A stretch of 64,000 nucleotides of DNA from Mycolicibacterium goodii (lineage in GTDB: Bacteria; Actinomycetota; Actinomycetes; Mycobacteriales; Mycobacteriaceae): the NCBI RefSeq assembly GCF_022370755.2, contig NZ_CP092364.2, positions 5,766,001-5,830,000 of the forward strand, written 5' to 3'. The number at the start of each line of letters is the position of its first letter. Position 1 is the first letter of the stretch. The notes under the pieces were generated by a model. The model saw only the letters and a list, made by a program, of their open reading frames with translations, made no database searches and was not told the DNA's origin. A program made the position numbers and the translations under genes. This document shows positions 1 to 64,000 of the stretch, piece by piece.

Positions 1-163
1 CGATCATGCCCAGCATGCAGCCGCCCATGACCCACGGCAACGCCTTCTGCATACCCGACGGCGGGATGTCGATACCCAGGTCGTCCGGCGGCGCGACGTT
101 GATCTCACCCGGCGTCAGGCGCGGGCCACGCTTGATGGTCGGCGTGAACTTCTTGGTTGTCAT
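1..163 (-). CDS. eccCa1: EccCa1, ESX-1 secretion ATPase subunit (5' end only)
   Basis: Only the first 54 codons lie in the window; the gene runs off the left edge. The visible protein begins [20 protein letters not shown] and continues with an acidic, proline-rich stretch into the first hydrophobic segment (from about residue 42, ALPWVMGGCMLGMI). This is the typical N-terminus of EccCa proteins, the membrane-bound FtsK/SpoIIIE-type motor half of the ESX-1 type VII secretion system. The ATG (163-161) overlaps the eccB1 stop by one base (TGATG), so the two are translationally coupled. The ATPase domains are outside the window, so the call rests on the N-terminus and gene order. Confidence 0.9.
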   Translation of the reverse strand, partial: MTTKKFTPTIKRGPRLTPGEINVAPPDDLGIDIPPSGMQKALPWVMGGCMLGMI

Positions 164-1602
164 CAGCCCTCCCCGCTTGCCACTTTGCGTGGATTGGGAT
201 CGGCGGGCAAGGTGTCGTGTTCGATCAACGCCGCCTCCTTCGACAGCACCGGGCCGTCCACGAGTAGTCCCACCACCTGCCACGGCGCATTCACCGGTCC
301 GGCCAGACCGAGGTTCTTGGCGGCATCGTCGTTGGCGATGCCGTACCGCACGCCCTGCGGGTCGATGTAGTACATGCTCTCGCCGACCCGTGGGTCCGGG
401 GACTGCAGCCGGATGAACTGCCCGCCTTCGATGTACACCGTCGAGTCGCCGCCGATCTGGTCGATCCCGGTGCCGATCGCGCTCGACGGCAGCGGCAGCC
501 TGCGGCCCGCGATGACCGTGGTCTTGGGCGCCTGATCGCCGGGCTCACGCTGCCACGACCAGCACAGCACCGGCGAGTCCTGCCGCAGCAGCACATCGAG
601 CGGCTCGTCCGGAAGCGGTGAAACGTACACCTGCTCAGGGATCTTCGCGACCACGCTGGCCTCGACGGCAGGCGGCTGCATGAGTCCGTAGGAGTTGGTG
701 GCGCGCAGCGCGGCCGCCGTCGTGTTGTTCACGCGCGCAACGCCGTCGGGCAGCACCACGTAGTGCTGCGGGTCGGACTCGGTGGCCGTGCGGAACACCG
801 AACCGATCACGAGGTTCTCCGGCAGTCCGACACTGTTGGGGGCGCCCGCGGCGGGGATCTGCGGCAGCTGCCAGGGACCACGGTTGGGCAACGCGTTGAA
901 CAGTCCCCGCGAGATCGGCGTCGGCTTCGCCGTCACCGGGATGCCCACAGCCGAGGTGACCGCGCGATCGGCCAGGTCGATCGAGTGCCGTCCGCCCTCG
1001 GTGACCAACCAGTTGGCACCCTCGTACGACACCAGCATGCCCTGGTCGGCGCGCATCGGACCGACACCGGAATCGATGGTGAGCGAACGGATCAGGATGG
1101 ACTGCTCGACATTCGGCGCCGAACTGTCGGGTTTGGCGACCGTGTCGCACAGCGTCCACTGCGAGGCAGGCGTTCCGGTCGGTGTCGCGTACGGGGCACC
1201 AGGGATGCCGATCGACTGGCCCTTCGCGAGCCGGTTCAGCTCTTCGGATTTCACCGCGACCGGGTTCGAGGCGTTGCCAAGCACCAACCGGGCCGAGGTG
1301 AGGTTGTACACCGGGCGCAGCTGGTTGCTGCCCGGCAACATCACGTAGAGCTGATTGGTGGTGCGGTCCACCAACAACTGATCACTGCCCTGCTTGCCCA
1401 GCGGCTTGAAGTACGCCATCAGCGCCGCACCGAGGCAGATCAACACCGATACGACCACCCCGGCGAAAACCGCACGACTGTAGAACTGCAGCGGATCGTC
1501 GAACATCCGGGTGTCGCGGCGGACGATCGCGTGCTCGACCCGGCGCAGCAGAAAACGCCAGCCGCTGACCTGGACCTTGGTGGTGAGGCGGAAACCTGCC
1601 AT
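163..1602 (-). CDS. eccB1: EccB1, ESX-1 type VII secretion core membrane protein
   Basis: A 479-residue protein, the usual length for EccB. The N-terminus ([20 protein letters not shown]) is the conserved cytoplasmic EccB segment. One membrane helix follows at about residues 45-65, and the rest is a large periplasmic domain with the EccB-type repeats. EccB is one of the four Ecc proteins of the ESX membrane complex and may contribute to the periplasmic side of the channel. The start lies 8 bp after the eccA1 stop, and the stop overlaps the eccCa1 start, so it sits inside the ESX-1 operon. The C-terminus is hydrophilic and shows no frameshift. Confidence 0.95.
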
Positions 1603-1609
1603 CGCTTGC

Positions 1610-3334
1610 CTATTCGCCGATGTTCAGACGACCGTGCACCGAGGCGATCGCCGCCGCCATGTCGTCGCCGTTGATCTCGCTGAGCTGATCGACGCCGAGG
1701 CTGTCGAAGTCGAGAGAACGGGCCAGCCGCATATCGCGGTTCTGCTCACCGGCTTCCACGAGCTGACGCGCGTAGCGGCCGTTGCCCGCGATGTCGAGGG
1801 CCGGCTTGCCGTTGAGCGTGCGCTGGCTCAGTAGGGTCGCCGCTTCGAGCACACGTTTGGCCGCGGTGTCGTCGAGCTTCGAATCATTGGCCGTGGCAAT
1901 GACTTTCGAGATCTCGACGATCTCTTCGGGTGAGTACGAGTCGAACTCGATACGCGTCGCGAACCGGGACCGCAGACCGTCGTTGACCTCGAGCAGACGG
2001 TCGATGTCGTTGCTGTACCCGGCGATGATCACCACGAGGCGGTCGCGGTCGTTCTCCATGCGGGCCAGCAGCGTGTCGAGCGCCTCGGCGCCGAACGGGT
2101 CGGTCTGGCCGTTGCGCTCCTGCACCAGGGTGTAGGCCTCGTCGATGAACAGCACCCCGCCCAACGCGCGGTCGATGGTCTTGGCGGTCTTGACCGCCGA
2201 CTGTCCCTCGTATTCGGCGACGAAGTCTTTACGCGACGTCTCGATCAACTTGGGTTCGGCGATCACACCGAGACCCGCGAGGATGTTGGCGACCACGCGG
2301 GCGATCGTGGTCTTGCCGGTACCGGGTGGGCCGGCGAAGATCATGTGCTTGGACGTCTGGGCGACCTTCATGCCACGCGCGGCGCGGATCCTGGCCATCT
2401 GCGTGGCCGCGCGGTAGGCCTCGATCTGCTCCTTGACCCGGCCGAGACCGATCTGGCGGTCCAACTCTGCCTGTGCCTCGGCCAGGAGTTTGTCACGCGC
2501 CGAGGTGTCGGCCACCACGCTCGACGGATCCCAGGGATCGCTGCGGGCGGCGATCTTCTCGGCCGTGGTGGTCTCCAGCCGGTAGGCCGGATCTCGCAGC
2601 GCCGCAGTGACCTTGGGCTCCGCAAAGTTCGCCTGCAGCCATTCCAGCAGCACCTGGGCCGATTCCTCGTTGCCCTGACTCCGCCGCGCCATGGCGAGGT
2701 ACCAGGCGATGACCGGGGCGCATGCCTGCGCCACCGGGGTGTCGTTGGCCTCGGTGAGTCGCCGGTCGGCCTCGGTGAACAGGCCGAGGTTGGCCGCGGC
2801 CACACCGTGTGCGACGCCCGCGGCCGCGGCGAGGAACTTGTCGGGCCAGCGCTCGGCGCCGCGTACCTGATCGATGACGTCGGTCCAACGTTGCGCCGCA
2901 CCGTAGATCACCGCCTTGACCCACGACACCAGGTGCTCAGAACCTGCCGCCGGCGCGTCCTCGAGCGCCTCCATCGCGTCGGCGTAGTTGCCCTCGCCGG
3001 CCTCGTGCACGGCGAAGCCCATGGTGATGGCCAGCGGCGAGTTGATCGGATAGGTGATGTCGCGGCTGTAGATGCCACCGATGGGAATCCGAGCGCCCAG
3101 CCCGTTCATCGAAATCTCGGCCGCACCGGCCAATTGGCCGAAGTTCGACCGCGAGTACCAGGCGCGGAACAGCGTCACCCGGTCGGTGTCACCGCACCCG
3201 ATGCGTCCCACCCAGGCGTCACATGCCGACTCGTCGTAGTTGGTGATCTCGGTGAAGATCTCCAACGCGCGGGCACGGGAATTGGACATCATGCCAACCG
3301 CACTGCCGAACATGCCGGCGAGGTGGTTAACCAT
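1610..3334 (-). CDS. eccA1: EccA1, ESX-1 AAA+ ATPase
   Basis: 574 residues from the chosen ATG at 3334. This start is preceded by a strong ribosome site (GGAGGT) and gives the usual EccA length; a longer frame upstream would overlap espH much further. The N-terminal half is the helical TPR-like region of EccA. The C-terminal half is a CbxX/CfqX-type AAA+ module with Walker A GPPGTGKT at about 335-342 and Walker B FIDEA at about 396-400. EccA1 is the cytosolic ATPase of ESX-1 and is thought to act on substrates or their EspG chaperone. It overlaps the espH stop by 8 bp. Confidence 0.96.
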
Positions 3335-3875
3335 GGTCACCTCCATAACGAGTCGAGAAGACCTGTGCCTGATTGGCATCGGCCTGTTCCGGGGTCGGCA
3401 GATTCAGGTCGCGGGTCAGGAAGTCACGCGTGGCGGCATCGTCATGCCCGTGTTCACGCATGCCTTCGAGCATGAACGAATACTGCGCGGACCGCGCCTG
3501 CTGGGCGGCGAGTTCCGCGATGACGACGATCTCGTCGCCGAGTTCGCGTTCGGTCATGTTGACCACCTTGGAGGACAGGGCGATCCGGTGCACACGGCCG
3601 TCGAGGTACGTCGCGACCGTGACGGTGCCGGGCGGATTGGTGACGGTGAACACCGGCGCCGGCGTTTCGTCCGCATCGTCGACGGACGCGGCGGGGTTCC
3701 ATGGCTCGCCGTTCGGGCCGGCGTCGGGGTCGCCGCCCGCCGGCTGACCGACCTCGAACACGTCGAACACATCCAACGACGACTCCGCTTCGTCGTCGGT
3801 GCGTGAGAAATCCAGAGCGGCGAGGCTGTCGAACTCATCGTCGTACTCCGGATCGAATGGGGAACCGTCACCCAC
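3327..3875 (-). CDS. espH: EspH, ESX-1 secretion-associated protein
   Basis: 182 residues and very acidic in the first half (many D/E between residues 8 and 75). The C-terminal part (FTVTNPPGTVTVATYLDG, then NMTERELGDEIVVIAELA) matches my recollection of M. tuberculosis Rv3867/EspH. It sits between espG1 and eccA1, as in other mycobacterial ESX-1 loci. EspH is a small cytosolic accessory protein; published work links it to export or stability of EspE/EspF-type substrates, but nothing in this sequence shows a mechanism. Its last codons overlap the start of eccA1. Confidence 0.9.
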   Translation of the reverse strand: MGDGSPFDPEYDDEFDSLAALDFSRTDDEAESSLDVFDVFEVGQPAGGDPDAGPNGEPWNPAASVDDADETPAPVFTVTNPPGTVTVATYLDGRVHRIALSSKVVNMTERELGDEIVVIAELAAQQARSAQYSFMLEGMREHGHDDAATRDFLTRDLNLPTPEQADANQAQVFSTRYGGDHG

Positions 3876-3889
3876 CGTCGCAACCTTTC

Positions 3890-4738
3890 TCAGTGCTGGT
3901 AGGCGTTGTCCGCATCGGTCTTGTCGAACCAGGTCTTCGAGGGCAGGAATTCGACCAGACCTTCGAGCGCACGCTCGAGGTTGTCCTTCGTGCCGGACAG
4001 GAAGCTGCCGTACAGCTCACCGTTGACGCGTCGCGGAATCGACACGATGCGGCCCTGTTTGGCGTCGAGCACCCCCGCGGCCACGTCGACCTGGGAGGTG
4101 GTGCCACCCGGATGACGCTCGGTCGCCACGATCTCGACCCAGCCGTCGGGTTCGGAGATGATCGAGGCGTACGCCCGGGCCGAGGTCGGCGGAATTCCGT
4201 AACCGGTCAGCTCCTCGGCCGTGCGGCACTGGGCCAACCGATCCGCGACACCGGTGAGCGGCTCGACGTTCGCAGGTGAGCCCTCACCCAGCACCGTCAT
4301 GACCATGCCCGCCAATCCGACCTGCGGCGCGACCCGCTGCAGCACCAACAGGTCGTTGTCCCGAGCCGCGACGACATGCCGACCCCCCTTACGACACACC
4401 ACGAACCGGATCATCTTGCCGCCGACGTCACGGCGCCACCACCGGCCTTCGAGGGTGCGGTCCGCGCGGCTGAGGCTGTCGGCCATGGCGGCCACCTCGG
4501 GATGGGGATTGCCGTAGACGTCGAGAACACCCTGCGCCGTGAGATCCCGCTCGACCTGTTCCCACACGATCTTGCGCAGGTCGGGCTGAGGGATGTTGAG
4601 CCGGATGCCCATCGACGGCGGAAAGTCGGTGAGGCCCAGTTTGTCGGCGATCACCAGCATGCCGTCGATCGTGACCTCGACGCCGACGACGTCATCGATG
4701 TGGGCCGCGCCGGTATCTGCGCTGTACGGAGCAGTCAT
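3890..4738 (-). CDS. espG1: EspG1, ESX-1 substrate chaperone
   Basis: 282 residues from the ATG at 4738. A frame open further upstream into espF was rejected because an AGAGGT ribosome site precedes 4738 and the EspG family starts here (VVGVEVTIDGMLVIADKLGL). EspG proteins are cytosolic chaperones that bind the tip of PE/PPE heterodimers and deliver them to the ESX machine. The family pattern is kept, including the FPPSMGIRL region and the central GGKMIRFVVCRKGGRHVVAA strand pair. It begins 4 bp after the espF stop and is followed by espH after 14 bp. Confidence 0.93.
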   Translation of the reverse strand: MTAPYSADTGAAHIDDVVGVEVTIDGMLVIADKLGLTDFPPSMGIRLNIPQPDLRKIVWEQVERDLTAQGVLDVYGNPHPEVAAMADSLSRADRTLEGRWWRRDVGGKMIRFVVCRKGGRHVVAARDNDLLVLQRVAPQVGLAGMVMTVLGEGSPANVEPLTGVADRLAQCRTAEELTGYGIPPTSARAYASIISEPDGWVEIVATERHPGGTTSQVDVAAGVLDAKQGRIVSIPRRVNGELYGSFLSGTKDNLERALEGLVEFLPSKTWFDKTDADNAYQH

Positions 4739-4742
4739 TGTT

Positions 4743-5060
4743 CTACCTCTGCTGAATGGTTCCGTCGAGGGCATCGCCCATCGTCGAGTCGGTGCGGTGG
4801 TACCGGCCCGCGGCCGTGTCCAGTTTGGTCTCGAGATCCTGCGCGACCTTGACCATGCCGGTGCCTGCGGCGCGGCGGGCGCGCTGGACCGCCTCGACAG
4901 CAGCAGCGGTTCCCCATGAGATGGGCCCGTGCGTGAAACGGACCGCGGTGTCGACGCCCTCGACGACGGCCGTCGCCGTCGCGAGCTCGGCTGCGGCCCT
5001 GCCCTGTTTGGCGGACAGCTCACGTAGATGTGCGGTGGTCACCCGCAAATCGTCAGACAT
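4743..5060 (-). CDS. espF: EspF, ESX-1 secreted/associated protein
   Basis: 105 residues starting at the ATG at 5060 (MSDDLRVTTAHLRELSAKQG). An upstream in-frame start at 5099 would add 13 residues that do not fit the family and would reach espE. The protein is a small helical WXG100-like or EspA/C/F-type polypeptide with an internal SWGTA motif. EspF is encoded immediately after EspE in mycobacteria, and the pair is co-secreted by ESX-1. The ribosome site is weak (GGGGA). It lies 4 bp upstream of espG1, so co-translation is likely. Confidence 0.9.
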   Translation of the reverse strand: MSDDLRVTTAHLRELSAKQGRAAAELATATAVVEGVDTAVRFTHGPISWGTAAAVEAVQRARRAAGTGMVKVAQDLETKLDTAAGRYHRTDSTMGDALDGTIQQR

Positions 5061-5095
5061 GAATCCCCTCGATTCCCCGACATTCCTCTGGATCG

Positions 5096-6718
5096 TCACG
5101 TGCCGCGCGCGGCCGCAGACCCGGGAACACCGGGATCTAATGTAGCCGCCGCCGGCATGCGTAGCTGGCTGTGCTCGAAATCCGTACCGACGGGCACGGG
5201 CGCAGGTCCGGCGCCGGTGTCCAGCGCCGACGCCGCCTGCAGGTCCGGAGGCAACGTCATGGGGGTCTTTTTGTCGTCTTCGCCAGCGGAATCAGTGCCC
5301 GAACCGGTGTCAGGGCGTGCGTTTCTCCCGTCGGCTCCCGCACCTGCCCCGCCGGTGCCCTCCCGTTCACGGGGCTGTGCTTCGGTCTCTTTGCCCTCGA
5401 CGTCGCCGTTGTCGCCGTCTTTGTCGCTCTTTTCGTCGTCGGTGCCGCCATCGCGGTCGCTGTCCTCGGCGAGCTCCACGTTGTCCGGCTGCTGGGCACC
5501 CGCGACCGCCGCCTGACCGGCGAGCTGCGCGGCCTGCGCCCCGGCCTGGGTGGCGGCCTGGACCGCTTGGCCCGCCGCCTGCACCACACCACCCACGATT
5601 CCGCCGAGCGGACCCAACATCGCGCCCATCACCGATCCGAGCATGCCTGCCGCGTCACCTGCGGCGGTGGCACCGGGTTGTTGCGCGGCGCTCGCAGCGT
5701 TCGGTGTTCCGAGCCCCGGGGACGACGCCACCGTCGTCGGTGCCGCCATCGGACCTGCGGCGGGGCTCGACGCCGGCGCACCTCCGCCCGCACCGCCAGA
5801 AGGTCCTGCGGCGCCGCCTGCGCCGTAGGGCACGGCGGCCGGACCCCCGCGCCGCGCGTCTTCGTTGTTGTCCGGGTTGTTCTCCGGGTCGCTCTCCAGG
5901 TGTTCGTCCGACGTCTGATCGGCTCCGTCAGCCGCGTCGGGATCGAAACCGGGCGCCTCACCGCTGGACGTCGCATCACCGGCGACCGCCTCGTACTGGC
6001 CCAGCGCGTCACGCACCTCGGCGGCGTTCTCGTCGGCCTTGTCCCGCATCATCATGAACTGGTCGGTGGATTCGCCGACGGCCTTGGTGACCATCGCGAT
6101 CTCGGCGGTGATCTGTGCCGCCCGGCCCACATACGGGATCAACCCGGTGGCCATCGTCACCAGGCTCATGTCGCCGAGCCAGTCGGCCTCGCTGTCGAGG
6201 TGTTCCCGTGTCATGGCGATCTGTTCGGCTTCGCGGGACAGCACGGCAGCGACCACCTGGTCCGCATGGATCAGGGCCTGGGTACGGGTCACCTGCTCGC
6301 TGTTCTGCGACAGGTACGCACTCGACGCCCCGCTGTGCCAGCCGTCGCCCGGGTATGCGTCGCTGAGGGTGCGTCCGGCGGTGCTCAACTGGTTCGCCCC
6401 CTCGCCGAACCGCCGCCCGTTCTCCGGATCCCCGATCCCGGTGGTCAGCTTCATGCCGGTGATGACGTGTTGTCCGGCCGCCAGAATCGGCGATCTGGCG
6501 GATTTGACCATCCGCCTGCCCAAGCTCGACTCGAAGAAGTCGGTGAACTTGCCGCTGAAATCGCCCAACGCCCGCCCGAACTTGGCCACGCGCTCGAGCC
6601 GCTCGCCTTTCGCGTTGCGCTCGATGAAATGGCCGACCTTCTGGAACCGGTCCGCCCACTTCTCGCGATCGTCGATGACGTCTTTGCCGAAATCGGCGAC
6701 TTCGCTCAGCAATCCCAT
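5096..6718 (-). CDS. espE: EspE, large ESX-1 substrate
   Basis: 540 residues with a strong GGAGGGGAT ribosome site before ATG 6718. Residues 1-230 are helical and conserved in EspE/Rv3864 (starts MGLLSEVADFGKDVIDDREK). A Gly/Ala/Pro-rich low-complexity region fills about 290-420, followed by an Asp/Glu/Lys-rich stretch and a C-terminus that ends shortly before espF. EspE is an ESX-1 substrate that localises to the cell surface or poles in M. smegmatis and M. marinum (published knowledge). It is the first gene of the minus-strand ESX-1 operon. The low-complexity centre produces long antisense open frames that are not genes. Confidence 0.92.
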   Translation of the reverse strand: MGLLSEVADFGKDVIDDREKWADRFQKVGHFIERNAKGERLERVAKFGRALGDFSGKFTDFFESSLGRRMVKSARSPILAAGQHVITGMKLTTGIGDPENGRRFGEGANQLSTAGRTLSDAYPGDGWHSGASSAYLSQNSEQVTRTQALIHADQVVAAVLSREAEQIAMTREHLDSEADWLGDMSLVTMATGLIPYVGRAAQITAEIAMVTKAVGESTDQFMMMRDKADENAAEVRDALGQYEAVAGDATSSGEAPGFDPDAADGADQTSDEHLESDPENNPDNNEDARRGGPAAVPYGAGGAAGPSGGAGGGAPASSPAAGPMAAPTTVASSPGLGTPNAASAAQQPGATAAGDAAGMLGSVMGAMLGPLGGIVGGVVQAAGQAVQAATQAGAQAAQLAGQAAVAGAQQPDNVELAEDSDRDGGTDDEKSDKDGDNGDVEGKETEAQPREREGTGGAGAGADGRNARPDTGSGTDSAGEDDKKTPMTLPPDLQAASALDTGAGPAPVPVGTDFEHSQLRMPAAATLDPGVPGSAAARGT

Positions 6719-7108
6719 GCCTGGTATCCCCTCCGCCGGATCAGAGATTACCAGCGCCCACGACCCCTCCCTTGCACCAATTTCGGCCCGACAGTGCGGC
6801 TTTCACTGTGCCGCGGCACAATCCGCATTCCGGCCATCGCCGCACGTGAAGGCGCTGCGAGCACTTACCGGCCACTGCCACGGCCGTACCTGGGGCAATC
6901 CCGCCGCATGCTGGGGGCAGGGTGGACGGGACCGCACTTCATCCGATCATCTGCGGCCGGTGGCTCAATTCTCGAAGGCATGTCGGTTCCCCCGAATTCG
7001 ATTTGCTGCGAACGCGCCGAGCATGGGCGATGCGGCCCACTGGTGTGGTAGTTGATACTTGAGGGCGGTCCAGTTTCTCGTCGTCTGAATTCCGGAGGAG
7101 ATTTAGTC
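6719..7108. promoter_or_regulatory. Divergent intergenic region espE / MinD-like gene with tandem palindromes
   Basis: 390 bp separate espE (minus) from the MinD-like gene (plus), so promoters for both must lie here. Two adjacent inverted repeats lie 73-101 bp upstream of the espE start: ACAGTG-N7-CACTGT at 6791-6809, then the perfect 12-bp palindrome GTGCCGCGGCAC at 6808-6819. Their position fits an operator of the ESX-1 operon, but no known consensus was matched. No confident -10/-35 pair was found. Confidence 0.4.
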
Positions 7109-8521
7109 GTGGCCGACCCCGACGACACGCTGCGTAGAGAGCTTGGCTGGACCGGGCCCGAAGAAGACGACTTCGAACCCGACACCGGCCCGACGCGGCC
7201 GACCCGCAGACCGCCCGAACCACCGTCGATACCCGGTCGGCCACCGGTCTCCCCGACACCACCCAAACCGGTGAACCCCGAGGCCGAGGACCGCATCCCG
7301 GTCGACCCCGACGCCGAGCGTGCCCGCACGACGTTCCGCGAACCGCCCCCGCCACCTCAGCCGCCACCACCCGGTCAGGCGCCGCCTCCGCCGCCCCCGT
7401 CCGCGCATCATCCGCGGCCGGATCCGTGGGATCAGCACCTGCCCGGATGGAACGCGCCGCAACATCCCGGGCCGTCGCAGCCGCCATACGGCCCGCCGCC
7501 GAATACGCGGCCCTGGCCTGCGCAAAGCGGCTTCGCGGCCGGCCCCGGTCAGGCCCCACCACCGCCGGCGCCGCCGCAGTCCTACGCCGACCGGATCCGG
7601 GCCAGCGATCTGGTGCCGCCGCGGCGACAACCGCCATCGGGGGGATGGCGCCTGCTGGTCTACCGCGCGACCTTCGGGCTCGTGAATCCCGGACCGTCGG
7701 CCGAGGAACTCCGGCAGGCCGAGTTGGAGGCCAAGATCAGGGGTGTCCTTCGCGGCCACTACAAGATCGGCGTGATGGGCAAGGGCGGCGTCGGCAAGAC
7801 CACGGTGTCGGCCACCATCGGCTCGATCTTCGCCCATCTGCGCCAAGACGACCGTGTGGTGGCCATCGACGCCGACACGTCGTTCGGGAAGCTGGGCAGC
7901 CGCGTCGATCCCCGTGCTCAGAGCTCGTACTGGGAGATCGCGACGGACAAGAACCTCGACACGTTCGCCGATGTGCGAAGCCGCGTCGGCAACAACTCGG
8001 CGGGCCTGTTCGTGCTGGCCGGCGAGTCGAGCCCGGCACGGCGGCGGGTCCTCGACGCGGCGATCTACCGCGAGGCCGTCACGCGGCTCGACAAGCACTT
8101 CTCGATCTCGGTCGTCGACTGCAGTTCGACCATGGATTCTCCGGTGACCCAAGAGGTTCTGCGTGACCTCGACGCGTTGATCGTGGTGTCCTCACCGTGG
8201 GTCGACGGCGCCGCCACGGCTGGTCAGACCCTGGACTGGTTGTCGGCTCACGGGATGACGGGCCTGCTGCAGCGCACAGTCGTCGTGCTGAACGACTCCG
8301 ACGGTCACGCCGACAAACGCACGCGGACGATCCTGCTCAACCAGTTCGCCGGCCAGGGTCAGGTGGTGGTCGAGATCCCGTTCGACGGGCATCTGCGGCC
8401 GGGCGGGGTGGTCGACATCCAGGAGATGTCGCCGAAGGTGCGACGCAAGTTCCTTGAGGTGGCGGCGGCACTGGCCGACCACTTCCCCACGAGCGACGAC
8501 CGCGGACGCGAGCGGAACTAG
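7109..8521 (+). CDS. Proline-rich MinD/ParA-family ATPase (EspI-like)
   Basis: 470 residues from GTG 7109, chosen because GGAGGAG sits 8 bp upstream; the open frame continues upstream without a ribosome site. The first about 190 residues are a Pro-rich disordered tail. The rest is a deviant Walker A P-loop ATPase (GKGGVGKTT at about 224-232, then VVAIDADTSFGKLG and the switch VVDCSSTM). The layout, a Pro-rich tail followed by a MinD domain, is that of EspI (Rv3876) and similar ESX-locus ATPases, and the site next to espE supports an ESX-1-associated role. It ends convergently with the Rv3863-like gene, sharing the four bases CTAG for both stop codons. Whether it is orthologous to EspI or only the same family is not resolved. 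Confidence 0.75.
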   Translation: MADPDDTLRRELGWTGPEEDDFEPDTGPTRPTRRPPEPPSIPGRPPVSPTPPKPVNPEAEDRIPVDPDAERARTTFREPPPPPQPPPPGQAPPPPPPSAHHPRPDPWDQHLPGWNAPQHPGPSQPPYGPPPNTRPWPAQSGFAAGPGQAPPPPAPPQSYADRIRASDLVPPRRQPPSGGWRLLVYRATFGLVNPGPSAEELRQAELEAKIRGVLRGHYKIGVMGKGGVGKTTVSATIGSIFAHLRQDDRVVAIDADTSFGKLGSRVDPRAQSSYWEIATDKNLDTFADVRSRVGNNSAGLFVLAGESSPARRRVLDAAIYREAVTRLDKHFSISVVDCSSTMDSPVTQEVLRDLDALIVVSSPWVDGAATAGQTLDWLSAHGMTGLLQRTVVVLNDSDGHADKRTRTILLNQFAGQGQVVVEIPFDGHLRPGGVVDIQEMSPKVRRKFLEVAAALADHFPTSDDRGRERN

Positions 8522-9291
8522 CGCAACGAGTCGATGAGCGCCTCGATGGCGTGCACGGCCGACGCATCCACCGGATACTCGGCCTCGGTTCGGGCGATGG
8601 CGTCCTCGGAAACGCCTGCGGCCTGGGCGGTTTCGGCGACCGTGAGGTTCGCCTGACGTCGAGCGGCGTACAGCCGCTGACCGAGCGTGGCCCCTGGCGC
8701 GTTGGCGGCGCGGAGCGTCAGCTCGTCGATCTGTCGACGCACCGCGCTCAACGCCTTGATCAGCGGTGGGGTCACCATGCTGATCCGGGCTGCCCGCGAC
8801 GCGACCGCTTCCAGCTGCCGCAGGTCGCCCAGGATCGCCGTCACCCGCGGCACGAAGTCGGGATCGCTCTCGGGCGGCATCGCGTCGATCGTCGTCTCGA
8901 GTGTGCGCACCGCCGTGAGCACCGCCTGCGCGATCAGGGGCACCTCGTCGGCCGCAGGCACCGCTGCGACCGGTGCGGGAGCCGCGGCAGGCTCCGGCGG
9001 AGGCGGGGCGACGGGCGCCGAGGCCGTCGGTACGGAGCCGCCCTGCCGCAGCCGTGCGATGGTCCCCGGCGGCCAGCGCAACACCTCTTCGAGTTTCAAG
9101 CGGGTTCGCTCACGCGGCCAGCTGCGGCCCTTCTCGAACGCGATGAGGGCCCCGGCGTTGATGATGCCGTCAGCGGCGAGACTTCGCTGGCTGATGTCGA
9201 GTTCACGTCGCCGGGCCGCGGCCGCGGCGCCCGCGCGCACGAGGCCGACGTCGAATTCACCCGTGGCGAGGTCGAACTCCGCGTCGGTCAT
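8518..9291 (-). CDS. Double helix-turn-helix protein, Rv3863-like
   Basis: 257 residues from ATG 9291. Upstream codons are open to 9414 but lack a clear start, so the N-terminus is uncertain. There are two XRE-like helix-turn-helix segments. One is at about residues 18-65 (RRRELDISQRSLAADGIINA, then FEKGRSWPRERTR) and one is at the C-terminus (RLYAARRQANLTVAETAQAA). They are joined by an Ala/Pro linker and a helical middle. The first segment is nearly identical to what I recall of M. tuberculosis Rv3863, which also lies between whiB6 and espE. This suggests a DNA-binding regulator of the ESX-1 locus, which is inference. It is divergent from whiB6. Confidence 0.75.
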   Translation of the reverse strand: MTDAEFDLATGEFDVGLVRAGAAAAARRRELDISQRSLAADGIINAGALIAFEKGRSWPRERTRLKLEEVLRWPPGTIARLRQGGSVPTASAPVAPPPPEPAAAPAPVAAVPAADEVPLIAQAVLTAVRTLETTIDAMPPESDPDFVPRVTAILGDLRQLEAVASRAARISMVTPPLIKALSAVRRQIDELTLRAANAPGATLGQRLYAARRQANLTVAETAQAAGVSEDAIARTEAEYPVDASAVHAIEALIDSLR

Positions 9292-9674
9292 CTCCGATGG
9301 TTCCTCGCTGGTGAATCTGCTGAGCCGGGCCACCTGGGCGGCCTGTTGGGACGCACTAATCCTAACCCGGTACCGCAGCACCGCTACGCCTCGGTTTTGG
9401 CCACGCTCCAGCAAACCGCACCACTGCTACGTAATTGTCGCGCGCGAAACCACTCAGACGCTACAGAACCGCACCGCCTCGGACGGACGGCTCTGACGTG
9501 GGCTTTTGCTGGATCCAAGCTTTGCGCAGGTGGTTCGGCGTTGTTTCCAATGCAAGGTTCCGTAGCAGCATCGCGCAACGCTTCGACTCAAACTGTTGCA
9601 TCGCTACGGTTATTGCTATAGCGTTCCCCTCAACGCGGTACCGACCGCAACGAAGCCCTAACAGGAGCAACAGC
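9292..9674. promoter_or_regulatory. whiB6 upstream region with putative promoter
   Basis: 383 bp between the Rv3863-like gene and whiB6. A possible sigma-A promoter for whiB6 is TTGCAT (9596-9601) and TATAGC (9617-9622), with 15-bp spacing, which is short. In M. tuberculosis the whiB6 promoter region is a binding site for PhoP and EspR, but no such site can be asserted here. No other gene or strong repeat was seen. Confidence 0.3.
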
Positions 9675-9968
9675 ATGACCGCACTGATGACCAACGGAAT
9701 TCCGCTCGGCGTGTGCACCAGCGACCCCGAGCGGTGGACGTCCACCCCGGACGAGCAGGCAAAGGTCATCTGCCGCGAATGCCCGCGCCGGTGGCTCTGT
9801 GCCCGAGAGGCGTGCGAGCTGCCCCGGGCCGAGGGCCTGTGGGCCGGCATCATGGTCCCCGAGAGTGGCCGCGGCCGGGCGTTCGCGCTCAAGCAGCTGC
9901 GTTCGCTGGCCGAGCGTCACGGCTACCCGGTGCGCAAGACCAAATTGATCTTCCCCGACGCCGCCTGA
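9675..9968 (+). CDS. whiB6: WhiB6-like iron-sulfur transcription factor
   Basis: 97 residues with the WhiB cysteine pattern C14, C33, C36, C42 (C-x18-C-x2-C-x5-C) that binds a 4Fe-4S cluster, the GLWAG turn at 54-58, and a basic C-terminus (PVRKTKL) for DNA contact. The start at ATG 9675 gives the compact family length; the frame open upstream has no WhiB features. WhiB6 is a redox and NO responsive regulator of ESX-1 genes, and its position near espE matches the M. tuberculosis arrangement (Rv3862c). A terminator-like hairpin follows 10 bp after the stop. Confidence 0.93.
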   Translation: MTALMTNGIPLGVCTSDPERWTSTPDEQAKVICRECPRRWLCAREACELPRAEGLWAGIMVPESGRGRAFALKQLRSLAERHGYPVRKTKLIFPDAA

Positions 9969-9978
9969 GGCGGTTCCG

Positions 9979-10025
9979 GCTCTCTCGCCGCCGGTTCGAG
10001 GGGACGGCGGCGGGAGAGCGCTTTT
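9979..10025 (+). terminator. Terminator hairpin after whiB6
   Basis: A 15-bp stem (9979-9993 with 10005-10019) with one G-T wobble and an 11-base loop, followed by GCTTTTCC. This is a good intrinsic terminator for whiB6. Confidence 0.75.
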
Positions 10026-10196
10026 CCTTCGGGGGAGGAAAAGCCGGGAAATCGGGGGAGGAAATGCGGGGGAATAGGAGCCCGGGGTATCCCGTTACAC
10101 CGTGCGACGGTGCCGGGCATGCCCCGGGCCCCATCCACTTCGTCGCTTCGAGCGACCACTCGCCGAGAGGCGCACTGACGGCACCGTCCCCAAACT

Positions 10197-10463
10197 TCAC
10201 CCCTCGAGCGTGGCCACCACGTCATCGAGCAGCGCGTCCACCTCGTTCTCGTTGTACCCCCGCTGAAAGATCGGCGGTTTGGGGAACGCGATCCTGCGGA
10301 CATCGTCGGCACACAGGTGACCCCGGCCCTCCAGCCTGCGGGCCACGAGTTGCAGGAAGTCGTCGACCGATTTCTTGTCATAGCCACGCTTGCCGATCGG
10401 CGGCCTCGCGAACTCGACAGTGCGGACGTCCTCGGCGCTCACGACCCGGCTCATGGCGCTCAT
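10197..10463 (-). CDS. Small protein with two DivIVA-like motifs
   Basis: 88 residues from ATG 10463 (ATG 10454 is also possible). The protein holds two copies of the DivIVA-domain signature: VEFARPPIGKRGYDKKSVDD at about 17-36 and IAFPKPPIFQRGYNENEVDA at about 57-76. Each is the short F-x(4-5)-RGY-x(3)-VD motif that starts the membrane-curvature-sensing coiled coil of DivIVA/Wag31 and SepIVA, but the long coiled coil is missing. It could be a stand-alone adapter for polar or septal proteins, which is inference. It is divergent from the pirin gene by 45 bp. A longer open frame upstream is antisense to the pirin gene and was rejected. Confidence 0.75.
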   Translation of the reverse strand: MSAMSRVVSAEDVRTVEFARPPIGKRGYDKKSVDDFLQLVARRLEGRGHLCADDVRRIAFPKPPIFQRGYNENEVDALLDDVVATLEG

Positions 10464-10508
10464 GCTAGCCAGCGCCCACCGGCGCTGAACCCGGATTACG
10501 GTGGTTCC

Positions 10509-11474
10509 ATGAGCAACACCGACGTCGCACCCCCCGAGGTCACCTGCGGCCCTTCGGGGTTCACCGGCGTGCTGCATGCTCGGGAAGTTCCACTCGGTGG
10601 CCCCCGGGCGATCGCGGTGCGACGTACGTTGCCACAGCGGGACAGAAGCCTGATCGGTGCGTGGTGTTTCGCCGACCATTACGGCCCGCAGGATCTTCGC
10701 AGTGGCCCGGGAATGGATGTACCGCCACATCCCCACACCGGATTGCAGACCGTCAGTTGGCTTTTCGCCGGCGAGATCGAGCATCGCGACAGCGCCGGCG
10801 TGCATGCCATGGTGCGTCCCGGCGAGCTCAACCTCATGACCGCCGGCGCAGGCATCTGCCACTCCGAGGTGTCGACAGACGCGACGTCGATACTGCACGG
10901 CGTCCAGTTGTGGGTGGCCCTGCCGGATGCCGCGCGCGATACCGACCGCGACTTCGCCCACTACGCCCCCACTCCACTGGTCATCGACTCGTCGACACTG
11001 CGGGTCTTCCTCGGCGAGCTGGGTGGGTCACGCTCACCGGTGCACACGTTCACGCCGCTGCTCGGCGCGCAGATCGACCTTCCGCCTGGTGCTGAGCTCA
11101 CCCTGGATGTCGACGCGTCCTACGAACACGGTGTGCTGCTCGACCGCGGCGCGGTCGAGGTCGCGGGCGCCCCGCTCGCAGTCGCCGATCTCGCCTACCA
11201 ACGCCCCGGCTGCCACGAACTGCACCTCACCAACACCGGGACCGTCCCGGCGCGGATGATCCTGCTCGGCGGGCCCCCGTTCGGTGAGGAGCTCGTGATG
11301 TGGTGGAACTTCGTGGGCCGCAGTCACGACGACATCGCGACCTACCGCGAGCTGTGGCAAGCACACGACGCACGCTTCGGCGCCGTCGACGGTTATTCGG
11401 GCGCACTGTCGCGCCTGCCGGCCCCGCCCTTGCCCAACGGCAGGCTCAAACCACGGCCCAACCCTGCCGGTTGA
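10509..11474 (+). CDS. Pirin family protein (bicupin)
   Basis: 321 residues, normal for pirins. The N-terminal cupin keeps the metal ligands of the family: H74 and H76 (PPHPHTGLQ) and H118 and E120 (GICHSE). The C-terminal half is the second cupin (RMILLGGPPFGEELVMWWNF), a hallmark of pirin C-terminal domains. Bacterial pirins have quercetinase-like or regulatory activity; the substrate cannot be told from sequence. It is a single gene, 6 bp upstream of the convergent F420-type oxidoreductase. Confidence 0.92.
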   Translation: MSNTDVAPPEVTCGPSGFTGVLHAREVPLGGPRAIAVRRTLPQRDRSLIGAWCFADHYGPQDLRSGPGMDVPPHPHTGLQTVSWLFAGEIEHRDSAGVHAMVRPGELNLMTAGAGICHSEVSTDATSILHGVQLWVALPDAARDTDRDFAHYAPTPLVIDSSTLRVFLGELGGSRSPVHTFTPLLGAQIDLPPGAELTLDVDASYEHGVLLDRGAVEVAGAPLAVADLAYQRPGCHELHLTNTGTVPARMILLGGPPFGEELVMWWNFVGRSHDDIATYRELWQAHDARFGAVDGYSGALSRLPAPPLPNGRLKPRPNPAG

Positions 11475-11480
11475 CGCGTC

Positions 11481-11984
11481 TCAGACGTTCAGATACTGCG
11501 CGGTGCTGCCGGCCACCGGCATCTCCGGCAGACCCAGCTTGCGGTGATCCCAGCTGCGGATGCGGCCGGGGACGACGCGCACCGCGATGCGGTTGTTCAT
11601 CATCTGGTCGACGTACGGCCGCATGTCGTCGGTGTAGGGTCCCGTGTACCGCTCCCATACGCTGATGCCCACGCGCAGAATGGTTTCCGGATCATCGGCG
11701 ATCTCGGCCGTGCCGTCGATCGACACGCCGCGCAGGGTGTCGTAGGTGTGCCCGTCCTCGATCAGCACGGTGACCGTCGGATCGCGCCGCAAGTTGACCG
11801 CCTTCTGCGACTTGGCCTTCGTCTCGAACCAGACCTCGCCGTCGAGGACCGCATACCACATCGCCACCAGATGCGGCCTGCCGTTCGGTAGGACGGTGGC
11901 CATGGTCGCCGTGCGGCTCCGCTCGACGAACTCGGCGATCTCCTCATCGGACATGACGATTTTCGCGCGCTCGTTCCTACCCAC
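11481..11984 (-). CDS. PPOX-class F420-dependent oxidoreductase (FDOR-B type)
   Basis: 167 residues with the split beta-barrel pattern of the pyridoxamine-phosphate-oxidase-like superfamily: TATMATVLPNGRPHLVAMWY at about 25-44, EVWFETKAKSQKAVNLRRDP at 50-69, and VSIDGTAEIADDPE. The combination is characteristic of mycobacterial F420 or flavin binding FDOR-B proteins, which reduce diverse small molecules. The cofactor is inferred from family, not proven by a residue. The gene is convergent with the pirin gene. Confidence 0.85.
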   Translation of the reverse strand: MGRNERAKIVMSDEEIAEFVERSRTATMATVLPNGRPHLVAMWYAVLDGEVWFETKAKSQKAVNLRRDPTVTVLIEDGHTYDTLRGVSIDGTAEIADDPETILRVGISVWERYTGPYTDDMRPYVDQMMNNRIAVRVVPGRIRSWDHRKLGLPEMPVAGSTAQYLNV

Positions 11985-12121
11985 GCATCAGCACCTCTCT
12001 GCTCGGTGTGCCCACCATATGCGGCGCCTGCGGCGCCGATCACAGGGTGGGGGCACGACGATCCCTATAATCGGCCACACCACGGCATAGGAGAGACCTT
12101 GGCGACGACGAAAGCCCTTCG

Positions 12122-13066
12122 GTGACGGGTCCACCTCCACCGCCTTGGCCGCCAGGCGGTCAATATCCAGGTGGTCACCAACCGAACTGGTCCGGCCCGG
12201 GCTGGTCGGGCCCCGGATGGTCCGACTCGGGCTGGTCAGGTTACGGCGAGGCGCCGCCCGCACACCAGCCACCCAAGCGGAGCAAGACACCGTGGATCCT
12301 CGCGGTGCTCGCCGGTGTGGTCATCATCGCGCTGGTCGCCGGGACGGTGGTGTGGAGGCTCACCGGGAGTGACGACGAGGACGCCACCGCCGACGGTGCG
12401 ACGACCTCGGCGTCGGCCGCGCCGGAAACCGCTCCCAACGGCACCGCCCCCAGCACCCCGGCGAAACCAGCCTGCGAAGGGAAAATCGCGGCCCGTACGC
12501 CGGACACTCCCCCGGAGTGGATTCCGGTCGCCAGTCCGCGCGGCTTGGACTACGCCGTTCCGCCGGACTGGACGGTCAACAGCTGCACCACTCTGGTGGG
12601 TTGGGAAAAGCCCTGTCCGGACGGGCCGTTCGGCTTCTGCCCCGTCCGCAGCATGAGCGGCTCGGCCATGCTGCCCAACAAACAGTGCCCGGATCACGCA
12701 CGCATGCTCACCGGTGTACCCGGCGCCAGCAAGACCGACGACATCAACGAGGCCCTGCAGCTCGAGACCCAACTCGTCGATGACATCTTCACCTCGAAGA
12801 ACGGTGTGGTGCCTCAGGTTTCCCTTGGGGATCCGCGAGAGTTCACGATCGACGGGGAGCCGGCGGTACAGATCGTCGCGACCGTCACGGGTATCGAGGC
12901 CGACGACTGCACCCCGCCGGAAGCGCTGCACTCCATGGTCGCCACCAAAGTCGACGGACAACCGGGTTCGGTGATGTTCATCGTGTCGATGGAGCAGGGC
13001 TACCCGGGTGCACCCGACCCACGCCTGATCGACGAGATCCTCGCGACGGTCCACCACGCGCACTGA
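12122..13066 (+). CDS. Membrane-anchored protein with Pro/Gly/Trp-rich N-terminus
   Basis: 314 residues from GTG 12122; the ribosome site is weak. Residues 1-50 are a cytosolic Pro/Gly/Trp-rich tail with repeats of the type GPGWSG. One membrane helix (WILAVLAGVVIIALVAGTVV) spans about 58-77. A Thr/Ala/Pro linker is followed by an extracytoplasmic domain of about 200 residues with paired cysteines (C119, C155, C165, C173, C190, C261 approximately) that probably form disulfides. Mycobacteria encode many such proteins of unknown function. It ends 12 bp before the convergent GTPase operon. Confidence 0.7.
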   Translation: MTGPPPPPWPPGGQYPGGHQPNWSGPGWSGPGWSDSGWSGYGEAPPAHQPPKRSKTPWILAVLAGVVIIALVAGTVVWRLTGSDDEDATADGATTSASAAPETAPNGTAPSTPAKPACEGKIAARTPDTPPEWIPVASPRGLDYAVPPDWTVNSCTTLVGWEKPCPDGPFGFCPVRSMSGSAMLPNKQCPDHARMLTGVPGASKTDDINEALQLETQLVDDIFTSKNGVVPQVSLGDPREFTIDGEPAVQIVATVTGIEADDCTPPEALHSMVATKVDGQPGSVMFIVSMEQGYPGAPDPRLIDEILATVHHAH

Positions 13067-13078
13067 CGCCGCAGTGAG

Positions 13079-14236
13079 TCAGAGCACGCCGAAACCCGAG
13101 GTCACCCAGCGGATCGGGTCGACACAGCGAAACGGGGCGATCCCTCTGGCGTGCAGCCGATTTCCCGAGGGCGGATGCCCGAGGGCCGACACCACGAAGT
13201 TGCGGCTCTGCAACCGCACGCCCGTCGCCGGGTTCTCGACCGCGGCCAGGATCGACCCGCCGTGCAGGCGCAGCAGCAGGCTGCGTACCTCCTCGTGCAG
13301 CAATTGGCCGTCGGTCTCGTCGTAGTGCTGACCGTCGGACGTGTCGCGCAGATAGGCCGCACCACCGTTCGACATGATCAGGCCCCACTCGGAACCCTCC
13401 ACATCGCGCAACGCCCGCAGGACGTCGAACTTCGACAGGATGACCGCCAACTTGGGCTGGCCCGGGCTCACGGCAGTCAGCACGTTCGTCAGCACCGTGC
13501 GCGGATCGCCGCCGCTGACCACTTGCGGGGGCAGCAGATCGTGCAGTTGATCGCGAATTGTCTTGACCCGCAACGGGTCGAACATGAAGAACACCGCGTC
13601 GGCGTGGGCGAAGAACCGGAACGGCGGTGCGTGCAGGTCACCGGACTCCATGTCCTCGCCCGCGACGTCGCGCAGCACCAGGAACCGCCGCACGCCGTGC
13701 CAGATGCCGAGTGAGAACATGAGCGGCTCACGGTGATCGGAGGTCTGGGTGCGCACGGTCGGGGTGGGCGGGATCAGACCGCGCTGCACGTACAGCGGGG
13801 TCTCGTAGTTGGTGGTGTAGGCCTGCGCGGTGCCGCGCGTGACCGGCTGCATCGACACCCCGAACCGTTCGCACAGCAGCTCAAGCTGTTTGACGAGCAC
13901 CGCGATGTACAGGCTCTTGCCCGTGGCGCGGGCACCCGCCAGCGCGATGCAGATCGCGTGCCCTTCGCGCCAGCCCTCGGGCAGCGTGAAGTGGCACACC
14001 GGGCAGATCTCGACGGCGGGCGCTTGCAGCGCGCGGCTGGCTTCCGATGTCGGCGGTGGTGGCCCGTTGTAGCCAGGGCTGCGCGTCCAGGTGTAGAGCG
14101 GCCCGCAGTCGGCGGGCGCGCCGGAGTAGGCCGTGGCGACCTCGTCGCGGTACCGCGTACCGCCGGCCTGCTCGGGCAGTGTCCACAGGTACTGGTTCGG
14201 GTTGAGCGCGGTGAAGCACCGCGGGCACTTGCTCAT
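13079..14236 (-). CDS. Zinc-ribbon P-loop GTPase, DO-GTPase2-like (third gene of conflict-type operon)
   Basis: 385 residues. The N-terminus carries two CxxC knuckles (C4/C7 and C78/C81) that look like a split zinc ribbon. A TRAFAC-like GTPase domain follows: P-loop GARATGKS 101-108, the G3-like strand LRDVAGED at 188-195, and a G4-like SKFD at 268-271. The family fits what I recall as double-GTPase 2 (DO-GTPase2), predicted in comparative genomics of bacterial conflict systems together with GAP1 proteins. The ATG overlaps the stop of the GAP1-like gene (ATGA), so expression is coupled. A role in defence or programmed death is inference. Confidence 0.75.
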   Translation of the reverse strand: MSKCPRCFTALNPNQYLWTLPEQAGGTRYRDEVATAYSGAPADCGPLYTWTRSPGYNGPPPPTSEASRALQAPAVEICPVCHFTLPEGWREGHAICIALAGARATGKSLYIAVLVKQLELLCERFGVSMQPVTRGTAQAYTTNYETPLYVQRGLIPPTPTVRTQTSDHREPLMFSLGIWHGVRRFLVLRDVAGEDMESGDLHAPPFRFFAHADAVFFMFDPLRVKTIRDQLHDLLPPQVVSGGDPRTVLTNVLTAVSPGQPKLAVILSKFDVLRALRDVEGSEWGLIMSNGGAAYLRDTSDGQHYDETDGQLLHEEVRSLLLRLHGGSILAAVENPATGVRLQSRNFVVSALGHPPSGNRLHARGIAPFRCVDPIRWVTSGFGVL

Positions 14237-16689
14237 GCCTGCCTGCCTCCCCGTAGCCGCGCGGTCAGCGAGGGCGAATCCCCGAGCCGCGCCATCAGTT
14301 TGGTGACCATTTTGCGGTATCCGCGCAGGGCGGGCTCCGACGAGTCACCCGAGAGTTGCGCCATCACCGCGATCACGCCCTCGACGTCGTTGTCGTCGCC
14401 CACCATGCCGGTGGTCACCACACGTTCTGCGAGGTGGCCTGCGAGTTCGTCGAGGGTGACGTCGGGGTTGGTGGCGGCCGCCGAGCGCAGCACGCTGATC
14501 GCCACCACGGCATGCGGGGACAGGAGTCCCTCGAGCACGAGCGGCAGCAGCCGTTCGATCGCCTGATCGCCGAGGCGGTCCGAGGCGGCAAAGACGCTGC
14601 AGCCACGCGGATACGGATGTCCGGTGAACAGCCCCAGCAGCGCGAACGCCAACAACCGGGTCGAGAAGTCGGGATGCACCTCGGCGGGGTCGACGACGTT
14701 GAGCACCTCGTCCCACAGCGGCACGTAGGCGTGTTGATGGGTCTCGACGTACCGCTGCTGCAACCACGTCGTGGGTTCGATGGTGCGCACCGCGGCACAT
14801 GCGACGGCCAAGCTGTCCCCGTTCTCGTCGATCACCTTGGCGGCCAATCGTTTCAACGCCGGAGAATCAGCGGCCGCGACCAGGGTGCGGACCGCCGCCG
14901 CGCCGGGCAACGGGTCGGCGCCGACGGCCAGCAGCAGATCCTCCGGATTCCATGCCGACGCGGTCGCGGTCTGTTCGAAGTCCGCCGATCCGGTCATCCT
15001 CAGCCACCACAGGTGCGCGCCGGCATCCGCCGCTGCGCCCGCGGCGCCGCGGCGACGGGCCCGCTCGCCGCGCAGCGCGGCGATGGTCCACGTGCGGTCC
15101 CATGGCGTCGCGTGTGCCAGTTCGCCAGGAGGAGGCGCCGGCGCGGTGTCGGCCAGCCAGTCCAGCAGGTCGTCGTCGACGACGGTGCCGTCGGCGTCGC
15201 GCAGCAGGACAGCCCCCAACGTCAGCCGGGCATCGGTCCCGATGCGGTCGCGCATCTCGATGTGCCGCAGGCGTGGTACGACGTCGTCGATCAGCGCGGT
15301 CCGGATGCGACCGTCCTCGACGCCGGCGCGTACCAGCAGGTCGGCCACCTGCAGCAATCGCTGCGGGCCGCGCCCGGGGTCCAGTGCCCGGCCGATCGCC
15401 GTGCGCAGCGGCGGAGGGATTGGTTTCCCGTGAAACATCCTCGGGCCCAACGGTATTGGGCTGTTTTCCGACAACCACTCGTCGTCGGTGACGGCGCGGC
15501 ACAGGTAGGTGGTGTCGGCGAACACCGCGCCGGGCCCGGTGGGCAGTTCCTGCACGGCGCGCCACGCGTCGGCGGTGGTGGTCCCGACCGCGGCCGACAG
15601 CACGCTGGAGATGGTGCGCGCGGCCGCCGATCCCACCGCGACCCCGGGCGGCGAGTGCGCCGCGATGACCTCGTGCGCCTCCTCCTCGGCGTCGGCGAAC
15701 TCCGTGCGACCCGCCACGGCCATGGCCATCGGCCATGCCGGATGCAGGCCCACGTCGCGGACCTGTTCGGCCACCGCGTCGATGTCGTCGAGCAGGCGCC
15801 GCGCCGAATCCGGGTCCAGCAGCGCCACCTGCGCCATCGCCGACCACGGCGTCACGTCGATGCTGTACCCATTCGCGGTGCGGTGCGGTTCGCCCCCGAG
15901 TTCGCCCAGTGACACCGTCTCGGTCTCGCTGATCGCCACCAGCCCAGCCGGCACCGCCGACAGGTCCTCGATGGGGACCGCGCTGATCACCTGCCCGCTG
16001 TGCACATTGAGCTGATCGGCCCGGTCGAACGTCGAAAAGCTCAGCTGCGCAGCGGTTCCCGGCGACATCAGGAAGCTCAACAGACCGATCCACTGGGCAG
16101 CGGTGTCAGGTGATTCCACGCCGAGCACCACCGGGGCACCGCCGTCGAGCGCGGCCGCCACCGCGTCGAGCAGCCCGAACAACGTCGCCAACCGCCACGT
16201 GGTGGTGTCCAGCGCGAATGCCACCACGCTGTCCTTCGTCACCGCGTCACCGGGATCCGGGCGGGAATCGGCCAGAGCGGCGCGGGACACGGCGGTCGCA
16301 CCGTACGGACACAGCCAGTGCGGCGAGCGCCACCACTGGATCGCGCGGTACCGCGGCGCGACGTCGGGCGTGCGATCCAGCAGCACATGCGCGAACACGT
16401 TGCCCGGCCGCCCGGTGCTGTCCGCACCCGCGGGCACGGTGTGCCACAACGCCGCGCAGGTCTGGCCGACACGGCTGTAGGCCAGACGGCGCGGGGCCGC
16501 CTCCAACTGCTCGGGCGTCGGGTAGTCGGGGATCGGCTCGACAGACCTGAACACGGTTCGCACACCGGCCAGCATCAGCTGGGTCTCCTCCGGTGTCAGC
16601 GCATCGCTGGTTTCCTTGACCTGCCAGCCGCCCACCGTGCCGACCGCATCGAACGATGTGTAGGTCAGCTGACCGAACCGCGACGTCAT
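14233..16689 (-). CDS. GTPase-associated protein 1 (GAP1)-like protein
   Basis: 818 residues from ATG 16689, which overlaps the preceding stop as ATGA. The N-terminal about 250 residues (FGQLTYTSFDAVGTVGGWQV, LMLAGVRTVF, RPGNVFAHVLLDRTP, WRSPHWLCPYG) match the GAP1-N2 type domain as I recall it. A helical middle and C-terminal region follows, ending SPSLTARLRGGRQA. These proteins are always found next to the GTPase of the same operon and are predicted to be its partner. There are no membrane helices. The open frame continues upstream into the first gene but lacks a start signal, so the coupled ATG was preferred. Confidence 0.75.
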   Translation of the reverse strand: MTSRFGQLTYTSFDAVGTVGGWQVKETSDALTPEETQLMLAGVRTVFRSVEPIPDYPTPEQLEAAPRRLAYSRVGQTCAALWHTVPAGADSTGRPGNVFAHVLLDRTPDVAPRYRAIQWWRSPHWLCPYGATAVSRAALADSRPDPGDAVTKDSVVAFALDTTTWRLATLFGLLDAVAAALDGGAPVVLGVESPDTAAQWIGLLSFLMSPGTAAQLSFSTFDRADQLNVHSGQVISAVPIEDLSAVPAGLVAISETETVSLGELGGEPHRTANGYSIDVTPWSAMAQVALLDPDSARRLLDDIDAVAEQVRDVGLHPAWPMAMAVAGRTEFADAEEEAHEVIAAHSPPGVAVGSAAARTISSVLSAAVGTTTADAWRAVQELPTGPGAVFADTTYLCRAVTDDEWLSENSPIPLGPRMFHGKPIPPPLRTAIGRALDPGRGPQRLLQVADLLVRAGVEDGRIRTALIDDVVPRLRHIEMRDRIGTDARLTLGAVLLRDADGTVVDDDLLDWLADTAPAPPPGELAHATPWDRTWTIAALRGERARRRGAAGAAADAGAHLWWLRMTGSADFEQTATASAWNPEDLLLAVGADPLPGAAAVRTLVAAADSPALKRLAAKVIDENGDSLAVACAAVRTIEPTTWLQQRYVETHQHAYVPLWDEVLNVVDPAEVHPDFSTRLLAFALLGLFTGHPYPRGCSVFAASDRLGDQAIERLLPLVLEGLLSPHAVVAISVLRSAAATNPDVTLDELAGHLAERVVTTGMVGDDNDVEGVIAVMAQLSGDSSEPALRGYRKMVTKLMARLGDSPSLTARLRGGRQA

Positions 16690-18743
16690 AGCGTGGCCGC
16701 GGTGAGTCGCAGGGTCTCGACCGGCGGATCCAGCAGCGCGATGACCCGCAGTTGTGCCGGCGATCCGATGTTGACGAACAACCGGATCCAGCCCTGCAGT
16801 CCGCTGACGTTGGCCGCCCACAGTTCGCCGTTGCCCGAGGTGGTCAGGGCCGACCAGCGCAGCTCCTTGCTGGGGACGTCGGCCAGCTGTCCGTGCTCGT
16901 TGAGCGGTGCGACGTCGACGGGGTGGCCGTCGCGCACGCTGAGCGGAAGCCGCTGCGGATTGTTGACGAGTACGAACCCCGGCGATCCAGGGACATTGTG
17001 CTCGGCGCGCAGCGCGACCGTCGCGGTGGTGGGAAAACCATTGGGGTCACGGCCGATTCGCACCGCATACTGCAGGCGCAGCAGGCCGCGGTATTCGATG
17101 CTGGAGAACGCCCCGACCACGCGGCGGCCACCCGCGAACGCCACGGGAGCCAGGTGCAGTGAGCATCCGCCGACCGGCAGCTGACCGGTGAGGTGCATGC
17201 CACCGTAGCGTTCGTACTCCTCGAGCGAGATCTCGAACGACTTGCCGTTCAGGCCGGACCGCGGATCGTGCCCCTTGGGGGCGAGATACACGATGACGCC
17301 TGCCGCGCCGTCGGGCCAGTCGAAGGTGAGCACCTGCTTGTTGCAGTACTCGGCGAGTTCGATGTCGCGGATCGTGCCCGTCCGCACCGAGGACAGCGTC
17401 CGGCCGAGCATCGCCCGCTCACCCATCAGCGTCACCGGCGTGAAGTATGCGCGGCTCCACTCCGACGGCCATGTCACACCGGTCAGGCGCGCGCGGCGCC
17501 GCCCGTCCGGACCGGGCTCCTCGGCGACGTTCTGGGTCACCCGCAACTCCGGCGTCAACCCGACCTGCTCGAGGGCGCCCTGCGGCAGCTCGATGGCCTC
17601 CGCGCCCGCGCTCGGGCCGTTCTGGCTGCGGTAGATCGCGACCTGACCACCCGCCGGTGGGGTCCACGACAGGTCACACGAGGCGCCGTCGGCCGCCGTC
17701 TCCACCACCAGGTCGGTCACGGGCATGAGTGCCGCCGCCAGTTCGACGTCGGCCTCGGCCGCCTCGGAGAGCCGCACGACCCCGTCGATGTTGACCGCAC
17801 AACGGGCCCGGTAGCGGTAACGCTGACCGCGGACCGGCTCGGTGTCGACGAATCCGGCGAGGTTCTCGCTGGCCGTCAGGATCCGGTACTGCGCCTCGTC
17901 TCGCTCGATCTCGTCGATCGGGATGCGGAAGACGTGCACGGCAGTCACCCCGGGTGGTGCGGTCCACTGCCCGATGACCCAGCCGGCGTCCTCGCGGATC
18001 TCGAACCCGGTCACCGGCCGCACCAGCACCGCCGTCGCATACAGCACCGGTTGGGCCCTGCGCGCCGCGGCCTCGGTGGCGCCGACGTTGACCCACACCT
18101 GGTAGTGGCGCACCGGGCTGACCTGTTGGCGCTCGTCGGTGGCCCTGCGTTCGTCGGTCAGCGCCACCAGATGCGCCGGGTCCGGGGAGTACGGCGCCTG
18201 GTCGTCGGAGCTGACGACGCGGTACATCACCGCGGCTGCGTCCTGGCCCTCCCCGGCCTCGTATGCTGGCCAGCTCAGCTCCACCCCGCCGCCATCGGTG
18301 CGGCGCACCAAGATGTCGTGCAGCGCGACCTGCTGGCTGCTGAACTGAAACGGCGCGAAACCGGTTGTCGGAATCGGGATCTCCGTCGTCGTGACGGCAG
18401 GTGGCTCCGGTTCGAACTCGGGACTGCGGTGCTTGCCCGCGTTCGGCTCGGGCTCGGGGGCCGGTGGCGCTCCGGGGGCCGGCGGGACCGGTGGGTCCGG
18501 CGGTGGTTCGAGTTCAGCCAGGATGCGCGCCATCTCCTCGGCGTGCTCGGCGACCGACCCCGGAAGCATGGCGCGGATCTGCTCGACGTCGGTGCGTCCG
18601 GACCGCAGCACGAGACGCAGATGTGCCTCTTTGAAGCTGCGGGGCGCCACCGCGCCGGAATCCACGAGCTGCTGGCGCCAGGCCAGCAGCGGTGCGAGGC
18701 GGGGATCGGCGTCGTGATCGTCGGAGGGGTGCAGGTCAGACAC
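16686..18743 (-). CDS. Multi-fibronectin-III-like scaffold protein, first gene of GTPase operon
   Basis: 685 residues from GTG 18743 (GTG 18746 is equally possible) behind a GGGGGAA ribosome site. The N-terminal about 75 residues form a helical module (WRQQLVDSGAVAPRSFKEAH, LRLVLRSGRTDVEQIRAMLP). A Pro/Glu-rich linker at about 85-130 follows, then at least three beta-sandwich fn3-like repeats (VELSWPAYEAGEG, GWVIGQWTAPPGVTAVHVFR, CDLSWTPPAGGQVAIYRS, FDWPDGAAGVIVYLAPKG). It has no signal peptide or membrane helix, so it is probably cytosolic. The three-gene set reads scaffold, GAP1-like, GTPase. The function is unknown; a recognition or assembly role is inference. Confidence 0.65.
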   Translation of the reverse strand: MSDLHPSDDHDADPRLAPLLAWRQQLVDSGAVAPRSFKEAHLRLVLRSGRTDVEQIRAMLPGSVAEHAEEMARILAELEPPPDPPVPPAPGAPPAPEPEPNAGKHRSPEFEPEPPAVTTTEIPIPTTGFAPFQFSSQQVALHDILVRRTDGGGVELSWPAYEAGEGQDAAAVMYRVVSSDDQAPYSPDPAHLVALTDERRATDERQQVSPVRHYQVWVNVGATEAAARRAQPVLYATAVLVRPVTGFEIREDAGWVIGQWTAPPGVTAVHVFRIPIDEIERDEAQYRILTASENLAGFVDTEPVRGQRYRYRARCAVNIDGVVRLSEAAEADVELAAALMPVTDLVVETAADGASCDLSWTPPAGGQVAIYRSQNGPSAGAEAIELPQGALEQVGLTPELRVTQNVAEEPGPDGRRRARLTGVTWPSEWSRAYFTPVTLMGERAMLGRTLSSVRTGTIRDIELAEYCNKQVLTFDWPDGAAGVIVYLAPKGHDPRSGLNGKSFEISLEEYERYGGMHLTGQLPVGGCSLHLAPVAFAGGRRVVGAFSSIEYRGLLRLQYAVRIGRDPNGFPTTATVALRAEHNVPGSPGFVLVNNPQRLPLSVRDGHPVDVAPLNEHGQLADVPSKELRWSALTTSGNGELWAANVSGLQGWIRLFVNIGSPAQLRVIALLDPPVETLRLTAATL

Positions 18744-18998
18744 CACTTCCCCCTGTTCCCCCGTCACATGCCGCCCGAGCCGGTGTCGTGGACGGCATGC
18801 GGCGCCAGGTGCAGTACTGCGCCAACGCCCCTCCAGTAAACCCGACGTCACAATCGGCAGCCTCGAGATTAGCCCCAGCGGGGCCAACCGGGTCGTGCCA
18901 CCGCGCAAGTTCGCCAGGCGAACCGCTGGGGCGGCTCAGTGGCCGATCACACGGCCTAGCCTGGAAGACGTGACGGTCGGCAGGTGGTTGCAGTGGGC

Positions 18999-19784
18999 GT
19001 GACGTCACTCATGCCCGCAGCGTTCGTCGGCCACGGCAGCCCGATGAACGCCATCGAATCCAACCGCTACACCGACGCGTGGAAGCGGTTCGGGCAGGCC
19101 GTGCCACGGCCCCGCGCAATCCTGGTGGTCAGCGCGCACTGGTACATCAATGCGACCGCCGTCACCGCGATGCCCCAGCCGCGCACCATCCACGACTTCT
19201 ACGGGTTTCCGCGTGAGCTGTTCGGCGTCGAGTATCCGGCTCCGGGCCTGCCCGAGTTGGCCGAGGAGATCAGCGACCTCGTGCATCCCACGTGGGTGGG
19301 TGCCGACGTCGACAGTTGGGGCATCGACCACGGCACCTGGTCGGTGCTGGTCCACGCGTTCCCCGACGCGTCGATCCCCGTCGTCCAGTTGGCGATCAAC
19401 GCCAACGAACCGGCCGAGTACCACCTGCAACTCGGGGCCAAGCTCGCCGGACTGCGAGAACGCGGCGTGCTCGTGGTCGCCAGCGGCAACATCGTCCACA
19501 ACCTGCGCGGCATGGACCCGCGGCTGTCGGACTCCGGGTACGACTGGGCGCAACGCTTCGACGAGGCCGCCGCGGCGCAACTGCACGACTCCCCCGGCGA
19601 CGTCGCCACCCTCGACGCGCACCGCGACTACGCGCTCGCCGTCCCCACCCCCGACCACTTCATCCCGTTCCTGTACTTCGCCGGGATCGCCTCGGCCAGT
19701 ACGGGTTCCGTCGACACGCTCGTCAGCGGGTACACCTACGGCTCGTTGTCGATGAGCGCATATACGCTCGGGCTGTCCGCGTAG
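18999..19784 (+). CDS. YgiD-type 4,5-DOPA dioxygenase extradiol
   Basis: 261 residues from GTG 18999 (AGGTGG upstream); GTG 18984 and ATG 19011 remain possible. Class III extradiol dioxygenase features of the LigB/YgiD family are intact: FVGHGSPMNA, VVSAHWY, the IDHGTWSVL motif, ASGNIVHNL, and PTPDHFIPFLY with the metal-binding histidines. YgiD-like enzymes open catechol rings such as L-DOPA; the physiological substrate here is unknown. It is divergent from the GTPase operon with 255 bp between the starts. The last 49 bp overlap the convergent Ddn-like gene. Confidence 0.9.
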   Translation: MTSLMPAAFVGHGSPMNAIESNRYTDAWKRFGQAVPRPRAILVVSAHWYINATAVTAMPQPRTIHDFYGFPRELFGVEYPAPGLPELAEEISDLVHPTWVGADVDSWGIDHGTWSVLVHAFPDASIPVVQLAINANEPAEYHLQLGAKLAGLRERGVLVVASGNIVHNLRGMDPRLSDSGYDWAQRFDEAAAAQLHDSPGDVATLDAHRDYALAVPTPDHFIPFLYFAGIASASTGSVDTLVSGYTYGSLSMSAYTLGLSA

Positions 19785-20203
19785 GTCACGGGCTCCAGCA
19801 CGATCAGCGGAAAGCTACGGGTGGTGTGGGTCTGGTATTCGACGAGGTCCGGCCAGTATTCGACAGCTTTCGCGTGCAGGCGGTCCCACTCCGGACCCTC
19901 GCGCAGCACTGTCGGTTTGGCCGTCAACGTCTGCGCCCCCACCTCGATCACCACTTCTTCCACGGCCGCGACGTTGGCCACCCACGCCGGCTCGCTCTGC
20001 GCGCCGCCGTTGGAGCCGACGATGACGTATCTGTCGCCGTCGGCGACATAGATCAGGGGCGTGACGTAGGGACGGCCGGTGCGCCGTCCGGTGTGGCGGA
20101 GCAAGAGGAGATGAACGCCCTTGAAGTGCCCGCCCATTGCGTTGGCGACCACCCCGGCGTTCGCCCTGAATTCCTCCACGACCTGATCGTTGACCTCGGT
20201 CAT
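19736..20203 (-). CDS. Deazaflavin (F420)-dependent nitroreductase family protein
   Basis: 155 residues from ATG 20203; the upstream extension to 20371 runs through the regulatory region and was rejected. The pattern VHLLLLRHTGRRTGRPYVTP with LIYVADGDRYVIVGSNGG is the Ddn/FDOR-A signature, as in the nitroimidazole-activating enzyme Ddn, which uses reduced F420. The C-terminus (TRSFPLIVLEPV) is also typical. It is divergent from a TetR gene with palindromic operators between them, so it is probably controlled by that regulator. Confidence 0.9.
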   Translation of the reverse strand: MTEVNDQVVEEFRANAGVVANAMGGHFKGVHLLLLRHTGRRTGRPYVTPLIYVADGDRYVIVGSNGGAQSEPAWVANVAAVEEVVIEVGAQTLTAKPTVLREGPEWDRLHAKAVEYWPDLVEYQTHTTRSFPLIVLEPVTYADSPSVYALIDNEP

Positions 20204-20250
20204 TGCTGTTTTACCTCCGCATCTTCTGTCTGCGTTGCTCACGACAGAAC

Positions 20251-20297
20251 GGAACCGCTTCGTTCCGACGGGGTCGACTGTACTCGACCGTCGGAAC
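20251..20297. promoter_or_regulatory. Palindromic operator cluster between Ddn-like gene and tetR
   Basis: Three GGAAC/GTTCC half-sites: GGAAC 20251-20255, GTTCC 20262-20266 and GGAAC 20293-20297 (inverted). A longer imperfect palindrome pairs GTTCCGACGG(GG)TCGA (20262-20277) with TCGACCGTCGGAAC (20284-20297). Its place in a divergent promoter region next to a TetR gene makes it a likely TetR operator. No experimental consensus was matched. Confidence 0.5.
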
Positions 20298-20329
20298 CAA
20301 TGAGTATCGACGTAGGTAGACTGAGCCCG

Positions 20330-20923
20330 ATGCATGCTCGTCAGCCCGCCGGAGCCGCCGTGCTGCGGCAAGAGAAGACTGAGGCGATCATTCGCGCGTT
20401 CTTCACCGAGCTGGGGAACCGCGGATACGAAGGTCTGACCATGGATCGCGTGGCCGAGCGTGCGGGGGTCGGAAAGGCGGCGTTGTACCGCCGATGGCGG
20501 TCCAAGCAGGAGATGCTCTGCGACCTGGTCGGGCGTTATGCCACCCAGGCCGTCCTGCCGCCCGATACCGGCACCCTGGCCGGCGATCTGCTGGCCGTCG
20601 CCGACGACGCCATCGCGGCCTTGGGCAACCCGCTCGTCCGCAACGTGATCCGCGCCCTGGTGTCCGAACGGCGTCGGTCACCCGATTTGGACACGGTCAT
20701 CACAGAAGGGTTCATCAAGCCCCGCCGCGCGGCCGGTGCCCAGATGCTCCGTCGCGCGGTCGAACGCGGCGAGATCGCTCCCGACGCGGATTTCAGCCTG
20801 GTCCAGGACCTTTTCGGTGGCCCCCTCTACTTTCGCGGTGTGATCCTCGACGAGGAATTCCCGCCCGACTTCGCGCGTCGCCTCACCGAGTCGGTGCTAC
20901 GCGCTCTCGGGTGCGATCCCTGA
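20330..20923 (+). CDS. TetR/AcrR family regulator
   Basis: 197 residues from ATG 20330; an in-frame ATG at 20300 would add 10 residues but lies in the operator region. The N-terminal helix-turn-helix is clear (GYEGLTMDRVAERAGVGKAA, LYRRWRSKQEML). The C-terminal ligand domain ends GVILDEEFPPDFARRLTESV, which is typical of the TetR_C_33-like group. It is divergent from the Ddn-like gene and 10 bp upstream of the alkD-like gene, so it probably represses itself, the nitroreductase gene and alkD. The inducer is unknown. Confidence 0.85.
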   Translation: MHARQPAGAAVLRQEKTEAIIRAFFTELGNRGYEGLTMDRVAERAGVGKAALYRRWRSKQEMLCDLVGRYATQAVLPPDTGTLAGDLLAVADDAIAALGNPLVRNVIRALVSERRRSPDLDTVITEGFIKPRRAAGAQMLRRAVERGEIAPDADFSLVQDLFGGPLYFRGVILDEEFPPDFARRLTESVLRALGCDP

Positions 20924-20933
20924 TGATGATGCG

Positions 20934-21626
20934 GTGTCGACTGCCACGCTGATCGACAGAGTTCGCCGCGAGCTGGCGGCTGCCGGTGACCCGAAGCGGG
21001 CGCCGGCCATGCAGCGGTACATGAAGTCGGACATGCCCTATCACGGCGTGCCGATGCCCGAGGTCCGGCGCATCTGCCGGGTGATCTTCGCCCAGCACCC
21101 GCTCGATTCGGCGTCGACCCTCGAGGCGGCGGTCTCGCAGTTGTTTCTCGAGGCGTCGCACCGCGAAGAACGTTACGCGGCAATCCAGCTCGCCGAACAC
21201 CGTCTTTACCGCCCATACCAGACCGCCGACCGGATCCCCTTGTACCGCAACCTGATCGTCGCCGGGGCCTGGTGGGACACCGTCGACGAGATCGCGGGCA
21301 ACCTCGTCGGCCCGATCCTCGCCGCGCACCCGTCCGAAGTGCGCCTCACCGTAGTCGGATGGGCGACCGACGAGGATCTGTGGCTTCGCAGAACGGCGAT
21401 CATCGCGCAACTCGGCGCCAAGGAGCAGACGGATCTCGCACTGCTGACGTATGCGATCGAAGCGAACATCGGCGACACCGACTTCTTCATCCGCAAGGCG
21501 ATCGGGTGGGCGCTGCGCCAGTACGCGCGCGTCGACCCGGACTGGGTGCGGGACTTCGTCGCAGACCACGAAACCCAGTTGAGCGGCCTCTCGAGACGCG
21601 AGGCACTCAAACGGATCGGGTCGTGA
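20934..21626 (+). CDS. AlkD-type DNA alkylation repair protein (HEAT-like)
   Basis: 230 residues from GTG 20934, 10 bp after the TetR stop. The sequence shows the AlkD-like HEAT repeats (YMKSDMPYHGVPMPEVRRIC, YRNLIVAGAWWDTVDEIAGN, LWLRRTAIIAQLGAKEQTDL, NIGDTDFFIRKAIGWALRQY). Aromatic and acidic catalytic-site residues of the family are present (WWDTVDE, DTDFFIRKAIGW). AlkD glycosylases remove bulky or positively charged alkylated purines without base flipping. The tail overlaps the next gene on the other strand by 20 bp. Confidence 0.88.
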   Translation: MSTATLIDRVRRELAAAGDPKRAPAMQRYMKSDMPYHGVPMPEVRRICRVIFAQHPLDSASTLEAAVSQLFLEASHREERYAAIQLAEHRLYRPYQTADRIPLYRNLIVAGAWWDTVDEIAGNLVGPILAAHPSEVRLTVVGWATDEDLWLRRTAIIAQLGAKEQTDLALLTYAIEANIGDTDFFIRKAIGWALRQYARVDPDWVRDFVADHETQLSGLSRREALKRIGS

Positions 21627-22179
21627 ACTGGCCCACGAGCAGTCGCAGACGCTCGGTTTCGTGGTCGGGCCGTAGCCGCCCGGTTCGGCTGAGCGTCACC
21701 AGGCCGTGCAGCGCGGCCCACAGCACCTCGGTGAGCGTATCGGCGTCTTCGTTTCGGCCCACGGCGTCACGCAACTGCGCGAAGGCCTCGGTGAGCGGTG
21801 ACGGGGTGTCGTCGGCGGCGAAGCGCAGGTTCGTCGTGCGCGCGAACATCGCGTCGTAGACGGCGGGGTTGGCGCGCGCGAAATCGAGATAGGCCTGCGC
21901 GATTTGGGTCACTACGTGGTCCGGGTGATCGTCGCCGCTGCGGGCCTGTCGCATCGCTTCGGCGAGCTCGCCGAAGCCGTCGAGGGCCACCGCGTCGGCG
22001 AGTTCCTCCATACCGGCGAAGTGCTTGTACAGCACAGGCTGACTGTACTCGATCTCGGCGGACAGCCGTCGCGTCGTCACGGCCTGCCAACCTTCCGCCT
22101 CGGCCAGTCGTCGAGCCGTGGACATGATCAGATCCCGGCGGGCAGCACGCTCGCGCTCCCGACGATCTTCGATGGCCAT
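21607..22179 (-). CDS. TetR/AcrR family regulator, WHG-domain type
   Basis: 190 residues. The N-terminal helix-turn-helix is WQAVTTRRLSAEIEYSQPVL followed by YKHFAGMEELA. The C-terminal domain ends WAALHGLVTLSRTGRLRPDH, the WHG motif of the TetR_C subgroup named after it. It is divergent from the DUF1772 gene, with a clear palindromic operator between them, so it probably represses that three-gene operon. The last 20 bp overlap the convergent alkD end. Confidence 0.88.
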   Translation of the reverse strand: MAIEDRRERERAARRDLIMSTARRLAEAEGWQAVTTRRLSAEIEYSQPVLYKHFAGMEELADAVALDGFGELAEAMRQARSGDDHPDHVVTQIAQAYLDFARANPAVYDAMFARTTNLRFAADDTPSPLTEAFAQLRDAVGRNEDADTLTEVLWAALHGLVTLSRTGRLRPDHETERLRLLVGQFTTRSV

Positions 22180-22189
22180 GGCTCGATGG

Positions 22190-22247
22190 TAGCAGCGCTA
22201 TTTGCGCTAGCACTGCTATTGACGTGCCGTGGGCCTGGGGTTAGCGT
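22190..22247. promoter_or_regulatory. TetR operator and promoter of the DUF1772 operon
   Basis: An inverted repeat TAGCAGCGCTA (22190-22200) with TAGCACTGCTA (22208-22218) lies just upstream of a possible promoter TTGACG (22219-22224) and TAGCGT (22242-22247) with 17-bp spacing. The start codon at 22255 would then be at or near the transcription start, as in many leaderless mycobacterial mRNAs. Confidence 0.5.
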
Positions 22248-22254
22248 TGCTAGC

Positions 22255-22731
22255 ATGAACGCTGACCTGCTCATCCAGACCGCCGCCGTGATCGCGGTGC
22301 TCGGCACCGCGGTGGTGTACGGCACCGACGTCTTCTGCGCGGCCGTGCTGCGCCCGGCGCTGGCGTCGGTCGACGACGGCGCCTTGGTGAGTGTGATGGG
22401 GCACGTGCACCGGTTCGGGGATCGCCGCATGCCCGTGCCCGGGGTGATCGGGATCGTGGCCTCGGCGGCGTGCGTCGCGCTGGCGGGGGTGGCCGCGCAC
22501 TGGGCCCAGGTGTTCGCGGCCGTCGTCGCGCTGGCGCTGCTCCTGGCCTGGCTGGCGCTCTACCTGCGGGTGAGCGCGCCCGTCAACCGGCAACTCACCG
22601 CCGCCGCCGACGCGGGCCGGTCCTTGGTAAACGGCCGTGCGCTGCAGGGGAAGTGGGATCACGTCATCGGCGTCCGCGCGGTATTGCAGGGCGCGGCCGT
22701 GGCGGCGCTGTGTGTGGTCCTGGCGGTCTGA
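22255..22731 (+). CDS. DUF1772 (anthrone oxygenase-like) membrane protein
   Basis: 158 residues from ATG 22255. Four hydrophobic segments are seen at about 5-25, 58-78, 82-104 and 136-155. The conserved NR pair and the W at the end of the third loop (APVNRQLTAA, QGKWDHVIGVRAVLQGAAVA) match DUF1772 proteins. Members are called anthrone oxygenase-like, but the bacterial function is unknown. It is the first gene of a tight operon with the NIPSNAP gene (1-bp gap) and the DUF4267 gene. Confidence 0.78.
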   Translation: MNADLLIQTAAVIAVLGTAVVYGTDVFCAAVLRPALASVDDGALVSVMGHVHRFGDRRMPVPGVIGIVASAACVALAGVAAHWAQVFAAVVALALLLAWLALYLRVSAPVNRQLTAAADAGRSLVNGRALQGKWDHVIGVRAVLQGAAVAALCVVLAV

Positions 22732-22732
22732 G

Positions 22733-23038
22733 ATGTTCCAGCTCAGGATCTACACGCTCCGCTCCCCCGAGGCGCTGCATCAATACGCGACCGTGCACTG
22801 GGCGCGCCACGTCGACACGTTCGCCACGTTCGGGATCACCACACACGGCGTGTGGACCGAGCGGGACGCGAACCGCCTGGTCGCCCTGATCCACTACCCC
22901 ACCGACCCCGACGAGCTGACCCACCGCGTCATGTCCAGCCGCGAATTCGACTCTGACATGGACGGTTTCGACGTCACCGAGATTCTCGACGTCCAGGCCA
23001 TCCCGCTCGACCCGACCGCCTTCTCCCCCATCCACTGA
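22733..23038 (+). CDS. NIPSNAP-type dimeric alpha-beta barrel protein
   Basis: 101 residues, starting ATG 22733 immediately after the preceding stop. The pattern FQLRIYTLRSPEALHQYATV, HWARHVDTFATFGITTHGVW and the closing EILDVQAIPLDPTAFSPI fits the NIPSNAP/ferredoxin-like dimeric barrel family. Such proteins are often accessory monooxygenase-like or binding proteins. The exact role is unknown; co-expression with a DUF1772 protein is likely. Confidence 0.75.
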   Translation: MFQLRIYTLRSPEALHQYATVHWARHVDTFATFGITTHGVWTERDANRLVALIHYPTDPDELTHRVMSSREFDSDMDGFDVTEILDVQAIPLDPTAFSPIH

Positions 23039-23049
23039 CAGGAACTCCC

Positions 23050-23424
23050 ATGACCACTGCCGCCTACATACTGTCCGGGCTCATCGCCGCAGCCATCATC
23101 GTCATCGGCGCGCGGTTCCTCGTCGCGCCACGAGTCGCGGCGGCCGGCTACGGCGTGGTGCCCGATCTCGCGCAGCGGTCCACTGGCGCCTATCTGGGTG
23201 TCAAAGGTGTCCGCGATATCGCCTCTGGTCTGATCGTCATCGTGCTGATGGTCGCCGGGGCGACCCATCTGCTCGGCTGGGTGCTGTTGGCCGCCACGGT
23301 CATTCCGCTCGCCGACACCGCCATCGTGCTCACCAACGGCGGCTCGAAGGCCACCGCGTGGGGTGTGCACTTCGCCACGGCTGCGGTCATGGTGGTGACG
23401 GCGGTGCTGTTGCTCGCCGCCTGA
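23050..23424 (+). CDS. DUF4267 family membrane protein
   Basis: 124 residues with four predicted membrane helices (about 5-25, 57-75, 78-95, 104-122) and the family motif YLGVKGVRDIASGL at about 48-61. An AGGAA ribosome site precedes ATG 23050. It is the third gene of the TetR-controlled operon. The biochemical role is unknown. Confidence 0.78.
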   Translation: MTTAAYILSGLIAAAIIVIGARFLVAPRVAAAGYGVVPDLAQRSTGAYLGVKGVRDIASGLIVIVLMVAGATHLLGWVLLAATVIPLADTAIVLTNGGSKATAWGVHFATAAVMVVTAVLLLAA

Positions 23425-23453
23425 GCCCGCGACCAAAGGCCGGCTGACACGGC

Positions 23454-23828
23454 TCAGCGCTGAACTATGTCAGTCTCGCCGGACGAACAACGCTGGCTAT
23501 TTGCGTCTTCAGGGCGTGCCGGAATCCGCATCGCCAGAAGCCGCGAACTCAGTGACTTACCGTGGCTGTCGAGCGCCAGCGAGGTGGTGACACCGCCGCC
23601 CAGAGCGTGGGTGCAGACGAACTGCAAACCGCATACCAACGGAACGTCGAAGCGCTCGACGTCGCCGTTGATGTAGTCGGCCAGATGATGCTTGACCGCC
23701 TCGGCCGTCACATAGGTGCGCAACCACTCGTAATCCCGGTCGTCGAGGGGAAACACCGACAGAATGGCGGTGTCACCCTTGTCGCCGGCGCGGGCGTGTG
23801 CGAGTTCGCGCAGGAACACGGTGTTCAC
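23454..23828 (-). CDS. AtuA-associated C-terminal-domain protein
   Basis: 124 residues, starting ATG 23828 within the AtuA-like stop (ATGA). The sequence FLRELAHARAGDKGDTAILS, YINGDVERFDVPLVCGLQFV and ALGGGVTTSLALDSHGKSLS is typical of the roughly 100-residue domain that forms the C-terminus of fused AtuA proteins or is encoded as a separate gene. It probably forms a complex with the upstream protein in degradation of a branched or carboxylated compound. Confidence 0.85.
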   Translation of the reverse strand: MNTVFLRELAHARAGDKGDTAILSVFPLDDRDYEWLRTYVTAEAVKHHLADYINGDVERFDVPLVCGLQFVCTHALGGGVTTSLALDSHGKSLSSRLLAMRIPARPEDANSQRCSSGETDIVQR

Positions 23829-25144
23829 TTCGCCTCCAGAATCTCGGTGTGCGATGTCACCGCGGTTCGATCGATGAATGTCGAGAGAATGCCGATGACC
23901 TCGGTGACCGTTGTCCGTACACCGCCGCCTCCGGCGGGCCCGTTCAGGTAGAGCGCTTCGACCTCGCGGGTGATATCACGGGCGTGGTCGACTGTGTCGG
24001 TCATTGCAGCGACCCGGAGCCGGCACTCTCCGTCGGGCGTTGAGTTCGGAGTGTCGAGGGTACCGATGAGATCGATCCGTGGTTCGACTCCGCGCCGTCG
24101 AATACGTTGTGCGGCAATCTCCCCCGCCAGCCGGGCACGGTCGACACACCCGAGGCCGGCATAGGAGATTTCGCCTTCGCTGCGGAAGCCGGCGCGATAG
24201 CCGACACTGACCTTGAGTTCGTCAGGTCGTCGTCGCCCGACCGCGCCGCTGACATGGACGCGATCAGGCGCCACCTCGCGCAGCGTCACCCCGTATACGT
24301 CGAGCGTCACGTCGGGTGTCTTATAGGCGCCGGGATCTCCCAGTTCGTAGAGCAACTGTTCGCGCACGGTCCGTCGGTCGATCATCCCCCCGGTGCCGTT
24401 GACCTTTCCGATGGTCATGGAACCGTCGTGGCGGATATCGGCGAACGGCAGACCCAGCGACTCGAGTCCGGGGACGGTCTTGTACCCCGGATCGGCGAAA
24501 TAACCGCCGGTGACCTGCGCGCCGCATTCGAGAAGGTGCCCGGCAAGTGTCGCCGCGGCAATCAACGACTCATCTGCGAGATCCCAGCCCAACCGGTCCA
24601 CCAAGGCCGCGACGAACAGTGACGGGTCGGCGACCCGGCCGGTGATGATCACGTCCGCACCGGCTCTGAGGCCCGGCAGCAACGCATCGGCGCCGAGATA
24701 GGCGTTGGCAGAAATGATCTCGCCATGGGACGACAATGGCTTACCGTCTTCGAGTGCAGGTGCCTCCCGGTCGATGAGGTCAAGCACATCGTCACCGGTG
24801 ACGACGGCCACGCGGCATTCGAGACCATTTTCCTCGGCCACCCGTACCGCCAACCGACCCGCAGCGACGGGATTGGCGGCACCCAGATTGCTCAGGATCC
24901 GTACTCCCCTGGGAATGGCCACCGGAAGTAACGCTCTGAACCGCTCCGCGGCGTAGAGGTCGTAGCCCAAAGACGAGTCGGCGTGTCGGCGACCCTGTGC
25001 CAGGGCGATGGTGCGCTCGGCCAGGCATTCGAGAACCAGGTCGTCGAGTGCGCCGTCGCGCACCAGCTCGACCGCGGCGTCGATTCGGTCGCCGGCGAAC
25101 CCTGCACCCGACCCGATCCGTGTTTCGTTCCGCACTGCGCTCAC
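23825..25144 (-). CDS. AtuA-like (DUF1446) acyclic terpene utilisation family protein
   Basis: 439 residues. It shows the family blocks IGSGAGFAGDRIDAAVELV at the N-terminus, RILSNLGAANPVAA, GADVIITGRVADPSLFVAAL, HLLECGAQVTGGYFADPGYK and GSMTIGKVNGTGGMIDRRTV. AtuA is needed for acyclic terpene (citronellol) use in Pseudomonas; the activity is unclear and many members act on other substrates. The neighbours are a CitMHS-type transporter and a LysR regulator, so a carboxylic-acid catabolic unit is more likely here than terpene use (inference). It begins 9 bp after the transporter stop. Confidence 0.88.
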   Translation of the reverse strand: MSAVRNETRIGSGAGFAGDRIDAAVELVRDGALDDLVLECLAERTIALAQGRRHADSSLGYDLYAAERFRALLPVAIPRGVRILSNLGAANPVAAGRLAVRVAEENGLECRVAVVTGDDVLDLIDREAPALEDGKPLSSHGEIISANAYLGADALLPGLRAGADVIITGRVADPSLFVAALVDRLGWDLADESLIAAATLAGHLLECGAQVTGGYFADPGYKTVPGLESLGLPFADIRHDGSMTIGKVNGTGGMIDRRTVREQLLYELGDPGAYKTPDVTLDVYGVTLREVAPDRVHVSGAVGRRRPDELKVSVGYRAGFRSEGEISYAGLGCVDRARLAGEIAAQRIRRRGVEPRIDLIGTLDTPNSTPDGECRLRVAAMTDTVDHARDITREVEALYLNGPAGGGGVRTTVTEVIGILSTFIDRTAVTSHTEILEAK

Positions 25145-25153
25145 CTTCTCGTC

Positions 25154-26500
25154 TCACACACTGAGGGCTCCGGTGGCCAGCGCCGCGACAGTCATGATCA
25201 GGGTGGTGCCGAAAGCCCATAAGAAGATATGGCGTTGGTGCTTACCGAGTTCGACCTGTGCCATCCCCACGAGAATGAAGGTGGAAGCAGTCAGCGGGCT
25301 CAGCGGGAATCCCGTCGTCATCTGTCCCAGGATGGCGGCTCGGCCGATCTCGGCGGGATCTCCACCGAAAGCGGCGGTGGTCTCGGCGAGCACCGGCAAC
25401 ACACCGAAGTAGAAGGCGTCCGGGGTGAACACCAGGCTCAGCGGCATGGCGACCACCGCGGTGATCAACGGCAGCAGACCCGCTGCACTGTTGGGGACCA
25501 CACCGACCATTGCCTCGGCCATCGCCGTGATCATCCCGGTGCCGGACAGGATCCCAGTGAGTACACCGGCCGCAAAGATCATCGAAACAACCAGAACCAC
25601 GTTCCCGCCGTGCTTTTCAAAGAGTTCGCGCTGCTGATCCCAGTTCGGGATGTTCACCGCGACCGCCAGGGCGAACGCGACCATAAACGCCACCTCGAGC
25701 GGCAGCAGCTGGAAAAACAGTACGACGATCAGTGCGATGGTCAATCCGACGTTGAAAATCTGCTTGGCTTGGTCAGTCACTCGCTGTCGCCTCGAAAGTG
25801 CGTTCCGGTGAACAGCGCCTGGCCCACCAGTGCCGTGCCCGGGGTGCGTGAGCACGTCGGGAGGTGCCGACCCGTCGACCTCACAGCTGCCGATCTTCGA
25901 CCGCTCTCGACGGCCGATCAGATAGGCAGCCAACAAAACCCAGAGGATCCCGACGCCCATCGCCGGTAGCAATGGCAGGAACAGATCGGCGTTCGACAGA
26001 TCCAGTGCCGCCATGGCGCGGACCGTAGGGCCGCCCCACGGGATCATGTTCATCACTCCGGCCGCCAGCGCGACGATGCCGGTGAGCACCAGGGGCCGCA
26101 TTCCAATGCGTTTGTAGATCGGCAGAAATGCCGACACTGTGATCAGGAATGTCGAGGCGCCGTCGCCGTCGAGAGCCACGAGCAGTGTCACCACCGCGGT
26201 GCCGACTGCGATCTTCATCGGGTCGCCGCCCGCCCACGCCACTACGCGTCGGATCACGGGATCGAACAAGCCGAGATCCACCATCAGGCTGAAGTACAGG
26301 ACGGCGAACGCAATCATCACGGCGACCGGAGCCACTTTGAGCACGCCGTCTCCGATGAAACCGCCCAGTTGCGGCCCGTGCCCACCGATCAGGGCGAAAG
26401 TGATGGGCACCAGGACCAGACAAACCAGCACCGACGCCCGCGTCCACAACGTCAGAGCAAGGAACGCCCCCACCGTGAGGAATCCGAGTGTTGCGGTCAT
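25154..26500 (-). CDS. CitMHS-type citrate/carboxylate-metal transporter
   Basis: 448 residues from ATG 26500, with AGGAG upstream; a longer open frame lies antisense to the LysR start and was rejected. About 11-12 hydrophobic helices are interrupted by a hydrophilic loop at about 215-260. CitMHS signatures are present: VALDGDGASTFLITVSAFLP, MNMIPWGGPTVRAMAAL, and the C-terminal FTPDAFYFGVLPVLAETTAA with GFPLSPLTASTFILVGMAQV. The family imports divalent-metal complexes of citrate or related acids. It is divergent from lysR and probably co-transcribed with the AtuA pair. Confidence 0.9.
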   Translation of the reverse strand: MTATLGFLTVGAFLALTLWTRASVLVCLVLVPITFALIGGHGPQLGGFIGDGVLKVAPVAVMIAFAVLYFSLMVDLGLFDPVIRRVVAWAGGDPMKIAVGTAVVTLLVALDGDGASTFLITVSAFLPIYKRIGMRPLVLTGIVALAAGVMNMIPWGGPTVRAMAALDLSNADLFLPLLPAMGVGILWVLLAAYLIGRRERSKIGSCEVDGSAPPDVLTHPGHGTGGPGAVHRNALSRRQRVTDQAKQIFNVGLTIALIVVLFFQLLPLEVAFMVAFALAVAVNIPNWDQQRELFEKHGGNVVLVVSMIFAAGVLTGILSGTGMITAMAEAMVGVVPNSAAGLLPLITAVVAMPLSLVFTPDAFYFGVLPVLAETTAAFGGDPAEIGRAAILGQMTTGFPLSPLTASTFILVGMAQVELGKHQRHIFLWAFGTTLIMTVAALATGALSV

Positions 26501-26567
26501 CGCTGCTCCTGTAGCCCTGATCACATGACGCCCCCGAGTATGAAACCGATTACCTACTCGCGTCCAA

Positions 26568-26592
26568 CATAGATCCGGCATAGATTTATGAT
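26568..26592. promoter_or_regulatory. Direct repeat in citMHS/lysR divergent promoter
   Basis: CATAGAT at 26568-26574 and again at 26579-26585 (11-bp period, one helical turn), followed by TTATG. Placed between a LysR gene and its likely divergent target, this could be the LysR binding site. The evidence is position and repetition only. Confidence 0.35.
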
Positions 26593-26594
26593 TT

Positions 26595-27551
26595 GTGCGC
26601 ATAGAAGCGACCTTGGCCCAGCTGCAGTGTGTGGTGGCAGTGTCCGATGCACGGAGTTTCAGCAAGGCGGCCCGATTACTGATGCTGGCGCAGTCTTCGT
26701 TGAGCAGAACGGTCGCGCAGGTCGAGCGAATGTACGGGGTGAAGCTGTTCGAGCGCACCACCCGAGCGCTCGAACTCACCGACGAGGGTGAGCAGTTCGT
26801 GCAGATGGCACAGCGGATTCTGCATACCTATCAGCAGGAGACTGAGGACTTCGAGGGTTACCTCGCGGGCACCAAAGGGGTTCTGCGGCTCGCTGCACTG
26901 CCCTCGTTAGCGGTGTCACTCCTGCCGCCCATGATCACCCGTTTCCGCGACCGATATCCCGACATCCTGGTCGAGGTGGAAGATGTACTCGCCGGGCAGA
27001 TCACTGACTACGTACGGAGCGGGGTGGTCGATCTGGCGGTCACTGCCGCCCCCACCCCGTCCTTGCAGGCGGTGATGACGAGTGCCGGCATCCGATTCGA
27101 GGCGATCGCGGTGGACCACTTCTATTGCGTTCTACCGCATGGACATCGGCTACTCGACCAGCCGACAATCGACTGGTCGGACCTGGCCGGAGAGGCGTTC
27201 ATCGCCTTCGAGGAGTCGAGTTCGGTCCGCGTGATCGTCGACGAGGTCCTGCTTGCCCATGGCGTGGTGCCCGCGCGCTTGGTGAGTGCGCGAAACGTCG
27301 CGTCCATCGCTGGAATGTGCGCGGCTGGACTCGGTGTTTCCGCGGCACCGGGCTTCGTCCTGCCACTGATGGCGATTCCGGGGGTGGTGACACGTCCGAT
27401 CGGGACGATGCCGGTGGCTCGACGGATCGGAGTGCTACGCAGCACCCGACGCTCACCTTCTCCGCCGGCCCGCCAATTCCTGGAGATCATCAACAGCGCC
27501 TCCGAAGTCATCGCGCTCCCGGATGGCGCGTACTGGACGAAGGCGGTTTGA
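26595..27551 (+). CDS. LysR family transcriptional regulator
   Basis: 318 residues from GTG 26595. The N-terminal winged helix is standard (FSKAARLLMLAQSSLSRTVA, QVERMYGVKLFERTTRALEL). The co-inducer domain follows with LAALPSLAVSLLPPMITRFR and HGHRLLDQPTIDWSDLAGEA. It is divergent from the CitMHS-type transporter gene, the usual arrangement for LysR activators that sense a substrate of the pathway they control. The stop is followed by about 137 bp without a gene. Confidence 0.93.
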   Translation: MRIEATLAQLQCVVAVSDARSFSKAARLLMLAQSSLSRTVAQVERMYGVKLFERTTRALELTDEGEQFVQMAQRILHTYQQETEDFEGYLAGTKGVLRLAALPSLAVSLLPPMITRFRDRYPDILVEVEDVLAGQITDYVRSGVVDLAVTAAPTPSLQAVMTSAGIRFEAIAVDHFYCVLPHGHRLLDQPTIDWSDLAGEAFIAFEESSSVRVIVDEVLLAHGVVPARLVSARNVASIAGMCAAGLGVSAAPGFVLPLMAIPGVVTRPIGTMPVARRIGVLRSTRRSPSPPARQFLEIINSASEVIALPDGAYWTKAV

Positions 27552-27688
27552 TCCGGCGGGCGCGGTGACTGCGCGAGGCCGAGGCGCGCCACCGGGGAAG
27601 ATGTGTAGTCCTTTGTCCCACAACAAAATCGCACCACCAGTACCTTTGGTGAAGCAGGTTCCCGGCGCACGACATGTGTCGACTCTGA

Positions 27689-28345
27689 TTATCTGGTGCC
27701 GTAGACCACCTGACATGTCGCCGGAACGGCATAGCCGTTACCTATCGGGGATCGGTACGGCTCCAGAAGTTGACGCACGGTCGACTGGTTGCGGGTCACG
27801 GTTCGTTGGTTGAGGTCGGCGAGCGCGCCGCTCCATATCGACCAGGCCAGTTCCCAGATGGCGTCGAAGTCCGGGCGGTGGACGGTCCAGTGAATCGTGT
27901 CGACGGCAACCTCGGCCGCGACGTGCGCGACGATGGCGCGGTGGGACAGCGCCAGCAAGGGATGGTCCTCACCTCGCGCCCAGACGGCGGGGGCGAAGCG
28001 CCCGCCGGGCTTGAGGACGCGGACCATCTCACGCGTGGTCGCCGCCGGGTCGCCCAACAGCAGCGCACTCATCCGGGACATCACGGCATCAGCGGTGCCG
28101 TCGGCAAGTGCAAGGTCATCCATCGACGCGGTGATGAACGTCGTTCTGTCAGCGACGTTCAGCTCATGAGCGTGTTGCAGGCTCCCCACACCGCAGCCCA
28201 GGTCGACGACGCTCGGCTGCAACCCCACATCGTCTCCGAGGGCTGACAATCGCGCCGGTGCACGCATCGAGTAACAGCAGGCACCACTCGCACTCTTCGA
28301 CGGTTTCCAATCCAGGCTGATCGCTGTCGTACTCTGTTGCAGCAA
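27689..28345 (-). CDS. Degenerate class I SAM methyltransferase
   Basis: 218 residues. Motif I is clear (VVDLGCGVGS at about 46-55) and the later blocks are also methyltransferase-like (ASMDDLALADGTADAVMSRM, VRVLKPGGRFAPAVWARGED). However, motif I runs directly into HELNVADRTTFITAS; the roughly 25 residues that normally hold motif II (the acidic ribose-binding end of strand 2) are missing. The N-terminus is short and atypical. It looks like an internally deleted remnant at the edge of the mobile region, although the frame stays open. Activity is doubtful. Confidence 0.55.
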   Translation of the reverse strand: MLQQSTTAISLDWKPSKSASGACCYSMRAPARLSALGDDVGLQPSVVDLGCGVGSLQHAHELNVADRTTFITASMDDLALADGTADAVMSRMSALLLGDPAATTREMVRVLKPGGRFAPAVWARGEDHPLLALSHRAIVAHVAAEVAVDTIHWTVHRPDFDAIWELAWSIWSGALADLNQRTVTRNQSTVRQLLEPYRSPIGNGYAVPATCQVVYGTR

Positions 28346-28401
28346 TTCCCGATTGAATGGCGACGCTCGTGTTGACGTTCGGCCGGCGAGCTCAACCCAC
28401 C

Positions 28402-28458
28402 AACCACAGAGGCCGCGAACTCTGCTGAGTCCGCGGCCTCTGGCTGCTGTGTGTGGTT
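28402..28458. terminator. Nested hairpin at left border of mobile region
   Basis: The perfect 11-bp stem CAGAGGCCGCG (28407-28417) / CGCGGCCTCTG (28432-28442) has a further ACTC/GAGT pairing inside. It is enclosed by AACCACA (28402-28408) and TGTGGTT (28452-28458). It may be a bidirectional terminator or an element end. Confidence 0.5.
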
Positions 28459-28715
28459 CATTTAGGCTGGTCAGACCAGGTTATCAGTCGGGTCGTCCAG
28501 AGAGTTTCCCGGAATTCTCCAGAGAGTTTTCGACCTGATCGTGCTGGTCCTAGTGCCCGTGTGGGAGGCCGCTCAGGAGCCGGTGAGGGCCTGGCGGTCC
28601 TGCGCTCTGCACTGCTCGGGGTCGCTCACGGATGGGGCGCCGAGGGACGTGTGGCGCGATTTACCTGTGATGGGGATTTTCTGCCAGAGAGTTTCGTCGG
28701 GTGCGCACAGCACGA

Positions 28716-28746
28716 AGCGGGCCGACGCACTTGGCGTCGGCCCGCT
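28716..28746 (-). terminator. Terminator hairpin after the DDE transposase
   Basis: A perfect 13-bp stem AGCGGGCCGACGC (28716-28728) / GCGTCGGCCCGCT (28734-28746) with a 5-base loop lies 18 bp beyond the transposase stop on the minus strand. There is no U-tract, which is common for mycobacterial terminators. Confidence 0.65.
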
Positions 28747-28764
28747 CGCGTGAAGACAGTTCCC

Positions 28765-30546
28765 TTAGGTTCGCGGTGGTGTTCGGGTGGGTTCGTATCC
28801 CAGGCTCTTGCGCAGTTGTCTCATCCGGATGTCGATCGATTCTTCGCGCAGCTTGGGGGCTGAGTAGTGCTGCTGGATGTTGTGGTTGGTCGCCGCGATG
28901 GCCAGCGCGAGCAGGATCTTGACCATGGGTTCGCGCCTGGGTCCGGATTTCATCTGGACGAGGTTGGTGATATGTGGCGACTTCAGCAGCGAGAAACGCT
29001 GCTCGGTCGCGCTGCGGGCGGCCTCGAAATACAGCGCGTGTTCCCAGCTGGTGACGACCGGTCCTCCCCATGTTGCCTTTTGAAGTTGCGGCTGGGTGAG
29101 GGTGACGCGCAGTGTGGATTGCCGACAGCAGGTCCGCTCGTCGGCTTGCCAGGTCGGGGTTGCCAGCGGGACGCCGAAGGCGGCGCTTTGCATCGATGCG
29201 GGTTTGAGTGGGTATCGGACGCGCATTTGGACGGCAGGGCAGACCAGCTCTGCTTTGACGTTCATTTCGGGTTCGTCGCCCAGGCGTGGGCGGCCGGGTC
29301 GGCCGTTGACGATCGGTCGTGAGTTGGTGCCCATGAGGAACGGCAGCACTGCGGCGAGCTTGCGGTCGTGTTCGGCCCAGCGGCCGCTCGTGAGCAGCTC
29401 TCGTGTCTTGGGGACCGTGTGACCGCGGAGGAGCTGCTCAACGGCAGGGCAGTAGAACGAGCCCGCGAACTGGATCGGTCCGGGTGGCGCGGTCGCCGAT
29501 GACCCGGGCGGGTTGGTCGAGGCTTCGGTCAGGGTCCAGTGCTTCGGGTATCGCACGACGGGGCTGTAACCGTGCTTGATCAGGAACGGCACCCATTCGC
29601 GTTTGGGGTTGTAGCCCATGTCGACGGTCACGCGGGGGTAGGTATCTTTGCCTGTCGCTCGGGTGTCCAGGCCGTTGGCTTTCATGTGCTCGATACAGGT
29701 GCCAAGAGCTTCGGGGCTGCCCGAGGTGGGAGCGTGAATGTCCATCCCGACGATGACCGGCGCGACTGAGTGCAGTTTGTGTGGTGGTCCGACGCGCACC
29801 GCAACGGTGACACCGACCCCGAATCCCCGTTTGCCGGTGCCTTTGGCGTCTTCACTGAACGGACCTTTGGCGTTGTCGTCGCGGGCGTAGTAGGCCCCGA
29901 AGTAGCAGGCGCCACGTTTGAGGTGGTCTTTGGCTCCGAGCCCGCTGGACGGTCCGGCGAGGTCGAAGATCGTTTCGTCGGCGACGATGTCGCCGCAGGC
30001 TCCTTCGGGTTGAAGGTCGCGGATCGATCCGGCCACGATTTTGTTCATCACGATGCGCAATCGCTCAGCGGCCTGGGCGTAGTCCTGCTGTTGCTGTGGG
30101 GTGCGGCTACTGACGATGGCGCGGTGGGCGGCATTGGAGATCCGTCGGGCGGGCTGGTCGGGTTGTGAGTCCAGGGGGCTCAGTCTGCGGGTCAGCCACC
30201 GCTCGAACCGGTGATACTCGCGGTCCTGATCCTTGCGAGTCCCGAACAGCCGCGAGAGATCCTGGCCCGCCATCCCGACTTCGGCGAGTTGACGCGCGGA
30301 TAGGTCTGCGAGGGTGTTGAGGATCGCTTTGTAGCTCGGCGTCCTGCCCAGGATGATCAGGCTCAGCGCGCAGATCAACACGGCCTCGATCGTGTAGTTG
30401 ACCCCTCGTTGGGTGTGCGGCCTGTCGCTGCCGGGCGCTTGGTAGCTGTCGATGAGTCGGGCGGCCCCGGATCGTTGGATGATGATCTTGGCTTGGCGGA
30501 ACATGTTGTCCGACAGCCGGTATGAGGGCTGGAAGTCGGCGATCAT
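28765..30546 (-). CDS. DDE-type transposase
   Basis: 593 residues from ATG 30546, which overlaps the recombinase-like stop as ATGA; an in-frame extension upstream is antisense noise. A plausible DDE triad is D190 (GDIVADETIFDLA), D309 (RVTVDMGYNPK) and E515 (RSATEQRFSLLK), with the EQRFSLLK helix typical of IS4/IS1182-like enzymes. The region before the first Asp is helical and could bind DNA. A Cys pair at 473-474 and further basic segments suggest a possible metal site. I do not recognise a named IS family. A terminator hairpin follows the stop. Confidence 0.72.
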   Translation of the reverse strand: MIADFQPSYRLSDNMFRQAKIIIQRSGAARLIDSYQAPGSDRPHTQRGVNYTIEAVLICALSLIILGRTPSYKAILNTLADLSARQLAEVGMAGQDLSRLFGTRKDQDREYHRFERWLTRRLSPLDSQPDQPARRISNAAHRAIVSSRTPQQQQDYAQAAERLRIVMNKIVAGSIRDLQPEGACGDIVADETIFDLAGPSSGLGAKDHLKRGACYFGAYYARDDNAKGPFSEDAKGTGKRGFGVGVTVAVRVGPPHKLHSVAPVIVGMDIHAPTSGSPEALGTCIEHMKANGLDTRATGKDTYPRVTVDMGYNPKREWVPFLIKHGYSPVVRYPKHWTLTEASTNPPGSSATAPPGPIQFAGSFYCPAVEQLLRGHTVPKTRELLTSGRWAEHDRKLAAVLPFLMGTNSRPIVNGRPGRPRLGDEPEMNVKAELVCPAVQMRVRYPLKPASMQSAAFGVPLATPTWQADERTCCRQSTLRVTLTQPQLQKATWGGPVVTSWEHALYFEAARSATEQRFSLLKSPHITNLVQMKSGPRREPMVKILLALAIAATNHNIQQHYSAPKLREESIDIRMRQLRKSLGYEPTRTPPRT

Positions 30547-31604
30547 AGGGTGTTCTCCTTGGTCAGGGCGATGGCGTGTTGCAGGGCGAAAGTGGGTAGG
30601 TGGTCTCGTTGGTCGGACAGGATTTGTGCGGTCTGGACGTCGGCGAGCTGAAGCATCAATGCCGCCGGTACCCGGGTGGCCATCTCGATCAGCCACCGAT
30701 TGCGTAGGGCGCTGGCATCGAATCCGCGGTAGCCGCGGTTACGGAGGTGTTCGGCGACTCGGTTGGTGGCGTTGCGTTCGACTTCACCGTTGGCGTTTCG
30801 CAACAAGAACCCTGATTTTCTGGTGCTTGCCAGTGCCAGCAGTCGCTGACTGATCTCGACGTCGGCGACCGGTACCTGCCGGTGTCCTCCGGCGTTGTTC
30901 GGCAGGCTCACGATCGCCACGGGCTCGCCGTCCCAGCTGGCTTGGGAGATCGAGTGCCCGGTGAGGGCTTTGAAGTCGCCGGCCCGCGCCCCGGCGCCCA
31001 GGCAGCAATCCAGGACCACGAACAGCCGCTGTGACAGCGAGGTGGGCAGCGTTGGGGCCAGTGCGTAGAGCTCATCGATCAGCTTCGGGCTTGCTGCCGG
31101 CGTGCGAGGGACGTGTGGTTGGGCCAGCGCCTGCCGTTGCGGGTATTCGCGCGGGTGAACGAGTCGGCCCACGGCATACAGCTGGCCGCGGATCGTGCGC
31201 ATGCTTCGTGCCGGCCGATAGGTCTGTAGGTAGTTCAGGTAGGTGTCGACGTTGGCGCGCCGAAACGACGCCTTGAAGTTGAAGGCGTCCATTCGGTCGG
31301 CATCGATGGCGAGGAACCGGGCCACGGTCCGGACTGCATCCCGATCGGTGTAGCTCGTAGCCTCGTCGGTGAGACACCACAGTCGCTTGCCCGTCTCGAT
31401 CGACGGCGCGACGTACGCCTTCTTCACACCGCGCAATACATCGATGCTGTCGAGACGGGCGTACCGCTGCGGGTCGATAGCCGGGTCGAACGCCGGCAGT
31501 ACCAGGCGGGCACCCTTGGCGGCTGGTTCGACGTGCACAGCTGGTGTGTGCGGATCTGGTTCGTCTGGCGATGCCGCCGCCATGGCAGGATGGCGCGCCA
31601 TCAA
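30543..31604 (-). CDS. Tyrosine-recombinase-like protein, catalytic residues apparently lost
   Basis: 353 residues. The fold pattern is that of phage integrases: an N-terminal helical SAM-like part (about 85-160) and a C-terminal part with a box-I-like segment (LDCCLGAGARAGDFKALTG, R207) and a box-II-like segment (GFDASALRNRWLIEMATR, R301). The histidine expected two residues before the box-II Leu-Arg is Ser, and the expected nucleophile Tyr after LADVQTAQI is Leu. It is therefore probably inactive as a strand-cleaving enzyme and may serve as the DNA-binding partner of the coupled transposase (inference). Weak similarity was judged by eye only. Confidence 0.5.
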   Translation of the reverse strand: MMARHPAMAAASPDEPDPHTPAVHVEPAAKGARLVLPAFDPAIDPQRYARLDSIDVLRGVKKAYVAPSIETGKRLWCLTDEATSYTDRDAVRTVARFLAIDADRMDAFNFKASFRRANVDTYLNYLQTYRPARSMRTIRGQLYAVGRLVHPREYPQRQALAQPHVPRTPAASPKLIDELYALAPTLPTSLSQRLFVVLDCCLGAGARAGDFKALTGHSISQASWDGEPVAIVSLPNNAGGHRQVPVADVEISQRLLALASTRKSGFLLRNANGEVERNATNRVAEHLRNRGYRGFDASALRNRWLIEMATRVPAALMLQLADVQTAQILSDQRDHLPTFALQHAIALTKENTL

Positions 31605-31896
31605 CGACTCCCCCGCGACACACCGGGCATGTTGTTGACATGGTTGAGCAAACAGAGTGCAATGAGCACAGTTCCTCCTCGAGGGAACATCTGAATACAG
31701 AAGTTGCGGCTCAGCGCCGCGCGAGACAGGCCGGGATCCGACCCCCGGCCTTGTCTGCGTTTACGGTCTTGGCGGCCCTCCGCTGGAGGGCGTTCACTGT
31801 TGTCGCGTTCTGGTCTGTCTCCCTTCGCCCGCGTGTCTTGTTAGTGGACGTGGCCGGTTGATTTCCCGAAGGTGGCGTCCCGAAAGTTAGTTGTTT

Positions 31897-32076
31897 TCAG
31901 GCTTTCTCGTTCGGCTCCGTTGTGTTTGCCAGTCCGGCGTCGATCAGACGGTTGCCCGCTTCAGAGACCGATACGTTCCACTCCTCGGCGCGTTGATACA
32001 GCGCCTCCGCTGTCGCCGGGAACAGCCGCAGCTCCACACGAGTGCGCTGCAGGCGTGGCGCCTGGCGCGGCGTCAC
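31897..32076 (-). CDS. Small ribbon-helix-helix protein
   Basis: 59 residues from GTG 32076; the frame stays open upstream to a TTG at 32178, so a 93-residue form is possible. The core RTRVELRLFPATAEALYQRA followed by EEWNVSVSEAGNRLIDAGLA is a textbook ribbon-helix-helix (strand, helix, SVSE turn, helix). Such proteins are DNA-binding antitoxins or repressors. It lies upstream of the recombinase-like gene on the same strand, 292 bp away, and a perfect 22-bp palindrome 86 bp upstream of its start may be its operator. A C-terminal toxin partner was not found. Confidence 0.6.
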   Translation of the reverse strand: MTPRQAPRLQRTRVELRLFPATAEALYQRAEEWNVSVSEAGNRLIDAGLANTTEPNEKA

Positions 32077-32161
32077 GGGAAATTCCCACCGATGTACCGG
32101 TTCATATCCGGGAAAATAACGGCCGATTACAGCAAACACAGTTAAGGCCGTGTTAGGCGTG

Positions 32162-32183
32162 TCGGGTTGCCTTGGCAACCCGA
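32162..32183. promoter_or_regulatory. Perfect 22-bp palindrome upstream of RHH gene
   Basis: TCGGGTTGCC-TT-GGCAACCCGA, a 10-bp inverted repeat with a 2-bp spacer. It could be the operator for the ribbon-helix-helix protein or a recombination site near the right end of the element. Confidence 0.55.
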
Positions 32184-32304
32184 ATGTTTACCGCTGGCGG
32201 AAACTCTCACCGACGGGTAGGCCACGTCTCGCTCTTGGGGCCGGCGAGTCCAGCGCACGACAATGTTCGGAAATGCAACACCGGCCACCCGCCAGCGACA
32301 CAAG

Positions 32305-32322
32305 ATGTGAGAGGGATCACAT
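32305..32322. promoter_or_regulatory. CRP-type site
   Basis: ATGTGA-GAGGGA-TCACAT exactly matches the CRP/Crp consensus TGTGA-N6-TCACA with perfect 6-bp arms. Mycobacterial CRP (Rv3676 type) recognises this consensus. The nearest downstream gene on the plus strand begins at 32641, beyond a strong hairpin. Confidence 0.6.
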
Positions 32323-32419
32323 CAACGGGGTGCTGGGTGGGGCGCGGCGGCTGTCGCCTGTTGCGTCAATTCGACATGCCGGACTGGGTCGCGGCTGGGC
32401 GGGCGGCACGGCTACTGTG

Positions 32420-32456
32420 GACCCCGTCCTGCTCGCGGGGCGAGCAGGACGGGGTC
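32420..32456. terminator. 17-bp perfect hairpin without an obvious gene
   Basis: GACCCCGTCCTGCTCGC (32420-32436), loop GGG, and its exact complement 32440-32456. It is strong enough to act as an intrinsic terminator in either direction, yet no protein gene ends here. It lies about 100 bp downstream of the CRP-type site. Confidence 0.6.
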
Positions 32457-32640
32457 AACGTCGGGGTTTAGATCGACGGATCACATGCTGATGCTGTTGC
32501 GCACCAACGGTTCTTGTCCGTTTCGATCACTTCCGGGTAACTGGTCATCGTTGCTGGGGGCATTGCGGATCTATGCCTTTTCGGATGCTGCAACGGGTTG
32601 GTCGCACCACGAATGGCCAGCGCCGAAGGACTTGTCCGCC

Positions 32641-33066
32641 ATGCATGCGACAGTGCCGGTCATGACCAACAGCCGCGAGGAGTCCGATCGCGTCGGGGTT
32701 GATGAGCTGCTGCCGGGTATGACCGGGGTCTGGCTCGTCGTGTCCCAGGGCAGTCGTCACGAGTGGGATCTGGACGCGATGACCTACATGCGTATCGCCG
32801 GCCAGGATAGTGAGTCTGGACGGTTCGCGTTGGACGGTCAGCGCATGCCGATTACCCGCGTGGGACGGTGGCCGCGAGTCGGTTCCACGTCGTTGGTGTT
32901 CTACGACGACCCCGCGAGGCCGCTCGAGTACGAGCAGTTCCGGCAGTCGTCGCGGGTCGAATCCATCACCCGGATCACGCCGACTGCGGCGGCCGGCCGG
33001 CCCGATGATTCGACCGGCTATCTGCTCCTCGATGCCCTGGCCGATGAGGACCCCGTCGACAGCTGA
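32641..33066 (+). CDS. Hypothetical protein
   Basis: 141 residues from ATG 32641, chosen because a GAAGGA ribosome site lies upstream (ATG 32662 is the alternative; the frame is open back to 32485). It has no membrane helix or signal peptide. Mixed alpha/beta content includes repeated Arg/Trp-rich strands (MTYMRIAGQDSESGRFALDG, RMPITRVGRWPRVGS). I do not recognise a family. It ends 15 bp before a convergent zinc-ribbon gene and is the first plus-strand gene right of the mobile element. Confidence 0.45.
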   Translation: MHATVPVMTNSREESDRVGVDELLPGMTGVWLVVSQGSRHEWDLDAMTYMRIAGQDSESGRFALDGQRMPITRVGRWPRVGSTSLVFYDDPARPLEYEQFRQSSRVESITRITPTAAAGRPDDSTGYLLLDALADEDPVDS

Positions 33067-33081
33067 GCCCGTGGCCCGTCG

Positions 33082-33672
33082 CTAGTCCGGTGTGTAGCCG
33101 AGCGTTCCGGCGCAGGTGGAGCAGAGGGTTTTGACGCGGATGCGGTGGCTGCGGTGCAGTATGCCGGGCGCTCCGCAGCGTTCGCAGATGAGGGCGGAGG
33201 CGCGTTCTGCGTCGTCGGTGACGGCGTCCATGGCATCGAGCAACTCGGGATCGGGATCGTCGCCGCTTCCCTGACAGTAGTAACGCAGGGTGCCGAACTT
33301 CTCCTTGATCTGATGCACTCGATAGTCGGGATCAAGCCGGGCCAGCTCGGCGTCGGTGGCGATCACGAGGGGATACCAGCCGGCGCCGACGCTTAACCAG
33401 CGCCCCCACCCGTCCGGGATGCGCCGCAGGATGGTCTCGATCGCAACTTTGTGTTCTCCGGCGTCGGGTGGAATGCGCAGCGCATTGCGATGCTCGCGTG
33501 GGTCGATATCCATAGCCGTGAGGCGGCCGGTCACGTCGACGTCCTCGGGTGTGGCGGTGCCGTTGTTGAGCGCCTCGCTCATGGCGGTGATGTCGGATTC
33601 GACGGCTGCCAAGCGGATCTTCTCCGCCGCGGTCAGATCCGGGATGCCGTCGCTGTCGCCGCCGGTGGTCAC
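33082..33672 (-). CDS. Hypothetical zinc-ribbon protein
   Basis: 196 residues. The middle contains GWGRWLSVGAGWYPLVIATD and VHQIKEKFGTLRYYCQGSGD, a block seen in many small phage- and plasmid-associated proteins. The C-terminus has two Cys pairs (CERCGAPG and CSTCAG) that should bind zinc. The ATG overlaps the stop of the AAA ATPase gene (ATGA), so the two are translated together. The function is unknown. Confidence 0.6.
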   Translation of the reverse strand: MTTGGDSDGIPDLTAAEKIRLAAVESDITAMSEALNNGTATPEDVDVTGRLTAMDIDPREHRNALRIPPDAGEHKVAIETILRRIPDGWGRWLSVGAGWYPLVIATDAELARLDPDYRVHQIKEKFGTLRYYCQGSGDDPDPELLDAMDAVTDDAERASALICERCGAPGILHRSHRIRVKTLCSTCAGTLGYTPD

Positions 33673-34796
33673 AGGTACATCCCCTCGGTGGGGGTGGCGC
33701 GGTAGCGACCGCTGCCCACCTCGGCCAGCAGCGCCGCAGTGGTGAGGAGACCGGTGTCGTCGGCGGCCAGGACGGCGCGGCGCACGATCTCGCGCAGGTC
33801 GCTGCCGCTGGTGTGCTCCGGGAGAGCGGCGGCCACCGCGTCGGTGTCGACGCGTGCCGCGCCGGGCAGGCCCGTCAGGAGGGCGGCCAGGATGCGGGCG
33901 GCATCAGCGCGGGTGGGGTAGCCGATGTCGACGATGGCGTCGAAGCGGCCAGTGCGGATCGCGGCCCTGTCCAAGGTGTCCGGATCGTTGGTCGAGGCCA
34001 AGGTGAGGATGCGGGCGTCGGCGGCGATGTCCATGGCCTGCAACAGTTCCGAGAGCCCGCCACCGCCGGTGCTGCGGTCGCGGCACCACAGGTCGACGTC
34101 TTCGAGGATCAGCAGGATCGGCCCGCCAAGACGCTGCGCTTCCTGGACGACGGCACTCAGGAGGTGTTCACCGGCTCTGGCATCGACGTAGATCACGGTG
34201 AACTCGCCGACGACGTCGGCGGCGACTACCGCTGACACGGCGGATTTGCCGGTGCCCGGTGGCCCGCATAGCAACACGCCGCGGCGGGCGCCCAGGCCGT
34301 GGGTGTTGAGCAGGTCGTGGCGGTCGCGTACGGCGGTCAGGCCGAGGTCGATCTCGCGCCACACCTGCTCATCGACGATGACGGTGTCGCGGGTCGCGGT
34401 GGTGGGCAGGGCAATAACCGTCAGGTGCAGGCCGTGGCTGAAGCTGGCGCGCAAGGCTCGTCCGCGGTAGGGGTTGAGCTCGTTGGCGCGCTCAGCCAAC
34501 CGATCCAGCACCGCACGAACGGCGTCCTGGTGATCAGGGGTGACGAACGCGCTGACCTCCGGGAAGCGCATCGACGTCTGTCGTGTCTCGATACCGATCA
34601 CACACCCGGTGTCGGGGAGCAGGGCGCCGGCGGGGAAGTGCGCGCGCAGGCATTGCGGGTGGCGGTAGGTACGGTCGCCGATCTCGGTCTGGGTCCACTT
34701 CGGGGGCTGCGCCCGCTCGCCGGGTCCGATCTGGACCACCTCGGAGTGCGCGGTGATCCATTCGGCCAGCGCGACCGCGGTGGTCAGCCGCGACAC
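33669..34796 (-). CDS. AAA family ATPase
   Basis: 375 residues. A classic AAA module lies in the second half: Walker A GPPGTGKS 178-185, Walker B LILEDVD to 235, sensor-1 region LTLASTNDPDTLDRAAIRTG, and an arginine-finger-like RTGRFD. The N-terminal about 165 residues are of unknown fold and could select the substrate. The organisation resembles stand-alone remodelling ATPases rather than a transposition or clamp-loader protein. It starts inside the 3' end of the preceding gene (13-bp overlap) and is coupled to the zinc-ribbon gene downstream. Confidence 0.8.
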   Translation of the reverse strand: MSRLTTAVALAEWITAHSEVVQIGPGERAQPPKWTQTEIGDRTYRHPQCLRAHFPAGALLPDTGCVIGIETRQTSMRFPEVSAFVTPDHQDAVRAVLDRLAERANELNPYRGRALRASFSHGLHLTVIALPTTATRDTVIVDEQVWREIDLGLTAVRDRHDLLNTHGLGARRGVLLCGPPGTGKSAVSAVVAADVVGEFTVIYVDARAGEHLLSAVVQEAQRLGGPILLILEDVDLWCRDRSTGGGGLSELLQAMDIAADARILTLASTNDPDTLDRAAIRTGRFDAIVDIGYPTRADAARILAALLTGLPGAARVDTDAVAAALPEHTSGSDLREIVRRAVLAADDTGLLTTAALLAEVGSGRYRATPTEGMYL

Positions 34797-35062
34797 CGGA
34801 TTGAGCTCGCAGTCCTCATCGACGAGAAGCCCTTGTCGGCGACGCCGAGGCAGCGGGCGGTGAACCGGTCCGCCGATTCCGCCCCCGCCGGCCGCTGAGT
34901 GACGCCGACGAGCAACTCCCCGAGCGCCCGCAGCCCCGCTCGGGCGTCCTCGGGCAGTCCGTTGAGGTAGGCGCCGACATCGGTGATCGGCCGGCGCCGG
35001 GTAACGCGTCCGCTCATGACGTGGTCAGGCGTTGTGGCTGTGGCATCTTCGGTGAGAGTCAT
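34784..35062 (-). CDS. Small hypothetical protein upstream of AAA ATPase
   Basis: 92 residues from ATG 35062 (ATG 35017 is possible and would give 77). It is basic, with the segment DVGAYLNGLPEDARAGLRAL near the centre. No family is recognised. It overlaps the AAA gene by 13 bp, which supports translation as the first gene of a three-gene operon (small protein, AAA ATPase, zinc-ribbon protein). Confidence 0.45.
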   Translation of the reverse strand: MTLTEDATATTPDHVMSGRVTRRRPITDVGAYLNGLPEDARAGLRALGELLVGVTQRPAGAESADRFTARCLGVADKGFSSMRTASSIRCRG

Positions 35063-35242
35063 CGCTTCAAAGGGGGTCGGCGGGACGAGCAAAGTCGTAC
35101 AGAATCTCACCTCAGCGACGAACTGGCAAGGGCTTTTCTCCGTCATGCTCGCGACGCGTTGCGTCGCATCTCCTCGACACGAAACGCGGCGGCACGGAAT
35201 TCGCGCGACACGTTGGCGGCGGTGGTGTCATCCTGATGCCCC

Positions 35243-36067
35243 GTGACCGACGAACGGTATCCGCTGACGGCGGCCGACTACAGGGAGCGCAGCGAGCGTG
35301 CCCGCGATCACGCGCGTGCACGCTACGGCTCCTACCTCGAGGAGGTGCTGGGTGAGCGCGGAGTCGCGGATGCCGCAGATTTGGCGGACGTGGTGATATC
35401 TGCGTTGACGGAGTGGCCCGACGTCGAAACCGGTGAGCCGTGCCGCTGCTCCTGTCACCCGCAACTGCCCGGCAGCGAGCTCCACGACTTCGGCTTCGAT
35501 TGCAACTGCACCCGCACACAGGACCAACGGCGCAACTCAGTTCGCAAGCTGCTCACAGACCTCGACGGATACTGGCGATCCCCCGAAGGCTTCCGCGCCC
35601 GAGCCTCCGATGAGGCCGCCGAGGATGAGCTGCAGGCCTGGCTTAACCAACAACAGGGTGTCGTGGTCGATAGTCACGGCGGCTGGGCACCCGAACAGTG
35701 GCGCGGCACCGTCGACGGACACCGCTTCTACTTCCGCGAACGCGGCGGAGACTGGGACCTCGAGATCGACCTCCGTCCGACTGGGGAGTCCATGCGGATC
35801 ATTGACGGTCACAACGACGACGGCACCGCCCGCTACCGACAGCTCAACCTGGAGCGCGGAGACATCATCGCTTCAGGCACGATCTATACCGACGATTACG
35901 GCACCGCCTCCGCCGGACGGGCCCGGTTCATCGCCACGATGATCCGCGACCACCTACGCAGGAAGACCTGTTCCCATCACCTCGACAAACTCCGCGCGAT
36001 CTGCACCGTCGTCGGGGTCGAAGTCGACTGGTGTCCGACGTGCGGAATCAGTCTCGTACAGGATTAG
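35243..36067 (+). CDS. Hypothetical protein with cysteine clusters
   Basis: 274 residues from GTG 35243. Two Cys/His clusters are present: CRCSCHPQLPGSELHDFGFD with CNC at about 67-89, and a C-terminal CSHHLDKL and CPTCGI. These are likely zinc sites. The central region includes WAPEQWRGTVDGHRFYFRER. Proteins of this look are frequent in actinobacterial accessory DNA. It is divergent from the AAA operon with about 180 bp between starts. No function is assigned. Confidence 0.55.
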   Translation: MTDERYPLTAADYRERSERARDHARARYGSYLEEVLGERGVADAADLADVVISALTEWPDVETGEPCRCSCHPQLPGSELHDFGFDCNCTRTQDQRRNSVRKLLTDLDGYWRSPEGFRARASDEAAEDELQAWLNQQQGVVVDSHGGWAPEQWRGTVDGHRFYFRERGGDWDLEIDLRPTGESMRIIDGHNDDGTARYRQLNLERGDIIASGTIYTDDYGTASAGRARFIATMIRDHLRRKTCSHHLDKLRAICTVVGVEVDWCPTCGISLVQD

Positions 36068-36211
36068 CCGAAGACGGCTTCCGGGCCGATTCCAAAACAG
36101 CATCGTGGTGTGGGTCCGCAGTGTCACCATGCCGATCGCCATCGCTTGTGTTCTCGTCCAGACACAACAATTGGCGAGGCGTGTCACAGCCGGGGAATAC
36201 GCTGGCTGGCT

Positions 36212-37258
36212 GTGACGAGCGACCCAACGGAGCGCCTTCTGCGGATGGCGGTCTTGATGTGGAGTAACGCCGACCGAGCCGCTCGGGCGTGGCGGATGGG
36301 CGAGTGGGCGCTGCTGCACCAGGTCCGCGCCGACGGCAGCAGCAAACCCCGGGATCCGTCCCGTTTTGTTCCGGACAGGGGAAGCAGCCTCGACCTCGAT
36401 GACAGACACATCTCACCCGAGCTTGGCGCGAACTTCGTCAGCTCGACGGCGCGGTTCCCTGTGATGAACGCGGCCGAGTGTCTTGTTGGGGCATCCCAGG
36501 CGTTCGGGGCATCGTTGGAGCAGAAGCGCACGAGCACACTGTCGACCGGGATCCTGTGCCGCAGCGCCATCGAGAGCGCTGCCAAGACTATCTGGCTTCT
36601 CGCCGACCCCAACCGCGCCGTCCGGCGCGCTCGCTCACTGGGCTACACCGAGCGCGAGATCGGCTACCAGAAGAAGTACATCGCCGTCGAGACGCGCTTT
36701 CTCGAGGTGCGCACTGACGAGCGCCGCGACGCCGCGCGCCAGAGTTTCGCCGAGACGGAGCAGCAGTTTCGTGAGCGGTTGAACTTCCTGACGTCGCTAC
36801 CGAAGGCAGCCCGACAGCGGCCGCCCTCAGACTATGAGTTCTTTGTCCGTTGGGCCGGGGAGTGGATCGACCAGAATCCGCCCCCGCACATCACTGATGC
36901 CGACGGATTGCCGCACGGGATGTCGATCGGGGCCGAGCGCTTCTACACCGTCGGTTCGAGCTTCGTACACGGATACAAATGGATGACCGCCTATCTTGGC
37001 ACCGAAGAGAACGTCCTCACCCAACTCGCTGAGAGTCTTGCCGCGGCGGTCATCATGACCGAGTGCGCGGTGGCGCTATACGAGGCCCAGGCGACGCACC
37101 CCGCCCGAGCCCGAGTGCGCCGCAAGAACTACCCCGACCATCTGGACCCGACGGTGTTGCTGTGGGCAGACCGATACGGCCTACCTGCGCCAGCAATAGG
37201 GGAACCCATTCCGATGATCACTCGACAGCAGGCGGAGGACGGTCATGAGACAGTCTGA
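36212..37258 (+). CDS. Hypothetical helical protein coupled to ApeA (HEPN-like by appearance)
   Basis: 348 residues from GTG 36212; the frame is open to 36110 but the ribosome site is poor throughout, and ATG 36245 is an alternative. The protein is almost wholly helical, with ILCRSAIESAAKTIWLLADP and a later RFYTVGSSFVHGYKWMTAYL, reminiscent of HEPN-type or DUF5677-like proteins in which a Ser-x-x-His-Gly helix occurs. The last 14 bp overlap the ApeA-like start, so the pair is co-translated. Membership in a defence module is inference. Confidence 0.55.
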   Translation: MTSDPTERLLRMAVLMWSNADRAARAWRMGEWALLHQVRADGSSKPRDPSRFVPDRGSSLDLDDRHISPELGANFVSSTARFPVMNAAECLVGASQAFGASLEQKRTSTLSTGILCRSAIESAAKTIWLLADPNRAVRRARSLGYTEREIGYQKKYIAVETRFLEVRTDERRDAARQSFAETEQQFRERLNFLTSLPKAARQRPPSDYEFFVRWAGEWIDQNPPPHITDADGLPHGMSIGAERFYTVGSSFVHGYKWMTAYLGTEENVLTQLAESLAAAVIMTECAVALYEAQATHPARARVRRKNYPDHLDPTVLLWADRYGLPAPAIGEPIPMITRQQAEDGHETV

Positions 37259-38699
37259 GCCGCAACGGATCACGGGTTGGTTCTACCTCCCCGAGGATCC
37301 CAGCAACCGTGTGCCGGGAGTGCTGACCTGGGACCCGGGCGACGGTGCAACCCTGGAGCTGATCGGCGGTTTCTCTCCGGGACCCGAGTTCCGCCGGAAT
37401 CCGACCGGCGGACGGGTCGCTACTAACTTCGTGGGCGACGTACGGCCGGGGACCGTCTACGGTGAAACAGTTGCTGGAAAACAGATTTCTGTCTGGGACG
37501 CTCAGCGGGGCAGTCACACCGCAGGCTTTGACGGCGCAGTGCGTGAAGAGTTCTGGCATTCCTCGTGGATGTGCGTCGGGGCGCACATCATCAGCCCGCA
37601 GGAACCGGCATTGGTCAAAGCCACCATCACCATCGATGAGCTTTACTACCTCACCGACGACGGTAGGTTCTGCGCACCGCAGTGGGCCACAATCGAAGGA
37701 CTGGAACTTGAAAATCCGGGTAAAAAGCAGCCCGATGGCACACTGTTGACCCCGTACATTCTCCCTGTCGTCGGCGGTTACCGAGCTGAGTACGCGCGAG
37801 CTGACACCTCAGACGCGTCGTATGCGATCGCAACCACCGCGACGCGACCATGGATAAGTCCAGCGACAGAGGCCATGCCGGGCCTGAAGCTCGACATGAT
37901 GACGACCAACCTCCGCAGCGGCCCACAGGTTCTTCTACAGGTCAGTGCTCACGCCTGTATTGAGCTGCCGGACAAAGTACCTGGGTCGGTGGCCGACTTC
38001 GCGGATCGGAAGCCAGCCGTCGACGACCTCGTTCAACTGGCTACATTCGAGTCCTGCGGTACCTCAAAGATGTCTCTTCAGACCGCCAGCGATGACAGTA
38101 TCTCCCTGCTGATGCATACCGGCCGAACTGCTCGTCCCGATGATCCGCACAAGCCGACGGCCATCGTGTTCACCCTCGCCGATGTCACACTCGAGGCATA
38201 CCTCCAGACGCGGCAACGCTTCACCGACAGTCTCCAGTCAAGCTATGCATGGAGCGTCGTCGTGGGCCTCTGCGGACACTCATCACGCATCGTCGAGGAA
38301 TACGTGAGCCAGGCGTTGGCCGCAGCCGAGGGCTTCCACCGCTGGTGCCTCGGCGGCGGAAGCAACGTCACGTTGAACACCCGACTGCAGGCACTGCACG
38401 ACAGGCTCGCCCCTGAGGTTCAGGCGGCACTCGGCCTCGACGTCGCTCATTGGGCAAGCTGGGCGGTGTGGGCACGCAACCATGTTGCACATGGCGGAAC
38501 CCATGCGTGGCGCCCGCACAGTGACAGCTTTCAACTTCATCCGGTCGCCGAGTCGGTTCACCTCGTGACCTATCTGGTTGCCCTGGAGGAACTCGGTGTT
38601 CCCGAGGCCAAGGTGCTCGACGCTCTGCTCAACCACCCACGACTGAGCGCACTGGTGGAGCGATGCTCGCAGGTCAACGATCTCGGCGACGCCACTTGA
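37245..38699 (+). CDS. ApeA-type anti-phage HEPN protein
   Basis: 484 residues. The N-terminus ITGWFYLPEDPSNRVPGVLT followed by DGATLELIGGF is the characteristic start of the ApeA N-terminal domain (ApeA_NTD1). The C-terminal helical domain contains WARNHVAH at 409-416, an R-N-x3-H (Rx4H) HEPN RNase motif with R411 and H416. ApeA is a single-gene abortive-infection system whose HEPN domain is essential for defence (published). The gene is intact and overlaps the upstream gene by 14 bp. The family call is from memory; the HEPN residues are visible in the sequence. Confidence 0.82.
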   Translation: MRQSEPQRITGWFYLPEDPSNRVPGVLTWDPGDGATLELIGGFSPGPEFRRNPTGGRVATNFVGDVRPGTVYGETVAGKQISVWDAQRGSHTAGFDGAVREEFWHSSWMCVGAHIISPQEPALVKATITIDELYYLTDDGRFCAPQWATIEGLELENPGKKQPDGTLLTPYILPVVGGYRAEYARADTSDASYAIATTATRPWISPATEAMPGLKLDMMTTNLRSGPQVLLQVSAHACIELPDKVPGSVADFADRKPAVDDLVQLATFESCGTSKMSLQTASDDSISLLMHTGRTARPDDPHKPTAIVFTLADVTLEAYLQTRQRFTDSLQSSYAWSVVVGLCGHSSRIVEEYVSQALAAAEGFHRWCLGGGSNVTLNTRLQALHDRLAPEVQAALGLDVAHWASWAVWARNHVAHGGTHAWRPHSDSFQLHPVAESVHLVTYLVALEELGVPEAKVLDALLNHPRLSALVERCSQVNDLGDAT

Positions 38700-38772
38700 C
38701 CGGCACAAGGTCATCGTGATTGACATTCGTCGGGATTATCGGCTGTATCGCCGTCGTCGGCGCACCGGCCGT

Positions 38773-39213
38773 TCAGGCATCTTGGCGCGAACCAACCACC
38801 GGTTCAACAGCTTCTAACAATCGCAAGAGTTCCTGGGCAAACTCGTCCTGATGACCCCGCAGGAACCGTGCCATCCCTCGCACCTCCGCGACAGCCTCAC
38901 GCGCACGCCCAAGTTCCTCCGCGGTCGGCCCTACCGGAGCCACGACACCATCGGGATTGGTTCGCAAGTAGGCGGAGATGCGCGCGCGCATCTGATCAGC
39001 TTGACGGTCGTAGTGCTCTAACAGACCGCAGAGACGGCGTTGGTCTCGCTCGGCGTTGCGTCGGCAGTCCTCACTATGGAAATCCTTGCGCCGGCCGGGG
39101 CCCAGTTGTCGCAGAAATTGTTCATCGCATCTTGGGTTGGCGCATGTCGCTTGCAGAACCTGAAGCTCCGCATCGTCGCGCCGATCGGCGAAGTCCACGA
39201 CGTCACCCGACAT
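38773..39213 (-). CDS. Small zinc-finger protein with coiled-coil tail
   Basis: 146 residues. One CxxxxC...H...C zinc-finger-like motif (TCANPRCDEQFLRQLGPGRR, then FHSEDCRRN) lies at about 23-52. A long charged helix follows (EHYDRQADQMRARISAYLRT and AREAVAEVRGMARFLRGHQD). Similar finger-plus-helix proteins occur in actinobacterial phages and islands. No function is assigned. It is isolated, with a 273-bp gap before the next plus-strand gene. Confidence 0.6.
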   Translation of the reverse strand: MSGDVVDFADRRDDAELQVLQATCANPRCDEQFLRQLGPGRRKDFHSEDCRRNAERDQRRLCGLLEHYDRQADQMRARISAYLRTNPDGVVAPVGPTAEELGRAREAVAEVRGMARFLRGHQDEFAQELLRLLEAVEPVVGSRQDA

Positions 39214-39486
39214 TTGCCTCTCCCGTCTAGAGTTTATCTGCGCGTTTCATCGCGGGCATAAGCATAGGTATCCACCGATGTAGAACCACTGGCAACACGC
39301 ATTCTCGATGAGGTGGACAGAGGTGACGCGCCGCGCGAGCTCAAGTTAATTTGCGCGCTTTAGGTATAGCCGATCATTGGGTCGTCCCCGCGTTTGCGGT
39401 GACACGTGGCCAGCACGGGTGCTTGAAGCGCCACGTACCCGACGCCGGTCCATACGTACGACCTGAAACTGAAACTCGGAGTTCCT

Positions 39487-41112
39487 ATGGCTCGCAAACC
39501 TGCCGTCGCCGCAGCGACCACGCTGTACAGACTCGTCGGACTGACCAGCCCTCGCTCGGCGATCCGCAATAAGTACCTGGAGTCTCCCGCCTTCACATTC
39601 AGCACCCCCTCAGTGGGAAGCCGCGAATCAGCGCTTGTGGTTGGCCACATCATCACTGAGCGCGCGAAGTGGACAGGCACCGTAAGCGCACTCATTGAGG
39701 ATCCCGTCGATGCCCACAACACCACCGCGGCAGCCGTATTGCTGGTACCGGGCGACGAGGACGTCACTTGGGCTCTGTCCTACGGAATGGGCTTCCTACT
39801 GCTAGACCAGTCTTACGTCGACCCAGGCTTCGGGCAACGCCTCGCCGTCCGCGTCGCCGATGCTGATCAGCTCAACTCGCTCACGCGGAAGACCATGGAC
39901 GACCGCGCCAAGGTCGACCGCTCATCCATTCCCTCCGGTGACCATCTTCGAGGCTTCGGGATCGGCGGATTCGGAGAATTGGTGACCCGACTCGTAGCCA
40001 CCGCAACACTTCCAGGCCTCAGCACCGACAAGCCCATCAAGCTCCGCGGCGCCGATGGGCTGAACATCCCGCTCGGTAAGAAACCTGGAACGTTGCTCGC
40101 CGACCTGGACGCCATCACCAAGGCGCTCCTGCTGCCCGTCGTCAAGGACCTAGAGGTCCTCGAACAGCTCATCGCACTAAAGAAGGGCAGCGAAGACGCC
40201 ACCAAACTCGACGCCAAGCTAGTCGACGCCCTCCAGCGAGCCTCTGCCACACCGATCGGGGCAGCATGGCCCCACGAGAGTGTGAACGAGAACGGCACAC
40301 CGGCCGCGTTCGCGGTCAAGAAACGCGGCCGACCTGAAATCCGGCCCGGCACTCCCACCGTCGAGGACCTCTTTTCCGCCCTCGATACCGAGAATATTCT
40401 CGAATCACTCGACCGCGTCAAGATCCAGCTCTATAGCGATCCAGACGGCGAAAGCCCGATCAGTCCAGATATCCCGCTACGCAAGTGGATCGCATTCGAA
40501 GCAGACCTCGACGGCCACAAACACTTCCTGCACGACGGGCTCTGGTACCGAATCGACAACACCTATGCTGCCCAGCTCAAGCAGCGCGTTCAGACCATCT
40601 TCAACCGCCCGTGCGACCTGCAACTTCCGGCCTGGCCCGCAACGGCCGACGGTAAGCTCATCCCCGAGAAGGACTACAACGAACTCGCCGCCCGCGCATG
40701 TGGTGGTGTACTTCTCGACCGAAAGCTCGTTCATACCAACCAGAATCCGCGCGGCTTCGAGACCTGCGACATCCTTACTCCTGACGGTACTCTCGTCCAC
40801 GTCAAGAACCTTGATGCCTCTGCCCCCGCGAGTCACCTCTTCGCCCAGGGCGCGAATTCAAGCCACACGCTAAGTTTCGACGAGGAAGCGCGCGATAAGT
40901 TTCGTGCCCGCGTGATCGAAGCTGGCGGGGACCCTAAGTTGGTGCAGGACAAGCCCCCAGCGATCGTGTTCGGCATCGCACGCAACTCCGACAAGGCCTT
41001 CACCGCCGAATCCCTGTACAGCTTCAGCCAAGTGACGCTTGTGCGCACGTACCTAGATTTGGAAGCACGTGGCATTCCCGTCAATGTGGTGCCCATAGAT
41101 CGCGCAGTTTGA
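39487..41112 (+). CDS. DUF6119 / TIGR04141-family sporadic protein
   Basis: 541 residues. The central block GFGIGGFGELVTRLVATATL followed by KPIKLRGADGLNIPLGKKPG and TLLADLDAI is the hallmark of the sporadically distributed TIGR04141 family (DUF6119). The C-terminal region ETCDILTPDGTLVHVKNLDA followed by SHLFAQGANSS has a D-x(n)-HVK arrangement like a PD-(D/E)xK nuclease core, which would fit a defence role but is inference. The gene stands alone and appears full length. GC content and codon use are slightly lower than in the core regions. Confidence 0.75.
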   Translation: MARKPAVAAATTLYRLVGLTSPRSAIRNKYLESPAFTFSTPSVGSRESALVVGHIITERAKWTGTVSALIEDPVDAHNTTAAAVLLVPGDEDVTWALSYGMGFLLLDQSYVDPGFGQRLAVRVADADQLNSLTRKTMDDRAKVDRSSIPSGDHLRGFGIGGFGELVTRLVATATLPGLSTDKPIKLRGADGLNIPLGKKPGTLLADLDAITKALLLPVVKDLEVLEQLIALKKGSEDATKLDAKLVDALQRASATPIGAAWPHESVNENGTPAAFAVKKRGRPEIRPGTPTVEDLFSALDTENILESLDRVKIQLYSDPDGESPISPDIPLRKWIAFEADLDGHKHFLHDGLWYRIDNTYAAQLKQRVQTIFNRPCDLQLPAWPATADGKLIPEKDYNELAARACGGVLLDRKLVHTNQNPRGFETCDILTPDGTLVHVKNLDASAPASHLFAQGANSSHTLSFDEEARDKFRARVIEAGGDPKLVQDKPPAIVFGIARNSDKAFTAESLYSFSQVTLVRTYLDLEARGIPVNVVPIDRAV

Positions 41113-41355
41113 ACTGCGAGGGCCTTCACAGCTGCTGACGGACCTACTGTTCAGTCATACCCGTATGGCCGAGTACGCCCAGACTGCTCGCCACGCGTTG
41201 GTGTGCTTGTCGCCGATCCCAGATCGGTTCAACCCGGTGCGCCGTGTCGTTGACGGTGTTGTTGGCGTGCCGTGGAGGGACGGTGTCGAGTATCTGCCCG
41301 TCGATCAGTTGCCCCCCGCTGCTGAAGTCACATCCTGCGCTAGCACAGGCTCGCC

Positions 41356-42138
41356 CTACAAGATGTGGTCAGTCCCCCCGTTGAGGATGTCCACCATGTC
41401 GATGACAAAGGGCGATGGCCCGGTAGAGATCCAACGACCGTATGGAGTGAAATAGCCTGGGCCGACTATAAGACGGACATCGTGTTGGGCTCTCGTAATC
41501 GCCACGTAGAGAGCTCGCCGAGGCTCTTCCATCTCTTTGGGGGTCGGGTCTCTCCAGCCACTCGCAACCTTCACCTGCCTTGGTACAACGCCGTTCACAA
41601 GTCCGGGCAGCACAACGGTATGAAATTCTCGGCCCTTGGCGCTGTGATAAGTCGTGACCACGACCTTTCCAGCGACCAATGGGAACCGCGCGATGTCGAT
41701 CAGAGACAAGGCCTCTTCCTCGACGACTCTCCTCAACCTATCGGTCACGCTGGCATTGTCTTCGTCAGGATGTCGCTCGGCGACGGCGTCCAGTTCAAGC
41801 TCGGTCGTGAGACGGTCGAGCCATTGGGCCGCGGACCCTTCCGGGTCGTAGGCGACCCCAGGTGGGTCGACAGCTACTTGCACAGCACGCACCAGTGCCA
41901 AACGTGTTGGAGGCAATGACACTTCCGAGTCGCGTCGAAGCCGCTCAAGCTTGCGCACAAGCTCCATGGTGCTAGGAACATGGGTCGATCGGGTGAGATC
42001 AGACGTGACTGTCGCGGATTCGCGAATTTGCATATTCGCGACAGTCCGGCCAGCACACTGCTGCACGAAACTAGAGACCGACCCAGCTGGTAGCCGGGAG
42101 TCGCGTTCGTGCAGGAAGGGGATCGCGCTGGCGCCTAG
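41356..42138 (-). pseudogene. GajB-like UvrD helicase, 3' fragment (split by IS1182 element)
   Basis: The C-terminal part of a UvrD/PcrA-type helicase: motif V VVTTYHSAKGREFHTVVLPG and motif VI ALYVAITRAQHDVRLIVGPG are intact. An internal GTG at 42066 makes an apparent 236-residue frame, but the fragment joins the 5' part at 43909 once the 1,770-bp element and one CTAG copy are removed, restoring a single 625-codon gene that begins at 45007. Loss of the joined frame should abolish the helicase. With the OLD-type nuclease gene upstream it forms a Gabija-like pair. Confidence 0.9.
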
Positions 42139-43908
42139 GAGTCTGCTGAATTAATCCGGCGTGGTGGCGGGGTTTGTGGCTGGGTTCTCGAGATGATTAA
42201 TGGATGCAGGGGCATTCTGATGATCAGCGTGAGCTGTTGGATGCGGAGTCGGTTGCCGGGCATCTGCTGAAGTCCGACAGCATGTTTGCATTTCTGGCCG
42301 AACACCGCCACGAGTTGTTTCCCGAGGCGATGTTCGCTGATCTTTTCCCGTCGCGGCGGGGGCGTCCGAGCGTGCCGGCCGAGGTGATGGCTTCGGTGAT
42401 CACCCTGCAGGCCCTGCACGGGCTCTCTGATAGCGAGACCGTGGACGCGGTCACCTTCGATCTGCGCTGGAAAGTCGCGTGCGGGTTGGCGGTGACCGCG
42501 CCGGCGTTTCACTCGACCACGCTGACCTACTGGCGGCGCCGGCTGGCGGCCTCGCAGGCGCCGGACCGGATCTTTGAGGCGGTCAAGGCCGTCGTGGCGC
42601 AGACCGGTGTGTTGGCCAAAAAGACGCGGCGAGCGTTGGACTCCACCGTGCTCGATGATGCGGTGGCCACCCAGGACACCGTAACCCAGCTGATCGCTGC
42701 GATCCGCCGGGTCGGGCGCGAAGTCCCGGGGGCCGGCGAGGTGATCACCACTTACTGCACCGCCCACGATTACAGCGATCCGGGTAAACCGGCGATCGCC
42801 TGGAACGACAGAACCGCCCGCGACCAGCTTGTCGACGCCTTGGTCGGCGATGCGCACCGGCTGCTAAGGCATCTGCCCGACCAGGAACTGGGCCCGCGGG
42901 CCGCTGAGGCGGTGTCGTTGTTGGCGCTGGTCGCCGGCCAGGACGTCGAACCGGTCGAGGGTTCTGATGGCACCGACGGGCAGTGGCGCATCGCCCAGAA
43001 GGTGGCCGGTGATCGGGTGATCTCTACCGTGGATCCCGAAGCCCGCCATGCCCATAAGACGGTGCATCGCCGCCAGGACGGATACAAGGCCCACATCGCC
43101 GTCGAACCCGACACCGGAATCATCACCGACTGCGCGCTGACCAAGGCAAGCGGACAAGACAATCACGAAGCCGTCATCGGACTGGCGCTGCTGGCACACG
43201 AGACGACGGCGGTGCGGGTGCTCGGCGACTCGGCCTACGGCACCGGTCAGGCACGGGCGACGCTGGCCGAGCTCAAGCATGTCGCCGTGATCAAACCGCT
43301 CCCGCTGAGAACCCCGGTCCCGGGTGGGTTCACCAGCGATGACTTCACCATCGATTTCGCGGCCCGTACCGTGACGTGTCCGGCCGAGCACACCATCCCC
43401 ATCGGACCTAGCGGTGGAGCTGCATTCGAAAAGCATTGCCGGTCATGCGCTTTGAGGCACCTGTGCACCACCGCAGTGCGTGGGCGAAAGCTCACCATCA
43501 GCGAACACGAACCGCACCTACGTGCCGCCCGCGCCCTCGCGCGCACACCCGAATGGCAGGCTGAGTACCGCCAACACCGCCCCATGGTGGAACGCTCGAT
43601 CGCCTGGTTGACCCGCGGCAACCGCAAAGTCCGCTACCGCGGCGTCAGCAAGAACAACCACTGGCTGCACCACCGCGCCGCCGCATTGAACCTGCGCCGC
43701 CTGATCAGCATGGGCCTGACCCACACCGGCACCACCTGGGCCATCGCCTAAGCCCAGACATCCCGGCGGCCTTGCGGCGCGAACATCGGATTGCCACGCC
43801 CCAAACGGCGGGGCAATCCCAAATCTGTCGGCCTGCCTGTGACTTCACACACGCGCCGACGAGCGCTTGAGACGCCCCGCCCCATCAACCCACTAATTCA
43901 GCAGGCTC
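42139..43908 (+). mobile_element. IS1182-family insertion sequence
   Basis: 1,770 bp with imperfect terminal inverted repeats: left GAGTCTGCTGAATTAATCC (42139-42157), right end GAGCCTGCTGAATTAGTGG in reverse orientation (43890-43908). The target duplication CTAG is at 42135-42138 and 43909-43912. A palindromic 4-bp target such as CTAG is typical of IS1182 relatives. The intact target duplication indicates that the element has stayed in place since insertion. Confidence 0.95.
42204..43751 (+). CDS. IS1182 family transposase
   Basis: 515 residues from ATG 42204. The family N-terminal domain (LFADLFPSRRGRPSVPAEVM style) and a DDE core are present: D146 (RALDSTVLDD), D342 (RVLGDSAYGTG) and E463 (RPMVERSIAWLTRG). 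The Cys cluster CRSCALRHLC at about 412-421 is the usual IS1182 zinc motif between the second Asp and the Glu. The gene fills the element with 65 bp on the left and 157 bp on the right. It appears intact and probably active. Confidence 0.95.
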   Translation: MQGHSDDQRELLDAESVAGHLLKSDSMFAFLAEHRHELFPEAMFADLFPSRRGRPSVPAEVMASVITLQALHGLSDSETVDAVTFDLRWKVACGLAVTAPAFHSTTLTYWRRRLAASQAPDRIFEAVKAVVAQTGVLAKKTRRALDSTVLDDAVATQDTVTQLIAAIRRVGREVPGAGEVITTYCTAHDYSDPGKPAIAWNDRTARDQLVDALVGDAHRLLRHLPDQELGPRAAEAVSLLALVAGQDVEPVEGSDGTDGQWRIAQKVAGDRVISTVDPEARHAHKTVHRRQDGYKAHIAVEPDTGIITDCALTKASGQDNHEAVIGLALLAHETTAVRVLGDSAYGTGQARATLAELKHVAVIKPLPLRTPVPGGFTSDDFTIDFAARTVTCPAEHTIPIGPSGGAAFEKHCRSCALRHLCTTAVRGRKLTISEHEPHLRAARALARTPEWQAEYRQHRPMVERSIAWLTRGNRKVRYRGVSKNNHWLHHRAAALNLRRLISMGLTHTGTTWAIA

Positions 43909-45007
43909 CTAGAGCGGCAAGCAAGTGATCGAGCACCGGGCCACGTGCCGGATAGAGCACAGCTATTTGTTCGTATCTAACCCCGGCATCAACTGCTTCG
44001 GCGACGATTTCCACAGCCGCGTTGGCATGCTCGTCGAGTCCCCCTTCCGCATTAATGATCTCGATGTTGCCTGCGGGAGCGCCCTCCCGGGCCTTCCTCC
44101 CGCGCGCGATGCCTAACGCAGCCTCAGCAGCCTGGATGATGTCCTGGCCGGATCTATAGTTCGTGGTGAGCGGGAAGTCGGTGAAATCGACACGCTGCCG
44201 TAGCTCATTTAGGTACCGGGGGTCTGCGCCAGAGAACCCGAACACTGATTGGTCTCCGTCACCGACAGCAAGAACTGATATACCGGCTGCATCGTGCAGC
44301 GTCACTACCAACTTGTGAAGTACGCCGCCCATGTCCTGATACTCATCCACGAGCAGATACGGAAATTTCGAGCTGAGCAGGTCACGGACCGACGGAAAAG
44401 AATTCACTATCCCCACCGCTCCGACGACCATTGCCTCGAAGTCTGTTTTGCCACGACCAAACAGCTCCGCTTCGTAGAGATGCGCCGCGGCTACCTCTCG
44501 CTGGTCGAATCCCGCGAGGTCCTCATCGCACGCAATCGCACGGCGAATTTTGTTGCTAGCGGCGGTCCGGAATTTCGCATCAAGGTCAGCAATGCCCAGC
44601 TCATCGAAGCACCACTGTAGAAGCTTTTGCTGTCCACTCTCGCCCAATACTGAAGCGGTCGATGGCGCAGGGTAACCGGTTAGAGCAGCGTAGGCGCCCA
44701 GTATCTCGTTTCTGCAGAATGCGTGCACAGTCGAACAAGAAAATCGACGGCTCGTATGGGCTCCCAAAGTGGAAACACGTCGACCAATTTCATCTGCTGC
44801 GGCGTTCGTGTACGTGAGACATGCAACACCCCGGAAGGGTGACAGTTCAGCCTCCAGTAAGTACGCCGCACGGGCGACGAGCGTCCGCGTCTTGCCACTG
44901 CCCGGTCCAGCACTCAGTACGGCGTCACCCTCGTGGAGGACGGCGGCAAGTTGTTCAGCGTTGAGATCGGCTAGTTCGGCCGCAAGGCGATCGCTTACCA
45001 ACATCAT
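43909..45007 (-). pseudogene. GajB-like UvrD helicase, 5' fragment
   Basis: The N-terminal 366 codons of a UvrD/PcrA-type helicase: Walker A SAGPGSGKT at about 32-40, motif Ia CLTYTNAAADEIG, Walker B LLVDEYQDM, motif III VGDGDQSVFGFSGADP, motif IV TTNYRSGQD. Translation runs into the element and ends within it at 43898 after GAC. Starts at ATG 45007 (ATG 45004 is equally possible), 3 bp after the gajA-like stop, with GGAG upstream. Continues at 42138 after the insertion. Confidence 0.9.
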
Positions 45008-45010
45008 CCG

Positions 45011-46978
45011 CTACTCCGACGGCTCCCTAAGTGATTGTGGCAGAAGAGGTTCCTTGCGCACTTGTTCTGAAATCGCATTGAGGGCTTTGAAGATATAGCC
45101 GGAGTAGAAGCTGTCATATACGTCGCTCGGCAGATCGGCTAACCGGTTACCGGTGACCTGCTCCGCAATACGCGCCCGCAGATCGACTTTGGCGATATGC
45201 GCAGCAACACGCTGCGCGAATCTGCCCTTGCCGATGACCGTGATCCGGGAGAGCATCGCGTCTCGTATCGCGACGTCTATAGGTGTCTCCAATTGGTTAT
45301 CAACCCCAGCATTAACGTCGTCGCGCGCCGGCTGCGACGGTGACAGCTCAGCAAATGCTGCCTTGATCTCGTCTCCAAAGAGTGTGCAAAGGTCAGCTTC
45401 CAGCGTCTGCCATCCTACGAATATCCCTGCTTTACCGAGCTCGTCAACGATCGGCTCGCGCCTTGGCACAAGATCCTCATCATCTAATTCGGGCAGTTCT
45501 TTGATGCGCTTCAGCAGTTCTTCCCTCTGCGTCTTGGGCAAGAGCCGCGCCCCGCGCTTGATCCCCGCATGGGTTCGTCGACGCTTGTCTGGATCCGTGT
45601 CACCGTCGGTGACAATCGCGTGTGGTGTCTTGATTCCTTGCTTCCCGAGGAGGGCACGATATGGTCGGAAATCGGTGCCGTGCGCGCTCGCAATCACCAC
45701 GCCGTGGCTGTCGAGATCAAAGCCGGCTGCAGATGCCAGCGCAGGGAGCACATATAGTTCCGCCAAACCTTCAACGACAATCACGCCCGCCGCGAAGAGG
45801 ATTTCAGCGCGACTGACGTCGATGTACCTCTCGAGATCTTCTGCCTGATTCTCCGAGATGGGGAGTCGAGAGGTCGTAGCACCAACGGTGGCGGCGCCTT
45901 TGCTATCGCGACGGAGCACGACGAACGATCCAACCGGCGTCACAGCCGCTACATGTGGACTATGGGTTGTCAGAACTAGCGACGACTCGCTGCGAAGCAG
46001 GTAATGGAACAGTCGCCTCTGTAAGCCAACATGCAGATGAGCTTCGGGTTCTTCAACAGCGACGAGGGTCGCGACGAATTGGTCTGCGGCCCGTTGACGA
46101 GTTAGAACCTCCAGAAGGAGACCGAGGTAGATGACGTTCGCGCTGCCAAGACTGCTGTCTGCCACGCTGCGTGATCGTTCCTGATCGACGAATAGCCGAA
46201 CGGCCCTCAGCAGTTCGTCAGCTCGAGTTGATGCGAAACCCAGCGTGGGCTCGACTGAGAACCGAGGTCCGAGCATGTCGCCGAGTCGATTCGACAGGTG
46301 GGTCTGCAGGGCACCAACATTCTCGTCCTTCGTAAGCTCATCGACCGCTACCGCTATGGCGTCTGCCGTAGCAGCCAGTTTGTCCGGCTTTATGGGCAGA
46401 GACTCGAGAAGGTCTCTGAGCGGATTGCGGCGCCACGATTGCAGGTCGCTCTCTGCGTCTCTTAGAGCTGGTAAGAGCCTCATCGCGATGTCACGTCGGA
46501 TTGAACGAACGTCCTCATCCTCCGCTAGACCCCCGAAGACGATGAAGTCGTAGTCCTGCGAAGTAAGTGGCTCTGGCGGCTCACCGCCTCCCTGCTCTTC
46601 GGAAGCGCCTCCCGCGTCAGGCCCTCTTCTAGGAAAAAATCGATAGGTGAGTCTCGCCGTATACGGCGTGCTCGCTACGACACAGGCCCCGAGGACGGCC
46701 TTGGCGTCGTCGTCATCGTCGAATCCCTGAAGTTCGATCACGACCTTGACTTCCGCCCCGCCAGCCAACCCCCTCGGATGGCCCTCCCATATGTCCTCAG
46801 CACGAAGCATCCGGCGCGTATCCGGAATCGAAGGATCCAGAACCAGCCGTAGGGCTTCGAGGAGATTCGACTTCCCCACCCCGTTCTCACCGACTATCAC
46901 TGCGGGCGAGGGGAATTGATCCAGTTGCAGATGCTCGAAGTTACGGAAATTCTGGATCTCTACGCGCGAGATATGCAA
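45011..46978 (-). CDS. OLD-family ATP-dependent endonuclease (GajA-like)
   Basis: 655 residues. ABC-type ATPase: Walker A GENGVGKS 30-37, signature-like LGSANVIYLG at about 278-287, Walker B VAVEEPEAHLH to 316, H-loop H339. The C-terminal TOPRIM nuclease has VVEGLAELYV with E403 and E407, the strand VIASAHGTDF, and the acidic IVTDGDTDPD with D458 and D460. OLD nuclease plus an adjacent UvrD helicase is the architecture of the Gabija anti-phage system (GajA plus GajB). This gene is intact, but its partner is broken. It ends 3 bp before the helicase start. Confidence 0.88.
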   Translation of the reverse strand: MHISRVEIQNFRNFEHLQLDQFPSPAVIVGENGVGKSNLLEALRLVLDPSIPDTRRMLRAEDIWEGHPRGLAGGAEVKVVIELQGFDDDDDAKAVLGACVVASTPYTARLTYRFFPRRGPDAGGASEEQGGGEPPEPLTSQDYDFIVFGGLAEDEDVRSIRRDIAMRLLPALRDAESDLQSWRRNPLRDLLESLPIKPDKLAATADAIAVAVDELTKDENVGALQTHLSNRLGDMLGPRFSVEPTLGFASTRADELLRAVRLFVDQERSRSVADSSLGSANVIYLGLLLEVLTRQRAADQFVATLVAVEEPEAHLHVGLQRRLFHYLLRSESSLVLTTHSPHVAAVTPVGSFVVLRRDSKGAATVGATTSRLPISENQAEDLERYIDVSRAEILFAAGVIVVEGLAELYVLPALASAAGFDLDSHGVVIASAHGTDFRPYRALLGKQGIKTPHAIVTDGDTDPDKRRRTHAGIKRGARLLPKTQREELLKRIKELPELDDEDLVPRREPIVDELGKAGIFVGWQTLEADLCTLFGDEIKAAFAELSPSQPARDDVNAGVDNQLETPIDVAIRDAMLSRITVIGKGRFAQRVAAHIAKVDLRARIAEQVTGNRLADLPSDVYDSFYSGYIFKALNAISEQVRKEPLLPQSLREPSE

Positions 46979-47371
46979 TGTGTCCTCAGCTTCTCCTGCC
47001 CAGCAGAACTCAGTCCGGATGACCCTCTGCTTCTGCCGGCACCGTCAGTTGTCTAATGTGTCTAACACCGGCTCAGGACATTGCGGTCGATCTATCTGGC
47101 GAGTCGTCGCGGCTTCGTGCGTGTGCTGCATGCCTGCGGTACTGATCTGCGAGGTAGTGCCGGCCTGACGCACCCGTTCGCCCGGCTAATTGACAGCAAT
47201 GTTGGGTCCCGACTGCCCCAAGTATCCAGCGACGCCACCTTGAGCGCTGGCCTGTCTTGAAGGCGATCCGAAAAACCCTTACCCATCGCAACCGCTTTCA
47301 GGGATTTGACGACCGAAATCCCCACGGGCCCGCGCAATGGATGCTAGGTCAGGAACACCCACACAAACACA
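46979..47371. other. Intergenic region between gajA-like gene and tRNA-Leu terminator
   Basis: 393 bp with no convincing gene; it must contain the gajA promoter (minus strand). A TTGACA at about 47189-47194 on the plus strand has no clear partner. Short open frames here are shadows. The region marks the right edge of the accessory island next to the tRNA. Confidence 0.5.
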
Positions 47372-47403
47372 AAGGTCACGAACCATTTCTGGTTCGTGAC
47401 CTT
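47372..47403 (-). terminator. Terminator of tRNA-Leu
   Basis: A perfect 14-bp stem AAGGTCACGAACCA (47372-47385) / TGGTTCGTGACCTT (47390-47403) with a TTTC loop lies 30 bp beyond the tRNA 3' end on the minus strand and is followed by a T/G-rich run (TTTGTGTTTGTGTG). A strong intrinsic terminator. Confidence 0.85.
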
Positions 47404-47433
47404 ATGCGTAGCAGTTCGTAGAACCGCTCGCTG

Positions 47434-47516
47434 TGGGCGAAGGGGGACTTGAACCCCCACGTCCCGAAGGACACTGGCACCTGAAGCCAGCGCGTCTGCC
47501 ATTCCGCCACTCGCCC
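47434..47516 (-). tRNA. tRNA-Leu (anticodon CAG)
   Basis: 83 nt without encoded CCA. The acceptor stem GGGCGAG pairs with TTCGCCC, the D-arm contains GGCGGAATGGCAGACGC, the anticodon stem-loop is CTGGC-TTCAGGT-GCCAG with anticodon CAG, the variable arm is long (TCCTTCGGGACG), and the T-arm is GGGGGTTCAAGTCCCCC. The long variable arm is characteristic of tRNA-Leu. It lies between the accessory island and fhaA, as leuT does relative to fhaA in M. tuberculosis. Confidence 0.97.
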
Positions 47517-47779
47517 TGAATGACCGAGGCAGCGTATCACTGCGCTCGGCCCGATCCCAAACCGGCCGCTCAGGCGCGGTGGAGGTCACCGCAGGTGGTT
47601 TGGCGTCATCAAGATCATGTCACTGACCAGCGGCGATCTGATTCTCAGAATTCTGTTGCTCCCGCACATGTAGTTCCGGCCGATACCATGCTTGTTAGCA
47701 GTGTGGCCAGAGCGACACGCGGTGGTACGAGGCTGCCGTGGTGAGCCACGAACGACGACGAGTGAAGGCGGGCGATGTC

Positions 47780-49234
47780 ATGGGTCTGGTAGACCGCATC
47801 GAACGCAAGCTCGAGTCGACGGTCGGAGACGCCTTCGCGCGGGTGTTCGGCGGTTCGATCGTGCCGCAGGAAGTCGAGGTGGCGTTGCGGCGGGAGGCCG
47901 AGACCCGCGCACGGACCATGGCCGGCGGCCAAGTTTTGGCACCGAACGACTACGTAATTACCCTCAGTGGCACTGACTATCAAAAGGTAAGCGCCGATAC
48001 TGACCTGACCTCGACCACGTTCGCCAAGCATCTGAAGGGATACATCCATGATCAGGGGTGGCAAACGTATGGTGAGGTGGTCGTCAGATTCGAGCAATCA
48101 CCGAATTTGCACACTGGACAATTCCGCGCGCGTGGCGCGGTCAACCCCGATTCGACCGCTGGCGAATCCGCGCGAGCTCCACGTGACCATGCGTTCACCG
48201 CAGAATCAGGAGAACCACCTATGACCGATAACCCGAATTACCGAGGCGGCCAGGGACCGGCGCGGCCCGGTGACGACTACTACGACGACCGTTACGGACG
48301 CCAGGACGATCCGCGTGGCGGGCAGTACCCGCCGGAGCAGGGTGGCTATCCCCCGCAGGACCAGGGCGGCTACCCGCCCCGTGGCGGTTACCCCGATCAG
48401 GGCGGTTACCCGGACCAGGGCGGTTACCCCGACCAGGGTGGCTACCCCGACCAGGGCGGGTACCCGCCGCAGTCCTATGAGCAGCGCCCGCCCGCCGGCT
48501 ACGGCCCGCCGCCGCAGGGTGGCGGCTACGACCGTGGCTACGGCCAGCAGCCCGGCGGTTATCCGCCCGCCGGCCCGCCGGCGGGTCCGCCTCCCGGCGG
48601 CCAGCCCGGATACGGCGCCGACTACGACTACGGCAGGCAGCCAGGCCCGGCCCGGCACGACGACTACGGCCGTCCGGATCCGCGTCAGGGCGGCGGCTAC
48701 CCGGATCAGGGTGGCTACCCGGAGCAGGGCGGCTACGGCGGCCAGGCCTACGGGCGTCCCGATTACGGCCAGCCCGATTACGGCCAGCAGCCCGGCCGCG
48801 GCTACGGCGAACCGCAGGGCGGCTATCCCGAGCAGGGCGGCTACGGCGAACCCAGTCGTGACTACGAGTACGGCGGCGGCGATTACGGCGCTCCCGCAGG
48901 CCAGGGCGGGTACGGCGGCGGCTACGGCGCCGACTATCCGGCCGGCGGCACGACGGTCACGCTGCAGCTCGATGACGGCAGCGGCCGCACGTACCAGTTG
49001 CGTGAAGGCGCCAATGTGATCGGCCGCGGCCAGGACGCGCAGTTCCGGCTGCCCGACACGGGCGTGTCGCGTCGGCACCTGGAGATCCGCTGGGACGGCC
49101 AGGTTGCGTTGCTCTCCGATCTGAACTCCACCAACGGCACCACGGTCAACAACGCACCGGTGCAGGAGTGGCAGCTGGCGGACGGCGACGTGATCCGGCT
49201 GGGCCACTCCGAGATCATCGTGCGCGTGCACTGA
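47780..49234 (+). CDS. fhaA: FhaA, FHA-domain protein of PknB/cell-wall regulation
   Basis: 484 residues from ATG 47780 (GTG 47738 would add 14 residues). The N-terminal about 130 residues are the conserved DUF3662/FhaA-N domain (VGDAFARVFGGSIVPQEVEV, GWQTYGEVVVRFEQS). A long low-complexity Tyr/Pro/Gly/Gln repeat region follows with units such as GGYPDQ from 48380 to 48460. The C-terminal FHA domain has GRGQDAQFRLPDTGVSRRHL and LNSTNGTTVNN. FhaA binds phosphorylated PknB/MviN and affects peptidoglycan regulation (published). It is first of the fhaA-fhaB-pstP-rodA-pbpA-pknA-pknB operon. Confidence 0.95.
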   Translation: MGLVDRIERKLESTVGDAFARVFGGSIVPQEVEVALRREAETRARTMAGGQVLAPNDYVITLSGTDYQKVSADTDLTSTTFAKHLKGYIHDQGWQTYGEVVVRFEQSPNLHTGQFRARGAVNPDSTAGESARAPRDHAFTAESGEPPMTDNPNYRGGQGPARPGDDYYDDRYGRQDDPRGGQYPPEQGGYPPQDQGGYPPRGGYPDQGGYPDQGGYPDQGGYPDQGGYPPQSYEQRPPAGYGPPPQGGGYDRGYGQQPGGYPPAGPPAGPPPGGQPGYGADYDYGRQPGPARHDDYGRPDPRQGGGYPDQGGYPEQGGYGGQAYGRPDYGQPDYGQQPGRGYGEPQGGYPEQGGYGEPSRDYEYGGGDYGAPAGQGGYGGGYGADYPAGGTTVTLQLDDGSGRTYQLREGANVIGRGQDAQFRLPDTGVSRRHLEIRWDGQVALLSDLNSTNGTTVNNAPVQEWQLADGDVIRLGHSEIIVRVH

Positions 49235-49369
49235 GCGCCGCGAGACCGGACACATCGGGGTGACAAGCAGCCCGCTTCACCCGCATGCCCATCGGCGTCC
49301 AAGTATCGTGACGGTGCCTACGGTCGCCGCTGACCGATACCGACGGGACTGTCACGGGGAGGACGCCAG

Positions 49370-49837
49370 ATGCAGGGGTTAGTGCTGCAGCTGACGCGCG
49401 TCGGCTTCCTGTTGCTGCTATGGCTGTTCATCTGGTCGGTGCTACGCATCCTGCGCACCGACATCTATGCCCCCACGGGCGCGGTGATGGTGAGACGTGG
49501 GCTGGCGCTTCGTGGCTCGTTGCTGCCCAACCGGCAGCGCCGGCATGTCGCGCGTCAGCTCGTGGTCACCGAGGGCGCACTGGCCGGCACCCGCATCACG
49601 CTGGGCAACCAGCCGGTATTGATCGGCCGCGCAGACGACTCGACGCTGGTGCTCACCGATGACTACGCGTCGACGCGCCACGCCAGACTGTCGCCACGAG
49701 GCTCTGAGTGGTACGTCGAGGACCTAGGATCGACCAACGGCACTTACCTTGACAGGGCGAAGGTGACAACAGCAGTAAAGGTTCCCATTGGCGCGCCGGT
49801 GCGAATCGGCAAGACGGTAATCGAGCTGCGCCCGTGA
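49370..49837 (+). CDS. fhaB: FhaB/FipA, membrane FHA-domain protein
   Basis: 155 residues: an N-terminal membrane helix (VGFLLLLWLFIWSVLRIL, about 11-28), a linker, and a C-terminal FHA domain with GRADDSTLVLTDDYASTRHA and LGSTNGTYLDRAKV. A GGGGAGG ribosome site precedes ATG 49370. FhaB (FipA) is a substrate of the PknA/PknB kinases and links FtsZ and FtsQ under stress in M. tuberculosis (published). It is 135 bp downstream of fhaA and 49 bp upstream of pstP. Confidence 0.95.
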   Translation: MQGLVLQLTRVGFLLLLWLFIWSVLRILRTDIYAPTGAVMVRRGLALRGSLLPNRQRRHVARQLVVTEGALAGTRITLGNQPVLIGRADDSTLVLTDDYASTRHARLSPRGSEWYVEDLGSTNGTYLDRAKVTTAVKVPIGAPVRIGKTVIELRP

Positions 49838-49886
49838 TACCGCGCACGCGAGCAGCAGATCAGATACCGCGCACGCGAGGAGCAGA

Positions 49887-51425
49887 ATGACCCTCGTTCT
49901 CCGCTACGCGGCCCGCAGCGACCGCGGACTGGTCCGCGCCAACAATGAGGACTCGGTGTACGCGGGTGCCCGGTTGTTGGCGCTGGCCGACGGCATGGGT
50001 GGGCACGCCGCCGGTGAGGTCGCGTCACAACTGGTGATCGCCGCGCTCGCGCATCTCGACGACGACGAGCCAGGCGGCGATCTGCTGAGCAAGCTGCACG
50101 CCGCGGTCGCCGAGGGCAACGCCGCGATCGCCGCGCACGTCGAGGCCGATCCCGAACTCGACGGCATGGGCACCACTCTGACCGCGATCCTGTTCGCCGG
50201 CAACCGTCTCGGCCTGGTCCACATCGGCGACTCCCGCGGCTATCTGCTGCGCGACGGTGAGCTGACGCAGATCACCAAGGACGACACGTTCGTGCAGACC
50301 CTCGTCGACGAGGGCCGTATCACGGCCGAGGAGGCCCACAGTCACCCACAGCGTTCGCTGATCATGCGTGCGCTCACCGGGCATGAGGTCGAGCCGACCC
50401 TGATCATGCGCGAGGCGAAGGCCGGGGACCGTTACCTGCTGTGTTCGGACGGCCTGTCGGACCCGGTGAGCCAGGAGACCATCCACGAGGCCCTGCAGAT
50501 CGAGGATGTCGCCGAAAGCGCCGACCGGCTCATCGAATTGGCGCTACGCGGCGGCGGGCCCGACAACGTCACGGTGGTCGTCGCCGACGTCGTCGACTAC
50601 GACTACGGCCAGACGCAGCCGATCCTGGCCGGTGCGGTGTCCGGTGACGACGACCAGAGCGCCCCGCCGAACACCGCCGCGGGCCGGGCCTCGGCGTTCA
50701 ACCCGCGCCGCAACGAACCCAAACGCGTCATCCCGCAACCCGCCGAACCGGCCCGCAAGCCGCGTTCGCGCCGCCGCATGATCATCGCCGCGGTGCTGCT
50801 GGTGCTGGTCGTGGTGGCGGGACTGGCGATCGGCCGCGAGATCCTGCGCAACAACTACTACGTCGCCGAACACGACGGCACGGTGTCGATCATGCGCGGC
50901 GTGCAAGGCTCGTTCCTTGGCATCGCGCTGCAGGAGCCCTACCGGCTCGGCTGCCTCAACGCCCGCAACGAACTGTCACTGATCGGCGCCAACGAGAACC
51001 GCGAAGGTCTCGGCTGCCGGCTCATGGCCGTCAACGACATGCGCCCGTCGGAACGCGCCCAGGTGGTCGCGGGGCTGCCCGGCGGCACACTCGACGAGGC
51101 GTTCGCCCAGATCGGCGAACTCGCCCGCAGCTCGCTGCTGCCGGTCTGCGCACCGCCAAAGCCCACGAAGACCACCACGACACCTCCTCCCCCGCCGGGC
51201 TCGCCGTCGCCGACGCCCGGAGCCGGCGGGCGAGGCGCGGGTGAATCCCCGATACCGCCGAGCCCGAGCCCCAGTCCGACGGCCGCACCGAGCCCCTCCG
51301 TGCCGTCCGGGGTGCCCGGTTCGCCGAATCCGCCGCCTCCGGCCTCGCCGTCGCCGTCGCCGACCGTGACCGCACTGCCTCCCCCACCACCACAACCGGG
51401 GACGAACTGCCGGGCGGTGTCATGA
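49887..51425 (+). CDS. pstP: PstP, PP2C-type Ser/Thr phosphatase
   Basis: 512 residues. The cytosolic PP2C domain (1-235) has the metal-binding motifs SDRGLVRANNEDSVY, LADGMGGHAAGEVAS, HIGDSRGYLLRDGEL and SDGLSDPVSQE plus GGGPDNVTVVVAD. One membrane helix spans about 299-318. An extracytoplasmic domain and a Pro/Ser-rich tail follow. PstP dephosphorylates PknA, PknB and their targets. The tail is unusually long and repetitive. Its stop overlaps the rodA start (ATGA). Confidence 0.95.
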   Translation: MTLVLRYAARSDRGLVRANNEDSVYAGARLLALADGMGGHAAGEVASQLVIAALAHLDDDEPGGDLLSKLHAAVAEGNAAIAAHVEADPELDGMGTTLTAILFAGNRLGLVHIGDSRGYLLRDGELTQITKDDTFVQTLVDEGRITAEEAHSHPQRSLIMRALTGHEVEPTLIMREAKAGDRYLLCSDGLSDPVSQETIHEALQIEDVAESADRLIELALRGGGPDNVTVVVADVVDYDYGQTQPILAGAVSGDDDQSAPPNTAAGRASAFNPRRNEPKRVIPQPAEPARKPRSRRRMIIAAVLLVLVVVAGLAIGREILRNNYYVAEHDGTVSIMRGVQGSFLGIALQEPYRLGCLNARNELSLIGANENREGLGCRLMAVNDMRPSERAQVVAGLPGGTLDEAFAQIGELARSSLLPVCAPPKPTKTTTTPPPPPGSPSPTPGAGGRGAGESPIPPSPSPSPTAAPSPSVPSGVPGSPNPPPPASPSPSPTVTALPPPPPQPGTNCRAVS

Positions 51426-52837
51426 CGACGCAACCCCAGTCGCCGGTTACCGTCACGCCGCCGCTACCGAACCGGCGCAACGCGGAGCTGCTGCTGCTGG
51501 GGTTCGCGGCGCTGATCACCACCGTGGCCCTGTTGATCGTCGAGGCCAACCAGGAGCAGGGCGTGACCTGGGACCTGGCCCGCTACATGATCGGCTACCT
51601 GGCGCTGTTCGGCGCCGCGCACCTCGCGGTGCGCCGATTCGCGCCATACGCGGACCCGTTGCTGCTGCCGGTCGTGGCGCTGCTCAACGGCCTTGGCCTG
51701 GTGATGATCCACCGACTCGACCTCGCCGAGGGCGAGCTGACGGCCGACGGGCTCGGCGGCACCGCGAACCAGCAGATGCTGTGGACGCTGGTCGGTGTGT
51801 TGGCGTTCGCGCTCGTGGTGGTCTTCCTCAAGGACCACCGGATGCTGTCGCGCTACGGCTACGTGTTCGGACTGACAGGCCTTGTCCTGCTTGCCATTCC
51901 GGCAGTGCTGCCCGCGAGGTTCTCCGAACAGTACGGCGCCAAGATCTGGATCCAGTTCCCCGGCTTCTCGATCCAGCCCGCCGAGTTCTCCAAGATCCTG
52001 TTGCTGATCTTCTTCTCCGCGGTTCTGGTGTCCAAGCGCAGCCTGTTCACCAGCGCGGGCAAACACGTCCTCGGCGTCGATCTGCCCCGACCCCGGGACC
52101 TGGCGCCGCTGCTGGTCGCCTGGGCCGCGTCGGTCGGCATCATGATCTTCGAAAAAGACCTGGGCACTTCACTTCTGCTGTACGCGTCGTTCCTGGTGCT
52201 GCTGTACGTCGCCACCGAACGGCTCAGCTGGGTCGTGATCGGCCTTGCGCTGTTCGCGGCGGGAAGTGTGGTGGCCTACAACATCTTCGGGCACGTGCAG
52301 GTGCGCGTGCAGACGTGGCTCGACCCGTTCGCCGATCCCGACGGCGCCGGATACCAGATGGTGCAGTCGCTGTTCAGTTTCGCGACCGGTGGGATTTTCG
52401 GCACCGGGCTGGGCAACGGTCAGCCCGGCACCGTCCCGGCCGCTGCCACCGACTTCATCACCGCCGCGATCGGTGAGGAGCTCGGATTGGTCGGTCTGGC
52501 AGGTGTTCTCATGCTGTACACCATCGTCATCATCCGGGGCCTGCGCACGGCTATCGCGGTGCGCGACAGCTTCGGCAAACTGCTCGCGGCCGGGCTGGCC
52601 TCGACGCTGGCGATCCAGTTGTTCATCGTCGTCGGCGGTGTCACCCGGCTGATCCCGTTGACCGGGCTCACCACGCCGTGGATGTCGTACGGCGGGTCGT
52701 CGCTGTTGGCGAACTACGTGCTGCTGGGGATCCTCGTGGTGATCTCGCATGCGGCCCGTAGGCCGATCACCACGTCGAAGCCGCCGAATGCGACGCCGAT
52801 CGCCGCGGCCAGCACCGAGGTGATCGAGAAGGTATGA
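51422..52837 (+). CDS. rodA: RodA, SEDS peptidoglycan polymerase
   Basis: 471 residues with about 12 membrane helices. SEDS motifs are intact: GAKIWIQFPGFSIQPAEFSK (with the conserved Pro-Ala-Glu), WLDPFADPDGAGYQMVQSLF and the closing PLTGLTTPWMSYGGSSLLAN. SEDS proteins are peptidoglycan glycosyltransferases that work with a class B PBP; the partner is the next gene. The ATG overlaps the pstP stop and the stop overlaps the pbpA start, so the set is tightly coupled. Confidence 0.96.
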   Translation: MTTQPQSPVTVTPPLPNRRNAELLLLGFAALITTVALLIVEANQEQGVTWDLARYMIGYLALFGAAHLAVRRFAPYADPLLLPVVALLNGLGLVMIHRLDLAEGELTADGLGGTANQQMLWTLVGVLAFALVVVFLKDHRMLSRYGYVFGLTGLVLLAIPAVLPARFSEQYGAKIWIQFPGFSIQPAEFSKILLLIFFSAVLVSKRSLFTSAGKHVLGVDLPRPRDLAPLLVAWAASVGIMIFEKDLGTSLLLYASFLVLLYVATERLSWVVIGLALFAAGSVVAYNIFGHVQVRVQTWLDPFADPDGAGYQMVQSLFSFATGGIFGTGLGNGQPGTVPAAATDFITAAIGEELGLVGLAGVLMLYTIVIIRGLRTAIAVRDSFGKLLAAGLASTLAIQLFIVVGGVTRLIPLTGLTTPWMSYGGSSLLANYVLLGILVVISHAARRPITTSKPPNATPIAAASTEVIEKV

Positions 52838-54309
52838 ACACCTCACTGCGCCGGGTGGCCGTCGCGATCATGGTGTTGATCGTGCTGCTGTTGGCCAACG
52901 CCACCGTGACCCAGGTTTTCGCCGCCGACGGCCTGCGCGCGGATCCCCGCAATCAACGCGTGCTGCTCGACGAGTACTCGCGCCAGCGCGGCCAGATCAC
53001 CGCGGGCGGGCAACTGCTGGCGTACTCGGTGGGCACCGACGGCCGGTTCCGATTCCTGCGCGTGTATCCGAACCCGCAGGCGTACGCGCCGGTCACCGGG
53101 TTCTATTCGCTGGGCTACTCCAGCACGGGCCTCGAGCGCGCCGAGGACACCGTGCTCAACGGTTCCGACGAGCGTCTGTTCGGCCGCCGACTCGCGGACT
53201 TCTTCACCGGCCGCGACCCGCGCGGCGGGAACGTCGACACCACCATCAAGCCGCAGGTGCAGCAGGCCGCATGGGACGCGATGCAGAACGGCTGCGACGG
53301 TCCGTGCCGCGGTTCGGTGGTGGCACTGGAACCGTCGACCGGCAAGATCCTGGCGATGGTGTCGGCCCCGTCGTACGACCCGAACCTGCTGGCCACCCAC
53401 GACCTCGCGGCGCAGACCCAGGCATGGGAGAAGCTGCGCGACGACCCACTGTCCCCGCTGCTCAACCGTGCGATCTCGGAGACCTATCCCCCCGGTTCGA
53501 CGTTCAAGGTGATCACCACGGCCGCGGCGCTGCAGGCCGGGGCGCGCCCGGAGACACAGCTGACGTCGGCGCCGCGCACCCCGCTGCCCGACAGCACCGC
53601 GACGCTGGAGAACTTCGGCGGGGCGCCGTGCGGGCCGGGACCGACCGTGTCGCTGCAGGAGGCATTCGCGAAGTCCTGCAACACCGCGTTCGTCGAACTC
53701 GGTCTCAGCACCGGCACGGACAAGCTCAAGGCGATGGCCCAGGCGTTCGGCATCGACGCACCGCCACCGGCCATTCCGCTGCAGGTCGCGGAGTCCACGA
53801 CGGGACCCATCGTCGACGCCGCCGCGCTGGGCATGTCGAGCATCGGCCAGCGCGACGTGGCCCTCACCCCGTTGCAAAACGCACAGGTGGCCGCGACAAT
53901 CGCGAACGACGGCATAGCCATGCGCCCCTACCTCGTCGAGAACCTCAAGGGGCCCGACCTGGCTACTATCAGCACCACCACTCCGGAGCAAGAGCGCCGA
54001 GCAGTGTCACCCCAGGTCGCGGCTACACTTACGGACTTGATGGTCGCCGCCGAGCAGGTGACTCAGCAGAAGGGAGCCATCGCCGGCGTGCAGATCGCTT
54101 CGAAGACCGGTACGGCAGAGCACGGGACTGACCCCCGTAACACACCGCCGCATGCCTGGTATATCGCCTTCGCACCAGCTCAGGCCCCCAAGGTCGCGGT
54201 CGCCGTGCTGGTCGAGGATGGTGGGGACCGGTTGTCGGCCACCGGCGGCGCACTCGCCGCCCCGATCGGACGCGCCACGATCGCTGCGGCGCTGCGGGAG
54301 GGTTCATGA
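52834..54309 (+). CDS. pbpA: PbpA, class B penicillin-binding protein
   Basis: 491 residues with one N-terminal signal-anchor (about 8-26) and a transpeptidase domain: SxxK is S222-T-F-K225 ([12 protein letters not shown]), SxN is S281-C-N283 ([12 protein letters not shown]) and KTG is 424-426 ([11 protein letters not shown]). It cross-links septal peptidoglycan with RodA in the M. tuberculosis model. The gene starts within rodA and its stop overlaps pknA. Confidence 0.96.
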
Positions 54310-55561
54310 GTCCGCGGGTAGGAGTCACGCTGTCGGGCCGCTACCGGCTGCAGCGGTTGATCGCCACGGGCGGTATGGGCCAGGTGTGGGAGGCCGTGGA
54401 CTCGCGGCTGGGCCGACGCGTGGCCGTCAAGGTGCTCAAGGCCGAGTTCTCGACCGACGCCGAGTTCGTCGAACGTTTCCGTGCCGAGGCACGCACCGTC
54501 GCGATGCTCAACCATCCCGGTATCGCGAGCGTGTACGACTACGGCGAGACCGAACTCGACGGTGAGGGCCGCACCGCGTACCTGGTGATGGAACTCATCA
54601 ACGGTGAGCCGCTGAACTCGGTGCTCAAACGCACCGGCCGGCTGTCGCTGCGCCACGCGCTGGACATGCTCGAGCAGACCGGCCGGGCGCTGCAGGTCGC
54701 GCACACCGCCGGATTGGTGCACCGCGACGTCAAGCCGGGCAACATCCTCATCACGCCGACGGGGCAGGTGAAGCTCACCGATTTCGGTATCGCCAAGGCC
54801 GTCGACGCCGCGCCGGTCACCCAGACCGGCATGGTCATGGGCACCGCGCAGTACATCGCGCCCGAGCAGGCCCTGGGCCACGACGCGACCGCGGCGAGCG
54901 ACGTGTACTCGCTGGGTGTCGTTGGCTACGAATCGGTTTCGGGCAAGCGTCCGTTCACCGGTGACGGTGCGCTGACGGTGGCGATGAAGCACATCAAGGA
55001 GACCCCGCCGCCGCTTCCCGCCGATCTGCCGCCGAACGTGCGCGAGCTGATCGAGATCACGCTCGTCAAGAACCCGGGCATGCGGTACAAATCGGGCGGG
55101 CCGTTCGCCGACGCGGTCGCCGCGGTCCGTGCGGGCCGTCGGCCCCCGCGGCCCAATCAGGCGCCGACATTGGGACGTGCGGCACCGGCTGCGGTGCCGT
55201 CGGCCGCGCAGGCCCGCGCCGCGGCCGATCTCACGGGCCGGGCACCCATCACCGCCGCGCGCGCCAGGCCCACCGCGACGGCCGCGCATCGGCCACCGCC
55301 ACCCCGACGCACGTTCTCCTCCGGACAACGGGCGCTATTGTGGGCGGCTGGCGTCCTCGGCGCGTTGGCCATCGTGATCGCGATCTTGATCGTGCTCAAC
55401 GCGCAGGACCGTAAGGACCGCGAGCAGTCGCCACCGCCGACGGTCACCGACACCGTCACCGAGACGACGCCCTACCAGGAGACACCGGCGGCGATGCCTG
55501 ACCTCATGATCGTCCTGCGCGCGACTCAGCCCGAGCCGCCGCCATCCGAACAGATACTGCG

Positions 55562-55565
<4 letters not shown>
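54306..55565 (+). CDS. pknA: PknA, Ser/Thr protein kinase
   Basis: 419 residues. Kinase domain: glycine loop [11 protein letters not shown], catalytic Lys K42, HRDVKPGN with D141, DFGIAKA, and the activation segment [10 protein letters not shown] juxtamembrane Pro/Arg-rich linker leads to one membrane helix (about 341-361) and a short extracytoplasmic tail, so it lacks PASTA repeats, as in other mycobacterial PknA. It phosphorylates cell-shape and division factors. The ATG overlaps the pbpA stop. Confidence 0.97.
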
Positions 55566-57416
<1,851 letters not shown>

Positions 57417-57439
<23 letters not shown>

Positions 57440-58091
57440 CGGCGGCGACCGCGCGGGCGACCTCGTCCTCGAGCCGACGCACGAGCGTCTCGTCCGGTGC
57501 GGCGCCGCAGAAGCCGAGCCAGTTGGCCAGCATGCGGTGCCCGCCCTGGGTGAGGATGGACTCGGGGTGGAACTGCACGCCGTGGATCGGCAGCGAGGTG
57601 TGGCGGACCGCCATGATGATGCCGTTGTCGGTCTGCCCGACGACCTCGAGCTCGGCGGGCAGCGTCTCGGGCAGGATCGTCAGGGAGTGGTACCGCGTCG
57701 CGGTGAACGGATCCGGCAGCCCCGCCAGCACGCCGTGGTCGTTGTGGTGCACGACGCTGGTCTTGCCGTGCAGCAGTTCGGGAGCCCGGTCGACGGTGCC
57801 GCCGAATGCCACACCGATCGCCTGGTGGCCCAGACACACACCGAGCAGGGGAGTGCCCGCCGCGGCGCACGCCTTCACGACGGGGATCGAGGCGCCCGCG
57901 CGTTCCGGCGTACCCGGTCCCGGGCTCAGCAGCACGCCGTCGAAGTCAGCGGCGACCTGCGCTAACGCGTCGTCGGTGGCCAACCGGGCGTCGTCGTTAC
58001 GCCAGACCTGCGCGTGCACACCCAACTGGCCCAGGTACTGGACCAGGTTGAACACGAAGCTGTCATAGTTGTCGACCACCAAAACCTGCAT
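57417..58091 (-). CDS. trpG: Glutamine amidotransferase component TrpG/PabA
   Basis: 224 residues. Class I amidotransferase motifs: LLSPGPGTPERAG, the nucleophile C86 in GVCLGHQAIGVAFGG, and the His/Glu pair H175, E177 in GVQFHPESIL. It supplies ammonia from glutamine for anthranilate or 4-amino-4-deoxychorismate synthesis. In mycobacteria this gene lies beside pknB (Rv0013). Which synthase it serves cannot be told from sequence. It is convergent with pknB. Confidence 0.92.
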
Positions 58092-58108
58092 CGGCCCAGG
58101 TTACCGGC

Positions 58109-58858
58109 TCAGTAGCCGAGGGGGCCCGCCGGTTTCGCGTAGCGCATCCGCACGGGCTCGGTGTGCCCGGCGAGAGTCACCTCGGCCTTGGGCTCCTCGG
58201 TGTATCCGAGGCCGAACCGCAGCACGTACTGCTTGTAGAGCGTGACGAGCGGCGCGGCCGCCAGTGCGGCCTGCATGGCGGGGGCGTCGCCGACGGCGGT
58301 GATGACGTACGGCGGACTGTAGGTGCGGCCGTTGAGCAGCAGGGTGTTGCCGACGCAGCGCGGTGCGGAGGTGGCGATGATGCGCTGGTCCTGCATCTGG
58401 ATGCCTTCGGCGCCTGCGCTCCACAGCGCATTCAGGACTGCCTGGATGTCCTGCTGGTGCACCACGAGATCGTCGGGGGCCGCGTCTCGGGGAAACCGGC
58501 CCTCGGCGTCGCGCTGAGCGTCGTTGAGCGTCACCACCAGGCCCGGCCCATGCATGGGATCCATGCCGGCGTCGGCGGCGAGTTGGTCGGTGCGTGCGGT
58601 GATCGCGTCGAGTGCGGCGTGCGAGCTGGGGGAGCCGCCATGGTGGCTGTCGACCTCGACTGCGAGCGCGTCCCGCTGCGCGGCGAGCCGGTCGACGGAC
58701 TGCTGGGCCTCCCGGACCAGGTCGACGAGGCGTGGGGAGTCGCTGCGACGGATCTCGTCGCCTCCCGAGACGCCGTGGGTAGCGGCCAGCAGCAGACCCG
58801 CGAGCAGGCAGATGACCGGCACACCGAAGCGCCATCGGGAACGGCTGGGCTGGTCCAT
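58109..58858 (-). CDS. DUF881 membrane-anchored protein (Rv0012-like)
   Basis: 249 residues from ATG 58858 (GAGAGGAG upstream); a frame open to 58903 was rejected. An N-terminal membrane anchor (PVICLLAGLLLAATHGVSG, about 14-32) is followed by a coiled-coil and the DUF881 domain (GPGLVVTLNDAQRD, VHQQDIQAVLNALWSAGAEG, VGNTLLLNGRTYSPPYVITA). It is a probable extracytoplasmic protein near crgA and the FHA/kinase operon. Family members also occur near division genes in other Actinobacteria. The role is unknown. Confidence 0.88.
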   Translation of the reverse strand: MDQPSRSRWRFGVPVICLLAGLLLAATHGVSGGDEIRRSDSPRLVDLVREAQQSVDRLAAQRDALAVEVDSHHGGSPSSHAALDAITARTDQLAADAGMDPMHGPGLVVTLNDAQRDAEGRFPRDAAPDDLVVHQQDIQAVLNALWSAGAEGIQMQDQRIIATSAPRCVGNTLLLNGRTYSPPYVITAVGDAPAMQAALAAAPLVTLYKQYVLRFGLGYTEEPKAEVTLAGHTEPVRMRYAKPAGPLGY

Positions 58859-58953
58859 CGGCTCCTCTCCAGGACTTACAGCTACGTTAGGCTCTTGAAG
58901 CAATCTTTCTTCATCGTCGCACCGTGTGACGCCGACTGTCCGCGAAGGTACCC

Positions 58954-59238
58954 ATGCCCAAGTCCAAAGTCCGCAAAAAGAACGACTTCACCTCCAGGCC
59001 GGTGAGCCGGACGCCGGTGAAGGTCAAGGCCGGGCCGTCCAGTGTCTGGTTCGTCGCTCTGTTCATCGGCCTCATGCTGTTCGGCCTCATCTGGCTACTG
59101 GTGTTCCAGCTGGCGGCAACCAACCCGATCGACACCCCGTCGTTCCTTCAGTGGATGGCGGATCTCGGTCCGTGGAACTACGCGATCGCCTTTGCTTTCA
59201 TGATCACCGGTCTGTTGCTCACCATGCGCTGGCGCTGA
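58954..59238 (+). CDS. crgA: CrgA, cell division regulator
   Basis: 94 residues: a basic N-terminus ([13 protein letters not shown]) and two membrane helices (about 32-52 and 70-90) typical of CrgA/WhiP-like proteins. CrgA recruits FtsI and RodA-linked factors to the septum and is conserved in actinobacteria next to trpG/pknB. It is divergent from the DUF881 gene with 95 bp between the starts. Confidence 0.95.
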
Positions 59239-59309
59239 CCCGGGGCAGGGCGTTAATGAATTCATCTTATGCCCTCGGCGTTACCCAGCCAGCAACGTCG
59301 ACCGCCGTC

Positions 59310-59343
59310 AATCACACCGTTGTGATTCATCCCCATTGGGGAT
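59310..59343. promoter_or_regulatory. Two adjacent palindromes upstream of the PH-like gene
   Basis: AATCACA-CCGT-TGTGATT (59310-59327), 7-bp arms, immediately followed by ATCCCC-ATT-GGGGAT (59329-59343), 6-bp arms. They lie 50-85 bp upstream of the GTG at 59394. No known regulator was assigned; the first has inward-facing TCACA/TGTGA polarity, opposite to CRP. Confidence 0.5.
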
Positions 59344-59349
59344 AGCACC

Positions 59350-59358
59350 TGTGGATAA
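59350..59358 (-). promoter_or_regulatory. DnaA-box-like 9-mer
   Basis: TGTGGATAA, the exact complement of the DnaA box TTATCCACA. A single box, not a cluster, so it is not evidence for an origin in this window. It could titrate DnaA or regulate the downstream gene. Confidence 0.5.
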
Positions 59359-59393
59359 CTCCATCGGTACGGGTAGGAGGGTGTGAGTAACCC

Positions 59394-59801
59394 GTGCAGC
59401 AAACTCAATGGAGCCCGTCGACGGCGGGAATCGCAGGTTGTGGCATAGCCGGACTTATGATGGCTATCGCCGCTGTGACACTCATCACAGACCCGCCCGG
59501 ACGTGTTCTTGCCGGCATTGCCGCAGTGGGATTGCTCACGTTTGCAAGCTTCTCTTTACGGGCGAGGCCAAAACTGGCAATCACCGCCGGGGGTCTCGCC
59601 GTCCGCGGATGGTTGCGCACCAGGACATTCCGGCGGGATGAGATCGACACCATCCGCATCACGGAGTTCCGCCGGCTCGCACGCAAGGTGCGGCTGCTCG
59701 AGATCGACGCCGTCGACGGCCGGCTCGTCGTGTTCACGCGGTGGGATCTGGGAACAGACCCCATCGACGTGCTCGACGCGCTGAAGACTGCGGGGTACTA
59801 G
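59394..59801 (+). CDS. PH-domain-like membrane protein (Rv0010-like)
   Basis: 135 residues from GTG 59394. Two membrane helices at about 10-32 and 38-55 precede a small PH/YdbS-like domain (KLAITAGGLAVRGWLRTRTF, RRDEIDTIRITEFRRLARKV). Position between crgA and ppiA matches Rv0010. The start is supported only by family length; the ribosome site is weak. The function is unknown. It is convergent with ppiA, 46 bp away. Confidence 0.8.
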   Translation: MQQTQWSPSTAGIAGCGIAGLMMAIAAVTLITDPPGRVLAGIAAVGLLTFASFSLRARPKLAITAGGLAVRGWLRTRTFRRDEIDTIRITEFRRLARKVRLLEIDAVDGRLVVFTRWDLGTDPIDVLDALKTAGY

Positions 59802-59847
59802 ATCCCCGCCGAAACCGCGACCACACGGCCGCGGGCGTGAACAGACG

Positions 59848-60375
59848 TCAGGCGATCGTGACGGACTCGATCACGACGGGATCGGTCGGACGGTCGCCGC
59901 GGTCGGTCGGGGTCGAGGCGATCGCGTCGACGACCTTCTGCGATTCGGGATCGACGACCTCGCCGAAGATGGTGTGGCGCCGGTTCAGGTGCGGCGTCTT
60001 GCCCACGGTGATGAAGAACTGGGAGCCGTTGGTGCCCGGTCCGGCGTTGGCCATGGCCAGCAGGTAGGGCTTGTCGAACTGCAGCTCGGGATGGAACTCG
60101 TCCTCGAACTTGTAGCCCGGACCGCCACGACCGGTGCCGGTGGGGTCGCCGCCCTGGATCATGAAGCCGTCGATGACGCGATGGAAGATGGCCCCGTCGT
60201 AGAACGGGCCGGACGTCCCACCCGAGGCGTTCTCGGTGCTGTAGTCCTTGGTGCCCTGCGCCAGGCCGACGAAGTTGTTCACGGTCTTCGGAGCGTGGTT
60301 GCCGAACAGTGCGATCTTGATGTCGCCGCGGTTGGTGTGCAGGGTCGCGGTCGCGGTCTGAATGGGACTCGTCAC
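59848..60375 (-). CDS. ppiA: PpiA, cyclophilin-type peptidyl-prolyl isomerase
   Basis: 175 residues. The cyclophilin core is complete: [20 protein letters not shown] (catalytic Arg, Phe, Met, Gln), [17 protein letters not shown] and [13 protein letters not shown]. No signal peptide, so cytosolic. In M. tuberculosis ppiA (Rv0009) also lies beside cwsA. It is divergent from cwsA with a 120-bp shared promoter region. Confidence 0.96.
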
Positions 60376-60495
60376 GAAACTCAGTCTGCCATCCCCGGGC
60401 CCGTGTGCGGGCAGCGCCCGCCAGATCCGCCCCCACAGGGCGTGGAGATGGCACTCTGGACAGTCAGCATGTCCTCCCGGTCAGAAAGGTGCGAG

Positions 60496-60906
60496 ATGTC
60501 CGCCAAAGCCGATGTCCGATTGGCCCCTCGTCAACGCCTCACCCGCGGCCTGAAATACACCGCCGTGGGGCCGGTCGACATCACACGCGGCGTGCTGGGC
60601 ATCGGTGCCAACACGGCGCAGGCGACCGCGTCCGAGCTACGCCGCCGGTACGAGTCCGGCAAGCTCCAGCGCCAACTCGCCGCGGCCGCCGAGGCGGTTG
60701 CTGCACTGCCCGAGACCATCCAGGAAGCGGTCCAGGAGGTGGTCAGTCCCCCGAAGCGGAAACGGAGACGCCCGCTGTTGATCGCCGCGGTGGCGGTCAC
60801 CGTCCTCGCCGGAGGGGCCGCCGCGTTCTCGATCGTGCGCCGCCGCAGCAGGCCTCAGGAGCCACCGACGCTGCCGCCGAGCGTCGAGGTCGCCCCCAAA
60901 CCCTGA
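60496..60906 (+). CDS. cwsA: CwsA, cell-wall synthesis/shape protein
   Basis: 136 residues from ATG 60496 with GAAAGGTG upstream; a longer frame to 59974 is antisense to ppiA. The N-terminal about 75 residues are helical (RQRLTRGLKYTAVGPVDITR), a coiled-coil is likely at 45-75, and one membrane helix (about 96-115) is followed by a short basic, Pro-rich tail. CwsA interacts with CrgA and Wag31 (published). The gene is 4 bp from the convergent hydroxylase gene. Confidence 0.92.
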   Translation: MSAKADVRLAPRQRLTRGLKYTAVGPVDITRGVLGIGANTAQATASELRRRYESGKLQRQLAAAAEAVAALPETIQEAVQEVVSPPKRKRRRPLLIAAVAVTVLAGGAAAFSIVRRRSRPQEPPTLPPSVEVAPKP

Positions 60907-60910
60907 CGCG

Positions 60911-62224
60911 TCAGGCGTCGCTGCCGACCGGGCTCAACCGGTCGTTGGCGTGGGTGACGATCGAATCCAGGATCTCCCGGCTGCGGACCGCGATGTTGGA
61001 CAGCAGCGACGAGGTCAGCCCGTGCGTGTGCTCGGTGTTTCCCTGGATGTAGAGCCCACCCGCGGTGGGCGGCACCGTCGACAACCGGTAGTCCCGCGAC
61101 ACCACCGGGTGGCCACCGTCGAGCACCAGGTCGTTGTGGAGGTCGCCGAGGATGCCGTCGAGGCGGGCGGGCAGGAACCCCGTCGCGTAGATGACGGCGT
61201 CACACTCGAGCTCGTCGACCGCGCCCGTGGGGTGGTGACGGATGTGCACCCGCACGCCGTCGTCGTCCTCGTCGGTGTGCTGCACGCTCGACGCGCCGCG
61301 CAGGAACAACCTGCGGCGCCCGGCGACGCGCTCGGCGTATTCGCGGGCGTAGAGGTCCTCGATCAGCTCGAGGTCGACAGCCGAGTAGTTGGTGCTGCGG
61401 TGGTAGTTGATCAGCTGGCGGCGCACACCCGGGTCGGCCAGGAAGAAGTCGTCGACCGCGTCGGGATCGAAGACACGGTTCGCGAACGGGCTGTCGTCGG
61501 CCGGACTGTAGCCGTATTTCGCGAAGACCCCGTGGACCTCGTTCTGCGGTGAGAGATCGTGCAGGTAGGCGCACACCTCCGCCGCGCTCTGGCCCGCGCC
61601 GACGACGACGTAACGGTTGTGGCGCACGGTGGGCAGCGCCGCGAGATCGTGCAGCAGCCCGTGGTTGTGGATCTGGCGCCGTGTGCGTTGCACACCCGGA
61701 GGGAGCTGCGGCTCCAGACCGCCCGCGATGACGACGTTGCGCGCCCGCAGAATTGACTCGGTCGCCCCGTTGACCGCGACGTCGAACGCCCCGTCGACGT
61801 CGCGCACCGACACCACGCGGGAGCCGTAGTGCACCGTCGCGCCCACTTTGTCTGCAGCCCAGGACAGATAGTCGTGGAACTCCAGGCGGGTGGGGAAGAA
61901 CGTCTTGTAGTTGATGAACTCGGTGAGCCGGCGCCGCTCGGTGAGGTAGTTCAAAAAGGTGAACTCACTGGTCGGGTTCCGTTGTGTCGCAAGATCTTTG
62001 AGAAACGAGATCTGCATGGTGGCGCCGGGGATCAACATCCCGGTGTGCCAGCCGAACTCGGGCTTGGTCTCGACGAACTCGGCGTGGATGCGGTCTACGT
62101 GGGTCTCGTTGTATTCGCGGATCGCGATGGCAAGCGCGAGATTCGACGGCCCGAAGCCGACACCTACGACGTCGAGCACGGGGGAGTCCCCGCTGCGGCT
62201 TTTCGCATGATCGATGCTCTGCAT
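60911..62224 (-). CDS. L-ornithine N5-hydroxylase (exochelin biosynthesis)
   Basis: 437 residues. N-hydroxylating flavin monooxygenase features: the FAD motif VGVGFGPSNLALAIA at about 22-36, the NADPH-region motif VVGAGQSAAEVCAYLH and the closing VYATGF box (DAVIYATGFLPARL). It makes N5-hydroxyornithine, the iron-chelating unit of exochelins. Its neighbours are panD and a siderophore-binding lipoprotein gene. Distinguishing ornithine from lysine as substrate is by context (exochelin contains hydroxyornithine), not by residues. Confidence 0.9.
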   Translation of the reverse strand: MQSIDHAKSRSGDSPVLDVVGVGFGPSNLALAIAIREYNETHVDRIHAEFVETKPEFGWHTGMLIPGATMQISFLKDLATQRNPTSEFTFLNYLTERRRLTEFINYKTFFPTRLEFHDYLSWAADKVGATVHYGSRVVSVRDVDGAFDVAVNGATESILRARNVVIAGGLEPQLPPGVQRTRRQIHNHGLLHDLAALPTVRHNRYVVVGAGQSAAEVCAYLHDLSPQNEVHGVFAKYGYSPADDSPFANRVFDPDAVDDFFLADPGVRRQLINYHRSTNYSAVDLELIEDLYAREYAERVAGRRRLFLRGASSVQHTDEDDDGVRVHIRHHPTGAVDELECDAVIYATGFLPARLDGILGDLHNDLVLDGGHPVVSRDYRLSTVPPTAGGLYIQGNTEHTHGLTSSLLSNIAVRSREILDSIVTHANDRLSPVGSDA

Positions 62225-62235
62225 GTTGTTTCCTG

Positions 62236-62646
62236 TCAGGCCCGTCCCACCAATTGATCGGCTGCCCCTGGCACCGGTTGTGCCGGATCCGATCCGATGG
62301 TGACGATCCGGTTGTCGGCGTCGACGTGCACGACGTTCGCCCGGTGGTCGCCGCGTTCGGCTTCGTCGAGATGTAGGAACGACATGATGATCACCAGGTT
62401 GCCTGGCGAAATCAGATGTGCGGCAGCGCCATTGATCCCGATGACCCCCGAACCGGCAGTTCCGGTGATGGCGTAGGTGACCAACCTTGCGCCGCTGGTG
62501 ATGTCCACGACATGCACCTGCTCACCCTCGACGATGTCCGCAGCCGCCATCAGGTCCGCATCGATCGTGATGGACCCGACGTAGTGCAGGTCCGCTTGAG
62601 TCACTGTTGCGCGGTGAATCTTGCTTGCGAGCAGCACTCTTTGCAT
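62236..62646 (-). CDS. panD: PanD, aspartate 1-decarboxylase (second-context copy near exochelin genes)
   Basis: 136 residues from ATG 62646. The self-processing site G24-S25 is present ([11 protein letters not shown]), with conserved K9 (SKIHRATVT) and the later [11 protein letters not shown] and GINGAAAHL motifs. PanD makes beta-alanine. Located between the ornithine hydroxylase and the siderophore-binding gene rather than with panBC, it likely provides the beta-alanine residue of exochelin MS. An IdeR-box-like site lies 67-85 bp upstream of its start. Confidence 0.93.
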
Positions 62647-62712
62647 CGTCACCCCCCTCTTGTATGCAGTTGGATCAGCACGGCCGATCGTTCGCCGTTC
62701 CACGGCGATTTC

Positions 62713-62731
62713 ATAGCGAAGGCTAACCTAT
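62713..62731. promoter_or_regulatory. IdeR-box-like site (panD side)
   Basis: Matches the 19-bp IdeR consensus in 14 of 19 positions, with the half AGGCTAACCTA exact. It lies about 67-85 bp upstream of panD, so iron-responsive repression by IdeR is likely. Confidence 0.7.
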
Positions 62732-62844
62732 CTAACGCGCATTGCAAGCCCTTGCCTTTTGCCGGAAGCGCGCCAAAATCCCTGCGCCGCCACGCTTTCT
62801 GCGAAGTCGCTGTCAGTTCCCTGTGAGTTTTCGTCCTATGGTGG

Positions 62845-62863
62845 TAAAGCAAGCCTAAGCTAG
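62845..62863. promoter_or_regulatory. IdeR-box-like site (binding-protein side)
   Basis: Matches the IdeR consensus in 13 of 19 positions (core AGCCTAA). It lies 38-56 bp upstream of the GTG at 62901. Confidence 0.6.
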
Positions 62864-62900
62864 GTCTTTCATCCGACCGGACCCACAGGGGGAAATACAC

Positions 62901-63881
62901 GTGATACGTCAGCACCGAAAATGGCGCCGGGCCATGGCCCCGATCTTGGCCGCGATTGTCGCCGTCGGCATGGTGAGCGCCTGCGGTTCCGAATCGGCGC
63001 CCGCCGCCGATTCCGCCGCGACGACCATCAGCCACAAGTTCGGGGAGACAACGGTTCCCGCTGACCCGAGCCGCGTGGTCACGGTCGGCTGGACCGACCA
63101 GGACTTTGTCCTGCCGTTCGGTGTCGTGCCGGTGAGCGCACGCGAATTCTCGGAGAACTACAACGATCTGCCGTGGGTCAAGGAGGCCACCGGCGGCAAA
63201 GGAATTCCCACCTGGGGCTCGGATTCGATTGACTTCGAGGCGATCGCGGCGCAGAAGCCAGATCTGATTCTCGCAATCTACGAGACTGTCGATCAGCAAA
63301 CTTACGACAGATTGTCGCAGATCGCCCCGACGGTGATCCAGTCCGCGGATTACGCCGATGAAGAAACACCTTGGGATGTCCAGCTTCTCACCACCGGCAA
63401 GGCGCTCGGTAAGGAAGCCGAGGCGAAGGAGCTGGTCAGCGAGGTTCAGGGCAAGATTGACGAGGCCCGCAAGAACAATCCCGAGTTCGAGGGCAAGACG
63501 CTCGTGGTCGACTTCGGGCCGGCCGACGGTGGGCATTACCTGCTCGGCGAAAACGACCCGCGCCGTTCGCTGTTCACCGCCCTCGGGTTCGAGACCCAGG
63601 ACGTGGTCGGCGATGTCAGCGAGGAGAAGCTCGACCTGCTGGACCGCGACGTGCTTTTCGTCAATGGCGCCACCAGAGAGGAACTGATGACCTCGCCCGC
63701 TTTCGAGCGGCTCGGCGTGGTCCGTGACGGGCGCACGCTCTACACCACCTTCGATTCGAAACTCAGCGATGCGCTGACCTACAGCGGACCCGATTCGCTG
63801 CTGTACGCGCTCGACGTGCTGACCCCGCAACTCGCGAACGCGCTGAACGGCCGGCCCGTGGCCGATCTGTCGAACGCCTGA
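62901..63881 (+). CDS. fxuD: Iron-siderophore-binding lipoprotein (FxuD-like)
   Basis: 326 residues from GTG 62901 (AGGGGGA upstream). A lipoprotein signal peptide ends VSAC with C28 as the lipid-attached cysteine. The mature part is a class III periplasmic-binding fold: the opening TVPADPSRVVTVGWTDQDFV, a long helix and the second lobe closing LFVNGATREELMTSPAFERL. It binds ferric exochelin and hands it to an ABC importer. The orthology to FxuD is from position and family; the divergent panD side shares the iron-regulated region. Confidence 0.88.
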   Translation: MIRQHRKWRRAMAPILAAIVAVGMVSACGSESAPAADSAATTISHKFGETTVPADPSRVVTVGWTDQDFVLPFGVVPVSAREFSENYNDLPWVKEATGGKGIPTWGSDSIDFEAIAAQKPDLILAIYETVDQQTYDRLSQIAPTVIQSADYADEETPWDVQLLTTGKALGKEAEAKELVSEVQGKIDEARKNNPEFEGKTLVVDFGPADGGHYLLGENDPRRSLFTALGFETQDVVGDVSEEKLDLLDRDVLFVNGATREELMTSPAFERLGVVRDGRTLYTTFDSKLSDALTYSGPDSLLYALDVLTPQLANALNGRPVADLSNA

Positions 63882-63899
63882 CGCGCGCAGCCGGATTCC

Positions 63900-63930
63900 G
63901 ATGTCCCGCCGCACCCCGCGGCGGGGCATC
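63900..63930. terminator. Bidirectional terminator hairpin
   Basis: A 13-bp stem GATGTCCCGCCGC (63900-63912) / GCGGCGGGGCATC (63918-63930), one G-T wobble, 5-base loop. It separates fxuD from a convergent gene. Confidence 0.7.
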
Positions 63931-63958
63931 GTGGTATTCGGGCAACTGATCCGGCCGC

Positions 63959-64000
63959 TCACCGCCGCCCCCGCAGCGCCGCGGAGATGAGCGGACCCAA
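63959..64000 (-). CDS. 3' end of an unidentified convergent gene
   Basis: Only the last 13 codons lie in the window: LGPLISAALRGRR, then TGA at 63961-63959. The basic tail after a hydrophobic segment would suit a membrane protein such as a siderophore ABC exporter or permease, but the fragment is too short for a call. Confidence 0.35.
   Translation of the reverse strand: MGPLISAALRGRR

What the first reader, a model, noticed from the sequence alone, without database searches (positions are those of the whole stretch)
41356..46978. Gabija-like defence operon whose helicase is cut by a cleanly inserted IS1182 element
GajA-like OLD nuclease (ATPase with GENGVGKS, TOPRIM E403/E407/D458/D460) is followed 3 bp later by a UvrD-type helicase split at 42138/43909. 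The 1,770-bp element has matching ends and a CTAG duplication. Deleting it plus one CTAG leaves 1,878 bp, exactly 626 codons, in frame with all helicase motifs. The insertion therefore disrupts an otherwise intact gene and is probably recent. The lone nuclease may be silent or may act with another helicase.
Basis: partly seen in the sequence, partly recalled or inferred. Interest (0 to 1): 0.75.

Follow-up and report, generated by a model that had tools for sequence, protein, structure and literature searches.

The report
Phage-defence operon broken by jumping gene
A mycobacterium carries an ordinary two-gene phage-defence system (Gabija) whose second gene was recently cut in two by a jumping DNA element, so this defence is probably switched off in this strain while uninterrupted versions exist elsewhere.

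Summary
GajA (45011-46978, minus strand) is a class 2 OLD nuclease: best PADLOC model GajA PDLC00070, 605 bits over 1-640. Three bases on lies a GajB-type UvrD helicase; its two pieces, searched apart, best match one model, PDLC00117, at 5-367 and 374-597. Between them is a 1,770-bp IS1182-family element flanked by CTAG; a second copy in the genome is identical over 1,780 bp. Evidence for recent insertion into a working gene: M. komossense has an uninterrupted gajB with one CTAG at that codon; a database GajB (P0190) matches the pieces at 201/201 and 260/260 residues and runs through the site; the IS copies are identical. In 72 of 79 named relatives both gajB halves share one open frame; of 74 with both halves found, none has an insertion there. 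Most likely consequence: Gabija defence is lost, since published work finds both genes essential. A new member of a known kind plus an ordinary IS disruption. One testable twist: the truncated helicase spans the region homologous to the GajA-binding part.

The parts
45011..46978 (-). gajA: class 2 OLD nuclease (ABC-type ATPase + Toprim), 655 aa, TTG start; open from end to end
   Evidence: PADLOC GajA PDLC00070 605 bits, 1-640; Pfam AAA_15, AAA_21, OLD-like_TOPRIM; catalytic residues invariant in a 25-sequence alignment; PDB GajA matches
43898..45007 (-). gajB 5' piece (UvrD helicase N-terminal half), 369 aa, closes at a stop codon inside the IS end
   Evidence: PF00580 137 bits; PDLC00117 at profile 5-367
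41356..42138 (-). gajB 3' piece (UvrD C-terminal half), 260 codons open + stop
   Evidence: PF13361/PF13538; PDLC00117 at profile 374-597
42139..43908 (+). IS1182-family insertion sequence, 1,770 bp, transposase antisense to gajB
   Evidence: identical second copy at G000:C1:3539128-3540905
42204..43751 (+). IS1182 transposase, 515 aa, open frame
   Evidence: NF033551 383 bits, cut-off 270; two genomic copies, no stop inside either
42139..42153 (+). left terminal inverted repeat of the IS
   Evidence: 14 of 15 match to the right end, read
43894..43908 (-). right terminal inverted repeat of the IS
42135..42138 (.). CTAG target-site copy 1
   Evidence: one CTAG at the equivalent codon of uninterrupted M. 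komossense gajB (36-base stretch printed)
43909..43912 (.). CTAG target-site copy 2
47433..47516 (-). tRNA-Leu(CAG) bordering the variable region that holds gajAB
   Evidence: ARAGORN, Rfam tRNA; core genes close to it in 2 of 8 relatives' stretches

Best explanation
A normal Gabija anti-phage operon (gajA-gajB) of the actinobacterial type, in a variable region beside tRNA-Leu of a mycobacterial chromosome, was recently inactivated by an IS1182-family element that inserted at a CTAG within gajB, between helicase motifs IV and V (motif names recalled). Shown: gene identities, the split, the CTAG on both sides, uninterrupted counterparts, the identical second IS copy. Inferred: gajA upstream is still transcribed and translated; gajB now ends in the IS after 369 residues and loses its C-terminal half; the GajAB helicase-nuclease machine is not made in full form, so Gabija immunity is lost in this strain while GajA persists as a lone, nucleotide-inhibited nuclease.
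For: GajA and GajB models and PDB relatives. Pieces map contiguously on intact gajB: L023 11973-13076 and 13068-13838. M. komossense has one CTAG at the same codon. P0190 is identical to the pieces over 201/201 and 260/260 residues and uninterrupted. Two IS copies identical over 1,780 bp. In 72 of 79 named loci both halves lie in one open frame, 591-837 codons (the 79 are those kept of 149 relatives, and some are near-duplicates); no insertion between the halves in 74 of 74 where both were found. Both pieces are open and conserved (pN 0.096 and 0.152 against pS about 0.61 versus M. komossense). Literature: both genes are needed for defence (PMC10822852 passages; PMC12407980, a preprint, passages; PMC10681800 passages).
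Against: No phenotype or expression data. No intact allele with genomic context from a named strain of the same species: P0190 is a 464-aa record from an undisclosed 4,617-bp contig; it lacks the first ~165 residues and its first four residues do not match, so its own completeness is unknown. The C-terminal half of this lineage's gajB has more unique substitutions than relatives in 6 of 6 comparisons (from 41 v 6 to 34 v 17, chi-square 5.7-26), which could mean weak constraint before the insertion; P0190 shares them, so the IS did not cause them. Two named relatives (L057, L059) have gajB frames broken without an insertion, so gajB loss is not peculiar to IS events.
Confidence: 0.88

Rival explanations
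1. The truncation is not a plain null: GajA and the 369-residue N-terminal GajB fragment still assemble into a complex that lacks a complete helicase motor, giving a deregulated or partly active nuclease.
For: In B. cereus Gabija the GajB N-terminal region (residues 1-223) binds GajA by itself and the C-terminal region does not (PMC10822852 passages). Profile positions 197-303 of this GajB family match B. cereus GajB about 138-245, so a fragment of about 366 GajB residues covers that region. GajB ATPase-site mutants lose defence, yet the complex cuts linear DNA more (same paper, same calls).
Against: A protein cut within an SF1 helicase core may not fold or persist; the ATPase site between the two motor domains would be incomplete; no structure model was obtained (job not finished).
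Confidence: 0.12
2. GajA works with another UvrD-family helicase of the cell, so defence persists.
For: The genome encodes other helicase stretches matching the GajB model (C1:427046, 201 bits; C1:3944665, 164 bits; others lower).
Against: They score well below the 5' piece of the split gene (381 bits) and sit in frames of 726-1,170 residues, as expected of housekeeping helicases (my inference; the model also rings in 12 of 14 control genomes). Deletion of gajB abolished defence in the published test (PMC10822852); that the test host has its own UvrD-family helicases is recalled.
Confidence: 0.03
3. The insertion is an assembly or culture artefact.
For: P0190 shows the uninterrupted sequence, identical in protein, from a record whose origin is not disclosed, so it could even be the same strain or a mixed population.
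Against: Single-contig 6.74-Mb genome at 99.99% completeness; precise CTAG on both sides and a second copy on a different CTAG; P0001, a GajA with 4 of 655 residues different, one of them only the reading of the start codon, indicates another closely related strain in the database.
Confidence: 0.03
4. gajB was already a decaying pseudogene and the IS merely landed in it.
For: Excess unique substitutions in the C-terminal half of this lineage, 6 of 6 comparisons.
Against: Both pieces open end to end; 98 of 105 C-half positions invariant in six relatives are kept (N half 180 of 183); pN/pS about 0.25 in the C half.
Confidence: 0.06

Closest known systems
Gabija (GajA + GajB), B. cereus VD045 type
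   Same: OLD nuclease with ABC ATPase and Toprim, Toprim active-site residues kept; adjacent UvrD-like helicase; order gajA-gajB
   Different: distant in sequence (no pairwise identity computed); GajA here 655 aa and intact GajB relatives about 623 aa against mostly 575-598 and 493-499 in the solved chains; the helicase is split by an IS
Gabija of Mycolicibacterium komossense DSM 44078 (L023)
   Same: GajA 83% identical, gajB contiguous in one frame, one CTAG at the same codon
   Different: no insertion; a different genomic setting: no tRNA in the 22-kb locus, and of the window's ORFs outside gajAB only two at 54.3-57.4 kb have partial matches there, at 39-42% identity
IS1182 family, mycobacterial group (annotated relative ISMgi3 in the M. 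gilvum Spyr1 plasmid, 74% DNA identity over 91%)
   Same: transposase model NF033551; CTAG at 12 of 12 left ends and 9 of 9 resolved right ends (11 relatives' loci plus the window's own copy)
   Different: nearest other full-length copies in the 297 genus genomes searched are 82% identical
Class 1 OLD nucleases (single-gene)
   Same: ATPase-Toprim architecture; this gajA now stands without an intact partner
   Different: by sequence a GajA; its loneliness is secondary (class scheme: PMC10568477, passages)

Membership tests
Gabija / class 2 OLD (GajA) | OLD ATPase + Toprim matching GajA rather than RecF or retron OLD | tested here: met
   PDLC00070 605 bits over 1-640; RecF 42.6 bits over residues 3-46 against cut-off 172, retron Eco8 51.1 against 250
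Gabija / class 2 OLD (GajA) | Toprim catalytic residues (E379, G409, D432, D434 in B. cereus numbering) | tested here: met
   E403, G434, D458, D460 invariant and aligned to GajA; roles from PMC10781630 passages
[quoted passage not shown]
   3 bp downstream; both pieces best match PDLC00117
Gabija | intact two-gene operon | tested here: not met
   gajB split by a 1,770-bp element; a disrupted member, not a working system by sequence
Gabija | phage restriction needing both genes | not testable with these tools
   no phenotype data
IS1182 family | family-specific DDE transposase | tested here: met
   NF033551 383 bits over 5-502, cut-off 270
IS1182 family | terminal inverted repeats and target-site duplication | tested here: met
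   14 of 15 bp repeat; CTAG on both sides, one in the uninterrupted relative
Class 1 (single-gene) OLD | OLD gene alone by ancestry | tested here: not met
   gajB pieces adjacent; relatives carry gajB in one frame (72 of 79)

The most novel reading that the evidence does not exclude
The cut falls beyond the GajA-binding part of GajB, so the strain may make a natural GajA + motor-less GajB complex: a standing nuclease assembly whose helicase control has been removed, with altered phage range, plasmid exclusion or self-toxicity, reversible at low frequency by precise loss of the element. CTAG-targeting IS elements would then act as slow on/off switches of defence genes.
Probability: 0.08. Interest if true: 0.5.

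Novelty: new member of a known kind. Interest (0 to 1): 0.2.

Why it matters
It is a clean, probably recent natural knock-out of a Gabija helicase beside an open nuclease gene, with an uninterrupted GajB record identical over the shared residues. That makes a matched pair for asking what GajA does without GajB in its own host, and it documents defence loss by insertion in mycobacteria, where Gabija of this model is uncommon (7 of 297 genomes of the genus at E <= 1e-60, own genome included).

Tried and rejected
RecF or other repair-protein identity of the nuclease: rejected. CTAG as part of the element rather than target: 12 of 12 left and 9 of 9 resolved right ends carry CTAG (three right ends lay outside the alignment; the set includes the window's own copy, and L104 and L105 share flanks, so they are not independent); that alone fits both readings. 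The one CTAG in the uninterrupted M. komossense gene favours target duplication. Link to the neighbouring TIGR04141/DUF6119 and ApeA-like genes: neither matched any of the loci held then (L001-L101, flanks up to 10 kb, E <= 1e-15), and a full-text search for DUF6119 gave one paper, on wheat (listing). Integration repeats of the tRNA: a direct-repeat search of 22-48 kb showed none involving the tRNA. Plasmids: 438 records match the nuclease, best 61% in Streptomyces; no mycobacterial plasmid among the 12 listed. Structure prediction of M. komossense GajB was accepted but not finished; the GajA job was never accepted. Promoter scan near chance, 2 found against 1.4 expected; 9 terminator-like sites against 3.8, the strongest (14 pairs) between tRNA-Leu and gajA. 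A search for CTAG and IS1182 returned two papers; passages of one (PMC8027508) give CTAG as target of ISPsy32 and GGCC for its IS1182-family element ISPsy36, so it does not document CTAG for this family; the other (PMC8370563) was irrelevant. A further search gave nothing useful. A search for IS inactivation of Gabija listed 8 papers and one for Gabija with Mycobacterium listed 15 of 31; none was opened for this point, so I make no claim that such disruption is unreported.

Full report
What is there. On the minus strand, gajA (45011-46978) is followed after 3 bp by a UvrD-family helicase gene that starts at 45007 and is cut by an insertion sequence. GajA has OLD-type ATPase and Toprim domains in Pfam, matches PADLOC GajA model PDLC00070 at 605 bits over residues 1-640, and its closest solved relatives by sequence are class 2 OLD Toprim domains and B. 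cereus GajA. RecF and retron Eco8 models match only the N-terminal 44-46 residues, far below their cut-offs.

The helicase. I kept the two pieces apart. Both best match one GajB model, PDLC00117, at profile positions 5-367 and 374-597, and both map end to end on the uninterrupted gajB of Mycolicibacterium komossense, 11973-13076 and 13068-13838 of L023, at 82.6% and 73.2% identity. The M. komossense protein matches the same model over 6-620 at 515 bits. The 5' piece carries the nucleotide-binding motifs of the first half, the 3' piece those of the second; the split lies between motifs IV and V (motif naming from recall).

The element. 42139-43908, 1,770 bp, with an IS1182 transposase (NF033551, 383 bits, cut-off 270) on the plus strand, inverted repeats agreeing at 14 of 15 inner bases, and CTAG on both sides. 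A second copy at 3.54 Mb is identical over 1,780 bp including the CTAGs; it sits on the TAG stop codon of a 539-codon frame, an apparently harmless place. Among 12 loci of the genus (11 relatives of the element and the window's own), 12 of 12 left ends and 9 of 9 resolved right ends carry CTAG; two of them, L104 and L105, share flanks and are not independent. CTAG is scarce in this window, 27 against about 201 expected. The nearest other full-length copies in 297 genus genomes are 82% identical, so the two copies probably arose by recent movement within this lineage.

The uninterrupted state. M. komossense has one CTAG at the equivalent codon (36 bases printed). A database protein, P0190 (464 aa, 8 member sequences, one 4,617-bp contig, source not shown), is identical to the window's pieces over 201 of 201 and 260 of 260 residues and runs straight through the insertion point. 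It lacks the first ~165 residues and its first four do not match; a contig edge, a gene-calling effect or a separate lesion cannot be told apart. P0001, a GajA with 4 of 655 residues different, one of them the reading of the start codon, suggests another closely related strain. Of 79 named loci (those kept of 149 relatives), 72 have both halves in one open frame of 591-837 codons; 4 had no detectable 3' half (one near a contig end, three in open frames of 609-626 codons), 2 have the halves in different frames (L057, L059), 1 ends at the contig edge. None of the 74 with both halves has extra DNA between them. In the genus, 7 of 297 genomes hold this GajA model at E <= 1e-60, the own genome included. 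Of the other 6, 5 have a frame of 592-665 codons next to gajA that matches the 5' piece, and the sixth (L171) only a weak match about 2 kb away; the 3' piece matched in none of the six at E <= 1e-3, so their C-terminal halves were not verified.

How recent, and was the gene working? Both pieces are open; against M. komossense pN/pS is about 0.16 for gajA and the 5' piece and 0.25 for the 3' piece at similar pS. The 3' half shows more unique substitutions in this lineage than in relatives in 6 of 6 relative-rate comparisons (41 v 6, 33 v 12, 35 v 16, 37 v 12, 37 v 19, 34 v 17). For the 5' half 1 of 6 is notable in the same direction (28 v 13) and for gajA 1 of 6 in the opposite direction (15 v 30); the others are not. 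P0190 shares the C-half residues, so the changes precede the insertion. Caution: apart from M. komossense the GajB relatives were picked by likeness to the 5' piece, the comparisons are not independent, and one search scored only 8,000 candidates. Relaxed or adaptive change of the C-terminal half, or recombination, remains open.

Function. Work on B. cereus and P. aeruginosa Gabija reports that both genes are needed for defence (PMC10822852, PMC12407980, PMC10681800; passages), while GajA alone cuts DNA in vitro (PMC10781630 and PMC10681800, passages). The plain expectation is a silent system with a lone nuclease. The alternative is that the truncated GajB still binds GajA: in B. cereus the first 223 residues suffice (PMC10822852), and profile position 303 here already corresponds to about residue 245 there, so the cut near residue 366 spares that region. 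GajB ATPase-site mutation raised cutting of linear DNA in vitro and abolished defence in that paper. This is inference; no structure model could be obtained. The genome's other matches to the GajB model score 201 bits or less against 381 for the 5' piece.

Surroundings. In 2 of 8 relatives' stretches (L159, L160) the window's core genes up to 19.8 kb end within 4-5 kb of the same tRNA-Leu, whereas here about 27.6 kb separate them; the other six showed only scattered matches. So gajAB lies in a region that varies between relatives, of lower G+C at 44-47 kb (0.58-0.59). It also holds an ApeA-like HEPN gene, a TIGR04141/DUF6119 gene and an IetA-like AAA gene. The genome is a mycobacterium by its relatives (inference); its species was not disclosed.

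Verdict. It is an ordinary Gabija operon with an ordinary IS knock-out; interest is modest.

Noticed in passing
19785-47432: Region of about 27.6 kb beside tRNA-Leu(CAG); 2 of 8 relatives' stretches have only 4-5 kb there, with core genes in the same order.
   Followed up: partly
37245-38699: ApeA-like HEPN protein (Pfam ApeA_NTD1 and HEPN_Apea; weak PADLOC candidate PDC-S58, 27 bits), a further possible defence gene in the same region.
   Followed up: no
39487-41112: TIGR04141/DUF6119 protein (309 and 344 bits), convergent with gajB; function unknown, no relevant paper in one search.
   Followed up: partly
33669-34796: AAA ATPase weakly like IetA of a known defence system (61 bits); the ORFs at 28765-31604 have 39-40% relatives within 20 kb of the tRNA in another genome (L163).
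   Followed up: no
L173 position 2129 (G000:C1:3539128): The second IS copy lies on the TAG stop codon of a 539-codon frame, so CTAG targeting can land harmlessly on stop codons.
   Followed up: yes
41356-42138: C-terminal half of this lineage's gajB has more unique substitutions than relatives, older than the insertion.
   Followed up: partly
L057 11736-13555; L059 5826-7588: The two gajB halves lie in different frames without an inserted element; sequencing error not excluded.
   Followed up: no
L104 and L105 element ends: IS1182 relatives in two different genomes of the genus share flanking bases, perhaps the same insertion site or an old shared insertion.
   Followed up: no
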